Source: a virus
Length of the DNA stretch: 47,471 nt
Direction: 5' to 3' (one strand)
Virus record (IMG/VR): IMGVR_UViG_3300025135_000685
Coordinates: 1-47,471 of that record
Below the pieces are notes generated by a model, which searched no databases, was not told where the DNA came from, and saw only the letters and a list, made by a program, of their open reading frames with translations. Of this stretch, positions 1-47,471 are shown one piece after another. Position 1 is the stretch's first letter. The number at the start of each line of letters is the position of its first letter. The position numbers and the translations under genes were made by a program.

Positions 1-247
1 TCAATTTTTCTTCGCTCTTAAACACAATCTCTCCAAGGGCCTTTCTATCAAGCTTTCCTGTTAAATATAATTCCTCTCCAAAGGCATCCTTAATTTTCTT
101 AACGACATCTGAGCTAAAGTTCATTAACTTAGCAGACTCCAAGTCTGAATAATATACAGGAATTCCAAGCTCTGAAAATAACTTACAAGCAGTTGATTTT
201 CCAGAACCAATACCCCCACACACCAAGACTTTAAATATTTTACTCAT
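1..247 (-). CDS. coaE: Dephospho-CoA kinase, 3' part cut off by window edge
   Basis: Reading leftward from ATG at 247, the first 82 codons are open and run off the window. The N-terminus has a P-loop, GGIGSGKST, followed by the CoaE-type continuation CKLFSELGIPVYYSD, with the Asp of the substrate site. CoaE phosphorylates the 3'-OH of dephospho-CoA using ATP, the last step of CoA synthesis. The C-terminal part is not visible, so completeness is unknown. The gene begins one base before the stop end of the PcfJ-like gene upstream, so it is probably the distal gene of the same leftward operon. Confidence 0.85.
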   Translation of the reverse strand, partial: MSKIFKVLVCGGIGSGKSTACKLFSELGIPVYYSDLESAKLMNFSSDVVKKIKDAFGEELYLTGKLDRKALGEIVFKSEEKL

Positions 248-248
248 A

Positions 249-1802
249 TTAAAATGGCATTCCGTCTAACATCAATTCTTCTAAATTTATTTTGAATGGC
301 TCTTCACCCTCATAAGCCCTATGTATATTTCCGTAAAAATCAACTCTCTTAAGAATTTCACTTCCAAGCTGCACAATTTTTTTATTATTTTTTGATTTAC
401 TTTCAAAATATACACTTCCCTCAGATAGTGGTAGTAAACTATTTTCTTCGCACATCTTTTCAAGAAAAACTCTCATTTGTTCTGGAGGAGAGCAATTATA
501 CTTACCCCTAAGCTGATTTATCTTAAAATCATATTCTTTACCACCTTCTGTATCAGTTCTTTTATCTGCCCCCAACTCAAGTGTATAGGTGTTTCCATCA
601 TAAAATAAACTATAAATAGCGCACTCTCCTCGATTTATTCTTGACTTGTAACTATGCACACAATGCTTGAGAATTTCACTCTCCCGATTTAACCTCTTTA
701 CTGTTTTTATTTTCTCAACTTGAATGTTGGGTGAAGATTTTATATTTGGATATAATTTAGCCACACTTAATCTCCCGCCCTTTCCAGAAGTTTTTAATAA
801 TATTTGCCTGCTTAATTCGTCATGATTTCTCTTAAGGGTAGAGTAAGATGATATTTTTAAATTAACTTTTTTACGCTGCTCGACTAACATTTTAAAATAG
901 TCAGTCAAGATATTGAATTCACACCTATTATCTTTAGATAAAAAATAATAAAAAAGAAGACCCCCTCCACTGTGTCTTTTCAGTATTTTATTTAATTCAA
1001 CAAAATTTTTCTTTAAGAAATTGGTTATGTCGTGAATTTTATTTGGCTCAATTAGAGAATATATTTCTAATATTGGATTAATGTTATCACCATATATTTT
1101 TTTAAGAATCTTAGCTGGCTTAACACCGCACTCCAACTCAATAGCCTGCTCAAGTGAATCTGCTTTTCTGGCACTCTCATTACTAATCATGATAGAATTA
1201 TCAAGTTCTAAATTTAGAACCCAATCTTTTCTAATCATAGATTTAATAAGAAGTCTTATAACATTTTCGCCAAATTCCCCAACATACAGATTATTAAATT
1301 TTGACATATTTTTTAGTGATAGCCACCTGTTTCCAAAAATTCTGACATAACCCTTGTTGGTCACAGTAAAAATATTTCGCCTTTTCGGCATTACAATAAT
1401 TCTACTACTTTTATTAACCATTGAAGCTCTGACATTAATATCGTATGAGTAATACTCAAGAGAGTCAAATGTCTTGGAATATCTCAATATTTTTTCATGT
1501 GAGTATGTTCCAGTATTAACTTCAGGATGACTATTATCTTTATAGCAAGCATTAATTTCGTTAAGGATGCGTTCTTTTTGAGACTTAGTTAATAAGCGCT
1601 TTTTTCTTTCAACATTTGGAAGTGTTCCATTGTAAGCTGCATATTGTTTTATGTACTTAAATTCATCTCTGGTCACTTTTTTGTCATCATAATAATAAGA
1701 CTCATATTTAATCCAATAAATAAAGTGCTCAGTCTCAAACGACCTATACTCGCCAAATTTCTTTAGCATTAAATCCACTATTTCTTGAATCTCTTTTCTC
1801 AT
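249..1802 (-). CDS. PcfJ-like protein
   Basis: This 517-residue basic protein has a PcfJ-type signature in its C-terminal third: LKHCVHSY, then a short stretch ending RGECAIYSLF, then a TLELG strand and a KINQLRGKYN motif. PcfJ-like proteins occur on conjugative plasmids, integrative elements and phages; their biochemical role is not established. The N-terminal two thirds resemble nothing I recognise. The start ATG overlaps the stop of the upstream gene (ATGA), which supports translational coupling. Confidence 0.8.
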   Translation of the reverse strand: MRKEIQEIVDLMLKKFGEYRSFETEHFIYWIKYESYYYDDKKVTRDEFKYIKQYAAYNGTLPNVERKKRLLTKSQKERILNEINACYKDNSHPEVNTGTYSHEKILRYSKTFDSLEYYSYDINVRASMVNKSSRIIVMPKRRNIFTVTNKGYVRIFGNRWLSLKNMSKFNNLYVGEFGENVIRLLIKSMIRKDWVLNLELDNSIMISNESARKADSLEQAIELECGVKPAKILKKIYGDNINPILEIYSLIEPNKIHDITNFLKKNFVELNKILKRHSGGGLLFYYFLSKDNRCEFNILTDYFKMLVEQRKKVNLKISSYSTLKRNHDELSRQILLKTSGKGGRLSVAKLYPNIKSSPNIQVEKIKTVKRLNRESEILKHCVHSYKSRINRGECAIYSLFYDGNTYTLELGADKRTDTEGGKEYDFKINQLRGKYNCSPPEQMRVFLEKMCEENSLLPLSEGSVYFESKSKNNKKIVQLGSEILKRVDFYGNIHRAYEGEEPFKINLEELMLDGMPF

Positions 1803-2143
1803 AGATATGTTCTACCTGGCTTACTAATTGATTTATTGAGGTTTTCCTCTTCCTTAAGTTGTCTTTTTCTAAGAATACTTCTATATTCCCTTTCAATCTT
1901 ATTAAGCTTCTCATTTACTCTATTGATGTAAACAACAGCAGCATATTTACTAATATCCATTGCATCTTTCTTCTTAATAATCCACATGCAATACCTAAGA
2001 ACATTATAAACTTCTGTGATGCTCTTGAACGAGTCTGGAGTTCTATCATAGTAAGTGCCCATGATGAACTTCAAGTTCCCACTGGAGTCAACTTCAAAGA
2101 ATGGGCAGTGGTATATGTCTATTCCCTCTAAATTCTGTGTCAT
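1799..2143 (-). CDS. Hypothetical protein
   Basis: About 114 residues. I chose the ATG at 2143 because it overlaps the upstream stop as ATGA, like its neighbours; an in-frame ATG at 2167 would lengthen the overlap to 28 bases. The C-terminal half is charged and helical (NKIEREYRSILRKRQLKEEE). No family recognised. Confidence 0.7.
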   Translation of the reverse strand: MTQNLEGIDIYHCPFFEVDSSGNLKFIMGTYYDRTPDSFKSITEVYNVLRYCMWIIKKKDAMDISKYAAVVYINRVNEKLNKIEREYRSILRKRQLKEEENLNKSISKPGRTYL

Positions 2144-2550
2144 TTCATCATATTTTCTTGGTACCAATCAAAAGCTTTTTCTCGCCACTCAGTGTCGCTC
2201 ATCCCCCATAGGAATGCTTTATATTGAATGTCATCTGGTAGGTCCATAAATAAAACCTCAAGCTCGTCTTGCGTGAATTGTCTTCCATCTTTTGAAACAT
2301 TGTCATAAGTTGCATTATAGAGTGCATCGTGAAAAGATGCCCAATCTTGATTATCAAACTCATATCGTGCAAGCATATACTTGTGGAAGTGGATTTTTCT
2401 CTTAATCTGGTCCTCTCTATTCTCTTTAAAATTAGGAGAAGATTCCTTGAAGCATTCTCCACTGCAAGTGGCAGTTCCATCGGGTGGCGTTCCAGTGCAA
2501 TATCCACAATAATTCTTGCCTCCACTTGTTTCTTTTGTCCAATCTATCAT
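2140..2550 (-). CDS. Hypothetical Cys-containing protein
   Basis: 136 residues. The N-terminus has four closely spaced cysteines (CGYC, then CSGEC after about ten residues), compatible with a small metal site, and the rest is acidic and helical with many aromatic residues. ATGA overlaps on both sides place it firmly in the operon. No family recognised. Confidence 0.72.
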   Translation of the reverse strand: MIDWTKETSGGKNYCGYCTGTPPDGTATCSGECFKESSPNFKENREDQIKRKIHFHKYMLARYEFDNQDWASFHDALYNATYDNVSKDGRQFTQDELEVLFMDLPDDIQYKAFLWGMSDTEWREKAFDWYQENMMK

Positions 2551-2882
2551 ATCATCTTATTTAGTCCAATCGAGATAACTCTCCTCTCTTTGCTTCCGTT
2601 TTGCATCGAGTGAAGATATTTGTCTGGTCTGAACAGAACAAATCTCTTGGTTTTTATTATGGTTTTTTCACACTTAAAATGACCCTCTCCTCTAATGATT
2701 ATGTTAAGGCGATAGTGCTTGCCTCTTCCAACTTTGTCCACATGCTCTTTCAATGTACATCCAGGAGCATATTTAATCAGGTACATGTCAAATGCAAAGA
2801 TACGAGGAATGGAAAAGATTGCCAAAAGTTTTTTTTGATAGTCTCCACCTTGCCTTCCTTGAACCCACTTAAGCCAATTCAC
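2547..2882 (-). CDS. Small Fe(II)/2-oxoglutarate dioxygenase-like or cupin-fold protein
   Basis: 111 residues, with a GTG start at 2882 that shares its G with the upstream TAG stop. The core contains EHVD (the HxD pair), a double-stranded beta-helix pattern (YRLNIIIRGEGHF), a second His in RPDKYLHSM and a following ERRVISIG Arg. This order of His-x-Asp, His, Arg is the metal and 2-oxoglutarate pattern of the prolyl or aspartyl hydroxylase superfamily. It is shorter than most members, so the substrate cannot be guessed and a plain cupin fold is the alternative. Confidence 0.6.
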   Translation of the reverse strand: MNWLKWVQGRQGGDYQKKLLAIFSIPRIFAFDMYLIKYAPGCTLKEHVDKVGRGKHYRLNIIIRGEGHFKCEKTIIKTKRFVLFRPDKYLHSMQNGSKERRVISIGLNKMI

Positions 2883-4162
2883 TACTTATAAATTAATTTT
2901 CTAAGAAATTTCACAGTCTTATTATATGCTAATTTAGACTTAGTAACAACAAAGTCTATTACTGCATCAAACTTGGTTGAGAAATTATCTGCAACAGATG
3001 TGTTCCCATACTCATTATTAACAACCCAGATAGATATGATGATATTATAAATCATCACAATTATCATGACCCACCAAAGCTGAGTTTCTGTTAACTCCAT
3101 CTGAAGATATTCAAAGTCATCAAAGTTCTTTCTCTTCCAGTGTTTTTCAACCTGCTCTGGCATCCACTCAGAAAACTTAATCAAGTCCACATCTTCAGTT
3201 GTGTTAAAATAATCTTCAACTTCAACTTCAAGCTCTGGCCTATCCATCCAAGAAAATGCATCAACCCACTCAAAATTGCCTGAGCCATCAACACCAATGC
3301 AAATTATAAATTCATTCTTATTTCCACCCTCCCAAAGTGAGCGCTGCTTATGAACAACACTCATGCTCTGATTCTTGAAGAATAGAATAAACATCTTAAA
3401 CTGCTTGTGGGGGCCATAGAATCCATTTATGTACTGTAGTTTCCTATCAGTCATTTCGGTTATTTTCTTTCCAAGAACAACTGGTTGATAATTCCTTGAA
3501 ACACCTGGATATTCATATAACTTCCAAGTTTCCCTTTCTTTATCACTTATGTCTTGGAACTTAAATACAGAATGCGATGCACGAACCTTATTTACATAAG
3601 AGCCAGTAGATGTCATAACATCAGAGTGCTCTGGATTTTTATCCCAATCCGTTGAATAGGCGTTCCCATCAATTGAGTGATAATCTCTGTTTAGCTCAAC
3701 AAAATATTCTTTTGTATTAAATCTCTTCTTTAGTTTATCAAACTCACTTTTATCAATTCCGTGATTATGTCCAAAATTGTCTTTTTTCTTCCAACAAGCT
3801 GGATGATAATCAACATCGTATGGGTGGTGGTAACCACACACATACGTCTCTGTTCTATAGCAAGTTCTTGGACTATCGTTAGTTCCGCAAGAATAAGGAA
3901 CACTTCGAGTGCAATATATAGGGTGTCTACATGGAACTTCCTCATCCCATGGTTCATAGTAAGTGACAGTATTTGTGTAAGAACCAAGATACTCTGTATC
4001 AGACGTATTGTATGATACCATGATGGTATTCAACAGTAGTATTATTATGGATGTAGGAAGCACAAGAACTGCCATCTCCCACCAGACCACTTTTTTAGTC
4101 CAGAATATCAACAGAATTACTGCAACAAAGACTGGAATTAACATGAAAATCCATGTAATCAT
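2882..4162 (-). CDS. Membrane protein with Cys-rich extracytoplasmic segment
   Basis: 426 residues. Two hydrophobic segments at the N-terminus (about residues 3-20 and 28-50) are followed by a long polar region rich in Cys, His and Tyr at about 78-135 (PCRHPIYC, CYRTETYVC), and one further membrane segment near residue 365 (LWWVMIIVMIYNIIISIWV). The cysteines suggest disulphides outside the cytoplasmic membrane. The protein upstream (4180-4731) is also membrane-anchored, and the two probably work together in the host envelope. No family recognised. Confidence 0.75.
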   Translation of the reverse strand: MITWIFMLIPVFVAVILLIFWTKKVVWWEMAVLVLPTSIIILLLNTIMVSYNTSDTEYLGSYTNTVTYYEPWDEEVPCRHPIYCTRSVPYSCGTNDSPRTCYRTETYVCGYHHPYDVDYHPACWKKKDNFGHNHGIDKSEFDKLKKRFNTKEYFVELNRDYHSIDGNAYSTDWDKNPEHSDVMTSTGSYVNKVRASHSVFKFQDISDKERETWKLYEYPGVSRNYQPVVLGKKITEMTDRKLQYINGFYGPHKQFKMFILFFKNQSMSVVHKQRSLWEGGNKNEFIICIGVDGSGNFEWVDAFSWMDRPELEVEVEDYFNTTEDVDLIKFSEWMPEQVEKHWKRKNFDDFEYLQMELTETQLWWVMIIVMIYNIIISIWVVNNEYGNTSVADNFSTKFDAVIDFVVTKSKLAYNKTVKFLRKLIYK

Positions 4163-4179
4163 ATTCCTATTTTATTAAT

Positions 4180-4731
4180 TTAGAATAAGTCGATGTCGTC
4201 TTCCTTACCTGTTCGGTATACCTCATCAGTCTTAGAAGATGTGATAACCTTAATTTCAACTGGCTTTAAGTTGTCATCAAGAAACCAACGACTTGGTGCC
4301 TTAAGCAAATAGGTCTTGTGCTCACGCTGCATGTCAATCAAAGTTGATTGCTCATTGAAGAATCCTGTACGCTCAATCTCAATAGATTTCATAAGGTCCT
4401 TATACATTGAGGCATCAAATGTAGGATTACTTTCTTGAACCCACTTCATAAGTGAGCCATCTCCTTGTGAGTATCGACCCTCAATAAGCTTAGGATAAAT
4501 ATCTTTGAAGGCTTCTTTGTACTGGTCTGTAACTCCAGCCTTTTGCTTAAGTATTTTCCACATCTTGTCGAAGTATGCCTCACACTTCTTGTTCTGAGCC
4601 TCAGTTGTAGCTCGAAGGTCAATCTCTTTGTTTTCAATGGATATATTCATTGAAAATAGAATAATAATAGTCATCATTCCAACAATTGAAGCTATCAATG
4701 CTACAATTTTTTTTGTACTCATGTTCGTCAT
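4180..4731 (-). CDS. Membrane-anchored helical protein, LemA-like layout
   Basis: 183 residues with one N-terminal membrane helix (residues 9-28) and a long helical exterior domain. The layout and the segment FFNEQSTLIDMQREHKTYLL loosely resemble LemA proteins, but the match is weak. It is first in its transcription unit: a phage-type promoter lies at 4749-4777 and leaves a short leader. Confidence 0.6.
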   Translation of the reverse strand: MTNMSTKKIVALIASIVGMMTIIILFSMNISIENKEIDLRATTEAQNKKCEAYFDKMWKILKQKAGVTDQYKEAFKDIYPKLIEGRYSQGDGSLMKWVQESNPTFDASMYKDLMKSIEIERTGFFNEQSTLIDMQREHKTYLLKAPSRWFLDDNLKPVEIKVITSSKTDEVYRTGKEDDIDLF

Positions 4732-4748
4732 AGTTTTATTTTTTATGG

Positions 4749-4777
4749 GTTATACGAAAAGTTTAACACTTTGTTTC
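4749..4777 (-). promoter_or_regulatory. Phage-type promoter upstream of 4180-4731 gene
   Basis: On the minus strand: GAAACA, a 17-base spacer ending in CG, then TATAAC. It lies in the gap before the 4731 start and matches the bipartite motif shared by about a dozen unit starts in this window. Confidence 0.75.
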
Positions 4778-4783
4778 AAGTAT

Positions 4784-5758
4784 CTATTTTTTATTACGTT
4801 TTTTTTGGTCACGCTTATCAATTAGTTTTTTAATTTTTGCAGCTCTCTCATAATCTTCTGACTCTTCAGCTTCGTCTAACTGCTCCTCAAGAGAAATTTC
4901 TGATTCTTCTGAAATTGCTATTATTGCACTATCAATCACCTCTCTACTACTCTTCCCCTTTGGAGTGCTGCTTGGGTATAGAACATCCCAATATGTGATG
5001 TTATCATCATCGTCAAAATCATCATCAATCATACCCTTGATTTCTTCTTTCAAATCTGGAAACATTATTTTTTCTTCTATTGTACCATCTTCAATCCACT
5101 TGCTAATTTCTATACTTTTTTTCTCAGCCTCTCGCCTGGATGACTCTCTATCTTCTGGTTTTCCATAGTGAGTTATCTCACGAAGAATTGCAGAAACAAC
5201 ATCAGTTAAACTAAGTGGTCTATAATGTGCCTTGAATGAGGCCTCCAGTTCATTATCGTAGCTCTCATCATTTTGTATCTCAAAGGTGTTATCCATAATA
5301 ACGAGCCTGCTTTTAAATTCACTCAATGAAGTAAATGCAACGCTGATTGGATATTCATCGCCATCAATTCTTGTATCTATTTTTCCAAAAGCTTCAAATG
5401 CAGAAAAGTCATAGTACTCAATCTCCTGGTCTATCTCATAGACAATTCCAGACCAGAATATAGTTAGAACATAATCTTGATGGGGGATTAAGTCAAATTC
5501 TTGTTCATAATCCTCTAAGAAGTCATCTATCTTGAGACCACCCATCTCTGAATTGAACAGGATGTTAAAAAATTCCTTGTGGAATATAATAATATCGAAG
5601 ATTCGCTCAAAAGTAACGTCCTCCCCAAGTTCTACATCTTCTCCCATGAAGAAGATAATGTCTCTAATCTCAATTTCCTTAACTGACTCTGAATCTGGTT
5701 TTGTTTTTTTTAGGCTGAAATTAGAACGATAGATTTTGTCTTTCGTTATAGTTATCAT
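4784..5758 (-). CDS. Acidic hypothetical protein with C-terminal UVR-like motif
   Basis: 324 residues, strongly acidic. The last 40 residues match the UVR helical hairpin of UvrB/UvrC and Clp-adaptor proteins (LEEQLDEAEESEDYERAAKI), followed by a basic tail. UVR motifs mediate protein-protein contact, so a role as an adaptor is possible. The main body is unrecognised. It ends just before promoter 4749-4777. Confidence 0.7.
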   Translation of the reverse strand: MITITKDKIYRSNFSLKKTKPDSESVKEIEIRDIIFFMGEDVELGEDVTFERIFDIIIFHKEFFNILFNSEMGGLKIDDFLEDYEQEFDLIPHQDYVLTIFWSGIVYEIDQEIEYYDFSAFEAFGKIDTRIDGDEYPISVAFTSLSEFKSRLVIMDNTFEIQNDESYDNELEASFKAHYRPLSLTDVVSAILREITHYGKPEDRESSRREAEKKSIEISKWIEDGTIEEKIMFPDLKEEIKGMIDDDFDDDDNITYWDVLYPSSTPKGKSSREVIDSAIIAISEESEISLEEQLDEAEESEDYERAAKIKKLIDKRDQKKRNKK

Positions 5759-6381
5759 TTATCTTTAAATTTATCTTTCAGTGATTGAAGGGCTGATAAG
5801 TCACCAAAAGTTGTTTTTTTGTTTGTTTGATATGAGAAATTCACATTAGACTTCACCTTCTTTTCAATTGGGTTTTTTGGCTTTACAGAAATTCCAGGGT
5901 GCAATCCATCCTTCATCACTTGATTTACAAGCCACCTAACGTGTCCATCACCACTAATATATTTAGTCATAACCCAGTTAATAAAAGTTGCATATGACTC
6001 TTGAGACATATATGTCTTTGTATCTTTACCCTGGAGTGCAAGGACCTTCCCTCCAAACACCTGCTTCATTGACGTTGTGCTCGTAAAGCAGCCTTTCTCA
6101 GAATCAAATGAATCCACAAAATCATCAATGTTTTTTCTAAGAGCATCTGTACTTGCTTCAGACTTAGCGTTTTCAAGAGTAATTAATTCTTTTTTTGTAA
6201 AAGCGCATCTAACTCTATTTTTTTTATCATCTGGATTAACAAGGGCAATTCCAACGCTATTCAAGGAAATGTAAGACCTTATTAGGTGAGAGAAAAATGC
6301 TTTATTTTTTTGGTTTCCATTCTCGTCAAGAAGATTATACATTTCATCAATCTTGTCTAATATTATTTGGTTGCTCTCCAT
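5755..6381 (-). CDS. Hypothetical protein
   Basis: 208 residues, mixed alpha/beta composition, with a Lys-rich C-terminus. It overlaps the downstream gene by ATGA (5755-5758). No family or motif recognised. Confidence 0.72.
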   Translation of the reverse strand: MESNQIILDKIDEMYNLLDENGNQKNKAFFSHLIRSYISLNSVGIALVNPDDKKNRVRCAFTKKELITLENAKSEASTDALRKNIDDFVDSFDSEKGCFTSTTSMKQVFGGKVLALQGKDTKTYMSQESYATFINWVMTKYISGDGHVRWLVNQVMKDGLHPGISVKPKNPIEKKVKSNVNFSYQTNKKTTFGDLSALQSLKDKFKDK

Positions 6382-6383
6382 AC

Positions 6384-6761
6384 TTAAAAGAATTTTAGTA
6401 TTATATAAACTGGAACTAATGCGCTTATTGAAGCTAAAAGTAATAAAAATGATAATTTCCTCAAAAACACTCCTAAGTTACCAATTTCTTTTCGTAGATT
6501 TTCTAATCTTTCTCCACCGAATAAAGCGTGACTCATTAGAGCGTATGCTATAATAAATAATATTGTAGGAATAAAAAACGGCCTATCAATTTTTGATAAA
6601 TCCTCTTCTTTCCAGTTTTCTGGAAGCTGGTTAGCAACTGCTAAAACCTCTTGTGCAATTTGTATAATCAAAAATATAACTCCATTCAAGAAGACTTCAA
6701 GCCTGCTTTTTGAGTAACCTAAAATCATTACTCTGCTGTCATCAAAATCTTTATCTTCCAT
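6384..6761 (-). CDS. Small integral membrane protein
   Basis: 125 residues with about three hydrophobic segments (near residues 25-43, 65-80 and 103-122). It directly follows smpB with a two-base gap, so the two are cotranscribed from the promoter at 7228-7256. Function unknown. Confidence 0.72.
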   Translation of the reverse strand: MEDKDFDDSRVMILGYSKSRLEVFLNGVIFLIIQIAQEVLAVANQLPENWKEEDLSKIDRPFFIPTILFIIAYALMSHALFGGERLENLRKEIGNLGVFLRKLSFLLLLASISALVPVYIILKFF

Positions 6762-6763
6762 GT

Positions 6764-7222
6764 TTATCCTTTGATTTCTCGGTCCATATCACGACTAATG
6801 TCCCTTTCTTTTATTGACTGTTTTTTATCGTAATTTTTCTTACCTCTGGCGAGAGCTATTTTCATTTTCAAGACACCCTTTTCGTTTGTAAACAATTTTA
6901 TTGGCACAATTGTAATTCCTCTCACCTTTAGCTTATCATCAAATTTCTTGATTTGCTTTTTTGTTAATAGCAATTTTCTCTTTCTATAGGGGTCGTGATT
7001 ACCTCTTCCAGACTCTTTATACTCAGCAACGTGCATTCCCGTTATGAACACTTCTCCATCTTGGATAAAGCAGTGGGCCTCTCCAATACTAACATCTCCA
7101 TTTCGTATAGATTTAACCTCAGAACCGAAGAGAGATATTCCAGCAACCTCTTCTTCTAAAAACTCATAATTATATGAAGCTTTCCTGTTTTTTACATTAA
7201 CTGTGTTATCTGATTTTCCCAT
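6764..7222 (-). CDS. smpB: SsrA-binding protein SmpB
   Basis: 152 residues, full SmpB length. The N-terminus has the KASYNYEFLEEEVAGISLFG strand pattern and EVKSIR. HDPYRKRKLLL and the ALARGKKNYDKK segment match the tmRNA-binding face, and IKERDISRDMDREIKG is the helical basic tail that enters the empty mRNA channel. The usual DKR is DKK here. SmpB carries tmRNA into stalled ribosomes; this window also encodes a tmRNA (30175-30470), RNase R and ClpP. A phage-type promoter ends five bases before the ATG, so the transcript is probably leaderless. Confidence 0.97.
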   Translation of the reverse strand: MGKSDNTVNVKNRKASYNYEFLEEEVAGISLFGSEVKSIRNGDVSIGEAHCFIQDGEVFITGMHVAEYKESGRGNHDPYRKRKLLLTKKQIKKFDDKLKVRGITIVPIKLFTNEKGVLKMKIALARGKKNYDKKQSIKERDISRDMDREIKG

Positions 7223-7227
7223 AATTG

Positions 7228-7256
7228 CTTATACGCAAATAATTATAAAATGTTAC
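7228..7256 (-). promoter_or_regulatory. Phage-type promoter of smpB
   Basis: Minus strand GTAACA, 17-base spacer ending in CG, then TATAAG. It fills the 34-base gap between the 7257 stop and the smpB ATG; only five bases separate the -10 hexamer from the ATG. Confidence 0.78.
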
Positions 7257-7601
7257 TTAGAAAGGTAAGTCATTGATTTCATGAGCACTTTGTCCGAATT
7301 TTAAGTCCAGGAAAACTTTTTCCCAATTTCGGTCTGGATTCTGAAATGGCTCTCGGTCTTTGTAGTCTTGGTACCAATCATAGGCTACATAAGCCAAATC
7401 TCTAAATGTTAGAATGTGGTCTATTCTATCGTATCTTGTCTTGCAAACAACAGCGTTTTCTTCTGCATACAAAAATGCATCTCCAGACTTAGAGAAGCCA
7501 CCAACTCTATATGCGATTGAGCCATCTTCCGCAAGTTCATTGCTAACTTTAACCCCACTCTTAAGGCAATCCTTAATTATAATTTCAAGTAATTCTTTCA
7601 T
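7257..7601 (-). CDS. Hypothetical protein
   Basis: 114 residues; the C-terminal half (HILTFRDLAYVAYDWYQDY, then RNWEKVFLDLKFG) is aromatic and helical. Its start overlaps the stop of the dCMP deaminase gene by ATGA. No family recognised. Confidence 0.75.
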   Translation of the reverse strand: MKELLEIIIKDCLKSGVKVSNELAEDGSIAYRVGGFSKSGDAFLYAEENAVVCKTRYDRIDHILTFRDLAYVAYDWYQDYKDREPFQNPDRNWEKVFLDLKFGQSAHEINDLPF

Positions 7602-8284
7602 CTTTTAAAAATAAATTCGTTCAATTCATAATTTCCGTAGTAAAGATACAACTTTTCTTTATTATCAACCAAAAATTCTATCAAACCAAGATTTTCATTT
7701 ATGCTGTGTTGAGTAATGTTTATCCCTTGATTAATCTTTTTTTTCATATACTTATCAATGTATAAACTAAATTTATCTGCTGTTATTACATCATGCACAC
7801 GTCCGCCACCACATCCGATTTCCCATACTGCAATAAGAGTGTCTGCAGGCTCACGATAGAACTCAACTTCAACTCCAGCCTCCCTATACATCTCCATTGC
7901 ATGTTTCTGTGATTCAGCATATCTCTCTGCATTCCAGTCTGGCTCTGGAGCCACAACTTTCTTCAAGCCCTTTTGAATGATTCCATGAGCACAAGTGGCG
8001 CAGGTAAAGAATGTGCAATATATTGTTGCTCCAACAAGACTTGTCTCAGCTTCATCTAAGGCATTTCGTTCTGCGTGGACCACATAGTGATTTTTTTCTG
8101 GTCTTGTGTGACGAGATTCAACATCGTCATCAACACCACGAGGAAATCCGTTGAAGCCGACACTTAAAACTTTTTTCTTATCATTAACTATTACAGCTCC
8201 AACTCCAGTTGACCTGTCCTTACTCCATGTGGCTGCCATTTTAGCCAAACCCATAAATCTTTTATCCCATTTTGATGTAAGCAT
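7598..8284 (-). CDS. Deoxycytidylate (dCMP) deaminase with C-terminal extension
   Basis: 228 residues. The zinc-dependent deaminase core occupies about residues 1-145: HAERNAL supplies the zinc His and catalytic Glu, and TCATC supplies two Cys ligands, with Thr in place of the usual Pro of PCxxC. Such enzymes turn dCMP into dUMP to feed dTMP synthesis during phage replication. The last 80 or so residues are an extension I do not recognise, perhaps regulatory. Confidence 0.9.
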   Translation of the reverse strand: MLTSKWDKRFMGLAKMAATWSKDRSTGVGAVIVNDKKKVLSVGFNGFPRGVDDDVESRHTRPEKNHYVVHAERNALDEAETSLVGATIYCTFFTCATCAHGIIQKGLKKVVAPEPDWNAERYAESQKHAMEMYREAGVEVEFYREPADTLIAVWEIGCGGGRVHDVITADKFSLYIDKYMKKKINQGINITQHSINENLGLIEFLVDNKEKLYLYYGNYELNEFIFKR

Positions 8285-8285
8285 T

Positions 8286-8741
8286 TTATTCTACTTTTAA
8301 AAATTTATCAAGAACTGAGATAATAAAACTTTTTGTCATATGACTCCCTATTGGAAATTTCATGAATGGATTTGGGTGGTTGTCATCTGGGCCTGTTGCT
8401 GCAATTTCTCCAACTCCCTTATCAATAAGGTCAAAAAGCTTGTCAACATCAACATCTGCATACCTCGACTTTATGTGGGTCCTAAATCTTTGCTCCAGTT
8501 GCTCATCACTCATGCCCATGGTTGACATGTTGAAATTAAAACTCATTGTTGGATTATTTTTTTCAATCCTGTAAATTGCTCTCTGAGCCTGGTCTTCCAT
8601 ATCTTTCCAAAATGAGTGGCTTGATATTGGATTTTCTCCTGTGTCAATTTTTTGCTCACCAACAATTAGGTCCACCATAAAAAACTCTCTCTTTGTAGTT
8701 TCTTTGGTTCTATTTTCAATTTCAATTTCTAAATCTTTCAT
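8286..8741 (-). CDS. Hypothetical protein
   Basis: 151 residues, soluble, acidic N-terminus. The segment SDEQLEQRFRTHIKSRYADV is helical. Tight spacing to the deaminase gene (one base) indicates one operon. No family recognised. Confidence 0.72.
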   Translation of the reverse strand: MKDLEIEIENRTKETTKREFFMVDLIVGEQKIDTGENPISSHSFWKDMEDQAQRAIYRIEKNNPTMSFNFNMSTMGMSDEQLEQRFRTHIKSRYADVDVDKLFDLIDKGVGEIAATGPDDNHPNPFMKFPIGSHMTKSFIISVLDKFLKVE

Positions 8742-8751
8742 AATTTATTTT

Positions 8752-9132
8752 TTATTTTCTAAATCCACAAGTACACTCATCGTGTTGCCAGGCCTTCTGA
8801 GAACATCCATCAAGGTGGTCTCCAATTAATTTATGATATTCTTCAAGACCAAGCTCATCAACGTTATCTCCAGTTATGTATCCAATAACCCACCAACTCT
8901 TGCAACCACCAAACTTCTCATCATAATTTAATAGAGCCATCAAGTGATGATACTCATTAATTTCAGATTTGCTTTTGCTTATCGCAAATTTATAAAAACC
9001 TGAAGCCTCAGATTTCCAATTATCAATCCAATCAACTTTTTCAAGCTCTTCTACCGTATCAACAAAGTGCTCTGTTTCCTCAAATCCAGTCATGTAATTT
9101 GGAAACCTTCTCTTAATTTTAAACTTGCTCAT
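8752..9132 (-). CDS. Hypothetical protein with C-terminal His/Cys motif
   Basis: 126 residues. The end of the protein has HLDGCSQ, then HDECTCGF, a possible metal site. It overlaps the MazG gene stop by ATGA. No family recognised. Confidence 0.72.
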   Translation of the reverse strand: MSKFKIKRRFPNYMTGFEETEHFVDTVEELEKVDWIDNWKSEASGFYKFAISKSKSEINEYHHLMALLNYDEKFGGCKSWWVIGYITGDNVDELGLEEYHKLIGDHLDGCSQKAWQHDECTCGFRK

Positions 9133-10067
9133 GCTTCTTGCTTTTTATTTTCAAGCCACTTAAAATCGTGACTTACTTTTGTATCGTAAATTGAGAACTC
9201 TGTAATCACTTTCTCGAAATCAATGTTATTTGCACTTAGTCTTGACTTAAGCCTATCAAGCTCAACGATGAAGTCATCGTATAGCCCATTATACTTTCTC
9301 ATTGTAATCATTTTCACTAACCTTCCATCCTCCTTCTTCTTGAAGAAGTTCTTGGATAAGTGAACATCAAGGTCGTCAATTACTCGACTTAGCTTAGCCT
9401 CCTCGTGGTCAAAGATAATGCAGCCAACATGAGCCTCAAAGTAGCAATCCTCAGGCATCTTGTCTCCAAGCTCTGATGGAGCTGCTGGATGCCATGGAAC
9501 TGTCTCAATCTTCTTCCTTAAAACAGTAAAACCGTTTCTTTCAAGCTCACTTGAAATTCTTGAGCACTCATTGTATGCACTTGTATTATCTCCAATTATG
9601 TGAGATGAAGTCATTACATCTTTCATAACAGATTCACCACCATTCTCAAGGTCAAGCACAATTGGCTTAACCCCGATTTGCCTGCAGACATCTTTAAACC
9701 AAAGTATTCTTTTGCTTAAGTCAACAGTCACATGAATCTCATATGGAATCGGATATTCAACCTTTGCATCCTTTGATTGAATTCCCTGCCACTTCTCAGC
9801 CTTTCTCCACATCATCTCTTCAATGTCATCATGACTAAATCCAAGCTCATAGGCCATTGATATTGCAGTTAATATGACATCAACTGACTCCTCAAGAACT
9901 TTCTCCCTTTCAACGAAGCGGTGAGTTGTTCCATCTGCATTATCATAGGGAAGAACAACTCTCGCAAGTTCTCCAGCCTCCTCCATAACCTTCCCAAGCT
10001 TCTGAGATAGATTTTTCTTATCCTTCAGAGATAAGCCTTTTATGTACTCTTGTAGGTCTTTATTCAT
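9129..10067 (-). CDS. MazG-like nucleotide pyrophosphohydrolase fused to an unknown domain
   Basis: 312 residues from the ATG at 10067, chosen because it overlaps the upstream stop by only eight bases; an upstream in-frame start at 10106 is less likely. Residues 1-100 carry the MazG fold: EEAGE and, after the loop, EESVD, the acidic residues that bind Mg. MazG enzymes hydrolyse NTPs or dNTPs to monophosphates, and some phage versions act on alarmones or modified nucleotides. The remaining 200 residues (HVTVD, VPWHPAAPS, EAHVGCIIF, DVHLSKNFF, MITMRKY) are a separate conserved-looking domain of unknown function. Confidence 0.82.
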   Translation of the reverse strand: MNKDLQEYIKGLSLKDKKNLSQKLGKVMEEAGELARVVLPYDNADGTTHRFVEREKVLEESVDVILTAISMAYELGFSHDDIEEMMWRKAEKWQGIQSKDAKVEYPIPYEIHVTVDLSKRILWFKDVCRQIGVKPIVLDLENGGESVMKDVMTSSHIIGDNTSAYNECSRISSELERNGFTVLRKKIETVPWHPAAPSELGDKMPEDCYFEAHVGCIIFDHEEAKLSRVIDDLDVHLSKNFFKKKEDGRLVKMITMRKYNGLYDDFIVELDRLKSRLSANNIDFEKVITEFSIYDTKVSHDFKWLENKKQEA

Positions 10068-10356
10068 TTTCTTTTTTTTTGAATTTTGGACAACACCCAA
10101 GTGCAATTGTATTTTTAAACATCTGCACTTTGTATCCCTTAAATCTATGCTTTTTAATCATTAGCGCAATAATCTCATCATATCTCTCCTCATCTATTTC
10201 ATGGGCCATAAAGTCAATTTCCTTTTGTCCACGCTCATTAATTGGAGCATTTTCCATAAGTTCCTTAAAGTCTGCTGGAGGTGTGCTATTTGCGAACAGC
10301 TCCACATAACAATCCATTATAGCAGCATCATTCTTTTGTTCTCTACTCATTTTCAT
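10060..10356 (-). CDS. Hypothetical protein
   Basis: 98 residues with an acidic, helical middle and a basic C-terminus (CCPKFKKKENE). An alternative ATG lies two codons in. Its stop overlaps the MazG start. No family recognised. Confidence 0.7.
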   Translation of the reverse strand: MKMSREQKNDAAIMDCYVELFANSTPPADFKELMENAPINERGQKEIDFMAHEIDEERYDEIIALMIKKHRFKGYKVQMFKNTIALGCCPKFKKKENE

Positions 10357-10358
10357 TA

Positions 10359-10811
10359 TTATAGACTTAATTGGTCAATATTATTTCTAAGCCTCTTCAC
10401 AAGCTTTTCTTGCTCATCAAGCTTTTTCTGCTCTATCTTATACTCTTCAATCTTCATAAGATTATCTGGTGTATTTTCCCAAAAGGCCCATGGGTAGTTG
10501 CAATGACACCTGATGCCATAATCCTTAATTGTAAAGTCATAACCAAGATGATAGCCATCTTCACGCTTTTTTGATTCAACATCAGTGACTATGATACCCT
10601 TTTTAACTTTTATTGAATAGGGTTTATATGACAAAGAATCGAGCTCTCCTTGTGAGTGAACATAAATATCATCTTTCTTACCCTCAACAAAAGAACTATT
10701 TCTTGTGTCATCTTTTCCATATATTGGCCAAGCCATATCTAAGTCATAGATATATTCCATCCCAACCTTTGGCTCTCGTCCACTATCTATTAAACAATCA
10801 AATATTCCCAT
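10359..10811 (-). CDS. Hypothetical protein
   Basis: 150 residues: a beta-rich first part with CHCNYPWAFW near residue 102, then a C-terminal coiled-coil stretch (about 115-145). No family recognised. Confidence 0.72.
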   Translation of the reverse strand: MGIFDCLIDSGREPKVGMEYIYDLDMAWPIYGKDDTRNSSFVEGKKDDIYVHSQGELDSLSYKPYSIKVKKGIIVTDVESKKREDGYHLGYDFTIKDYGIRCHCNYPWAFWENTPDNLMKIEEYKIEQKKLDEQEKLVKRLRNNIDQLSL

Positions 10812-10834
10812 ATCCTACAATTTATTGAATTATT

Positions 10835-11170
10835 TCATAATAGTTCATATTTCAAATTTGCAACCCTATCCTCATCAATTGTAACAACCAATGTATTCCC
10901 TGATGCAAAATAAGATGCAACTTCCTCTTCGATTAAAATATCTCTTATTTCCTTGTCATAATAAACAATAACATCTTCAAATTTATAATAACCATAGAAA
11001 CCTTTGATACTCGATAAGTTTATAACTCCACTACCCTGTTTGCATGAGCCATGAATCAAATTGATTATTACTTCAGAATAATATCTACTTCTCTCTTTTT
11101 CTAAAAGATTCAAGTCATTTTTTATAACGTCAACCCTACTTTCTTTTTTATTTTTTTTAAACCAAATCAT
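10835..11170 (-). CDS. Hypothetical protein
   Basis: 111 residues, basic N-terminus (WFKKNKKES), helical then beta-rich. No motif recognised. It lies in the same leftward run with a 12-base gap to the RecB-like nuclease gene upstream. Confidence 0.68.
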   Translation of the reverse strand: MIWFKKNKKESRVDVIKNDLNLLEKERSRYYSEVIINLIHGSCKQGSGVINLSSIKGFYGYYKFEDVIVYYDKEIRDILIEEEVASYFASGNTLVVTIDEDRVANLKYELL

Positions 11171-11182
11171 GCTGCTTATTTT

Positions 11183-12106
11183 TTAAGAATTAATAAGTTG
11201 CTTATCCCTCTTTTCTAAGAACTTATGCTTATTGATATGCTCTTTTCTCTCTTTAAGAACAGACTGAACATTCATATTAAAAATAGTATCAACAACATCT
11301 CTTGGAATTCTATGTTCCTCATAGAAACCCTCTTTTCTAACAAGAACTACAACTCCACCAAGAAACTTTATATTTGAGTACTTTGTGCCCTCAAGCATTT
11401 TAATTAATAACTTTGCATAGAGTGGAATTTGAACGTAGTAGTGACCAAGAGAGGTGTCCCAATATTTTTCAAAAGGTGTTAGTAGTAATTTTGTCCAAGA
11501 CTGCACCTCAAAATTCTTTGGCTGATTGGTCTTCCAGTCAGTTATAACAATTCCAATTTCACCATTCTTATCAAGCATGAGCCAAACCTTGTCTGGCTGA
11601 CCTGTATATCCAAATTCAGCTGAGCCAAGAACCATCTCAGTATCAAGAAGCACAGCGCCTCTCTCATGCATGAGGTCGATAAATTCTTTTCCAGCAGCAA
11701 TCATTGAGTCTCCAGTTGCAATTTGCTCATCGTCACACTCGAATATTGGCTGACGAACTTCCTTATATCCACCATATTGATTAACAAGCTCTTGTTCTAA
11801 TATGTAGTGAACCCTGGAGCCCATATTTGTTGAATAACTCCCCTTTTGGTCCCACTCCATAAGTAAGCTCTTCTGTAAGTCTATGTTTCCATTACAATTT
11901 TGAAATGCTCTTGTTGTTGTGGAGTCAAAGTGGTGATAGAATGCCTTAAGCACCGTTGATACCGAAGGAAGCTCACTCGTTATATTTCCATCTAAGCCTT
12001 TTATGTAATAGGTGTGTGTATCCTCAACAAAGCTTAAAGACATCTCCTCTTGCTTCTTAGAAATTATCTCTCTAATTTCAAGAGCTATTTGTTTTAAATC
12101 AATCAT
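11183..12106 (-). CDS. PD-(D/E)XK (RecB/Cas4-like) nuclease
   Basis: 307 residues. The catalytic elements are in the family order: His100 in GSRVHYILE, Glu157 in DTEMVLG, Asp172 in GQPDKVW, Asp190-Trp-Lys192 (ITDWKT), and a QxxxY at 226-230. No Cys cluster for an iron-sulphur site is seen, so it is nearer to plain RecB-type exonucleases than to Cas4. A likely role is DNA end processing in replication or recombination, or host DNA breakdown. Confidence 0.83.
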   Translation of the reverse strand: MIDLKQIALEIREIISKKQEEMSLSFVEDTHTYYIKGLDGNITSELPSVSTVLKAFYHHFDSTTTRAFQNCNGNIDLQKSLLMEWDQKGSYSTNMGSRVHYILEQELVNQYGGYKEVRQPIFECDDEQIATGDSMIAAGKEFIDLMHERGAVLLDTEMVLGSAEFGYTGQPDKVWLMLDKNGEIGIVITDWKTNQPKNFEVQSWTKLLLTPFEKYWDTSLGHYYVQIPLYAKLLIKMLEGTKYSNIKFLGGVVVLVRKEGFYEEHRIPRDVVDTIFNMNVQSVLKERKEHINKHKFLEKRDKQLINS

Positions 12107-12398
12107 GTTTTTTTAAATTTTCAACAACTTTTGAAATTAATTCTTTTTTGTCTTCAATGTGAGAATTCAGCTTTATACAATTCATATAGTCTTGATAGTT
12201 TAGAAGAAATTTTTCAACATTCTCATTAACCATGTCTCCAGACAAACGATATTTCAATTCATCCTCCGTGTCTTCATATGACACTTTTATATCCCTAACA
12301 ACATCCACCAGGGCCTCAACCCTATCTTCTATTGTCATCGAGTTAAAAATGCTCATAACTCCTGATGGATTATTTCTTATTGAGTAAATGTATTTCAT
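12099..12398 (-). CDS. Hypothetical protein
   Basis: 99 residues, helical and charged. It overlaps both neighbours (sirtuin gene by ATGA, nuclease gene by eight bases), so its translation is coupled to theirs. No family recognised. Confidence 0.72.
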   Translation of the reverse strand: MKYIYSIRNNPSGVMSIFNSMTIEDRVEALVDVVRDIKVSYEDTEDELKYRLSGDMVNENVEKFLLNYQDYMNCIKLNSHIEDKKELISKVVENLKKHD

Positions 12399-13099
12399 TC
12401 AGCGAGAGCTTTTTCAATTAATTCACTAACCAACTTGGCAACACCAACTGTTGCTGGCTCTTGAATAAACGTAACCCTATCCTGATAAATCATACCCTCT
12501 GGAACATTTGGGTCAACCAAATATATTGGAGTTGTCTTTGGGGCAAGCATCATAAGCCCTGCTGCAGGAAATACCCCAAGAGAAGTTCCTATAATTATAA
12601 AAATATCAGCAGTCTTCGCAATTCTCTCTGCATCTGTCAATTTTGTTACTGATTCTCCAAACCACACTACATCTGGCCTAAGTTGACAACCATCTTCTCC
12701 AAGGTCGCCTAAGTTAATATCATTGTAATCAATGTCATAAATCTTATCTGGAGTCATATTTGTTTTTGCCTTGGTCAACTCACCGTGTATATGCAAAATA
12801 TTAGTTGAACCTCCTCTCTCAAGTAAATCTGAAACGTTTTGAGTTATGTGAACTACATCATAATAATCCTCCAGAGTAGCGAGGTCATAATGAGCTTGAT
12901 TTGGTTCAACTGCAGCAAGTTGTCTTCTTCTCTGATTATAGAAGTCAAGAACAAGACCTGGGTCCTTAAGGAAGCCCATAGGTGTTGCCACATCTTCTAC
13001 CTTGTAGTTATTCCACAAAGAGTCTTCACTGTCTCTAAAAGTTTCTATTCCTGACTCTTTATCTAAACCAGCACCACTTAATATTACAATTCTTTTCAT
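12395..13099 (-). CDS. Sir2-family (sirtuin) NAD-dependent deacylase, zinc-less type
   Basis: 234 residues. GAGLDKESGIETFRD is the NAD-binding opening, HIHGEL holds the catalytic His, and RPDVVWFGE and GTSLGVFPAA are further Sir2 blocks. It lacks the four zinc Cys, as do the sirtuins common in Bacteroidota. Three usually conserved positions differ: Ser to Asp in GAGxS, Asp to Ser in TQN(V/I)D (here TQNVSD), and His to Leu in the following LHER (here LLERGG). These flank the NAD pocket, so activity may be altered. Sirtuins remove acyl groups from Lys; some phage-defence relatives consume NAD. Confidence 0.9.
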   Translation of the reverse strand: MKRIVILSGAGLDKESGIETFRDSEDSLWNNYKVEDVATPMGFLKDPGLVLDFYNQRRRQLAAVEPNQAHYDLATLEDYYDVVHITQNVSDLLERGGSTNILHIHGELTKAKTNMTPDKIYDIDYNDINLGDLGEDGCQLRPDVVWFGESVTKLTDAERIAKTADIFIIIGTSLGVFPAAGLMMLAPKTTPIYLVDPNVPEGMIYQDRVTFIQEPATVGVAKLVSELIEKALAE

Positions 13100-13100
13100 T

Positions 13101-13580
13101 TTATATAAATTTTATCTGCATTTTTTCTTCATCTACGCTAAAGTCTGTGATACTTTTAATATTAATGCCATCAATAAAGTTTCTTCTGCTTGACCATCCA
13201 CCTTCCCATCGAGTTCCGCAGTTAATATCAATACAGTAATATTTTTTGTTCAATAAAAAATACAACTTACAATCAAAGCCTCCATCAGGAAGTTCATCGC
13301 CATATGCCTCCTCTATTTGGTAATTACAGTCACGATGAATAAATTCTTTAATATACTCATGCGGATTATCTACCAGCTGTGTATCATCATCATAATATTC
13401 AGCCTTAATAACTTTTATAACTTCTTTTTTTATAGGCTTAGTGACCATTGCTATGTTAATCCATGAGTTTCTGATTTCACTCTGAATTTCATCATCAAAC
13501 GAGTCAATTCCACAGCCTCTTCTTCCGTTTAAATCGTCAATAATCTTATCAACAATTAATTCTGCAGTTTCTTTATCCAT
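13101..13580 (-). CDS. Hypothetical protein
   Basis: 159 residues: a helical, acidic N-terminal half and a beta-rich C-terminal half (CKLYFLLNKKYYCIDINCG). It overlaps the upstream gene by eight bases. No family recognised. Confidence 0.72.
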   Translation of the reverse strand: MDKETAELIVDKIIDDLNGRRGCGIDSFDDEIQSEIRNSWINIAMVTKPIKKEVIKVIKAEYYDDDTQLVDNPHEYIKEFIHRDCNYQIEEAYGDELPDGGFDCKLYFLLNKKYYCIDINCGTRWEGGWSSRRNFIDGINIKSITDFSVDEEKMQIKFI

Positions 13581-13833
13581 GTTTTTTTATTTCATTTTTA
13601 ATATCCAATATGAAGTCACTCAATTCCTTATCTGCATGCATTCCAACATCAATCCTGTGACTTAAATCTTTGGAGAGATTAAATCTCTCTACTTCAATTC
13701 CAAAGTGCCCAAATAAACCATCAAAATATTCTCTATAATCAGCATCATTCTCATGAATGGACTTGATGTAAATTCCATCCTGGTCAAAGAATGCCTCATA
13801 ATAAGGAACGCTTACAATAATTAGTTTTTTCAT
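13573..13833 (-). CDS. Hypothetical protein
   Basis: 86 residues. LIIVSVPYYEAFFD at the start is a beta-strand pattern; the rest is charged. Its ATG shares a base with the upstream stop. No family recognised. Confidence 0.68.
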   Translation of the reverse strand: MKKLIIVSVPYYEAFFDQDGIYIKSIHENDADYREYFDGLFGHFGIEVERFNLSKDLSHRIDVGMHADKELSDFILDIKNEIKKHG

Positions 13834-14060
13834 TAGTTGGTAAAAATTAATTGAACCTTCCCATTAGTCCCTTTTTTGTCAATGAAAGCATTCATACATT
13901 CATCAAACTTATCTTCTGGATTATCTTTTCTATAAAATGTGTTCATAGCACATGACCCAAAAGAATCGCAAAAATCTCTATCTACTTCCTCGGCAGTAGC
14001 TTCATCGTAGTTCTCATACAAAAAATGAGTAAACTCACATTCATCAATAAATTCTTTCAT
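13833..14060 (-). CDS. Hypothetical acidic protein
   Basis: 75 residues, acidic, with two Cys (FCDSFGSC). The frame stays open for about 80 bases upstream of the ATG but contains no ATG, GTG or TTG start there. No family recognised. Confidence 0.66.
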   Translation of the reverse strand: MKEFIDECEFTHFLYENYDEATAEEVDRDFCDSFGSCAMNTFYRKDNPEDKFDECMNAFIDKKGTNGKVQLIFTN

Positions 14061-14160
14061 ATCTTTTTTATTTTTTCGCTTATAATTTCCACCAATAACT
14101 TCAGTGACAACTTTTATAAGCCCTTCAACAACAGCAAATGCATCGTTTTAGTATTTTAAA

Positions 14161-14733
14161 TTATTCAAGAATTTCGTCAACAACCCCAAGTTTAAGGGCT
14201 TCTTCTGCAGACATATACCAATCCTGCTTTTTCTCGTACACCTCTGTTAGTCTTTTCTGACCAATATTTGTTTTCTCAAGAGTTATTTGCTCAAGCAATT
14301 TTTGAAGTCTCTTTGTTTCTTCGACATCTTCTTCCATATCCTTAAGTTTTCCCCAGGCCACAGAACTAACTTGATGATAAAGTGGAGTTGATAACTTATG
14401 GGCAAATCTCTTGTGTCCAGAAATAAGCATCATAAAACCACAGCTCATTGCAGCTCCAGTAACTATTGTATGAATAGGGGTTGTACTTCTCTCCATTACA
14501 CTCAGTAATCCAAAACATTGATACACATATCCGCCATAAGAATCAATGTATATCTTGATTGGTTTTGGATGATATTCGATGTCGTGAAGTGCATAATGTC
14601 TTTTAAGCTCTTCATCGTGTTCAGAAATTTTTATTATCTCCTGTGTAAGTGTAGATATAGACTCTTGGTCTACTTGCTTTGTGAAGAAAAGATTTCTCTT
14701 CATCGGGGCATCTAAAATTGTTTTCTCTGCCAT
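14161..14733 (-). CDS. clpP: ATP-dependent Clp protease proteolytic subunit ClpP
   Basis: 190 residues, ClpP length. The catalytic triad fits: Ser97 in TGAAMSCGF, His120 in TPLYHQ, and Asp171 in KKQDWYMSAEEA, with the GVVDEIL end typical of the family. YIDSYGGYVY is the oxyanion-side strand. ClpP degrades proteins fed by an unfoldase; no ClpX or ClpA is in this window, so it may use the host's or one encoded elsewhere. It fits with tmRNA and SmpB as the disposal arm of ribosome rescue. It faces the helicase gene across a divergent 121-base promoter region. Confidence 0.95.
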   Translation of the reverse strand: MAEKTILDAPMKRNLFFTKQVDQESISTLTQEIIKISEHDEELKRHYALHDIEYHPKPIKIYIDSYGGYVYQCFGLLSVMERSTTPIHTIVTGAAMSCGFMMLISGHKRFAHKLSTPLYHQVSSVAWGKLKDMEEDVEETKRLQKLLEQITLEKTNIGQKRLTEVYEKKQDWYMSAEEALKLGVVDEILE

Positions 14734-14765
14734 TAGTTGTTTTTTTAAATTATTATCTCTCAGTG

Positions 14766-14792
14766 CAAATATATATCATTTTTTCCATTCAA
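14766..14792 (-). promoter_or_regulatory. Possible host-type promoter for clpP
   Basis: Minus strand TATATTTG (matches TAnnTTTG) 33 bases before the clpP ATG. A TTG lies 16 bases upstream, shorter than the 20 seen at the three better matches, so this is a weaker call. Confidence 0.35.
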
Positions 14793-14797
14793 AAAAA

Positions 14798-14828
14798 TTG
14801 TATGACATATTTTTTTAATCTATATTTG
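14798..14828 (+). promoter_or_regulatory. Host-type (Bacteroidota) promoter of the helicase gene
   Basis: TTG, 20 bases, then TATATTTG, ending 26 bases before the ATG. This is the Bacteroidota -33/-7 consensus (TTG and TAnnTTTG). The same 20-base spacing recurs before both exonuclease genes. Confidence 0.7.
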
Positions 14829-14854
14829 CAAAACATTAAATAACAGAAACAATC

Positions 14855-17119
14855 ATGAGCGACACTCAGGCGAAAAAAATAACAGGAATAGTTGAAAAAA
14901 TAATTTTTCACAAAAGAGATAATGGTTATCACATACTTAGTGTAGAATTACCCAACCAAAATGACCCTATTGTAGTTAACGCTTATCATCCAACCATCCA
15001 TGAGGGTCTAACCTATGAGTTTGAGGGGGAGTGGAGTACACATCCAAGATTTGGAAAACAGATGAAGGCAAAATCTGTGTTTGAGGTTCCTCCAAATACT
15101 AAAGAGGGCTTAAAAGCATATTTATCATCAAGTTTTTTTCCAGGAATTGGACCAGTAATAGCTGGAAGAATAATTGGATATTTTAAAGATGATGTAATAC
15201 GAATTTTCAATGAAGACATCGACAAACTTCTTTTGGTTCCTGGAATATCTCCAAAAAAACTTGAAGCTATAAAAAGCTCGTGGCAAGATAATGAGGAAAT
15301 TAATGATGTAATGATGTTTTTGCAACAATTTGGAATATCAACTATCTATGCTGCCAAAATTTACAAGCACTATGGAAAAGGTTGTGTTCAGAAAATTAAA
15401 GAAAATCCATATACACTTGCAAGAGATATTAAGGGAATCGGCTTTAAGTACGCAGATAATATTGCACTTTCAGTTGGTATTGAACTTGATAGTGAGGCGA
15501 GGATAAGAGCATGCATCATGCACATATTAGAATCTGGTAGCCTTGATGGCCACTGCTATCTTATTGAGGAACAAATTACAATTAGCTCAACAGAACTTCT
15601 TGGTGTTGACATCAGAGATAGGGTTTCAAATATTTTGAAGTATATGATTCAGGACCATGAAATCATGATGTATGCAGTTGAAGATGAGCCAGTGAGGTAT
15701 TATTCAAAAAAACTATACTACAACGAGAATCATTGTGCCAATATAGTCGGCAGACTTCTTCTGGGAGATGTTAATGCTACATATGATGAAGATATTATAC
15801 TCAAGGGGTATAGGGGTGTAGAACTTAGCAAAGAACAGAAACAGGGTGTATTCGGCATAATAAACAGAGGGATTTCTATTTTAACTGGAGGTCCTGGTAC
15901 TGGTAAATCAACAATGACAAAAGCGGTTGTTGAGGCTCTTCTAAATTTAGGAAAATCAATTGCACTTGCGGCCCCAACTGGAAGGGCTGCTCAGAGAATG
16001 ACTGAGGTAATTGGAGTGCAAGCCAGTACTGTACATAAACTTCTTGGTTGGGACCCAGAAAATTATGGATTCATGCACAATGAAAAAAACCCACTCTGGT
16101 GCGACTTTCTTATTATTGATGAGAGTTCTATGCTTGACATAAACTTGGCAAGCTCTATATTGAGAGCTGTTCCTGATAATTGCCAGGTTTTATTTATCGG
16201 TGACGTTGACCAGCTTCCGCCTGTTGGCCCAGGCAACTTCTTCAAAGACTTAATTGAAAGCGGAGTGGTTCCAACATATAAATTGACACAAATATTTCGA
16301 CAAGGACAAGAATCAAAAATTATTTCATATGCTCACAAGATAAATCATGGAGAGCATCCAGATATTAATTCTCCGCTAACCGAGCCTCAAATTTGGAAAG
16401 ATGGAACTGATTGTATGTTTATTGATTCTGGTCTTGGAGAACATGGTAAATCGAAAAGTGAATATCCACAATGGAGTTCGCTTCGATATGGTATGGATGT
16501 TGTTGAAATGACCAAGAATCTTTATATTGATATTATCAATAAGTATCATAATACCAAAGATATTCAAATCCTCATACCAATGAGGATTAGTGACCTTGGA
16601 ACTCTTAGAATGAATGAAATCATACAAGAATCTGTAAACCCATCTGCTAAAGGAAAGAATGAAATAAAACTTAAGGACCGAATTTTTAGAGAAGGAGACA
16701 AGGTTATCCATACTATCAACAACTACGACATTGAGGTATTCAATGGCGATATTGGTTGGATTCAATACATCGAAGAGGTTTCTGGGACTGCGGAGATTAA
16801 ATTTGGAGATGACAGAGTTGTTAAGTATAAGAAAATTGACATGATGGAGTTGGAGCTTGCCTACGCAATTACAATACACAAGAGTCAGGGCTCAGAGTTT
16901 GATTGTGCTATCCTACCTGTTATGTCTCAGTATAGCAGAATGTTATATAGAAATCTTGTTTACACAGGACTGACAAGAGCAAAGAAGTTAGCTGTATTTG
17001 TTGGTCAAAGAAAGGCTTTTAACAGGGCAATTGATAACGTTGACCCAAGAACAAGACAGACTTCTCTAAAAGAGCTGTTGATTAAAACAGATATTGTCAA
17101 CTCATTCATTGCGCCATAA
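14855..17119 (+). CDS. RecD-like (RecD2-type) SF1B DNA helicase
   Basis: 754 residues. An N-terminal OB-like part and helix-hairpin-helix region (FPGIGP, LVPGIS, DIKGIGF, about residues 95-200) precede the motor. Walker A is LTGGPGTGKST near residue 350, Walker B is LIIDESSMLD, and late motifs include TIHKSQGSEFD and TGLTRAKKL. This is the architecture of RecD2, a 5'-3' helicase that acts without RecBC. It is the only rightward gene in the first 28 kb and has its own host-type promoter, which suggests early expression. A terminator follows at 17121-17150. Confidence 0.93.
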   Translation: MSDTQAKKITGIVEKIIFHKRDNGYHILSVELPNQNDPIVVNAYHPTIHEGLTYEFEGEWSTHPRFGKQMKAKSVFEVPPNTKEGLKAYLSSSFFPGIGPVIAGRIIGYFKDDVIRIFNEDIDKLLLVPGISPKKLEAIKSSWQDNEEINDVMMFLQQFGISTIYAAKIYKHYGKGCVQKIKENPYTLARDIKGIGFKYADNIALSVGIELDSEARIRACIMHILESGSLDGHCYLIEEQITISSTELLGVDIRDRVSNILKYMIQDHEIMMYAVEDEPVRYYSKKLYYNENHCANIVGRLLLGDVNATYDEDIILKGYRGVELSKEQKQGVFGIINRGISILTGGPGTGKSTMTKAVVEALLNLGKSIALAAPTGRAAQRMTEVIGVQASTVHKLLGWDPENYGFMHNEKNPLWCDFLIIDESSMLDINLASSILRAVPDNCQVLFIGDVDQLPPVGPGNFFKDLIESGVVPTYKLTQIFRQGQESKIISYAHKINHGEHPDINSPLTEPQIWKDGTDCMFIDSGLGEHGKSKSEYPQWSSLRYGMDVVEMTKNLYIDIINKYHNTKDIQILIPMRISDLGTLRMNEIIQESVNPSAKGKNEIKLKDRIFREGDKVIHTINNYDIEVFNGDIGWIQYIEEVSGTAEIKFGDDRVVKYKKIDMMELELAYAITIHKSQGSEFDCAILPVMSQYSRMLYRNLVYTGLTRAKKLAVFVGQRKAFNRAIDNVDPRTRQTSLKELLIKTDIVNSFIAP

Positions 17120-17120
17120 A

Positions 17121-17150
17121 AAAAGGAGAGTTTAATTACTCTCCTTTTTT
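17121..17150. terminator. Bidirectional terminator between convergent genes
   Basis: Stem of ten pairs (AAAAGGAGAG with CTCTCCTTTT) around an eight-base loop, A-rich on the left and T-rich on the right, so it serves the helicase gene rightward and 17163-17423 leftward. Confidence 0.88.
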
Positions 17151-17162
17151 ATTATATGAATT

Positions 17163-17423
17163 TTATTTTTTATTCTTGATGAACTCAATTAGCTTAGATT
17201 TACTTAGGATTATGGTGTCATCAAGAGAGGTTTGGATTATTTGGTCTGGAGCTTCTTTGCTAAGGTATCCAAGACCAGTGACAAGCCATACTGCGCCTTC
17301 ATCAATTTCCACATCTCCCACATTACCATCCTGAAGCTTTGTTAGCTTTCCAATTAACTTATGTACATTTTGGTCAAGCACAAGATTATCGTACTCAAGC
17401 CCTTCAAGTTCTTTATCCATCAT
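17163..17423 (-). CDS. Hypothetical protein
   Basis: 86 residues, acidic. It overlaps the stop-start of the GNAT gene upstream by ATGA and is last in its unit before the terminator. No family recognised. Confidence 0.7.
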   Translation of the reverse strand: MMDKELEGLEYDNLVLDQNVHKLIGKLTKLQDGNVGDVEIDEGAVWLVTGLGYLSKEAPDQIIQTSLDDTIILSKSKLIEFIKNKK

Positions 17424-17809
17424 ATTTTTTTTAGTATGTGATAGTTTTCTTTTCTTCTACCAGTTATTTCAAAACCAACACTCAGAGCATTTTTAAGGCT
17501 GTAATTGTTTTTAGTATGAACAAGGCTACTAACCCTATCAATACCAAATTCTCTCAGCTTCTCAAATGATACATTGAGCATTTTAACCTGGAGCCCAATT
17601 CCCCTGTATTCAGGAAGAACATAACAACCCCTATAATAATAATATCCAGACCTTTGATTTAAACCCAGAAAACAAACTGGAAAATCTCCATCAAAACCAA
17701 CAAAAAGATGGTTACTCCTCTTAAGATTAAGAGGGTAGTCCATCTTATTTAGATGCTCAATCATCTTAATGATTTCACCCTTATTTCTATGGTAATGCTT
17801 AATAATCAT
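17420..17809 (-). CDS. GNAT-family N-acetyltransferase
   Basis: 129 residues from the ATG at 17809, chosen because an earlier start at 17899 would overlap the RNA ligase gene by 86 bases. The acetyl-CoA loop is visible as VLPEYRGIGLQVKML, followed by the helix and the KNALSVGFEITGRR strand typical of the GNAT C-terminal half. The acceptor substrate is unknown. Confidence 0.83.
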   Translation of the reverse strand: MIIKHYHRNKGEIIKMIEHLNKMDYPLNLKRSNHLFVGFDGDFPVCFLGLNQRSGYYYYRGCYVLPEYRGIGLQVKMLNVSFEKLREFGIDRVSSLVHTKNNYSLKNALSVGFEITGRRKENYHILKKI

Positions 17810-17813
17810 GGTA

Positions 17814-18881
17814 TTAAACGCCAAGGTCTTCTCTTTCTTTTTCAAAAAAGTATTCTCTTGCAACTTGAGAAACGTGCTTATTAATATCTTTTGGTTCAAG
17901 ACCAGCCTCGCTGATGATGTCCATTTCCTCCTTCATAACATCATTGATTACCATTCTAAGATAATCACCAAGTTTAGCTCTATCAATGTTTCCCCCATTG
18001 TTAAGGTCACAAGATTCTGTAACCATCTGGTCCAAGCGCCATGCTGGAGTAACCTTGTTTACAATTTCATGTATTTTATTGAGCCTCTCATTATCAACTG
18101 GCTTCAATGTTTTAACTTTAGATTTTCCAGCGTGCTTCTCGCCCTTAACCTTAAATCTGTAAAGTGTATCTTTAAACTCAACACTCCAAACATTTCCCTC
18201 ACCGATTCCAATGTAACCAAGCTCTCTTGCAACTGGACACTCTCTCTCAACTTCAAGCATGATTTCAATCATCTTATTCTGAGCAAGGTCTGGCCTATTG
18301 AAGTCAACATCAATTTCATATGTCTCAAAGTCGTGAATGTTGTACACCCTATCCTCTTTACTCACAGGAAATTTACTTGCATCAATCCAGTAGGATACGA
18401 AATCCTCATCACCTGGCTTAGAAACTTTTACACCGAAAACAAAAAGAGCTTTCTCTGGGATGTTTGTTATTCCCATTCCTTTTTGAATTCCAGGACCAGC
18501 CCACTCGCCATATACGGTAATTGTGTTCGTGTCAAGGTCAATCCCATTATCCTCTGCAAATTTTTTCAAAGAATTTACAAAAAAATCTTCATTGGAGTGA
18601 GCAAAAAATGCAAATCCAGCATTATCACTTTGAATCGTGATTATCTGCTCCTTAGATTGGGCCCACATACCATGAATATTGTTGTATGAAACACCAGCAT
18701 TTGTTCCATGGAGCTTAACAGTTCCCTTAAAAGTAAGGGTTGGCTTCTTAATAGATGGGTCATACATAGCATTGCCATTTTCATCAAGTCCAATGAATGC
18801 AATTCTCTCATTAATAGTCTTTACAACACCTCTAAATTGAAGAGTGCTTGGGTATTTAATTATTTTCTTTACTTGTGTCAT
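17814..18881 (-). CDS. Rnl2-type RNA ligase
   Basis: 355 residues. Motif I is KLHGTNAG with the lysine that takes AMP at residue 56; GEWAGPGIQKG, LFVFGVK, EGNVWSVEF and FKVKGEKH match the later nucleotidyltransferase motifs (III, IIIa, IV, V). Rnl2 enzymes seal 3'-OH/5'-phosphate nicks in double-stranded RNA or RNA-DNA, often repairing tRNA cut by host anticodon nucleases. The roughly 90-residue helical C-terminal domain is also Rnl2-like. No polynucleotide kinase gene is seen nearby. Confidence 0.92.
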   Translation of the reverse strand: MTQVKKIIKYPSTLQFRGVVKTINERIAFIGLDENGNAMYDPSIKKPTLTFKGTVKLHGTNAGVSYNNIHGMWAQSKEQIITIQSDNAGFAFFAHSNEDFFVNSLKKFAEDNGIDLDTNTITVYGEWAGPGIQKGMGITNIPEKALFVFGVKVSKPGDEDFVSYWIDASKFPVSKEDRVYNIHDFETYEIDVDFNRPDLAQNKMIEIMLEVERECPVARELGYIGIGEGNVWSVEFKDTLYRFKVKGEKHAGKSKVKTLKPVDNERLNKIHEIVNKVTPAWRLDQMVTESCDLNNGGNIDRAKLGDYLRMVINDVMKEEMDIISEAGLEPKDINKHVSQVAREYFFEKEREDLGV

Positions 18882-18885
18882 ATCT

Positions 18886-19071
18886 TTAAACTTTTAGGCC
18901 ATCATCCATAGAAAATCCATATCTCCTACGAACTTCTCCTTTTCTTTTTTCAATTATTTGCTCTTTTCTTCCATCAGACAATGTACTATCTGAAAGATTT
19001 TGTCTAACTTCTCTTTCTTTTTTAATCTGAGAAACTACACATCTAATTTCTCTTCTTGCTATTTCATCCAT
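18886..19071 (-). CDS. Small charged hypothetical protein
   Basis: 61 residues, rich in Arg, Lys and Glu, predicted helical. It overlaps the exonuclease gene by 13 bases and lies four bases before the RNA ligase gene, so the operon position supports it. No family recognised. Confidence 0.62.
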   Translation of the reverse strand: MDEIARREIRCVVSQIKKEREVRQNLSDSTLSDGRKEQIIEKRKGEVRRRYGFSMDDGLKV

Positions 19072-19736
19072 GGCTTCTTAATTTCATATTCTTTTCTAAT
19101 CACTAATAGCGTATCAAGACAATCTTGAACAGCCTTGTGTGTGACAACCTTTGGAACTCCAGCTCTTGAGAGGCAATCTCCAAGCCCTGGAGGCGCATCG
19201 TCCTTGAACCAATCAACATACATACTTGTTGGGTCAATTGTTCTATGACGAAGACTAATGTACTGACTCCACTTAGGAATGAGGTCAATAAACTTTCTGT
19301 CAAATGCATCAAAGTTTTTTCCAGCAGGTGTAATCACAAATGGAGCCTCCTGATAATTTGAACCGAGTGCCAGTGTAAATTCATCCTCTGTTTTTTTGCC
19401 GAAGTGTGGATATAAAAAGTCAAAAAAGTCTCTTGCAAGTTCCTTGAGTTCAATTATCCCATGATGCTTATCATAAGCATCTCGCTCTTCTCCTCTCTTA
19501 TAGTTTTCACGCTCAGCAAGAATCTTAAAAATTCTTGAATTCAAATTTATTGCAAAGGCTCCACCTTTGTACTGCTCATGTCGAATGATTCTGTTGTATT
19601 GAGGAAGGTCATCGAGTGCAAGGAGATTGTTGGTATCTTCAATTACAGCTCCAAATTCAATTATTTGAAGGTCTTCAAGATTTCCATCCTTACCTGGAAC
19701 ACCCGTTGTCTCAATGTCAATTGTAACAAATTTCAT
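19059..19736 (-). CDS. DEDDh 3'-5' exonuclease (DnaQ/RNase T superfamily)
   Basis: 225 residues. Exo I is DIETTG at the start, exo II is PAGKNFDAFDRKFID, and exo III is HKAVQDCLDTL, giving the DEDDh set. A stand-alone exonuclease of this type could proofread, trim RNA 3' ends or degrade short oligomers. A host-type promoter lies just upstream (19762-19792). Confidence 0.9.
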   Translation of the reverse strand: MKFVTIDIETTGVPGKDGNLEDLQIIEFGAVIEDTNNLLALDDLPQYNRIIRHEQYKGGAFAINLNSRIFKILAERENYKRGEERDAYDKHHGIIELKELARDFFDFLYPHFGKKTEDEFTLALGSNYQEAPFVITPAGKNFDAFDRKFIDLIPKWSQYISLRHRTIDPTSMYVDWFKDDAPPGLGDCLSRAGVPKVVTHKAVQDCLDTLLVIRKEYEIKKPWMK

Positions 19737-19761
19737 GTTGTCTATTATTTAAGTTAGACAA

Positions 19762-19792
19762 CAAAGGTATATCATTTTCAGGTAATCTACAA
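19762..19792 (-). promoter_or_regulatory. Host-type (Bacteroidota) promoter of the first exonuclease gene
   Basis: Minus strand TTG, 20 bases, TACCTTTG (fits TAnnTTTG), 25 bases before the ATG at 19736. Confidence 0.68.
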
Positions 19793-19793
19793 A

Positions 19794-19994
19794 TTATTTT
19801 CTGGATTTCCTGATTGCCCGAATTATGCCAGCAAATCCCAAGGCAAAAATTGATATACAAAGTCTTGAGAACCACTTATCGGGTGTGCTCGAAATTGAAT
19901 AAACAAATGCGCTAAGCAAGAAGAAACTACTTATGTAGTATAGGACTATTTCTATGAAATATGGCCCTGATTTTTCTGTATTATCCGATTCCAT
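19794..19994 (-). CDS. Small membrane protein
   Basis: 66 residues with two hydrophobic segments (about 11-30 and 40-58) and a basic tail (RAIRKSRK). It overlaps the next gene by 14 bases. Function unknown. Confidence 0.68.
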   Translation of the reverse strand: MESDNTEKSGPYFIEIVLYYISSFFLLSAFVYSISSTPDKWFSRLCISIFALGFAGIIRAIRKSRK

Positions 19995-20175
19995 TAAATG
20001 GTCTTTTTATGGTCATATAAGTTACAAAAACACCTCTTACAACCCACCTGGCCCAGGCTCCGTCATTTGTTGGAAAAAATCCATCCATAAAACTTCCTGA
20101 AATAAGCAAGTCTACCAATCCTATAACAAGTGAAAATAGGATGGTATAAATTATTGCGCTAATTACGTATTTCAT
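19981..20175 (-). CDS. Small membrane protein
   Basis: 64 residues with a hydrophobic N-terminal helix and a less hydrophobic second segment near residue 48. It is one of three consecutive small membrane genes (19794-20492), probably acting in the host envelope. Confidence 0.66.
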   Translation of the reverse strand: MKYVISAIIYTILFSLVIGLVDLLISGSFMDGFFPTNDGAWARWVVRGVFVTYMTIKRPFNGIG

Positions 20176-20492
20176 TATTCTCCTTCTATTTCAATACCAC
20201 TGACTGTTGTCATTCGGTGATTGATGATTATTTTTTCTGCAAGAAATTCTGTCTCCTGAGGTCCACACTGATGCTTGCTTGTTTTGAATATGTCATTCTC
20301 AAATCCAGGCGCATCATGAGTTTGCTCAAGATAGTAATATGATAATCCTTTTCTGATTTTCACAAACCACTTCTTCTCACCACTTTGGTAATCTTCCTTA
20401 GATAATTTATACTTTGGCATTGTTCTCACCTTAAGGACAACTCCAAGAATTATTGCTCCCAATATTCCTGATACGATAAAAAATGTAATCAT
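20175..20492 (-). CDS. Membrane-anchored small protein
   Basis: 105 residues: an N-terminal membrane helix (residues 2-22) followed by a soluble domain with many aromatic residues. Its stop shares a base with the next ATG. No family recognised. Confidence 0.7.
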   Translation of the reverse strand: MITFFIVSGILGAIILGVVLKVRTMPKYKLSKEDYQSGEKKWFVKIRKGLSYYYLEQTHDAPGFENDIFKTSKHQCGPQETEFLAEKIIINHRMTTVSGIEIEGE

Positions 20493-20509
20493 TGTTATTT
20501 GTTTTTAGT

Positions 20510-22462
20510 TTATAATACGATTTTAAAATCCACTTGTTTTCTTGTCATGTTGACTTTAGCAACTTGAATTGTTACCTCATCACCAAGTCTATAACTTTCT
20601 CCGTTGTTAAAGTTATTCACACAGAAGTTCTCTTGGTCAATATGTAAATTTCCACTCTCAAGAGTCTCTTTACTAATGAGTCCATCACAGCCATTTTCAA
20701 TAATCTCTACAAAGATACCAAAATCTGTGACACTTGATATAATTCCAAGAAAAACCTCTCCAACCTTATCCTTCAAGTATTCGCACTGCTTATACTTGAT
20801 TGATTCCCTCTGGGCTTTAGCAGCTCTATTTTCCATATCACTACAATGCTCACACTGAGAACCAAGTTTTGAGACATCTCCATTCTTACCCTTCAAATAT
20901 TCCCACAATAACCTGTGAGCAATTACATCTGGGTATCTTCTGATTGGACTTGTAAAGTGGCTGTAGTGCTTAAATCCAAGACCATAATGACCAATCACCT
21001 GAGTAGAATAAACAGCTTTCGACATTGAACGAATTGCAAGATTTGAAATCATCGCTTCCTCACCGCTTCCAACAGCTTGTTTCAACATTTCATTAAGCGA
21101 TGCTTTTGTTTGCTCAATACTTCCTGAAGTGTTGAAGGAATATCCAAATTGCTTAACAAATGCACTCAACTCCTGAAGTTTATCTTCACTCGGCAAGTCA
21201 TGCGTTCTGTAAACATACGGCTTTGTAAGTCCATATGAATAGGTTGCAACATATCTATTCGCAAGAAGCATATATTCTTCAATCAATTGATGGGCTTCCG
21301 CAGATTCGTGAAAGAATACATCAACTGGAACTCCAGCTTCATCAAGAACAAAACTTGGTTCTCTTCTATTAAAAGTAATGGCACCTTCCTTAAATCTTTG
21401 CGCCCTTAACTTCTTTGCAATATCATTTAATACTGGTATGCACTCAAAAGATTCAACATTACCACTAACACCCTGCATTGCAGTTATCTTAATTCCACCA
21501 ACCGCTGCCTCAATTACTTCTTGTGCTTGCTCATACGAAAATCTCGTGTTAGAATTAATAACAGTCTTCTTGAAGCTATGCTTAAGAACATCTCCGTTTT
21601 CTGAAATCTCAAAGATGACTGAGAACGTAAGTTTATCTTCATTTGGACGCAAGCTACATATTCCATTAGAAAGTCTCTCTGGAAGCATTGGAATGCATCT
21701 ATCAACAAGATATACAGAAGTTGCCCTCTCGTATGCCTCCTTGTCAAGAGCGCTTCCTGGTCGAATATAATGAGTCACATCGGCAATGTGAACACCAATT
21801 TCATAGTTTCCATTTTTAAGTCTTTGAAATGATATAGCATCATCAAAGTCTTTTGCGCTCTCAGGGTCAATTGTGATGGTTAATACATCACGCATATCTC
21901 TTCTCTTAAGAATTTCGCTTTCTGGTATTTCTACTGGAATTGCATTTGCCTCAGCTTCAACTTCTGGAGGGAAAGTGTAGTCAATTCCATGCTTAAACAT
22001 GATTGACCCCATTTCGGTCTCGTGAGCCTCAGCTTTACCGATTACTTTAACAATTATTCCTGTTGGATTCTTATCTTTTTTGTTCCATCGCTGCAATCTC
22101 ACAACCACAATTTCTCCGTCTTTTGCTCCACCAAGATTTTCCACTGGAACATAGAAATCAACTGGAGTTTTACTGTCAGAAGTTCTCACAAAAGCATATC
22201 TCTTTTCTTCATTGATGTCTATTACACCAGAGAAATCAAGAGTTTTTCTTGTTACAACACCAATTACCTTAGCTTGTTCTCCACTGCCCTTTCCACTTTT
22301 ATCCTGAATTATCTCAGCACTAACTAAGTCTCCATCGAGGGCTTGTCCAAGATTTTTCTTGTTAACAAACAAGTCTTTAAACTCTTTATTTTTTGCAACA
22401 AGGTGAGCGTGGCCATTTCTTGATAACTCAACTACTCCCTCTACCTGTTTCTTTTCTTTCAT
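20510..22462 (-). CDS. rnr: RNase R / RNase II family exoribonuclease
   Basis: 650 residues: cold-shock/OB domains in the first 170 residues, the RNB catalytic domain with DPESAKDFDDAIS holding the catalytic Asp residues, and an S1 domain near residue 560 (VTDFGIFVEII). The N-terminal helix-turn-helix and basic tail of the longer bacterial enzymes are missing. RNase R degrades structured RNA 3'-5' and, in E. coli, works with SmpB-tmRNA to remove non-stop mRNA. Phage-encoded SmpB and tmRNA in this window make the same partnership likely here. Confidence 0.94.
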   Translation of the reverse strand: MKEKKQVEGVVELSRNGHAHLVAKNKEFKDLFVNKKNLGQALDGDLVSAEIIQDKSGKGSGEQAKVIGVVTRKTLDFSGVIDINEEKRYAFVRTSDSKTPVDFYVPVENLGGAKDGEIVVVRLQRWNKKDKNPTGIIVKVIGKAEAHETEMGSIMFKHGIDYTFPPEVEAEANAIPVEIPESEILKRRDMRDVLTITIDPESAKDFDDAISFQRLKNGNYEIGVHIADVTHYIRPGSALDKEAYERATSVYLVDRCIPMLPERLSNGICSLRPNEDKLTFSVIFEISENGDVLKHSFKKTVINSNTRFSYEQAQEVIEAAVGGIKITAMQGVSGNVESFECIPVLNDIAKKLRAQRFKEGAITFNRREPSFVLDEAGVPVDVFFHESAEAHQLIEEYMLLANRYVATYSYGLTKPYVYRTHDLPSEDKLQELSAFVKQFGYSFNTSGSIEQTKASLNEMLKQAVGSGEEAMISNLAIRSMSKAVYSTQVIGHYGLGFKHYSHFTSPIRRYPDVIAHRLLWEYLKGKNGDVSKLGSQCEHCSDMENRAAKAQRESIKYKQCEYLKDKVGEVFLGIISSVTDFGIFVEIIENGCDGLISKETLESGNLHIDQENFCVNNFNNGESYRLGDEVTIQVAKVNMTRKQVDFKIVL

Positions 22463-22465
22463 TAT

Positions 22466-22726
22466 TTACCTTCTGTTATTGCACTCAACTATAGTGATTA
22501 ATGATATTTGACTAAGTGGAAGGAAGACCCTATGTCCCATCTCATCATTTCCCTTAACATATCCATCACTTATCTTGCCATCATAAATCCACATAGCTGC
22601 TCCATCAGTAAGTTTTACATCAAATCTGTCTTTACAATTTGTGGAATTAGTGGCTTTTCCAACGTTATCGCAGGAAGTTAAAGTCAGTGTTATTAATAGT
22701 GTTAAAATTAAAGTAATCTGTTTCAT
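22466..22726 (-). CDS. Small lipoprotein
   Basis: 86 residues. A signal peptide ends in a lipobox (LTLTSC), so the mature protein would start at Cys19 and be lipid-anchored. Four further residues fit a small beta-fold with two more Cys. It is first in a unit that continues into the RNase R gene, and is driven by the promoter at 22757-22785. Confidence 0.78.
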   Translation of the reverse strand: MKQITLILTLLITLTLTSCDNVGKATNSTNCKDRFDVKLTDGAAMWIYDGKISDGYVKGNDEMGHRVFLPLSQISLITIVECNNRR

Positions 22727-22756
22727 TTTTTGTTAGTTTATGATTTTCAATTTTTA

Positions 22757-22785
22757 GTTATACGAATTAAAATTAAAAATGTTTC
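22757..22785 (-). promoter_or_regulatory. Phage-type promoter for lipoprotein and RNase R genes
   Basis: Minus strand GAAACA, 17-base spacer ending in CG, TATAAC. About 30 bases separate it from the ATG at 22726. Confidence 0.78.
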
Positions 22786-22787
22786 GC

Positions 22788-23150
22788 TTATGCAAGGGAT
22801 TCATCAACCTCTCCAACCCACTCTCCATTAATTATTATATTGTGACCAATACCACTTGGCTTCGGCCACAACCAACCCTTCTTTTGTAGAACATCCATTT
22901 CTTGTTTGAACCTTCTTAGTGGTCTATATGGCAATAGAACATCTTCAAATCTATGAGCGATTTCATTTGTTATTAACTTAACAATATGAGCTTCATATGC
23001 TCCAGGAAGAATGTGTTTCATGTAGTAATAAATGTTTGACAAGTGTTGGTGGTCAATTTCATTTATAGGTTTTCTTTCGCCCTCAAATGTTTGCCAAATT
23101 GAGTTTTCCTCTCCACTATAAAATACCGTATTGTAAACATCTCTTTTCAT
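22788..23150 (-). CDS. Hypothetical protein
   Basis: 120 residues, with His-rich helical middle (HQHLSNIYYYMKHILPGAYE). It follows the 52-residue gene by two bases. No family recognised. Confidence 0.72.
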   Translation of the reverse strand: MKRDVYNTVFYSGEENSIWQTFEGERKPINEIDHQHLSNIYYYMKHILPGAYEAHIVKLITNEIAHRFEDVLLPYRPLRRFKQEMDVLQKKGWLWPKPSGIGHNIIINGEWVGEVDESLA

Positions 23151-23152
23151 AC

Positions 23153-23311
23153 TTATTTATTTTTTTCTAATTCTTCAATCTTCTTTAAAAGTTCCTCAAC
23201 CTGTTGTTCTGCAACGTCAAGAGCCTTGTATACAAACTCTGTAGTTTGATACTTAGTTCTAAATTTTGGTTTAAGGAATTCTCTTGATTTTATTTTTTCT
23301 TCAGCATTCAT
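23153..23311 (-). CDS. 52-residue coiled-coil protein
   Basis: An ORF from ATG 23311 to TAA at 23153. The second half is a heptad-like helix (LDVAEQQVEELLKKIEELEK). It exactly fills the gap between promoter 23317-23345 and the next gene, and the -10 hexamer is five bases from the ATG, so the mRNA is probably leaderless. Function unknown. Confidence 0.7.
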   Translation of the reverse strand: MNAEEKIKSREFLKPKFRTKYQTTEFVYKALDVAEQQVEELLKKIEELEKNK

Positions 23312-23316
23312 TGATT

Positions 23317-23345
23317 GTTATACGAAATTTTATTGAAAATGTTTC
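23317..23345 (-). promoter_or_regulatory. Phage-type promoter, leaderless arrangement
   Basis: Minus strand GAAACA, 17-base spacer ending in CG, TATAAC, then five bases to the ATG at 23311. Confidence 0.77.
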
Positions 23346-23352
23346 AAGGTTG

Positions 23353-24177
23353 TTATTGTGCAAATATTTTTGACTCTGGATGTGCTGTCAATCTCTTGAA
23401 TCCGTCATAGCAAAAAGTTTTGTCTTTTGTATATTTTTGAAGTGTTTCGAAATTAATGTACATATCTCCATTAATCATGGATTTTTTCCATTTGGTTGCC
23501 ACGTAATTTCTTCTCTTAAGAACCTCAGGAACTTCTTGTGAGAACTTTACATTATTTACAACCCTATTTGCAAGACCTGGATATTCATAGATGAGCGTGT
23601 GGTCCATACTAACTTTCTCATTAAGACTTGGCGCTCCACCCTCATGAGAATCCATTGTAGGAAAATATAGCCAGTTATAATGAAAAGGTTCGTACTCAAA
23701 TGTTACTGGTTGAGAGTCCATTTCTTCGCTCCCATCAAATATACAAAACACAAAGCTCCATCCCTTGTAGTTGGTTTCAAAGAAATTAATTAGTTCTTCA
23801 GAAACTTTAGGACCCGTGGCCCCTAATCGCTTTACAATATCTCTAACATCCTCTGCAATGAGAACATCATACATTCCAAGATTGAATCGGTCAAAACCCT
23901 TTGAATTAAAAGATAAACTTCTTGAGTAAATCCCATGACTCTCATCGTAGTCCAAGTGAGCTTGGTCCTCTATGTTTTCCAGAAACTTATTGTAATTTGT
24001 GGTGTCCATAAACCACTCTCTCTTTAATTTTCCTGGTATTGCCAGAATCATTGAGTTTTTCTCCCCAGACATATTCTGGGCCTTATTACTATAAGACATT
24101 AAGTGTCTCCCGTTATCAAGAGCCATAGACATGATTCTTGTCTTAGATAATTTTGCTTTAGCTGATGTAATACACAT
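23353..24177 (-). CDS. Conserved hypothetical protein with N-terminal Cys
   Basis: 274 residues. It starts MCITSAKAKLSKTRI and later has a pattern (YPF-like PVTFEYEPFHYNWLYFPTMD, then SMDHTLIYEY) that I associate with a widespread uncharacterised bacterial family. Cys at position 2 would be exposed if Met were removed, as in N-terminal nucleophile enzymes, but this is only a possibility. Confidence 0.68.
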   Translation of the reverse strand: MCITSAKAKLSKTRIMSMALDNGRHLMSYSNKAQNMSGEKNSMILAIPGKLKREWFMDTTNYNKFLENIEDQAHLDYDESHGIYSRSLSFNSKGFDRFNLGMYDVLIAEDVRDIVKRLGATGPKVSEELINFFETNYKGWSFVFCIFDGSEEMDSQPVTFEYEPFHYNWLYFPTMDSHEGGAPSLNEKVSMDHTLIYEYPGLANRVVNNVKFSQEVPEVLKRRNYVATKWKKSMINGDMYINFETLQKYTKDKTFCYDGFKRLTAHPESKIFAQ

Positions 24178-24179
24178 AG

Positions 24180-25238
24180 TTATGAATTTAATATTTTTTC
24201 AAGTTTTTCAGTATTGATATGTTTGCTACCAATGAATTCAAAAGCACCTCTCCACTCTTCTCCAGAAGAATATTCTTCCTTAGTGGCAAATATTTTCTTG
24301 TGATAAAGAAATGCTTCAACTTCAGAAGCCAATTCAAACATTTGAGGTTGTTTTATGAGACCAGCATATTTACTACTCAAATGAGCAACATTTTTGTTTT
24401 CCACCTTTGACTTACCAAGCAATAGTTTTGAAACCGAGGTTGCTGAGTGTGAGGAAGGGAGGTCTCGGTATGCAATCATTATGTCTTTAATAACTCCAGT
24501 ATCATCAATCGAATTATCAGTACCAGAATCAAAAATCATCAAGCACATTTCGTTTTCAAAATCTTGAAATGACTTATCACTCCAATTTCTTGTTCTATTT
24601 TGAAATTCATGAGGCAAATGTAGCTCATCAAGTTCCACGACTTCTCTTATATACAATGGAAATTGAGAATCTTTTATATATTGTTTAAGGTCAATGTTAT
24701 ATTGAACGTCTGAGTTAACGCCTGGTAAGTGAAATTTCCAATCCCATTCATCATTACTTAATCTATTATCAAAGTATTTATAAAATTCTTCATTTTTATA
24801 AATCATCTGCTTACTCTGAGAAAAGTGCTTACGACCACCCTCTATAGGGAATTCTATCTTATATTCCTCAATACACCCGATTGCATCAGGATATGAGCAA
24901 TAATGAACCCCAAGCCCAAGGTTGAAGAAACAATTTTTCTCCCAGTCATAGTGATGACCGTTGCATAGCAATAATTCAGCACCAGATTCAATCATAAAAT
25001 TAACTCTTGACTTCTTCATTCTCTTGAACATGTCTGACTGAGTTTTTGTAGTTGCCTCGAAGCTACCAAGCTTCTTTGGAATATCCCACCCATACTTATC
25101 GGTCATGAATATAATCAATCCATTACTTGATTGGAAAATCTTAGAAATCTTATAGTTCATGTCACGATGAAAATGCATTGTTTCTGTAGTGGATTTCCAT
25201 GTATCACCTACTGCTGGGAATATTTGATTTTGTCTCAT
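24180..25238 (-). CDS. Hypothetical protein
   Basis: 352 residues, soluble, mixed composition, with a His-rich region near residues 90-110. It overlaps nothing and has a two-base gap to both neighbours, so it is in one operon with the M23-like gene and the preceding gene. No family recognised. Confidence 0.72.
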   Translation of the reverse strand: MRQNQIFPAVGDTWKSTTETMHFHRDMNYKISKIFQSSNGLIIFMTDKYGWDIPKKLGSFEATTKTQSDMFKRMKKSRVNFMIESGAELLLCNGHHYDWEKNCFFNLGLGVHYCSYPDAIGCIEEYKIEFPIEGGRKHFSQSKQMIYKNEEFYKYFDNRLSNDEWDWKFHLPGVNSDVQYNIDLKQYIKDSQFPLYIREVVELDELHLPHEFQNRTRNWSDKSFQDFENEMCLMIFDSGTDNSIDDTGVIKDIMIAYRDLPSSHSATSVSKLLLGKSKVENKNVAHLSSKYAGLIKQPQMFELASEVEAFLYHKKIFATKEEYSSGEEWRGAFEFIGSKHINTEKLEKILNS

Positions 25239-25240
25239 AC

Positions 25241-25723
25241 TTATTGATTTATTTTATTCAAATTAGGAGTTGGGTCAAGGAGGGTTTTTGGCTTTTGTTG
25301 ACCATGCTTCCACCAAACTGTCTCAGTCATATCAATGCTGTACAACTCCATGTGAAGCATTGTCATCGGAAGAGCCTTGTCTTTTTTTAAAACAGTCTTA
25401 ACAACCCCAATGACATCTCCAGCAGATATAATTTGCCCCACCACTACGCTTGATTCAAGTTCCCCATATACAACAACACCGCTTTCACCCTCAATCCAAA
25501 CAGCATCTGTATCTCGCCACCATGGTGAACCAGCGTTGGACCCAGTGAATGCTTCTATATTTTTTACAACACCACTCTCAACAGCAATAACTTTACTATC
25601 TGGCTCGCAATAAATATCTACGCCAGTATGAATATCATGTTTTCTGACAAACCCAAAAGAACCAGGCTCAATTGAACTTGGTAACTTTTTTTCTACAGAT
25701 GGTATGGGCCAAATCCAACTCAT
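25241..25723 (-). CDS. M23 (LytM/lysostaphin-like) peptidase-fold protein, possibly degenerate
   Basis: 160 residues. HTGVD supplies the first zinc His and Asp, SGVV and GQIISAGDVIG match the beta-sheet core, and MLHMELY aligns with the HxH motif. Only the second His of HxH is kept; the first, a catalytic residue in the family, is Met. M23 enzymes cut peptidoglycan peptide bonds. There is no signal peptide, so it could be a virion-associated or lysis-linked protein, or a non-catalytic relative. Confidence 0.7.
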   Translation of the reverse strand: MSWIWPIPSVEKKLPSSIEPGSFGFVRKHDIHTGVDIYCEPDSKVIAVESGVVKNIEAFTGSNAGSPWWRDTDAVWIEGESGVVVYGELESSVVVGQIISAGDVIGVVKTVLKKDKALPMTMLHMELYSIDMTETVWWKHGQQKPKTLLDPTPNLNKINQ

Positions 25724-25972
25724 TTAATATCCTAACACTCTAAGGTATCCCTGATTATTAATATCACCTATTTCATATCGAAAATTATGTCTATCGAGAA
25801 CTGCCTTGGCGAGTCTATGCATATCTGTAGAATTACCAGTAACTATGTCGTGTGGGTATTCGGTCATAAAAATATGATTCTCAACCACTCTATCAACATC
25901 AATGTGTTTAATTCCATGTAAGTCGAGAGTTCTACTTATTTCTTTAATCTTATTTTTACGACCCCTTGGCAT
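25724..25972 (-). CDS. Hypothetical protein
   Basis: 82 residues with a basic start (PRGRKNKIKE) and a small alpha/beta body. The segment LDLHGIKHIDVDRVVENHI resembles the LDLHG opening of small MutS-related (Smr) domains, but the rest is too short to confirm this. Confidence 0.62.
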   Translation of the reverse strand: MPRGRKNKIKEISRTLDLHGIKHIDVDRVVENHIFMTEYPHDIVTGNSTDMHRLAKAVLDRHNFRYEIGDINNQGYLRVLGY

Positions 25973-26001
25973 CTTTTTCTAAATTTAGACATGATTCAAT
26001 T

Positions 26002-26217
26002 TTAGGAGACCTTGGGTCCCTTCATCTTATGTCTAATTATTTCTCCAGCCAAGAAAACAACAACTCCCCAAGCAAAAAAGAAGAAATTTAAAGCAAATAC
26101 AAAAAGAACTACAAGCCAGTGGCTCATAAAACTTTTTCTATATCTCAAATAGTAAATTACTGTGATTATTACTGCTATCGCAAATACAATCCAAATTGGT
26201 AATCCTGATACAATCAT
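26002..26217 (-). CDS. Small membrane protein
   Basis: 71 residues with two strongly hydrophobic helices (about 4-23 and 32-57) joined by a basic loop (YLRYRKSFM). Driven by the promoter at 26244-26272. Function unknown. Confidence 0.7.
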   Translation of the reverse strand: MIVSGLPIWIVFAIAVIITVIYYLRYRKSFMSHWLVVLFVFALNFFFFAWGVVVFLAGEIIRHKMKGPKVS

Positions 26218-26243
26218 AGTTATTTTTGTTTTTTAAATTTTTA

Positions 26244-26272
26244 ATTATACGATATTAATTAAAAAATGTTTC
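26244..26272 (-). promoter_or_regulatory. Phage-type promoter for 26217 gene and downstream unit
   Basis: Minus strand GAAACA, 17-base spacer ending in CG, TATAAT, a perfect match to the shared motif. Confidence 0.8.
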
Positions 26273-26308
26273 AACAAAATAGCAGCCAATCAGATGGCCA
26301 CCTTTATT

Positions 26309-27064
26309 TTATCCTGGCATTATGTCTTTGCCTGTTCCTCCAGAATTTGAAGTAGGTATTATTACCTCACCACGTGTCAGACCCCTTTCTGAGCCAGCAG
26401 GATTTGAATTACCAACAAGTCCTTGAGCTATTTTTTCAAATAAAACTCCCATCATCTCCATTTTGGACATTAGTTCCATAAAGTCAGTCAAAAAATCAAT
26501 CTCTTCTTGGCTTGCAGCCGCATAACCTTCGTCATATTCTTTAACACCAGATTTTTCTTCAATACCCCTCTCAAGTTTCTTGATTCTGGACTTCATCATT
26601 CCAAATATTTCCTTAAACTCTTTTGAAATATCATCTTCAACCTCATCTGATTGCTCAAATACATTGATTTTAGATATGTCAACTGGCTCATTAAAATTGT
26701 AGTTTTTAATAAGATTTTTGAAGTTCTTCATGACATTTTTTCTCGCCAAATCTTCTCTTGCATATTCATCATCTTCAGAAGCCTCAATGATTTTTTTTCT
26801 CAAATCATTAACTTCATCAATATCAAATCCAGAGTGCATTATAATTGCACCAAGAATTTGGTATCCAATGTTTTTGCTATTAGATTCTTCAGTTTTTTCA
26901 ATAAAACTAATGATAGTCTCTATTTTTTCTGATAAAACCTCTTTATCTATTGCTCTTGTCTTATGATTATCTCCGTAAACTTGAGTTTCACAGATTTCAT
27001 AAATTTTTTCTTGCCAATCAAGAGGCTCATCACCTCCATATATGTCTTGACTCCACCATCCCAT
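26309..27064 (-). CDS. DUF4259-like N-terminus, hypothetical protein
   Basis: 251 residues from the ATG at 27064; an earlier in-frame ATG at 27109 would add 15 hydrophobic residues that look untranslated. The opening MGWWSQDIYGGDEPLDW resembles the start of DUF4259-type proteins. The middle is acidic and helical, and the tail is Gly/Ser-rich. Function unknown. Confidence 0.68.
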   Translation of the reverse strand: MGWWSQDIYGGDEPLDWQEKIYEICETQVYGDNHKTRAIDKEVLSEKIETIISFIEKTEESNSKNIGYQILGAIIMHSGFDIDEVNDLRKKIIEASEDDEYAREDLARKNVMKNFKNLIKNYNFNEPVDISKINVFEQSDEVEDDISKEFKEIFGMMKSRIKKLERGIEEKSGVKEYDEGYAAASQEEIDFLTDFMELMSKMEMMGVLFEKIAQGLVGNSNPAGSERGLTRGEVIIPTSNSGGTGKDIMPG

Positions 27065-27142
27065 AATAATTGTTTTTTTGTTTGATGGCGAAGTTAGTAA
27101 AAAAAACAATACTAAAAAAATATTTTAACAATATTTCCTCCT

Positions 27143-27529
27143 CTACTTAACTAATCTGATGTGAAAAAAGTCTTTTTTGAAATCGAAATCTGGAGCTCCA
27201 ATCTCGAATGCGGATTTTAAACTTAAAATGGGGTCAGTAAAATATAACTTAGTCTCATTTATTTGAAGACCGAATGGATTGCCCTTATAATTGGTGTACA
27301 TGTTATCAGGATTCTTCTTGCTCTTTTTTTGTTCGAGCCCAGTAAGTTTAATCGCTTCTTTTTCTGTAATATAGTATGTTGATTCTGGATTGAACGACCT
27401 GAGTGCATCCATAAAAACAATACATCCACTGGAGTCATTTCTCTCCATGTACTGCTCTATCTCATAATCTATCTCCACCTGGTTATAGGTTGTAAGGAAA
27501 ACTCCTATTTTTATATTCAACTCTTTCAT
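27143..27529 (-). CDS. Hypothetical protein
   Basis: 128 residues from ATG 27529. In-frame ATGs at 27553 and 27586 exist but would overlap the HAD gene by 14 or more bases. Beta-rich N-terminus (NIKIGVFLTTYNQVEIDYE). No family recognised. Confidence 0.66.
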   Translation of the reverse strand: MKELNIKIGVFLTTYNQVEIDYEIEQYMERNDSSGCIVFMDALRSFNPESTYYITEKEAIKLTGLEQKKSKKNPDNMYTNYKGNPFGLQINETKLYFTDPILSLKSAFEIGAPDFDFKKDFFHIRLVK

Positions 27530-27539
27530 AAACTTCTTT

Positions 27540-27962
27540 TTAAAGAAGCTCATCAAATTTCTCTTTCCAGTTAGGCTGTTGAACATCTACAGAGCTTCCA
27601 TTAGTAAATTTTCTTATTAACTCATGCTCTCGACTATCATCATCAAGATGTATGTCAACTTCCAATTTGTTAATAACAGAATACTTATACTGTCTATTAG
27701 TAAATATAATTTTTTCTTCTGGAAGGTGTATGTTTAATTCATCTAACATTTTCATAACAGTGGTGTGCTCATCTTTTAGGCCTTTATTGGCATTTTCTGG
27801 ACCAAACCTCCTGGTTATTATATAAACATCAAAATCTTCATCATTAACCAGTTGCACAAACAACTGCCTTATAGCATCTTCACTGGGGTTTACGCCTCCT
27901 AAAAAATGCTCATTAAGAGTGCCATCAAAATCGAATGACACGATTGTTTTCTTTTTGTTCAT
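27540..27962 (-). CDS. HAD-superfamily phosphatase-like protein
   Basis: 140 residues. DFDGT is the nucleophile motif, YIITRR the second motif with Thr, and DIHLDDD the acidic metal motif. It has no large cap domain. Likely a small phosphatase, perhaps on nucleotides or polynucleotide ends; a second HAD-like protein lies at 32107. Confidence 0.82.
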   Translation of the reverse strand: MNKKKTIVSFDFDGTLNEHFLGGVNPSEDAIRQLFVQLVNDEDFDVYIITRRFGPENANKGLKDEHTTVMKMLDELNIHLPEEKIIFTNRQYKYSVINKLEVDIHLDDDSREHELIRKFTNGSSVDVQQPNWKEKFDELL

Positions 27963-27992
27963 ACTACAATATAAGCTCTAATAATTATAAAT

Positions 27993-28021
27993 GAAACAAA
28001 AAATTAAAATTTGCGTATAAA
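27993..28021 (+). promoter_or_regulatory. Phage-type promoter, leaderless arrangement
   Basis: GAAACA, 17-base spacer ending in CG, TATAAA, then five bases to the ATG at 28027. Confidence 0.77.
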
Positions 28022-28026
28022 AGATT

Positions 28027-28422
28027 ATGGCAGAAATTAAAACAAAGCCTCTTTCAATAGGTGATGTGAGGCAAATATTAAAAAACATAAAATTCGCAGA
28101 ATATTCATGTGTTGATATGGACTATCAGTTTGAAGTAGTACTTGATTATATTAATGGTCAAGAATACTACTTCATTCGAACATCTTTCATGAGAAAAGAT
28201 ATTAATACTGGTGAATTTGGCAAAGGATGGGGACGTTGGCACACCACACCTGTTTCAACAGCAACAGAGACCAGTATTGTCATGACTGCCTGGGTATGTA
28301 TAAAAATGATTGTTGAACACGAAATTCTCGAAGGTTTTGAATATCATGGAAAAAAAGTATTCAATCCACATCAAAATCTTGAAACATTAATATACCCAGA
28401 AAGACTTCCAAATGAAAGATGA
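28027..28422 (+). CDS. Hypothetical protein
   Basis: 131 residues with a beta-rich aromatic core (YYFIRTSFM, GKGWGRWHTTPVSTATET). It starts the rightward cluster and is probably translated from a leaderless mRNA. No family recognised. Confidence 0.74.
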   Translation: MAEIKTKPLSIGDVRQILKNIKFAEYSCVDMDYQFEVVLDYINGQEYYFIRTSFMRKDINTGEFGKGWGRWHTTPVSTATETSIVMTAWVCIKMIVEHEILEGFEYHGKKVFNPHQNLETLIYPERLPNER

Positions 28423-28825
28423 TATGATATATAGACTCACTGAAGAGGGAGGTTCTGTGATTGACAAGAGCATCGAAACTATGGATGAGTGGTTGACTAA
28501 CATGGGTGACGATGTTCTCACTGCATTCCATAGGATATGCAACAAAAATACTGATGATAGGAGTGATGAAGAGAGCTATGAAATATACAAACACTCCTTG
28601 GTGTTATATTGTAGAGAACTTGGAATTACCGAACTCTCAATAAGTAACGATTTATTATTTAATATAGGTGAAAGCTTCTGCGCTAATATAATATTTGAAT
28701 CACTTAGGCGAAGGGGCTTAGCTAAATCAAACGGACCCCTTCTGTTATATAAGGACTGCTCGATTGAGCTAACCGAAAAAGGTAGAAATTTCATAAAAAA
28801 AGAGAGTGGTAAAAAGGATAAATGA
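28412..28825 (+). CDS. Hypothetical protein with C-terminal winged-helix-like segment
   Basis: 137 residues, acidic. The C-terminal part (IFESLRRRGLAKSNGPLLLY, then ELTEKGRNFIKK) has the helix-turn-strand pattern of winged-helix ends, but this is a weak match. It overlaps the preceding gene by 11 bases; a start at 28424 would just avoid that. Confidence 0.66.
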   Translation: MKDDMIYRLTEEGGSVIDKSIETMDEWLTNMGDDVLTAFHRICNKNTDDRSDEESYEIYKHSLVLYCRELGITELSISNDLLFNIGESFCANIIFESLRRRGLAKSNGPLLLYKDCSIELTEKGRNFIKKESGKKDK

Positions 28826-28852
28826 AACATTTATTTTTTTGTAACGTATAAT
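28824..28852 (+). promoter_or_regulatory. Phage-type promoter for the 28874 cluster
   Basis: GAAACA, 17-base spacer ending in CG, TATAAT. The -35 element overlaps the stop codon of the upstream gene. Confidence 0.78.
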
Positions 28853-28873
28853 AAAAGCTAAATTTTCAAGTTT

Positions 28874-29170
28874 ATGGCAAATATTGATGTAAAAGATAAG
28901 ATTAAAATACAGCAAATTATTGATTCTAATACTGTTAGAGCTGGTGGAGATTTTCACACAGACAGTCTGGATGAAGATGTTTTCATGTGTGACATCAACA
29001 AAAACTTTAAGCTGACTCCAATAAAAGTTGGAGTAGATAGTTGTCAATTACTGGAGAATATAATTAAATTATCAACTACAAAAGTAAGGGGGCGTTTCAA
29101 TTCAAAGGAACTTAAACAAAGTAAGTTCATGAAAGAATTGTTTGAAAATTTTGAAATACAAAGAATATGA
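28874..29170 (+). CDS. Hypothetical protein
   Basis: 98 residues, charged, basic C-terminus. ATGA overlap with the next gene. No family recognised. Confidence 0.7.
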   Translation: MANIDVKDKIKIQQIIDSNTVRAGGDFHTDSLDEDVFMCDINKNFKLTPIKVGVDSCQLLENIIKLSTTKVRGRFNSKELKQSKFMKELFENFEIQRI

Positions 29171-29460
29171 CACCAAAAAAGGAACAAATCAAGTATACTC
29201 TTGAGGATTTAAACGTTGAGGCCATCAGCGAGGTCTTAACTCACTTTAACATTAAGTGGGATGATACTGAAACTGGAGAAAGTAGAATTCCCACAGTTGA
29301 TGAGATTTATGCAGCTGCAGAACACTGCATGGTAGAGGCTTTTAAGTCTGAAGATAAGACTTTTAGGATAGGCGGCTTTGAAGCTGAGGTTATAAAGGGC
29401 ATTATTGAAGTTAAATTTGTCCTTACTCGTTCTAATCCGTTATCAAAGATTTTTGGTTAA
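29167..29460 (+). CDS. Hypothetical protein
   Basis: 97 residues, acidic, alpha/beta; starts MTPKKEQIKYTLEDLN. It precedes the DnaA-like gene by four bases. No family recognised. Confidence 0.7.
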   Translation: MTPKKEQIKYTLEDLNVEAISEVLTHFNIKWDDTETGESRIPTVDEIYAAAEHCMVEAFKSEDKTFRIGGFEAEVIKGIIEVKFVLTRSNPLSKIFG

Positions 29461-29464
29461 TACC

Positions 29465-29824
29465 ATGGGACTATTAAAAGACCATAAAAAAGAGGTGGAC
29501 ATATTATTTGATGTGCTTAAATTGCATGTGAAAAATAAATTTGGATTAGAGGTAAACTCTCTTGATGAGATTAAGGTTGAATCAAGAAAGAAGCCTCTTG
29601 TTTATTTTAGGAAAACACTTATTGTAATTCTGGGAGAAACTTTTCTGAAGAATTACAACCAAAATGAGATTGCATCTGTTGTTGGTCTGGATAGAACCTC
29701 TTTCATTTATCACTCCAGAACTCACTTGAACGATTACACAAGATATTCTGACTATAAAGAAGAGTACGACAAGATAAGAGGTGAATTCTTAGAAAAAATT
29801 GGAATTGAATGGAAGGCGAATTGA
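29465..29824 (+). CDS. Stand-alone DnaA domain IV-like DNA-binding protein
   Basis: 119 residues from ATG 29465 (an upstream start at 29405 would overlap the preceding gene). The core SRKKPLVYFRKTLIVILGE, NQNEIASVVGLDRTSF and IYHSRTH follows the DnaA C-terminal domain: basic helix, helix-turn-helix, and the DHxTV-like signature (here DRTSF). DnaA domain IV binds DnaA boxes; here the ATPase domains are missing, so it may bind phage origins or regulate transcription. No DnaA-box cluster was found in the window by eye. Confidence 0.72.
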   Translation: MGLLKDHKKEVDILFDVLKLHVKNKFGLEVNSLDEIKVESRKKPLVYFRKTLIVILGETFLKNYNQNEIASVVGLDRTSFIYHSRTHLNDYTRYSDYKEEYDKIRGEFLEKIGIEWKAN

Positions 29825-30123
29825 TGCAAATTGATGGTGAGTTAAATTTTAATGCGCCAGAACCCAATCTGGTTAAACATCCTCTAATATCATTATACAA
29901 GGAGAGGATGGGAGAAAGTGTGTATGGTAAACTAATGGGGATAATGATTCCAGCGTATGCGTTGACCATGTTCATTACACTATTTTGGCCCAAAAACCTA
30001 CTATCCCTAACTATAGCATCTATTGTCTCATTGGGATATATAATCTCATATCTTTTACTCGTTAATTATAAAAACAATAAAAAAAACATTAAAAAACAGC
30101 AGGATAAAATAAAAAGTTTTTAA
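29824..30123 (+). CDS. Small membrane protein
   Basis: 99 residues from ATG 29824, which overlaps the upstream TGA; an ATG at 29809 is also in frame. Two membrane helices (about 40-57 and 62-80) are followed by a Lys/Asn-rich tail. Function unknown. Confidence 0.7.
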   Translation: MQIDGELNFNAPEPNLVKHPLISLYKERMGESVYGKLMGIMIPAYALTMFITLFWPKNLLSLTIASIVSLGYIISYLLLVNYKNNKKNIKKQQDKIKSF

Positions 30124-30139
30124 CATTTTTATTTTTGTT

Positions 30140-30168
30140 GTAACATTTATGTTTTTTTTTCGTATATT
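30140..30168 (+). promoter_or_regulatory. Phage-type promoter of the tmRNA gene
   Basis: GTAACA, 17-base spacer ending in CG, TATATT. A start 6-7 bases downstream would fall at about 30174-30175, just before the first paired strand of the acceptor half at 30180. Confidence 0.75.
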
Positions 30169-30174
30169 TACAAT

Positions 30175-30470
30175 ATGAGCATTGATTTGCTTGACAATAA
30201 ATTGTCGTAATGAAACACAGGAGTTCGAATCTCCTCATCTCCACAAAGTCAATTTTTTTTGACAAAACGAAAACTGGGGATGAATGGCATTAGACTTCAT
30301 TAAATCGGTGATTTGTTTTAGAATCATAGCTTAGTCATTATAAATGGCAAAAATACAAAAAGCTTAGCAGAGGCAGCGATGTCTTATGCGGCAATGAAAG
30401 AAGTTGTTTCTACTCCAGTAGTAGAATTAGCTTAACAGAAATCCCCAGTGAAGTACAGTAACTGGGGATT
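30175..30470 (+). ncRNA. ssrA: Transfer-messenger RNA, circularly permuted (acceptor half first)
   Basis: The 3' (acceptor) half comes first: a T arm with stem AGGAG/CTCCT around TTCGAAT (30219-30235) and CATCTCC (30236-30242). After about 33 bases comes the 5' half: GGGGATG (30276-30282), then a tmRNA-like D region containing TAGAC. The two acceptor strands pair over seven bases (one G-U). A second helix joins the halves: TTCATT plus AAATCGGTG (30296-30310) pairs with CATTGATTT (30180-30188) and AATGAA (30209-30214), 15 pairs with a hairpin bulged out. A tag frame ends STPVVELA then TAA at 30433-30435. CCA is not fully encoded. The resume codon is not certain. Confidence 0.82.
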
Positions 30471-30475
30471 TTTTT
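30440..30475 (+). terminator. Terminator after the tmRNA gene
   Basis: Ten-pair stem (AATCCCCAGT with ACTGGGGATT), 11-base loop, then a run of T. It starts five bases after the tag stop codon, so it may also act as the 3' hairpin of the coding half. Confidence 0.88.
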
Positions 30476-30992
30476 ATTTATAATAATTTGAAATTATTTT
30501 ACATAACTTTATTGTTTCTTCATGTGAAATATTATTTTTCATTAAATTTATATTTCTACTGACAAATTGGATATTACCTTTTATGTAACCTTTATTACTA
30601 TCAATCCTATCTAAAGAAGCTGTATAAAAAGAGTTGCTATTTTTCTTATAATTCCATGCTTCAAGAATAATCCCAGTATAAACACACTTGCCGTTTTGAG
30701 ATTCCCAAACACTCTTTAATTCTTCAAGTGTTAATGTGCATATTTTATTTCTTTTTTTAGCCTGTCTTAAATGAAATCTAAATGGTGTAAACTCATCTGT
30801 CAAAGAGCCTGTTTTTAAAAATTCAATATTTCCCCTTTTATCTTCAGGTATATTTTTAACATTTCCTTTGCCAGAACAACTCCTGGAACAATAAGTCTTT
30901 CTGCCTATTTTTTCATTTCTTTTTTGTTCCCTTTTTTCTCTTTCAAAAGTTTTTTTACAAACCTCACATGTTAATTCTACTTTATTTCCCAT
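30474..30992 (-). CDS. HNH endonuclease with zinc ribbon
   Basis: 172 residues. An N-terminal C-x2-C (CEVC) and YCSRSC form a zinc ribbon. The nuclease part has GKCVYTG, then ASLDRIDSNKGYIKGNIQFVS, a phage-type HNH pattern. Its 3' end touches the tmRNA terminator. It lies on the opposite strand to its neighbours, as free-standing homing endonucleases often do. Confidence 0.85.
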   Translation of the reverse strand: MGNKVELTCEVCKKTFEREKREQKRNEKIGRKTYCSRSCSGKGNVKNIPEDKRGNIEFLKTGSLTDEFTPFRFHLRQAKKRNKICTLTLEELKSVWESQNGKCVYTGIILEAWNYKKNSNSFYTASLDRIDSNKGYIKGNIQFVSRNINLMKNNISHEETIKLCKIISNYYK

Positions 30993-31035
30993 ATTTTTAA
31001 TTTAATCGTCTCCACTTTATTTGTGGTTGACTCCA

Positions 31036-31064
31036 CATATAAATAGTCCGAAAAATAATGTTTT
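31036..31064 (-). promoter_or_regulatory. Possible phage-type promoter for the HNH gene
   Basis: Minus strand AAAACA, 17 bases, TATATG. The CG before the -10 is missing, so this is a weak variant. Confidence 0.3.
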
Positions 31065-31094
31065 CAACATGTTAGTAACTTTTCGCAAATTTAT

Positions 31095-31123
31095 TAAACA
31101 TTTTTATTTTTCTTGCGTATCAT
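31095..31123 (+). promoter_or_regulatory. Phage-type promoter of the sigma factor gene
   Basis: TAAACA, 17-base spacer ending in CG, TATCAT. Slightly off consensus at both boxes. It lies about 30 bases before the sigma ATG. Confidence 0.68.
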
Positions 31124-31153
31124 ATCAACGACTAAATAAAAAATAAAGACAAA

Positions 31154-32062
31154 ATGAGACAATTAAAAATTTCTAAGCAAATCACGAATCGTGAATCACT
31201 ATCATTCGGAAAATACCTTACAGAGGTTGCAAGCAAGAGTGACATAATTACTTCAGAGGAGGAATTGGAGTTAACAAGAAGAATTAAGAATGGTGATATT
31301 GATGCTCGGAACAAATTGTGTGAAGCAAACTTGAGATTTGTAATTAGTGTAGCCAAACAATATGGAAGTCAATTAGAATCGCTTCCAGACCTTGTTAACG
31401 AAGGAAACATTGGATTAATTAAAGCTGCTGAGAAATTCGATGAGACAAGGGGGTTTAGGTTTATATCCTATGCTGTATGGTGGATTAGACAGTCAATTAT
31501 GCAGTACCTTGCTGAGAATGGTAGAACAATTAGATTGCCACTCAATAAAATTGGAATGGTAAATAAAGTTAAGAGTGCTAAATCAGAATTGGAACAGGTG
31601 TACATGAGAGAGCCAACTATTGATGAAATATCAGAATACTTGATGGTTCAGGAGGAGGAAAAAGGCTCAAAAGGTGAACCAGGAAAATATCAAGAAGAAA
31701 AAATTAGTGACATCATACACACTTCTCTAAGCGTGTCCTCACTTGATGCTCCGCTTTCAGGAGAGGTTGATTCTGGTAGTATAATGGATACTATCGAGGG
31801 TGAAATTGAAAATGACATAAAAAAAACACTAAACAACAAAGACCTTCAGATAGAAATAAAAAGAGTAATTTCTACCCTTAAAAGTAGAGAGCAACAAGTC
31901 CTAACTCTATACTATGGATTATTTGATAATCCCGCAATTAGTCTTGAAGAAATTGGTCAAAAATTTGACTTAACAAGAGAGAGAGTTCGTCAAATTAAAG
32001 AAAAAGGGCTAAGGAAATTAAAATTTAAAGCACAAAGAACCGTGTTAAAAGAATATAGATAA
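31154..32062 (+). CDS. Sigma-70 family sigma factor, RpoD-like (Bacteroidota type)
   Basis: 302 residues with the full domain set: MRQLKISKQITNRES opening, region 1.2/2.1 (LCEANLRFVISVAKQY), 2.3-2.4 (YAVWWIRQSIMQYLAENGRT), region 3 and 4.2 (EEIGQKFDLTRERVRQI). The opening and length match the primary sigma of Bacteroidota rather than phage gp55-type factors, so it probably came from a host. It may direct RNA polymerase to the GNAACA-N17-TATAAT promoters, one of which stands before its own gene. Confidence 0.95.
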   Translation: MRQLKISKQITNRESLSFGKYLTEVASKSDIITSEEELELTRRIKNGDIDARNKLCEANLRFVISVAKQYGSQLESLPDLVNEGNIGLIKAAEKFDETRGFRFISYAVWWIRQSIMQYLAENGRTIRLPLNKIGMVNKVKSAKSELEQVYMREPTIDEISEYLMVQEEEKGSKGEPGKYQEEKISDIIHTSLSVSSLDAPLSGEVDSGSIMDTIEGEIENDIKKTLNNKDLQIEIKRVISTLKSREQQVLTLYYGLFDNPAISLEEIGQKFDLTRERVRQIKEKGLRKLKFKAQRTVLKEYR

Positions 32063-32087
32063 ACTTTTTTTATTATCTTCGTATAAT
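32059..32087 (+). promoter_or_regulatory. Phage-type promoter for the 32107 gene
   Basis: TATAAT preceded by CG, with an imperfect upstream box (ATAAAC at 17 bases, or TAAACT at 16). The box overlaps the sigma stop codon. Confidence 0.6.
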
Positions 32088-32106
32088 TAACATTAAATTA
32101 TAATAC

Positions 32107-32484
32107 GTGAAAATAGGATTAGATATTCATGGCGTTTGTGATTCAAACCCAAAATTCTTTGCTGAACTATCAAGGTTATTTGTAGAAGCTGGCCATGAAG
32201 TAATAATAATTACTGGAAAAATGAAATCGCACGGTGCTGTTGATGAAATAAAAGAACTCGGCATATCATATACCAAGTTTTTTTCAATAGTTGACTACCA
32301 CTTAGAAAAGGGAACAGAAATTAATTTTGATTCAAATGGAAACCCCTGGATTAATGATGATATTTGGAATAGGACTAAAGCTGAAATTTGTGAAAAAGAA
32401 AATATAGATTTTCATATTGACGATTCATCAATATATGGAGAATATTTTAACACACCTTATGCGCAAATTTTTATAAAAAAATAA
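32107..32484 (+). CDS. HAD-like protein with altered nucleophile motif
   Basis: 125 residues, GTG start. GLDIHGVCD aligns with the HAD DxDGT motif but the second Asp is His; IIITGK and the late HIDDSS motif are present. The change removes the usual acid/base residue, so catalysis may differ from the HAD protein at 27540. Confidence 0.72.
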   Translation: MKIGLDIHGVCDSNPKFFAELSRLFVEAGHEVIIITGKMKSHGAVDEIKELGISYTKFFSIVDYHLEKGTEINFDSNGNPWINDDIWNRTKAEICEKENIDFHIDDSSIYGEYFNTPYAQIFIKK

Positions 32485-32518
32485 TCTTTATATTTCCACT
32501 AATAGTAAATTAAAAAAC

Positions 32519-32638
32519 ATGAAAAATAGTTGGAGGAAATTTGAAAATTGGTTTAATAAAAAATTTGGATGGATACTTTGCCCACCCTACAAGCAGGGTA
32601 AAGAAGAGTTAAATTCTAAATACAACAAAACAAACTAA
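32519..32638 (+). CDS. 39-residue basic peptide
   Basis: Short ORF with aromatic/basic content (WRKFENWFNKKFGWILCPPY). Its TAA overlaps the next ATG (TAATG), which supports translation. Function unknown. Confidence 0.55.
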   Translation: MKNSWRKFENWFNKKFGWILCPPYKQGKEELNSKYNKTN

Positions 32639-32808
32639 TGAGTTGGTTCACTTTAATCACAATTATAATAGTCTTAGGATTTTTATTATTTTGTGGACTT
32701 TTGATTGGTCACCCGTGGATTGTTCAAGATTATCCAAAGCACATTGAAGAGCAAGAAGAGCTTGAACTAATTAAAAAAGTTAAAGAGTATAAAAAAAGCC
32801 AGGAGTAA
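32638..32808 (+). CDS. 56-residue single-pass membrane protein
   Basis: An N-terminal membrane helix (about residues 5-24) is followed by a charged helical tail. It ends in the terminator at 32795-32823. Small bitopic proteins of this kind can be phage membrane effectors or lysis factors, but nothing specific is seen. Confidence 0.62.
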   Translation: MSWFTLITIIIVLGFLLFCGLLIGHPWIVQDYPKHIEEQEELELIKKVKEYKKSQE

Positions 32809-32823
32809 TCTTCTGGCTTTTTC
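32795..32823. terminator. Bidirectional terminator between convergent genes
   Basis: Stem AAAGCCAG with CTGGCTTT, about ten-base loop, A-run on the left and T-run on the right; serves the membrane gene and the fibre gene. Confidence 0.82.
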
Positions 32824-32835
32824 TTATTTCATGTT

Positions 32836-35800
32836 CTATTGTGATAATTCAACACCATAGTTGACTCCACCTACTCTATAATTAAGAGTAATTGTTCCTG
32901 TTGCTCCAGAATGAAACCATACATCATTGTTTGATGGGGCCACTGGATTAGAGCCTGTGTAAGGCGATATTGAAAAGAATTCTGTAGCAGTAACAGTTGT
33001 TCCTTGAATTCCTGCATTTGCTTCCCAATTACCATTAGCGTCAATGAGCCAGGTTGCATCGACACCAGTTGTTACACCGTTATCTATGTAAAGACCACCG
33101 CCAGTAGCTGATATTTCAGTTCCTCCTGAGTTAAGCGTTATAGTGTTATCAACAACATAAAGGTCCTGAGTGTTAATTGTTGTTGCAGTACCAAGAACTT
33201 CAACATTTCCTGTTATGTAAACATCTCCAGCAACTGTAACCCCCGTTCCATCATAAGTTAATGGAGAATCTGTAAGAGATGTTGTACCGTTCCACATCGC
33301 AATTGTGTTTGCAGTTCCTGAACCAGCCAATCCAGAACCAACAGCAGCAAATATAGAATAAAGGTCAGTTCCACCTGACTGAATCGCTCCAGTGAAGTTT
33401 GCTCCAGCAAGTGTAGATGAACCTGAAGTTGTTAAGCTGCTTATTGAAGGTGATGATACAAGGCTTACGATTGGCTCGTTGGCTGTTCCACCAGTCACAA
33501 TGTTTGTTCCAGCTTGAACCCTTGTCACATCTCCTTGTGCATCAAGATTAACCCAAGACGAACCATTGTAGCCCTGGAAGTTTGAACTATTCCAACGAAC
33601 CATACCCGCTGCTGCTATAGCTGAAACATGTAAATTACCTACTTGAATTTGATTAGAGAAAGTAATATTTGTACCACTTGTCATATCTAATGATACAGAA
33701 TCTGAACCTAAATTATTAAATAATTGAAGGGATGTGCCATCCATAAAGAACTGATTAATATAACCAGCTTCAGATTGTAATAAATAAGTTTCAGTTGCAT
33801 TAAGTAATAACTCTTGTTTCGCTGTACCTACTTGAAATATTCCAAGCTTACCCCCTGTTTTACCTATTCTAAGATTATATAAACCAGCACCTCCTATTTC
33901 AGTATTTCCAGTAAGTGTTCCACCAAGGGTTATGTTATTTCCTGTCTTTGTAAGACCATTAGATGCTGTTGTTGCAGCTGGTGCTGAAGTTAAAAATATA
34001 TTGTAAAGGTCAGTTCCTGCAGAGTATATTACTCCTCCGTTCTCAGCAAGTCGAGCATTCATGGTCATGAATGTGCTGTTGAATGAGTTTGTCATCCCTG
34101 AACCGCCAGCTATTGCTGACAGGTTTCCAGAGACTGTATTCCCCGTTCCAGCAAGGACAGATGAACCCTGGCCTGAAGCTAAGTTGCTCCTTCCACCCAG
34201 AACAGACGCATAAGCAGCTGTTGCTGAATTTAAGCGGCCTCCACCAATAAAAGACCTTGTTCCTGATGCTATATTACTCTGACCACCAACAACGGATGAA
34301 TAAGTGGTTGTCGCTGAATTTAAGCGGCCACCACCAATAAAAGAGCGGTTTGCAGATGTGCTAATAATATTATTTTGTCCACCAACAACTGATGACCAAG
34401 TGCCGTTGATAACGTTGTATCCACCACCACCAATAAATGAATATCCAGAATTAGCCTTATTATCCTTACCACCAACAACAATAGAGAAAAAACCAGCGGC
34501 AACGTTGCTATAATTTCCATTTGTAGAACCTCCTCCGCCAATGAAAGATAAATTACCACTTGCAACATTCGAACCACCAGCTACAATTGCAGAGTTATAT
34601 CCAGAAACTATGTTTTCACTACCTCCACCAATAAATGAGCGTTGTCCTGATGCTCTGTTATTTTGACCACCTACAATTGTTGAATATGTTGTTGTTGCTG
34701 AGTTTTGTAAACCACCACCAACAAATGAAAGCTGTCCAGTTGCCTGATTAGCGGAGCCACCAACAACTAATGAATGTATTGTTGTTGCTGAATTTAAAGT
34801 ACCACCACCAATAAATGAACGAAATCCTAATGCTAAATTAGTAACACCACCACCAACGAATGAACCTTGACCACCTGCTCTATGACTATAACCACCTCCA
34901 ATGAATGAACCACCACCATATGCTAAATTGCTATAACCTCCAACAACCACAGAAGAATAAGCTGTTGCTGCGTTATTTTGACCTCCACCAACAAATGAAA
35001 GCTGTCCAATTGCTGAGTTTAAATAACCACCACCAACAAATGAGCGAAATCCTGATGCTAAATTTTCACGACCACCACCAACAAATGAGTTTTCTCCAGT
35101 TGCTACGTTTTGACGACCACCACCAACAAATGAGCGAAATCCTGATGCTAAATTTTCACGACCACCACCAACAAATGAGTTTTCTCCAGTTGCTACGTTT
35201 TGACGACCAGCACCAACAAATGAGTAGTGTCCTGATACTGAGTTTTTATAACCACCAACAATAACTGATGAGTAGCCTCCTGATGCGGTATTACCTCCAC
35301 CAGCACCAATGAATGAATAACTTTCTGCTGAATTCCCATAACCACCAACAACAACTGCTGAGCGGCCTTCTGGTGTTTGGTTATATTGACCACCACCAAT
35401 GAATGAATAATATGTTGTCGCTGAGTTTTGTCGTCCACCACCAACAAAAGAGAAGTATCCTGATGCTATATTTGCTTGTCCTCCAACTACTGATGAATAT
35501 AAAGCTGATGCAATATTTGAGAGTCCACCACCAACAAATGAGCGGTCTCCTGATGCTGTATTTAATTGACCACCAACTACTGCTGAATATTGTCCTGATG
35601 CTAAATTATAGCGACCTGCACCAACGAAAGAATCAATATTTGTTGCTGAATTATTGTAGCCACCTCCAATAAATGAGGCATCTCCTGATGCTAAATTATA
35701 GCGACCACTAACTATTCCTGCATAACTTGTTGTCGCTGAGTTTTGAACACCGCCACCAACAAATGAGCGAAGTCCTGATGCAATATTTAAGACTCCACCG

Positions 35801-36336
35801 CCAACAAAAGAGGAAACATTTATTGCTGAGTTTCCAAATCCACCCCCAACAAATGAACCACCACCTACAGATGCTATATTGTTTTGACCACCTCCAACAA
35901 AGGAATCGTATCCTGATGCTAAATTTCTATAACCTCCAACAACTGATGAATATTGTGTTGTAGCTGAGTTTAATTTACCTCCAATAGCAGATGATTGAAT
36001 TCCAGTCGCCATATTTCCATAACCTCCAGCAAAAGAAAAATCTCCACTCGCCAGGTTCCCAGACCCATTATTTGCAATGATTGATTCCGAGCCAGTTGAG
36101 GCGCTCCAGAGGTCACCAGATGTCGGAAGACTTGTGCCTGCCAAGAAAATATCATATAGGTCTGTTGAGCCAGAAAAAATAGTACCCCCAGAAAATGTGG
36201 AGGCACTTAATGATGTGATATTATCTGAGCTAATTACATTAGACCCGTCATATTTTATTATTTGTCCAGATACCAGTCCTGCAAAGTCATGGTCTGATGT
36301 TCCTGTAAAGCTGTGTAATTTTAAGTGCGCACCCAT
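32836..36336 (-). CDS. Large repeat fibre/adhesin (YadA-head-like beta-roll)
   Basis: 1166 residues, one of the largest proteins here. After a short N-terminal region come about 45 tandem 15-residue repeats of the type SFVGGG-x-N-x-ASG, spanning roughly residues 90-750. This Gly/Ala/Ser pattern resembles the left-handed beta-roll of YadA-type adhesin heads. The motif TDLYxIF occurs near the N-terminus and twice later, and the C-terminal part has phage-fibre features (SNNDVWFHSGATG). It is probably a host-contact tail or capsid fibre. Its position between small units, and the lack of a chaperone domain, leave assembly open. Confidence 0.85.
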   Translation of the reverse strand: MGAHLKLHSFTGTSDHDFAGLVSGQIIKYDGSNVISSDNITSLSASTFSGGTIFSGSTDLYDIFLAGTSLPTSGDLWSASTGSESIIANNGSGNLASGDFSFAGGYGNMATGIQSSAIGGKLNSATTQYSSVVGGYRNLASGYDSFVGGGQNNIASVGGGSFVGGGFGNSAINVSSFVGGGVLNIASGLRSFVGGGVQNSATTSYAGIVSGRYNLASGDASFIGGGYNNSATNIDSFVGAGRYNLASGQYSAVVGGQLNTASGDRSFVGGGLSNIASALYSSVVGGQANIASGYFSFVGGGRQNSATTYYSFIGGGQYNQTPEGRSAVVVGGYGNSAESYSFIGAGGGNTASGGYSSVIVGGYKNSVSGHYSFVGAGRQNVATGENSFVGGGRENLASGFRSFVGGGRQNVATGENSFVGGGRENLASGFRSFVGGGYLNSAIGQLSFVGGGQNNAATAYSSVVVGGYSNLAYGGGSFIGGGYSHRAGGQGSFVGGGVTNLALGFRSFIGGGTLNSATTIHSLVVGGSANQATGQLSFVGGGLQNSATTTYSTIVGGQNNRASGQRSFIGGGSENIVSGYNSAIVAGGSNVASGNLSFIGGGGSTNGNYSNVAAGFFSIVVGGKDNKANSGYSFIGGGGYNVINGTWSSVVGGQNNIISTSANRSFIGGGRLNSATTTYSSVVGGQSNIASGTRSFIGGGRLNSATAAYASVLGGRSNLASGQGSSVLAGTGNTVSGNLSAIAGGSGMTNSFNSTFMTMNARLAENGGVIYSAGTDLYNIFLTSAPAATTASNGLTKTGNNITLGGTLTGNTEIGGAGLYNLRIGKTGGKLGIFQVGTAKQELLLNATETYLLQSEAGYINQFFMDGTSLQLFNNLGSDSVSLDMTSGTNITFSNQIQVGNLHVSAIAAAGMVRWNSSNFQGYNGSSWVNLDAQGDVTRVQAGTNIVTGGTANEPIVSLVSSPSISSLTTSGSSTLAGANFTGAIQSGGTDLYSIFAAVGSGLAGSGTANTIAMWNGTTSLTDSPLTYDGTGVTVAGDVYITGNVEVLGTATTINTQDLYVVDNTITLNSGGTEISATGGGLYIDNGVTTGVDATWLIDANGNWEANAGIQGTTVTATEFFSISPYTGSNPVAPSNNDVWFHSGATGTITLNYRVGGVNYGVELSQ
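35041..35220 (-). repeat. 90-bp tandem duplication inside the fibre gene
   Basis: 35041-35130 and 35131-35220 differ at one base only (C versus G near 35120/35210). Each copy encodes two 15-residue repeats. The near identity, against more diverged neighbours, shows a recent slippage or recombination event. Confidence 0.9.
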
Positions 36337-36434
36337 TTAGTTTTTTTTAATAAATAATGCCAAAAAGTTTAATCATTGATTTTTGTGAATAAAGTTTGTA
36401 TTTTTTAAAGACTACTTAATTATAAATTTAGAAA

Positions 36435-37136
36435 ATGAAAAAAGAAAGTTTCAAGGAATTGCTAACTGACTTATATGCTGCATATAATCCAGATTTCATC
36501 AAATACGTTCCACAATTGGTGGATAAATACTATCACCTTGAATTTGATGCTGTTCAAAATATACTAATTAAGTATAACCATGAGTCATATGTTCACTATG
36601 ACCCATCCAAATCAACTGATGAATATATTCATCAATTAATCAAAGATTATGAAGCTGGGGTCAATTCTCTTAAGGATTTTACTATTGAGATGCACATCAA
36701 GAGAAAACAGGATGAGCAAGCAAATAAGACCCAGGAAGAATTAGAAAGAGAAGAATCTATAAGACAAGAAGCTCAGAAAGAGTTGTCTGGAGTTAAGAGC
36801 AAGCTAACGGAGGCTGAGAAAAAGATTGAAGAGGCTCAGAAAAAGCTTAATGATAGAATTGAGGAGATAAATAAGCAACTTGAAAAAACTGAACCATCTA
36901 TTCAGAAAGTTTCCTTGTACGATGATGTTGAAATATCCATTAAGTCTAATTATACTGATTCAGAACTGGTCCTACCTAACAAAGAGGTTTTAGCTGGCCT
37001 CGGAAAGGGAACAAGACTCATTGTACAGGATAAGCAAGGAAAGATGATTGGACTCATTGTAGAGGAAATCTTGTATGATTGCATATCTCACCCACTTGGC
37101 ACACCAATTGTCGAAATAATAATTACCAAGGGTTAA
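36435..37136 (+). CDS. Coiled-coil protein of unknown function
   Basis: 233 residues: helical N-terminus, a long coiled coil at about 95-150 (EELEREESIRQEAQKEL, then KLTEAEKKIEEAQKKLN), and a beta-rich C-terminal domain. The 98-base gap to the divergent fibre gene holds no clear promoter match. Possibly structural, from the neighbouring fibre. Confidence 0.74.
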   Translation: MKKESFKELLTDLYAAYNPDFIKYVPQLVDKYYHLEFDAVQNILIKYNHESYVHYDPSKSTDEYIHQLIKDYEAGVNSLKDFTIEMHIKRKQDEQANKTQEELEREESIRQEAQKELSGVKSKLTEAEKKIEEAQKKLNDRIEEINKQLEKTEPSIQKVSLYDDVEISIKSNYTDSELVLPNKEVLAGLGKGTRLIVQDKQGKMIGLIVEEILYDCISHPLGTPIVEIIITKG

Positions 37137-37164
37137 AGCTTTAGAGGCCACGGCCCCTGGGTAT

Positions 37165-37359
37165 TTACTTTTTTTCAGCAAATCTGGACAACATGTGGTC
37201 ATTCAATTTTTTAATGGCCTCATTGTCATCGCTTGCCTCAACCGAGAAAGTTGGTGTCTTGTTTTCAAATGGAGTCAATAAATCAGGGTTTTCTATTACT
37301 TTTTCTTCTCGTGTAAATAACATGTTTCCTCCTGCTCCTTCATATAAAACATATTTCAT
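37165..37359 (-). CDS. Small hypothetical protein
   Basis: 64 residues. The sequence LYEGAGGNMLFTREEKVIEN and the acidic middle are unremarkable. It lies five bases after the T9SS-type gene and is likely cotranscribed. No clear terminator was seen in the 28-base gap to 37136. Confidence 0.65.
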   Translation of the reverse strand: MKYVLYEGAGGNMLFTREEKVIENPDLLTPFENKTPTFSVEASDDNEAIKKLNDHMLSRFAEKK

Positions 37360-37364
37360 AACTT

Positions 37365-38306
37365 TTATTTTAATTCTTTATTCGTTGTTCCGTCCGAGTA
37401 AATATTTATAACAAGTCCTGTATAGTATTCGTCAACCTCTTGACCCAATAAATTAACTGTCTTAACCAGGTGTTTATCAGACCTATTATCTATTGATATA
37501 GTAAAAGATTCTTTGCCTTTACCATCAAAATCAAATTGTGTTAATCTATAGTAGTTTATTTTGTTTTCAAAAGTATAGTCTCTATAGCTATATGATATAT
37601 TGTGATTTGAATTTCCTGCTCCAGGCGTATAATTGATTCTTTCCCAACTTTCACCATCAGTGCTTCTTTCTAATGTAAAATAATCATTGTTAATCTCAGA
37701 CGCAGTTACCCACTCTATCAGATTATAATCTTTAATTTGCCTTCCAGTGAAAGAAAAAAGTTCGATTGGTAGTCCAGTGCCAGAAGATATATTAATACAA
37801 AAATTCACTTGTCGTGAACCATTTGCTGTATTATATCCTACTTGAACTAAATATGTATTTCCAATGGTTAATCCAGTCAAAGAAACAGTCGTTAAATTAT
37901 CTGCATGATTGTCGCATCCAATTATTTCTCCCGCACCTGGTATACAAGCACTTGTATTATAAACTATTGTTGTTAATCGACCAGGGAAATATCCGCCACC
38001 GCCACCCGAAAGTGAAATTCCACCTAATTCTACCCACATAGAGGTGCTCGTTGCTGTAAATGAATACCAAACCGATTGAGTAAAATTTGCTGTACCACAA
38101 TGGGAGGCTGCCGCTGTTACTTCGCCAGCTTGAACATTAGACCCTGATAAAGTTCCTGATGTACAAGCTGCATCTGGAGTAAGTGTAGTAGAATTAGCGC
38201 AATTGTTATTAACTTGCCCAAATATGTTAATTATTATAATACAGAATAAAAAACAAATACTTATTTTTTTAACCATTTCAAATCTAAATTTACGTTTTAT
38301 TTTCAT
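37365..38306 (-). CDS. Secreted protein with T9SS-type C-terminal domain
   Basis: 313 residues; a second start at 38276 would shorten the basic N-terminus. A signal peptide (VKKISICFLFCIIIINIFG) is followed by a Cys-containing beta-domain like those of flavobacterial secreted proteins (SVWYSFTAT), then LPIELFSFTG and ASEINNDYFTLERSTDGESW, a very common Bacteroidota segment before sorting domains. The end, NLLGQEV, GLVINIYSDGTTNKELK, matches the type A T9SS sorting domain. It would be exported by the host T9SS to the surface. It was probably acquired from a host. Confidence 0.85.
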   Translation of the reverse strand: MKIKRKFRFEMVKKISICFLFCIIIINIFGQVNNNCANSTTLTPDAACTSGTLSGSNVQAGEVTAAASHCGTANFTQSVWYSFTATSTSMWVELGGISLSGGGGGYFPGRLTTIVYNTSACIPGAGEIIGCDNHADNLTTVSLTGLTIGNTYLVQVGYNTANGSRQVNFCINISSGTGLPIELFSFTGRQIKDYNLIEWVTASEINNDYFTLERSTDGESWERINYTPGAGNSNHNISYSYRDYTFENKINYYRLTQFDFDGKGKESFTISIDNRSDKHLVKTVNLLGQEVDEYYTGLVINIYSDGTTNKELK

Positions 38307-38338
38307 ATTATCTTAACAGTAAATTTTTCATATTTTTT

Positions 38339-38367
38339 ATTATACGAAAAAAGGTGAGCATTATTGC
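38339..38367 (-). promoter_or_regulatory. Probable phage-type promoter of the secreted-protein gene
   Basis: Minus strand GCAATA (weak -35), 17-base spacer ending in CG, TATAAT. The -35 lies inside the hairpin loop of the preceding terminator. Confidence 0.5.
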
Positions 38368-38374
38368 TCACCTT
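38347..38374 (-). terminator. Terminator of the ion-channel unit
   Basis: Stem AAGGTGAGCA with TGCTCACCTT, four-base loop, followed on the minus strand by six T. It lies 30 bases after the channel stop and overlaps the next promoter. Confidence 0.82.
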
Positions 38375-38403
38375 TATAATTATACAAAAAAACAATTTTA
38401 TTA

Positions 38404-39267
38404 TCAATAGTTTCTTTTTTCTATCATTTTTGATAGTTTTGAAATCTCCTCCCTAAGTGACTCAATCTCCTTTTTAACACTGTCATTGTTATCACTCACC
38501 ATTGCATCAACAAAGATTGAATTAACGATTGAAAGACCTATGATTCCACCAAAAAACATAAGTGCTGAAAAGTATATATTGGCAAATAAAGCAAATGAAT
38601 CACTGCTTCTTGATTCTATTAACTCTGGAATTGAGTTCCAACCCTCAACTGAAAATACTTTAAACGTAGAGAATAGAGAGTCGATAGGATTTCCAAAGTA
38701 TTCTGGAGCTACATTCTTAAAAATTGCACAGGAAAGTATTGAAAATATAAAAAGAAGTGTAAAAAATCCGAAAAATACTAAGTAAGATGATTTTACCGCC
38801 CTCTTAACTCCTGGGATAATGGAGTCAATCATCGGGAAAAACTGTATAATTCTAAAGAACTTAAATATCCTAAAAACTCTAAATATTAGCAAAATCTCAA
38901 GGTCAAAAATAAACCAGGAGAAAAGTGATGGTATTGCTATCATCACCAGAATAAAATCCATTTTATTCCAACCAGTACTTATATAAACCTTAAAAGTTCG
39001 GTCTCTTATCTTGAAAAACATCTCAAGTATAAATGCCACCGTGAACAATGTCTCCAGAAAATTTATTAAGTTATTTTCAACCCTAAACTCCTGGATAAAT
39101 ATCAGAAAAGCATTTAATATAATTAGAATCAGAATAATACTATTGTTTAGTAGAGCTTTTTTTAGAAACCCAACAACAGCTCTATAGAGCAGTTTAAAGT
39201 ATGTAACAAACACTTTAAACCACTCAATAGCAATCTTAAAGTAATATTGCAGACTAAACAGCAACAT
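38404..39267 (-). CDS. Voltage-gated ion channel (NaChBac/NavAb-like)
   Basis: 287 residues from ATG 39267, preferred because the ATG at 39324 would overlap the upstream gene by 71 bases. Six membrane segments are visible. S4 has basic residues every third position (FRVFRIFKFFRII). The pore carries FSVEGWNS, where Glu aligns with the selectivity Glu of NavAb (TLESWS); EGW also resembles one filter of eukaryotic Ca channels, so Na or Ca selectivity is open. The C-terminus is a coiled coil (VKKEIESLREEISKLSKMI), the tetramer bundle of bacterial Nav channels. It would sit in the host inner membrane. Confidence 0.9.
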   Translation of the reverse strand: MLLFSLQYYFKIAIEWFKVFVTYFKLLYRAVVGFLKKALLNNSIILILIILNAFLIFIQEFRVENNLINFLETLFTVAFILEMFFKIRDRTFKVYISTGWNKMDFILVMIAIPSLFSWFIFDLEILLIFRVFRIFKFFRIIQFFPMIDSIIPGVKRAVKSSYLVFFGFFTLLFIFSILSCAIFKNVAPEYFGNPIDSLFSTFKVFSVEGWNSIPELIESRSSDSFALFANIYFSALMFFGGIIGLSIVNSIFVDAMVSDNNDSVKKEIESLREEISKLSKMIEKRNY

Positions 39268-40516
39268 TGTTGGATAGCCCAAGATACACCTTTTCAAATC
39301 CAGAAGTAGACTTTCCGAGGTCAAAATTTTCCTCTATAAAGTTAATAACCTCCTGCGGGTCAATTGAGTGATTGAATACGATATTTGGTCCGTGATTTTC
39401 AAGCATAACACAGTATAGGTTTCCAAATTTAGAAAGTCCGTTTGCAGTATTTTCACCACACTGATGACTACCACATTCATATTCCCTCTGGCTTACCACT
39501 GGAATTCCTATGATTGAATCTTTCTTAAGTGGGCAGTGAAAGTGGACGATACAATCACAATCATCATATGTCCCAAATATAATCCTTTGAGATTGGCCAC
39601 CAACAGATGGTTTGGCTCCATAGGCAATTACATTATCATCACCATCCGTCTCAACAATCACCATTCCATTCTTGTGAATGTCATTGAAGTTTGTCTTTCT
39701 AATTGAGGTCAAGAACTTATTTGGACCGAGCTTTGCTGCGAAGTGACCTGTTGTTGCTCCCTTAAACTCCTTATACGCACCCTTTGCAACGCAGAAGTTT
39801 ACAACCTCACGAAGAGATGGGTATACTTGAGCATCTGCCCAAGAAACTGGAGTTCCACCAACAACTGTTGAGCGTGTGAATGAAAGATGAGTTCTATGCC
39901 ATGCAATATCGACTAATTCCTCAAGACACTCTTTTCTGGTCATATTTCTCCCGTAAACACCCTCCTCTGGAGTGATGATTAGATTTTTTCGTGTCTCGAT
40001 GTCATTTGCAAGGACAATGTTGCAAGAAGTTTTCTTCATCAGGTCCAAGCCTTTGCTAAATTGCTCTTGCTCGGTTGCTCCACAAGTCGTTTTAAAGCCC
40101 ACCAAGAATATATCTTTTCTTGTCTTACGGATTTTACCTATAATCTTCTCAGATGGCGTTAAGGTCATTGTAACATCTCCTGCGGCAGTCTCTAACCTTG
40201 TGGCATGCTTGCCAGATTCAATATCCCCAATCTTTCCATCAAAATCACAAAGAGCATAATTGAAGAATACGATTTTTATTGTATTATCATTTATGATGAA
40301 GTCAACAACTTTATCAACATCATCATTTGTAACTACGTATGACGATGGGTCTGCCATTTTTGTTAGCGCCAAGTCAACATCCATGTGACTAAATCTTTTC
40401 TCACACATCTCTGCGATTTGTTTTGCTGTTGTTCCAAATGCTGGAGCTGCAAGGGACAGGTGAGCTCTCACATGTGAGAATGTTCCACCTCCAAGTACTG
40501 CTATTTTTTTATTCAT
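39254..40516 (-). CDS. Fusion of CoaB-like (phosphopantothenoylcysteine synthetase) and class II aldolase-like domains
   Basis: 420 residues. Residues 1-190 or so follow CoaB: VLGGGTFSHVRAHLSL at the nucleotide loop, FNYALCDFDGKIGD, SGKHATRLE, and LTPSEKIIGKI followed by VGFKTTCG. Residues from about 205 to 400 follow class II aldolase/adducin proteins: IVHFHCP (metal His pair), HQCGENT, and LENHGPNIVF. CoaB joins Cys to phosphopantothenate in CoA synthesis; class II aldolases cleave sugar phosphates. I know no reason for the fusion. The CoaB half lacks the usual (I/V)xNxSSG stretch. Confidence 0.7.
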   Translation of the reverse strand: MNKKIAVLGGGTFSHVRAHLSLAAPAFGTTAKQIAEMCEKRFSHMDVDLALTKMADPSSYVVTNDDVDKVVDFIINDNTIKIVFFNYALCDFDGKIGDIESGKHATRLETAAGDVTMTLTPSEKIIGKIRKTRKDIFLVGFKTTCGATEQEQFSKGLDLMKKTSCNIVLANDIETRKNLIITPEEGVYGRNMTRKECLEELVDIAWHRTHLSFTRSTVVGGTPVSWADAQVYPSLREVVNFCVAKGAYKEFKGATTGHFAAKLGPNKFLTSIRKTNFNDIHKNGMVIVETDGDDNVIAYGAKPSVGGQSQRIIFGTYDDCDCIVHFHCPLKKDSIIGIPVVSQREYECGSHQCGENTANGLSKFGNLYCVMLENHGPNIVFNHSIDPQEVINFIEENFDLGKSTSGFEKVYLGLSNNVAV

Positions 40517-40545
40517 GATTGTATTTTTTATGATGTTTGATGTAT

Positions 40546-40962
40546 TTAATTTCCAGCAGTTTTCTTTGCTCCATCTTGAATTATCCCAATCAACAATTCA
40601 TTATACAAAATGAGTTCATCATTCTTCTTTTGTAATTTTTTATTAATATCAGCAAGAGAATCAATAGCAAGCTCCCTATTCTTTAACACCCTCTCTCTGC
40701 TATCTGTAAATTCAAATATAGATACGAGAGTGTCTCCAACTTCATGCTTATAGTTGGTGTAATACCATACAGCGCCAGATTCAGACTTAAGCCTAACTCT
40801 ATATTCATAGTTGTTCTGAAAACAACTGCTACATTCTTTGTTCAACTCATTTTTCTTAATGAGCTCAACTACAAGGTTGTTTTCTATCTCTGCTCTGCCT
40901 TCATCTGTGCAAGATGCAAGTGATAGAAGTCCTATGACTGCGAATAATTTAAACTGTTTCAT
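40546..40962 (-). CDS. Lipoprotein with coiled-coil tail
   Basis: 138 residues. Signal peptide with lipobox LLSLASC; the mature part has a CSSC pair, a beta-rich region and a helical coiled-coil tail (about 90-130). It overlaps the end of the Thg1 gene by 14 bases, so the two are coexpressed. Function unknown. Confidence 0.78.
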   Translation of the reverse strand: MKQFKLFAVIGLLSLASCTDEGRAEIENNLVVELIKKNELNKECSSCFQNNYEYRVRLKSESGAVWYYTNYKHEVGDTLVSIFEFTDSRERVLKNRELAIDSLADINKKLQKKNDELILYNELLIGIIQDGAKKTAGN

Positions 40963-41773
40963 TTTCTTTTTTTAAGATGGGCTCCTCATCAAAGAAGATA
41001 ACCTCGGTTTTGTTTTCTATTTTATTAAAAATCGGGTACTCTACCACTTTAATCACACTTCCCTCAATAACCAAATCTGGATTCTTGCGTGCATTATGCA
41101 TTGGATGCAAAGAGGCAAGTTCTTCTGTAGTGAATGGTCTTGATGTCTTGATTCGCTTCACATAAGTTCCACGCTTGTACTTAGCTAATAGGTCATTCCA
41201 GTTGACACCTTTTTCAAGCATCATTTTATCTTGCATCTGACTTCCATTTAAGTTTTCAAGCGAATTGTGTGAGAATAAACTTTGAGCAAGCATGGATATG
41301 CTATTTTTTGTGGCATCATTTTCTCTCCACAACAATTGAACGCATGCATCGTGAAGTGTTGGGGTTTGATAAATTCTACAATCGAACACCGCAGTTTTAT
41401 CATGCTCTGGAAGGAGTTCTTTTCTTCTTTCATTAAAGAAGTTTACACACTTTGCAGTTAATTTAGAAAGAATCTTTTGCTTTTTACCATCATTATATAT
41501 GGCACTCTTTCTGTCGGAAGAATATAGGATTAGAGTAATCTCATCACTCTGTGTATATCCAACAATAGCATTTGTCTCCTTAACCAATTCCTGAACAGTC
41601 TCGGTCATCAATTGATTTAATTTCTCATCAAAAGGCTTATTAAGACCAATAGTCCACTTGCTGAAATTGTTCCCATCAAGTCTGATGATAACTGGTAATG
41701 TTGGAATCATGACATCTGGTGAGAAATTTTTCTCAAGCCATTTGCACCAATCACCCATTGTTTCAAAATCCAT
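40949..41773 (-). CDS. tRNA-His guanylyltransferase family (Thg1-like) 3'-5' polymerase
   Basis: 274 residues. RLDGNNFSKWT (catalytic Asp33), GLNKPFD and TQSDEITLILY (Asp77-Glu78) are the Thg1 palm motifs, and MPH-like FFNERRKELL matches the helix after it. Thg1 adds G-1 to tRNA-His in eukaryotes; bacterial Thg1-like proteins repair 5'-truncated tRNAs using 3'-5' polymerisation. Here it may mend tRNA damaged by host nucleases. It has its own phage-type promoter and lies near RNA-centred genes (RNA ligase, tmRNA, RNase R). Confidence 0.88.
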   Translation of the reverse strand: MDFETMGDWCKWLEKNFSPDVMIPTLPVIIRLDGNNFSKWTIGLNKPFDEKLNQLMTETVQELVKETNAIVGYTQSDEITLILYSSDRKSAIYNDGKKQKILSKLTAKCVNFFNERRKELLPEHDKTAVFDCRIYQTPTLHDACVQLLWRENDATKNSISMLAQSLFSHNSLENLNGSQMQDKMMLEKGVNWNDLLAKYKRGTYVKRIKTSRPFTTEELASLHPMHNARKNPDLVIEGSVIKVVEYPIFNKIENKTEVIFFDEEPILKKENETV

Positions 41774-41790
41774 AGTATAAATATTTGAAT

Positions 41791-41819
41791 ATTATACGTG
41801 GATTAAAAAATAATGTTAC
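41791..41819 (-). promoter_or_regulatory. Phage-type promoter of the Thg1 gene
   Basis: Minus strand GTAACA, 17-base spacer ending in CG, TATAAT, 17 bases before the ATG at 41773. Confidence 0.78.
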
Positions 41820-41836
41820 AAGAATTTATTATAATT

Positions 41837-42424
41837 TCAGTCAAAATTTTTATCATAATTTTCTTTCTCAACATTAAACTTCTCAAGCTCAAAAAGCCTG
41901 AAGCCATTTATGTGACTCTCGTTTGGAGTGAAGCATCTCCACCCCTTGCTCATACCTTTGTGTATATAATAGAAAAATACCAACTCTTTATTCCCCTCTG
42001 AGTCCTCATATCTAATTGAAGCTGTGTCATTGGTCATGAACATGTAATTAGCAATTTTCATTCCTGGTTTACTCTGAAGATTCGCCTTAACCTTTTGTCT
42101 GAAATTATCAATATCTAATATTTCATCAACAACCCCAAAATCTTGTCCAGTTATTTTAATTATCTCAAAACATCTAAATCCAAATATATGATTGTCTGTT
42201 GGAAAAAAATAATTCCAACAACCATTATCATAAAAAAATAATGCCACAGCATCCTTGGTCGTTGTCTTGTTGAATCTTACAAATGCCGTATATTCAGAAA
42301 GGGCATAGCAACTTTTTAGAGAAAAATCTTCACCATTTACATTTCCTTCTCTATTTTTCATAGAGAATCTTTCAGCCACCTTCTCGGCTTCAGCTTTTAA
42401 TTTTATAGCTATTTCTTTTTTCAT
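41837..42424 (-). CDS. Hypothetical protein with internal duplication
   Basis: 195 residues. Two halves repeat one another: FFPTDNHIFGFRCFEI and FTPNESHINGFRLFEL lie about 90 residues apart, each preceded by an aromatic beta-rich segment. This indicates an ancient tandem duplication of a small beta-domain. Function unknown. Confidence 0.76.
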   Translation of the reverse strand: MKKEIAIKLKAEAEKVAERFSMKNREGNVNGEDFSLKSCYALSEYTAFVRFNKTTTKDAVALFFYDNGCWNYFFPTDNHIFGFRCFEIIKITGQDFGVVDEILDIDNFRQKVKANLQSKPGMKIANYMFMTNDTASIRYEDSEGNKELVFFYYIHKGMSKGWRCFTPNESHINGFRLFELEKFNVEKENYDKNFD

Positions 42425-42425
42425 A

Positions 42426-43397
42426 TTATGTGAGTGGTATTATTTTTCTTGTTCTAAGAATGTGATTTTTAATCATTGGAACTCCAACTTGAACTGCGTC
42501 AAAGAAAGTTTCTTTTTCTTCTATCACTGGAATTACTGTGTTATTATAAATTGCTGCATCAGCATTAAAGAACCAATATACACTCATAAGAGGTGATACA
42601 AATACATCACCCTTCTTTTCCATTGGAAACATGTGATAATCTCCAAACTCACCCTCTGCTGCAGGAATTATTCTTGTCTGAACATGAGATTTTCTATGCC
42701 CTGGCTGATTCCAAGTGTGTTCACAAGCTTCTTTATACTGCTTAAAACAATCCATAAAACTAACAAGACTACAGCTTCCATAAAAACCTCCTTGCTTGAT
42801 TATTTTGGCCATATTCTCAAGAGCAAGATAGTGAGAAAGATTTTCCTCTATCTCTGTTCCAAAACCGACACAAGCTAATATTTTATTATTAACATTTGCA
42901 TTTTTTACAGCAGCAAGAGTTAATGTATCCTCCATCATAGTTCCACTGCCCTCTTCATCTCCAACCATTATAGAATCTACACCACCATCAACCAATAGAA
43001 TCGTATCTATTGCAAGATGCTTAACAAGAACGTTTAACGACTTAGAATATTCAGAAACACTTTGGTCTCGCTTGAATGTCCAAATTGGAACTTCTTGACT
43101 TTTCACTTCCTTAAACCAACTTGAAAGGTACATCTCTGGCATATTCACAGATGTATTTTCTATATTTCCAGTAATTCCAACACATCCTGGAGCCATTGGT
43201 ATTATTTCAGTGCAAGTAGGAATCTCTGCCCAATTCGCATGAGTAAAACTTGCAAGATGTGATTTAATACCCATCTTTTCAAGGGTTAGATAAATTGGTA
43301 TTCCTGAAAAGACATCAAATCCACCACCCATTCCCATTATGAGAATATTCTTTGAGCTTTTAAGTGTCATTATTACTGGAATCGGTATATTCAGCAT
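42426..43397 (-). CDS. DUF1152-like protein
   Basis: 323 residues; an internal start at 43370 is possible. LIMGMGGGFDVFSGIPIY at the N-terminus, LVDGGVDSIMVGDEEGSGTM in the middle and GFGTEIEENLSHY match the DUF1152 pattern, a family of unknown function with a nucleotide-like glycine loop. It overlaps the small gene upstream by seven bases. Confidence 0.72.
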   Translation of the reverse strand: MLNIPIPVIMTLKSSKNILIMGMGGGFDVFSGIPIYLTLEKMGIKSHLASFTHANWAEIPTCTEIIPMAPGCVGITGNIENTSVNMPEMYLSSWFKEVKSQEVPIWTFKRDQSVSEYSKSLNVLVKHLAIDTILLVDGGVDSIMVGDEEGSGTMMEDTLTLAAVKNANVNNKILACVGFGTEIEENLSHYLALENMAKIIKQGGFYGSCSLVSFMDCFKQYKEACEHTWNQPGHRKSHVQTRIIPAAEGEFGDYHMFPMEKKGDVFVSPLMSVYWFFNADAAIYNNTVIPVIEEKETFFDAVQVGVPMIKNHILRTRKIIPLT

Positions 43398-43564
43398 TTC
43401 TTGTTTGATTTTAAATTAATAACTATTTTCTCAAGCCACTTTACATATTCTTCTCTCCAAACAACTTCATCACCATCCTCTATGTGACCTGAATATGTTT
43501 TATGACCAACTTCCCAAAAAAACTCATTCCTAAGAGCGTTTTCTTCTTCTGTTACAATATTCAT
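43391..43564 (-). CDS. 57-residue hypothetical protein
   Basis: ORF from ATG 43564 to TGA at 43391, acidic, with Trp residues (FFWEVGHKTYSG). It fills the gap between the exonuclease and DUF1152-like genes and overlaps the latter, so it is likely translated. No family recognised. Confidence 0.68.
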   Translation of the reverse strand: MNIVTEEENALRNEFFWEVGHKTYSGHIEDGDEVVWREEYVKWLEKIVINLKSNKKC

Positions 43565-43566
43565 TA

Positions 43567-44151
43567 TTATGATTTTAAGATTAAACTTCTTTTCTTTAGT
43601 TCAAAGAAAGATTTAGCACACGCCCTAACATCCGCAAGCGCATCATGTGCTCCATCAAACTCCTCGTTAAAAAGTTTTTTGTGAAGCTCAAGGAGTGTTG
43701 GCCACTTGTAAGTTCCATATCTGAATGGAAGCATCTTGCAATAGCTTGTTGACTCCTGCATTGTACACAACTTCTTTGGTTCCAATTTGAATGTGAGTTT
43801 TTTTCGAACCATTTCACAGCCAATAATTTTTTCATCAAAAGCCATGTTGTGAGCTATTAGATATTTGGATTCATTGACTTGACTCACAAAGTCTTCAAGT
43901 ATTTCAGAAAGGTTTACCCCCTCTCTCTCACACCTCTCTGTTGACATGTTATTATCTATAAAGAACTGCTCGTTAGGAATCTCCCAACCATCTGGCTTAA
44001 TTAGATTGCACCTCTCTCTTAACAAATTTCCACTTTCATCATAAACTTGCCAAGCAAGTTGTGTAACTCTCGGCCAGTTATCTGTATCAGTCACTGGTGC
44101 TTTCCAGTTTTTTGGAAGACCTGTTGTTTCTGTGTCAAAAAATAAGTACAT
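43567..44151 (-). CDS. DEDDh 3'-5' exonuclease (DnaQ superfamily), second copy
   Basis: 194 residues. Exo I FDTETTGLP, exo II AHNMAFDEKII, exo III GAHDALADV: the epsilon/RNase T set. It differs clearly from the enzyme at 19059, so the two are not recent duplicates. A host-type promoter lies upstream (44177-44207), again suggesting early expression. Confidence 0.9.
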   Translation of the reverse strand: MYLFFDTETTGLPKNWKAPVTDTDNWPRVTQLAWQVYDESGNLLRERCNLIKPDGWEIPNEQFFIDNNMSTERCEREGVNLSEILEDFVSQVNESKYLIAHNMAFDEKIIGCEMVRKKLTFKLEPKKLCTMQESTSYCKMLPFRYGTYKWPTLLELHKKLFNEEFDGAHDALADVRACAKSFFELKKRSLILKS

Positions 44152-44176
44152 AGTCTATTGTTTATTTTCGTTTCCG

Positions 44177-44207
44177 CAAATTTAAAATTTTTTTATGATA
44201 TTAGCAA
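44177..44207 (-). promoter_or_regulatory. Host-type (Bacteroidota) promoter of the second exonuclease gene
   Basis: Minus strand TTG, 20 bases, TAAATTTG, 25 bases before the ATG at 44151. Its TTG overlaps the -35 of the rightward phage-type promoter at 44204-44232. Confidence 0.7.
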
Positions 44208-44232
44208 CAAAAATTTTAAATTTGCGTATAAT
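44204..44232 (+). promoter_or_regulatory. Phage-type promoter for the 44248 gene and split ClpB
   Basis: GCAACA, 17-base spacer ending in CG, TATAAT, 15 bases before the ATG at 44248. It is back-to-back with and overlaps the leftward host-type promoter. Confidence 0.76.
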
Positions 44233-44247
44233 AACCAAAAAAAAATT

Positions 44248-44487
44248 ATGAGTCATATTAATTCCAGTTTTCTTAGAACTGATGTATTGCCTAAGTATAA
44301 TTGTAGCAATTGCGACCACTTTTGTGCAAAAAAAGAGATAGTTGATACCAAAACACGTGGTTCTTATGCTATCGAATGCGCAAATGTTGTACACCCACTT
44401 GAAGATTGTATTCTTCGTGGATTTGAAGCTCACTCTGAACAACCTGGATTTTCACAAACACTAAACAAAAAAGATGAATCAAAATAA
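44248..44487 (+). CDS. Small Cys-rich protein
   Basis: 79 residues from ATG 44248, placed just downstream of the promoter; an upstream in-frame ATG at 44158 lies before the promoter and is rejected. Five Cys (CSNCDHFC, ECANV, EDC) suggest a metal site. It overlaps the ClpB N-gene by 14 bases, so the two are cotranslated and may interact. Confidence 0.74.
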   Translation: MSHINSSFLRTDVLPKYNCSNCDHFCAKKEIVDTKTRGSYAIECANVVHPLEDCILRGFEAHSEQPGFSQTLNKKDESK

Positions 44488-45967
44488 TCCCCAAACAAAT
44501 TTAGATAAGTTTGCAATAAACTTAACAGCTAAGGCAAAAGAAGGAAAGCTTGACCCAATCATTGGTCGAGATGATGAGATAAGAAGAATACTTCAAATCT
44601 TATCAAGGAGGACTAAGAATAACCCTGTAATTGTGGGTGAGTCTGGAGTTGGTAAGACGGCAATAGTTGAGGGTATTGCACATAGAATCATTCGTGGAGA
44701 TGTTCCAGAAAATCTTAAGGAAATTGTTATCTACTCACTTGATATGGGTGCGTTAATTGCTGGAGCTCAATACAAGGGTGAATTCGAAGATAGACTCAAG
44801 GGGGTAATCAAAGAAGTCACCGCTTCAAACGGACAAATTGTACTTTTCATTGATGAGATTCATATTCTTGTTGGAGCTGGTGGTGGCGGTGGTGCCATGG
44901 ATGCGGCAAACTTATTGAAACCAGCCTTAGCCAGAGGAGAAATGAGAACCATCGGAGCAACAACTCTTGATGAGTATCAAAAGTATTTTGAGAGCGATAA
45001 GGCTCTTGAGCGAAGATTTCAAAGAGTATTTGTCGATGAACCTGGAATTGAGGAGACAATTGCAATATTAAGAGGTATTAAGGATAAGTTTGAGGCACAT
45101 CACAGAGTTGTCATTAAAGATGATGCATTAATTGCATCCGCTGAGTTATCTAATAGATACATCACAGACCGACATCTTCCAGACAAGGCAATAGACCTCA
45201 TGGACGAGGCTTGCTCTAAACTTAGAATGGAACTAAACTCTGTTCCAGAAGCTGTTGATGACATGAATAGAAAAATCCTTCAACTTGAGATTGAGAGACA
45301 AGCAATGAAGAAGGAGAAGAACAACACTCGCCTTACTGAGGTTGAGGCTGAAATCAAAGTATTAAAAGATGAAGCTGATGTAATCAATGCTAAGTGGAAT
45401 GAGGAGAAAGCTATCATAGAAGGAGCAAGCAAAGCCAAGGCCCTTGTTGAGAAGCTGAAATTTAAACTCGAAGATATTAAGCGAAAAGACTCAAAGGTCG
45501 ATGAAGACTGGAAGATGATTTATGAGCTTGACAAGGTTGAGGTTCCTAAAGCGGAGGAAGAGGTAAAGAATGCCTTCACGAAACTTAAGGAGCTTGAATC
45601 ATCTGGGAGTAGAATGATGCAAGAAGAAGTTCATGCAAATGACATTGCTGAAGTCGTTGCAAAGATGACTGGAATTCCTGTATCAAAGATGACTCAAGGA
45701 GAGCGTGACAAACTTCTCGTTCTTGAAGAGGAGCTTCACTCAAGAATTATTGGTCAAAGCGCAGCTGTAACAGCTGTATCAGATGCAATCAGAATTAATC
45801 GCTCTGGACTTGGGAATCAAGGGAAACCAATTGGCTCCTTTCTTTTCCTTGGGACCACTGGAGTTGGAAAGTGTTTTTTGGGAGAAACAAAAATAAAAAT
45901 TAGAAACAAATCAAATGGATTTATTGAAGAAATAAGTATTGACGAATTTAAGAAAAGATTAAAATGA
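44474..45967 (+). CDS. clpB: ClpB disaggregase N-terminal part with N-intein
   Basis: 497 residues. Residues 1-466 are ClpB without the usual N-domain: NBD1 with Walker A GESGVGKT (55-62) and Walker B VLFIDEIH, the coiled-coil middle domain (about 250-390), and NBD2 up to the start of its Walker A (GTTGVGK). Residues 467-497 are an N-intein beginning with Cys and ending in a stop codon. ClpB is a hexameric AAA+ machine that pulls proteins out of aggregates. The C-terminal part is the next gene, overlapping by ATGA. Activity should need protein splicing in trans. Confidence 0.93.
45872..45964 (+). other. N-intein fragment (31 codons)
   Basis: Starts with Cys at the splice site inside the NBD2 Walker A (GVGK before, TELGK after the C-intein). 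[10 protein letters not shown] matches intein block A. The very short length resembles atypical split inteins whose N-part is about 25-30 residues. Confidence 0.88.
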
Positions 45968-46326
45968 AAAAATTTACACAGACAACTTCTATATCAGAAT
46001 ATGAAGTATTTACTGATACTGGATGGGGGGATATTAAAAGTCTACATCAAACAATACCATACAATGTTTATGAACTTAAAACACAGTCTGGATTATCACT
46101 AAAATGTGCAGACAATCATATTGTCATTGATTGTGATATGAATGAGAAGTTTGTGAAGGATTTGACTGATAACGATTTCCTAATTATTAGTGATGAAGAA
46201 AATGGTTATCTATTTGATAGAGTTAAGTCTGTTACTGACCTGGGTTATGAAGAAGTAATGTACGACCTTGAACTTATTGAAGGTTCAAATAGAAGATATT
46301 TCACAAATGGAATTCTTTCTCACAAT
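45964..46326 (+). other. C-intein fragment (121 codons)
   Basis: Starts with ATG overlapping the stop of the N gene. It has a block B-like stretch (YELKTQSG, then DNHIVI), a block F-like YDLELIEGS and the C-terminal NGILSHN, followed by Thr as the first extein residue. The usual TxxH Thr is Ala here. No endonuclease domain is present. Confidence 0.88.
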
Positions 46327-47127
46327 ACAGAGTTAGGAAAGGCGCTTGCTGAATACTTATTCGATGACGAGAGCATGGTTACAAGAATTGATATGAGCGA
46401 GTTCCAAGAGGCTCATTCTTCTTCAAGACTTGTTGGAGCACCTCCAGGATATGTCGGATATGATGAAGGTGGTCAGCTCACTGAAGCTGTAAGAAGAAAG
46501 CCTTACAGCGTTATACTTCTTGATGAAATTGAGAAAGCTCACCCAAATGTATTCAACACACTCCTTCAAGTTCTTGATGATGGAAGACTTACTGACAATA
46601 AGGGTCGTCTTGCAAATTTTAAAAATACCATTATCATTATGACATCCAACATTGGTTCTGAAGCCATCATGTCTGGAATACAAAGGGTGGAGGCCCTAAA
46701 AGAGAGTGGGAAGGATGCTGGAGAATTTGGTGATGCCAAGCAGATAATGAAGAAGGCAGAAGAAATTGCGCTTAACATGCTTAAGCTAAAGGTTACACCA
46801 GAGTTCTTGAACAGAATTGACAAGACGATTGTATTTGATTACCTCAACAAGGAAAATATAAGAGAAATTGTTGAACTTCAATTTAAGGGCATTCAAAAAA
46901 CACTCTTAAAAAATGGTATTAAACTCACAGCTAATGAAGAAGCTTTCTCTAAGATGACTGATATGAGCTATGAGCCAGAATATGGAGCAAGGCCAGTAAA
47001 GAGAATGATTCATGATGAAATATTAAATAGACTCTCTAAGGAGATACTATCAAGCCAGGTTGCTCAGAACTCAGAGATTGAAATAAGAGTCAAAGATGAC
47101 CAATTTGATTTTGTAAATATTAAATAA
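45964..47127 (+). CDS. clpB: C-intein plus ClpB C-terminal part
   Basis: 387 residues: 121 of C-intein, then 266 of ClpB starting TELGKALAEYL, the end of NBD2 Walker A. Walker B is VILLDEIEKAHP, followed by sensor and C-domain segments (FLNRIDK, EYGARPVKRMI). After splicing, the joined Walker A would read GTTGVGKTELGK and the two extein parts would make a 732-residue ClpB. A terminator follows. Confidence 0.93.
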   Translation: MKKFTQTTSISEYEVFTDTGWGDIKSLHQTIPYNVYELKTQSGLSLKCADNHIVIDCDMNEKFVKDLTDNDFLIISDEENGYLFDRVKSVTDLGYEEVMYDLELIEGSNRRYFTNGILSHNTELGKALAEYLFDDESMVTRIDMSEFQEAHSSSRLVGAPPGYVGYDEGGQLTEAVRRKPYSVILLDEIEKAHPNVFNTLLQVLDDGRLTDNKGRLANFKNTIIIMTSNIGSEAIMSGIQRVEALKESGKDAGEFGDAKQIMKKAEEIALNMLKLKVTPEFLNRIDKTIVFDYLNKENIREIVELQFKGIQKTLLKNGIKLTANEEAFSKMTDMSYEPEYGARPVKRMIHDEILNRLSKEILSSQVAQNSEIEIRVKDDQFDFVNIK

Positions 47128-47128
47128 A

Positions 47129-47158
47129 AAAAAGGAGCTATTTTTTAGCTCCTTTTTT
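47129..47158. terminator. Bidirectional terminator after clpB
   Basis: A stem of about 11 pairs (AAAAGGAGCTA with TAGCTCCTTTT), short T-rich loop, A-run on the left and T-run on the right, between convergent genes. Confidence 0.85.
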
Positions 47159-47359
47159 CTTGTTTTTTATATTAAAATTATAAGTAAAATTTTCAATCAA
47201 ATTAACATCGTTTGAATCAAAGTGTTTGACTTGACCAGTTTTTTTTAAAGCAACAACCCAGCAAGTATTATGATTAATTCCATAATCTATGACCATTATA
47301 GCCAAGCCCTCTCCAAGTGGAGTGTTGACCCAAATCTCAGGTTGTAATTGAATTATCAT
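47138..47359 (-). CDS. Hypothetical protein
   Basis: 73 residues, beta-rich (PEIWVNTPLGEGLAIMVIDY), basic tail (KNKKKGAKK) running into the terminator stem. No family recognised. Confidence 0.66.
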   Translation of the reverse strand: MIIQLQPEIWVNTPLGEGLAIMVIDYGINHNTCWVVALKKTGQVKHFDSNDVNLIENFTYNFNIKNKKKGAKK

Positions 47360-47362
47360 TTT

Positions 47363-47471
47363 TAAAACAACTTTGCTCCATCAGGAAAATTTGAATCTGG
47401 CCACAATATTTTATCATCCGTCTCAATAATCATAATCATTGCCTGAGACTCAAATCCAGAAATTACAGCTG
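47363..47471 (-). CDS. Partial gene at the right edge
   Basis: The last 35 codons of a leftward ORF, ending in TAA at 47363 and open to the window edge. Four bases separate it from the next ATG. Too short to identify. Confidence 0.55.

What the first reader, a model, noticed from the sequence alone, without database searches (positions are those of the whole stretch)
30175..30475. Circularly permuted tmRNA gene in a Bacteroidota phage
The acceptor half lies upstream of the coding half, and the two are joined by a seven-pair acceptor stem and a 15-pair second helix. The promoter places the 5' end right before the first helix strand, and a terminator follows the tag stop. Permuted two-piece tmRNAs are known from alphaproteobacteria, cyanobacteria and some betaproteobacteria; the Bacteroidota tmRNAs I know of are one-piece.
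Basis: partly seen in the sequence, partly recalled or inferred. Interest (0 to 1): 0.9.

Follow-up and report, generated by a model that had tools for sequence, protein, structure and literature searches.

The report
Permuted tmRNA in a Bacteroidota phage
A phage that probably infects Bacteroidota carries its own ribosome-rescue RNA gene in a rearranged, two-piece form that its hosts do not use, together with the partner protein SmpB, and relatives show the gene is kept by selection and may be a separate origin of this odd form.

Summary
The finding holds. Window 30175-30475 (+) encodes a circularly permuted tmRNA: acceptor half, 32-nt spacer (30244-30275), coding half with a 29-aa tag, then a terminator. 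ARAGORN calls it permuted and calls nothing in 300 shuffles. Rfam tmRNA_permuted matches at E 2.2e-6, 39 bits, below its 47-bit cut-off. The proof is comparative. Three other phage contigs have the homologous gene upstream of the same sigma-factor gene: L311, G016 (fully syntenic), and G049 at 67 bits, above cut-off. They share spacing and a long tag and show compensatory changes in the acceptor stem; the tag evolves as protein. The window also encodes SmpB and RNase R. The nearest bacterial SmpBs are almost all Bacteroidota. Bacteroidota chromosomes have one-piece tmRNA; in 395 sampled genomes the only permuted gene lies in a prophage, beside the host's own one-piece gene. The Maribacter isolate phage Panino also has a permuted tmRNA, not remarked in its paper. 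Permuted tmRNAs in marine phages and tmRNA+SmpB in huge phages are known. New here: the Bacteroidota-phage lineage, its long tags, and Bacteroidota-type sequence states that suggest an independent permutation (unproven). Two-piece processing and tagging are inferred, not shown.

The parts
30138..30170 (+). Promoter: TTGTAACAT (30138-30146) and TATATTTA (30163-30170)
   Evidence: Conserved in L311 and G016, -7 part also in G049; generic scan weak
30175..30243 (+). Acceptor piece of the tmRNA (5' end inferred), ends at discriminator A30243; CCA not encoded
30208..30214 (+). Helix 2, 3' strand (TAATGAA)
   Evidence: Pairs with 30296-30302
30219..30235 (+). T arm, 5-bp stem, 7-nt loop TTCGAAT
30236..30242 (+). 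Acceptor stem, 3' strand (CATCTCC)
   Evidence: 7 pairs with 30276-30282 incl. G-U at pair 3; compensatory changes in G049
30244..30275 (+). Intervening spacer expected to be removed by tRNA-processing enzymes (32 nt; 18, 83 and 31 nt in L311, G016, G049)
30276..30282 (+). Acceptor stem, 5' strand (GGGGATG); expected RNase P site before G30276
30283..30295 (+). D-loop region (AATGGCATTAGAC), Bacteroidota-type T-rich form
30296..30302 (+). Helix 2, 5' strand (TTCATTA)
30346..30435 (+). Tag reading frame GKNTKSLAEAAMSYAAMKEVVSTPVVELA*, resume codon GGC
   Evidence: homologous tags in G016, L311, G049
30439..30475 (+). Intrinsic terminator hairpin with T run
   Evidence: -17.4 kcal/mol; hairpin+T run at the same place in G016, L311, G049
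6764..7222 (-). SmpB, tmRNA-binding protein
   Evidence: PF01668 E 2.3e-51; NCBIfam smpB equivalog over cut-off
20510..22462 (-). RNase R (acts in trans-translation in other bacteria)
   Evidence: TIGR02063 680 bits over cut-off 598; PF00773
31154..32062 (+). Sigma-70 factor, downstream neighbour of the tmRNA in all four phages
30474..30992 (-). HNH endonuclease beside the tmRNA (position differs among relatives)
14161..14733 (-). ClpP-like peptidase (could serve tag-directed proteolysis or capsid maturation)
   Evidence: PF00574 E 1.4e-25; below all NCBIfam ClpP cut-offs

Best explanation
This is a phage-encoded, circularly permuted ssrA gene. One transcript starts near 30175 and ends at the terminator (30475). 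RNase P would cut before G30276 and 3'-processing enzymes after A30243, removing the 32-nt spacer. That leaves an acceptor RNA (about 30175-30243, CCA added) and a coding RNA (about 30276-30470), joined by the acceptor stem and helix 2. Alanylated through its G3-U70 pair and bound by the phage's own SmpB (or the host's), it enters ribosomes stalled on broken mRNA, switches them to the GGC resume codon, adds the 29-residue tag and releases them; phage RNase R can clear the broken mRNA. The phage thus keeps ribosomes usable when host defences or its own nucleases cut mRNA. Shown: gene anatomy, order, conservation, coding tag, and the SmpB and RNase R genes. Inferred: processing, charging, tagging and benefit.
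For: ARAGORN permuted call, 0/300 shuffles. RF04321 E 2.2e-6. Homologous permuted genes in G016 (38.3 bits, syntenic contig, SmpB 73% identical), G049 (67.2 bits, over cut-off) and L311, all upstream of the same sigma gene. Acceptor pairs 5 and 6 change compensatorily, A-U/U-A to U-A/C-G, between window and G049. Tags align; window against G016 dN 0.30 with dS saturated, codon-position differences 9/5/16; only the tag frame is open in all four. Promoter conserved and terminators at the same place. SmpB and RNase R over curated cut-offs. Parallel cases: prophage of a Bacteroidota genome and Maribacter phage Panino.
Against: Window score is below the Rfam gathering cut-off (39 against 47). The tag ends ...VELA rather than the usual ...LAA or AAA, unlike its three relatives. 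No pseudoknot was demonstrated. The long helix extension is not supported in G016 and G049. No expression or processing data. The host is inferred.
Confidence: 0.88

Rival explanations
1. Decayed or decoy tmRNA: a tmRNA-like remnant that binds SmpB or titrates host factors without tagging, the changed tag end (VELA) marking loss of the degron.
For: Tag end departs from LAA/AAA; a coding-part-less phage tmRNA (DS6A) that inhibits the endogenous tmRNA is reported in PMC11915505.
Against: Tag frame kept open and under purifying selection against G016; promoter, terminator, acceptor stem, T arm and resume context intact; relatives have ordinary AA ends.
Confidence: 0.08
2. The gene is a permuted tmRNA acquired from alphaproteobacteria, betaproteobacteria or cyanobacteria (or their phages) rather than an independent permutation in the Bacteroidota-phage lineage.
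For: Those lineages are the known source of permuted genes and phages carry them (PMC9004378, PMC11915505); the 49-nt tRNA-like-domain tree does not separate the origins, and the window is slightly nearer to the proteobacterial-type permuted set (0.30) than to Bacteroidota one-piece genes (0.39).
Against: D-loop TTAGAC/TTTGAC and Gly/Asp resume codons match Bacteroidota one-piece tmRNAs (T-rich GAC in nearly all of 27, GGC in 24 of 27), against TTCGAC and GCA in most proteobacterial-type permuted genes. The prophage gene L310 matches its host's one-piece tRNA-like domain at 45 of 49 compared positions.
Confidence: 0.4
3. Chance tRNA-like fold, or an unrelated RNA or tRNA remnant.
For: Score under the Rfam gathering threshold.
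Against: 0/300 shuffles and four-way conservation of order, stems, tag and synteny.
Confidence: 0.01

Closest known systems
Permuted two-piece tmRNA of alphaproteobacteria, betaproteobacteria and cyanobacteria (Rfam RF04321; RF01849-51)
   Same: Gene order acceptor-spacer-coding, 7-bp acceptor stem with G3-U70, T arm, helix 2, tag after the 5' half
   Different: D-loop TTAGAC and Gly/Asp resume codon of Bacteroidota type, tags of 25-31 aa, nothing but a terminator after the tag, Bacteroidota-phage context
Phage Melnitz and other marine phage permuted tmRNAs (PMC9004378)
   Same: Phage-encoded permuted tmRNA
   Different: Melnitz's gene groups with alphaproteobacterial ssrA and is reported with a glutamine riboswitch (PMC9004378); the window has no riboswitch match and carries SmpB
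Huge phages and Lak Prevotella phages with tmRNA + SmpB (PMC7162821)
   Same: Phage SmpB of the same type (45-51% identical) together with a tmRNA
   Different: Their tmRNAs score as standard one-piece (RF00023 48-65 bits) and not as permuted
Maribacter phage Panino tmRNA (PP540027, PMC11590407)
   Same: Bacteroidota isolate phage; ARAGORN calls its annotated tmRNA permuted
   Different: Different tag (GKVMNVSFAPTVRQFA), lies in a tRNA cluster; permutation not mentioned in the paper
Standard tmRNA of Bacteroidota and of Cellulophaga phages phi38:1/Calle
   Same: D-loop and Gly resume codon; phi38:1/Calle also have a 30-aa tag
   Different: One-piece gene

Membership tests
Permuted tmRNA (ssrA) | Acceptor half precedes coding half with a removable spacer between | tested here: met
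   30236-30243, spacer 30244-30275, 30276-30282; same order in three relatives
Permuted tmRNA (ssrA) | tRNA-like domain: 7-bp acceptor stem, T arm, alanine identity G3-U70 | tested here: met
   All present; compensatory changes in G049
Permuted tmRNA (ssrA) | Helix 2 joining the pieces | tested here: met
   7 pairs in the window; duplex 0/300 shuffles in window, 2/300 in L311, not significant in G016 and G049
Permuted tmRNA (ssrA) | Resume codon with upstream motif and open tag frame with stop | tested here: met
   ATAAAT-GGC, 29 codons, TAA; tag conserved as protein
Permuted tmRNA (ssrA) | Covariance-model match at the curated threshold | tested here: inconclusive
   Window 39 and G016 38.3 bits (cut-off 47), relative G049 67.2 bits; a search cut-off, not a defining property
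Permuted tmRNA (ssrA) | Pseudoknot(s) near the tag | tested here: inconclusive
   The space before the resume codon is mostly taken by helix-2 extension in window and L311; pseudoknots were not modelled
Permuted tmRNA (ssrA) | Processing into two RNAs, alanylation, SmpB binding | not testable with these tools
   Needs RNA and biochemistry
Trans-translation system | Dedicated SmpB encoded | tested here: met
   6764-7222 -, smpB equivalog over cut-off
Trans-translation system | Tag with a hydrophobic LAA-type degron end | tested here: not met
   Window ends VELA; relatives end AIAA, FAAA, ALAA. Not a defining feature of tmRNA itself
Phage of Bacteroidota | Observed infection of, or integration in, a Bacteroidota host | tested here: inconclusive
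   For this phage inferred from SmpB and tmRNA states; directly true of the G333 prophage and Panino, which are different phages

The most novel reading that the evidence does not exclude
Phages of Bacteroidota created a permuted two-piece tmRNA independently of the alphaproteobacterial, betaproteobacterial and cyanobacterial events, from a Bacteroidota-type one-piece gene, and run a partly self-sufficient rescue system (tmRNA, SmpB, RNase R) with long, fast-evolving tags whose changed ends alter the fate of tagged proteins during infection.
Probability: 0.4. Interest if true: 0.78.

Novelty: new variant of a known kind. Interest (0 to 1): 0.62.

Why it matters
Permuted tmRNA has been described from three bacterial groups and from mitochondria. 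A lineage in phages of a phylum whose chromosomes keep the one-piece form would mean the rearrangement can arise, or be kept, in viruses without the host. It gives host and phage pairs in which the same function runs in two gene architectures in one cell, and its SmpB and long tags make it possible to ask why phages carry ribosome rescue and what they do with tagged proteins. Phage Panino with Maribacter is a cultured pair in which two-piece processing could be tested at once.

Tried and rejected
Nucleotide search of phage records with the tmRNA found only short tRNA-like matches. RF00023 finds only a 16.6-bit match. The +1 reading of the tag (AKIQKA*) was rejected: the resume-codon spacing fits GGC, and only frame 0 is open in all relatives. 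The Bacteroidota promoter motif TAnnTTTG is not enriched in the window (59 found, 64 expected), so it was not used as host evidence. Reading SmpB, RNase R, ClpP and Clp ATPase as a full tagging-and-degradation kit was weakened: the ATPase is ClpB-like, and the ClpP-like protein is below all ClpP cut-offs with no match in syntenic G016. The tRNA-like-domain tree (about 49 nt) does not resolve the origin. Most hits of the Gly-resume pattern matched AAATGG inside the tag GEQVEMAMAA, not at the resume codon. A T-loop pattern found only G049 again. Sigma-gene neighbours more distant than L311 and G016 showed no tmRNA by ARAGORN or a stem scan.

Full report
WHAT IS THERE. The window is a 47,471-bp IMG/VR virus record. 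At 30175-30475 on the + strand the order is: promoter, 3' half of a tRNA-like domain, 32-nt spacer, 5' half of the tRNA-like domain, resume codon, 29-codon tag, stop, terminator. Coordinates were checked base by base: T arm 30219-30235, acceptor 3' strand 30236-30242, discriminator A30243, spacer 30244-30275, acceptor 5' strand 30276-30282, helix 2 30296-30302 with 30208-30214, tag 30346-30435, terminator 30439-30475. ARAGORN reports a permuted tmRNA with tag GKNTKSLAEAAMSYAAMKEVVSTPVVELA* and nothing in 300 dinucleotide shuffles of the window. Rfam's tmRNA_permuted (RF04321) fits at 39 bits, E 2.2e-6; it is the best-scoring family there but is under its 47-bit cut-off.

CONSERVATION. The decisive evidence is comparative. 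Viral contigs encoding SmpB were collected and scanned with RF04321; sigma-gene relatives were collected separately. G016 (140,950 bp) is syntenic with most of the window (SmpB 73%, RNase R 74%, RecD2 79%, sigma 66% identical) and has the tmRNA at the same place. L311 has it between an HNH gene and the sigma gene. The more distant G049 (SmpB 43%, RNase R 44%) has it directly upstream of the sigma gene, at 67.2 bits, over the cut-off. Between window and G049 acceptor pairs 5 and 6 change compensatorily (GGGGATG/CATCTCC to GGGGTCG/CGACTCC) and the G3-U70 wobble is kept. Spacer lengths vary freely (32, 18, 83, 31 nt), as expected of removed sequence. Promoter words TTGTAACAT and CGTATATTTA are kept. 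A different hairpin with a T run follows each tag.

THE TAG. Tags are GKNTKSLAEAAMSYAAMKEVVSTPVVELA (window), DKNTIKSLAAAAMANASMKETSADIIEFAAA (G016), DKTLTKSLALAAIAESERAEAVVLAPVAIAA (L311) and DNTINTIAATFTPASAVAQPVALAA (G049). Only this frame is open in all four. Window against G016 gives dN 0.30 with dS saturated (28 codons, so rough). These are 25-31 residues; the commonest tag length is 10 (PMC11915505), and Bacteroidota tags such as GENNYALAA have 9. The window alone ends VELA where its relatives end in AA; whether that changes proteolysis is unknown.

PARTNERS. The window encodes SmpB (6764-7222 -) and RNase R (20510-22462 -). A ClpP-like peptidase (14161-14733 -) and a ClpB-like ATPase (44474-47127 +) are present, but neither can be assigned to tag-directed proteolysis. 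G016 and G049 also have SmpB and RNase R.

HOST. Of 34 of these genomes 29 have a standard tmRNA over the cut-off. Among 395 genomes drawn across the phylum one carries a permuted gene, and a further draw from its order found no other. That one (L310, tag GKVIQMNNAPVRLAA) lies among phage-type DNA polymerase, primase, helicase, RIIA and integrase genes, while the same chromosome has its own standard tmRNA, tag GEDNYALAA. ARAGORN also calls the annotated tmRNA of Maribacter phage Panino permuted; its paper does not use the word 'permuted'. Cellulophaga phages phi38:1 and Calle have a one-piece gene with a 30-aa tag. So Bacteroidota phages do carry permuted tmRNAs, and their hosts' chromosomes, as sampled, do not.

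ORIGIN. Most proteobacterial-type permuted tmRNAs found here have D-loop TTCGAC and resume codon GCA. Bacteroidota one-piece genes have TTTGAC, ATTGAC or TTAGAC and GGC (24 of 27). The Bacteroidota-phage permuted genes mostly share the second set of states. The prophage gene and its host's one-piece gene agree at 45 of 49 compared tRNA-like-domain positions (sequences). This suggests a separate permutation, but adaptation to Bacteroidota ribosomes could give the same states, the tree of about 49 nt is unresolved, and by plain distance the window itself is no closer to the Bacteroidota set. I hold it at about 0.4.

MECHANISM. Most likely the transcript is cut at A30243 and G30276 by tRNA-processing enzymes and works as a two-piece tmRNA with the phage SmpB, freeing ribosomes stalled on broken mRNA and tagging the product. 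Anatomy, conservation and partner genes are shown; every biochemical step is inferred from the known behaviour of permuted tmRNAs (PMC11915505).

COMPARISON AND NOVELTY. Two-piece tmRNAs in phages are known: 53 of 133 unique phage tmRNA structures in a 2021 survey, nearly all marine or aquatic (PMC9004378). tmRNA plus SmpB is known from huge phages (PMC7162821); Lak Prevotella phages checked here have the standard form. I found no paper describing permuted tmRNA in Bacteroidota or their phages, within an open-access library and without supplements. Verdict: a real, functional-looking new variant of a known kind.

Noticed in passing
window 44474-45967 + and 45964-47127 +: A ClpB-like AAA+ protein is interrupted in the Walker A motif of its second ATPase domain (GVGK^T) by an intein divided over two overlapping reading frames: about 31 residues on the first, the rest on the second. 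The G016 homologue is uninterrupted. Either an atypically split intein or a broken one.
   Followed up: partly
window 30474-30992 -; L311 and G016 next to the tmRNA: A related HNH endonuclease gene sits beside the tmRNA in three phages but on different sides: downstream and antisense in the window, upstream and same strand in L311 and G016, none seen in G049. Looks mobile, perhaps attracted to this locus.
   Followed up: partly
L044-L078 (36 viral contigs): A large, mostly one-family group of permuted phage tmRNAs with Gly resume codon and tag GEQVEMAMAA or close variants. One contig (L053) has weak DNA matches to Flavobacterium phage immuto, so these may also be Bacteroidota phages.
   Followed up: partly
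PP540027 27557-27889 (L356): The annotated tmRNA of Maribacter phage Panino is permuted, not remarked in the paper.
   Followed up: yes
KC821614 (L357) 26805-27164 - and MT732432 (L359) 12951-13310: Cellulophaga phages phi38:1 and Calle share a one-piece tmRNA with a 30-aa tag GNNTNAVNAQIEANMEAVNAILNLEVAVGV*, neither short nor ending in AA.
   Followed up: partly
L260 (G025) and L023 (G010): Another permuted tmRNA family in tRNA-rich large phages, tags GNFNNNTNEMVMLAAA and GNFNRNTEQVMYAAA; G025 also encodes SmpB.
   Followed up: no
window 40949-41773 - and 17814-18881 -: Thg1-like guanylyltransferase (relatives in jumbo phages) and a phage RNA ligase, yet no tRNA gene in the window; suggests RNA repair beside ribosome rescue.
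   Followed up: no
window 32836-36336 -: 1166-aa tail-fibre-like protein built of many SFVGGG...N.AS.. repeats; no Pfam or PHROG match.
   Followed up: no
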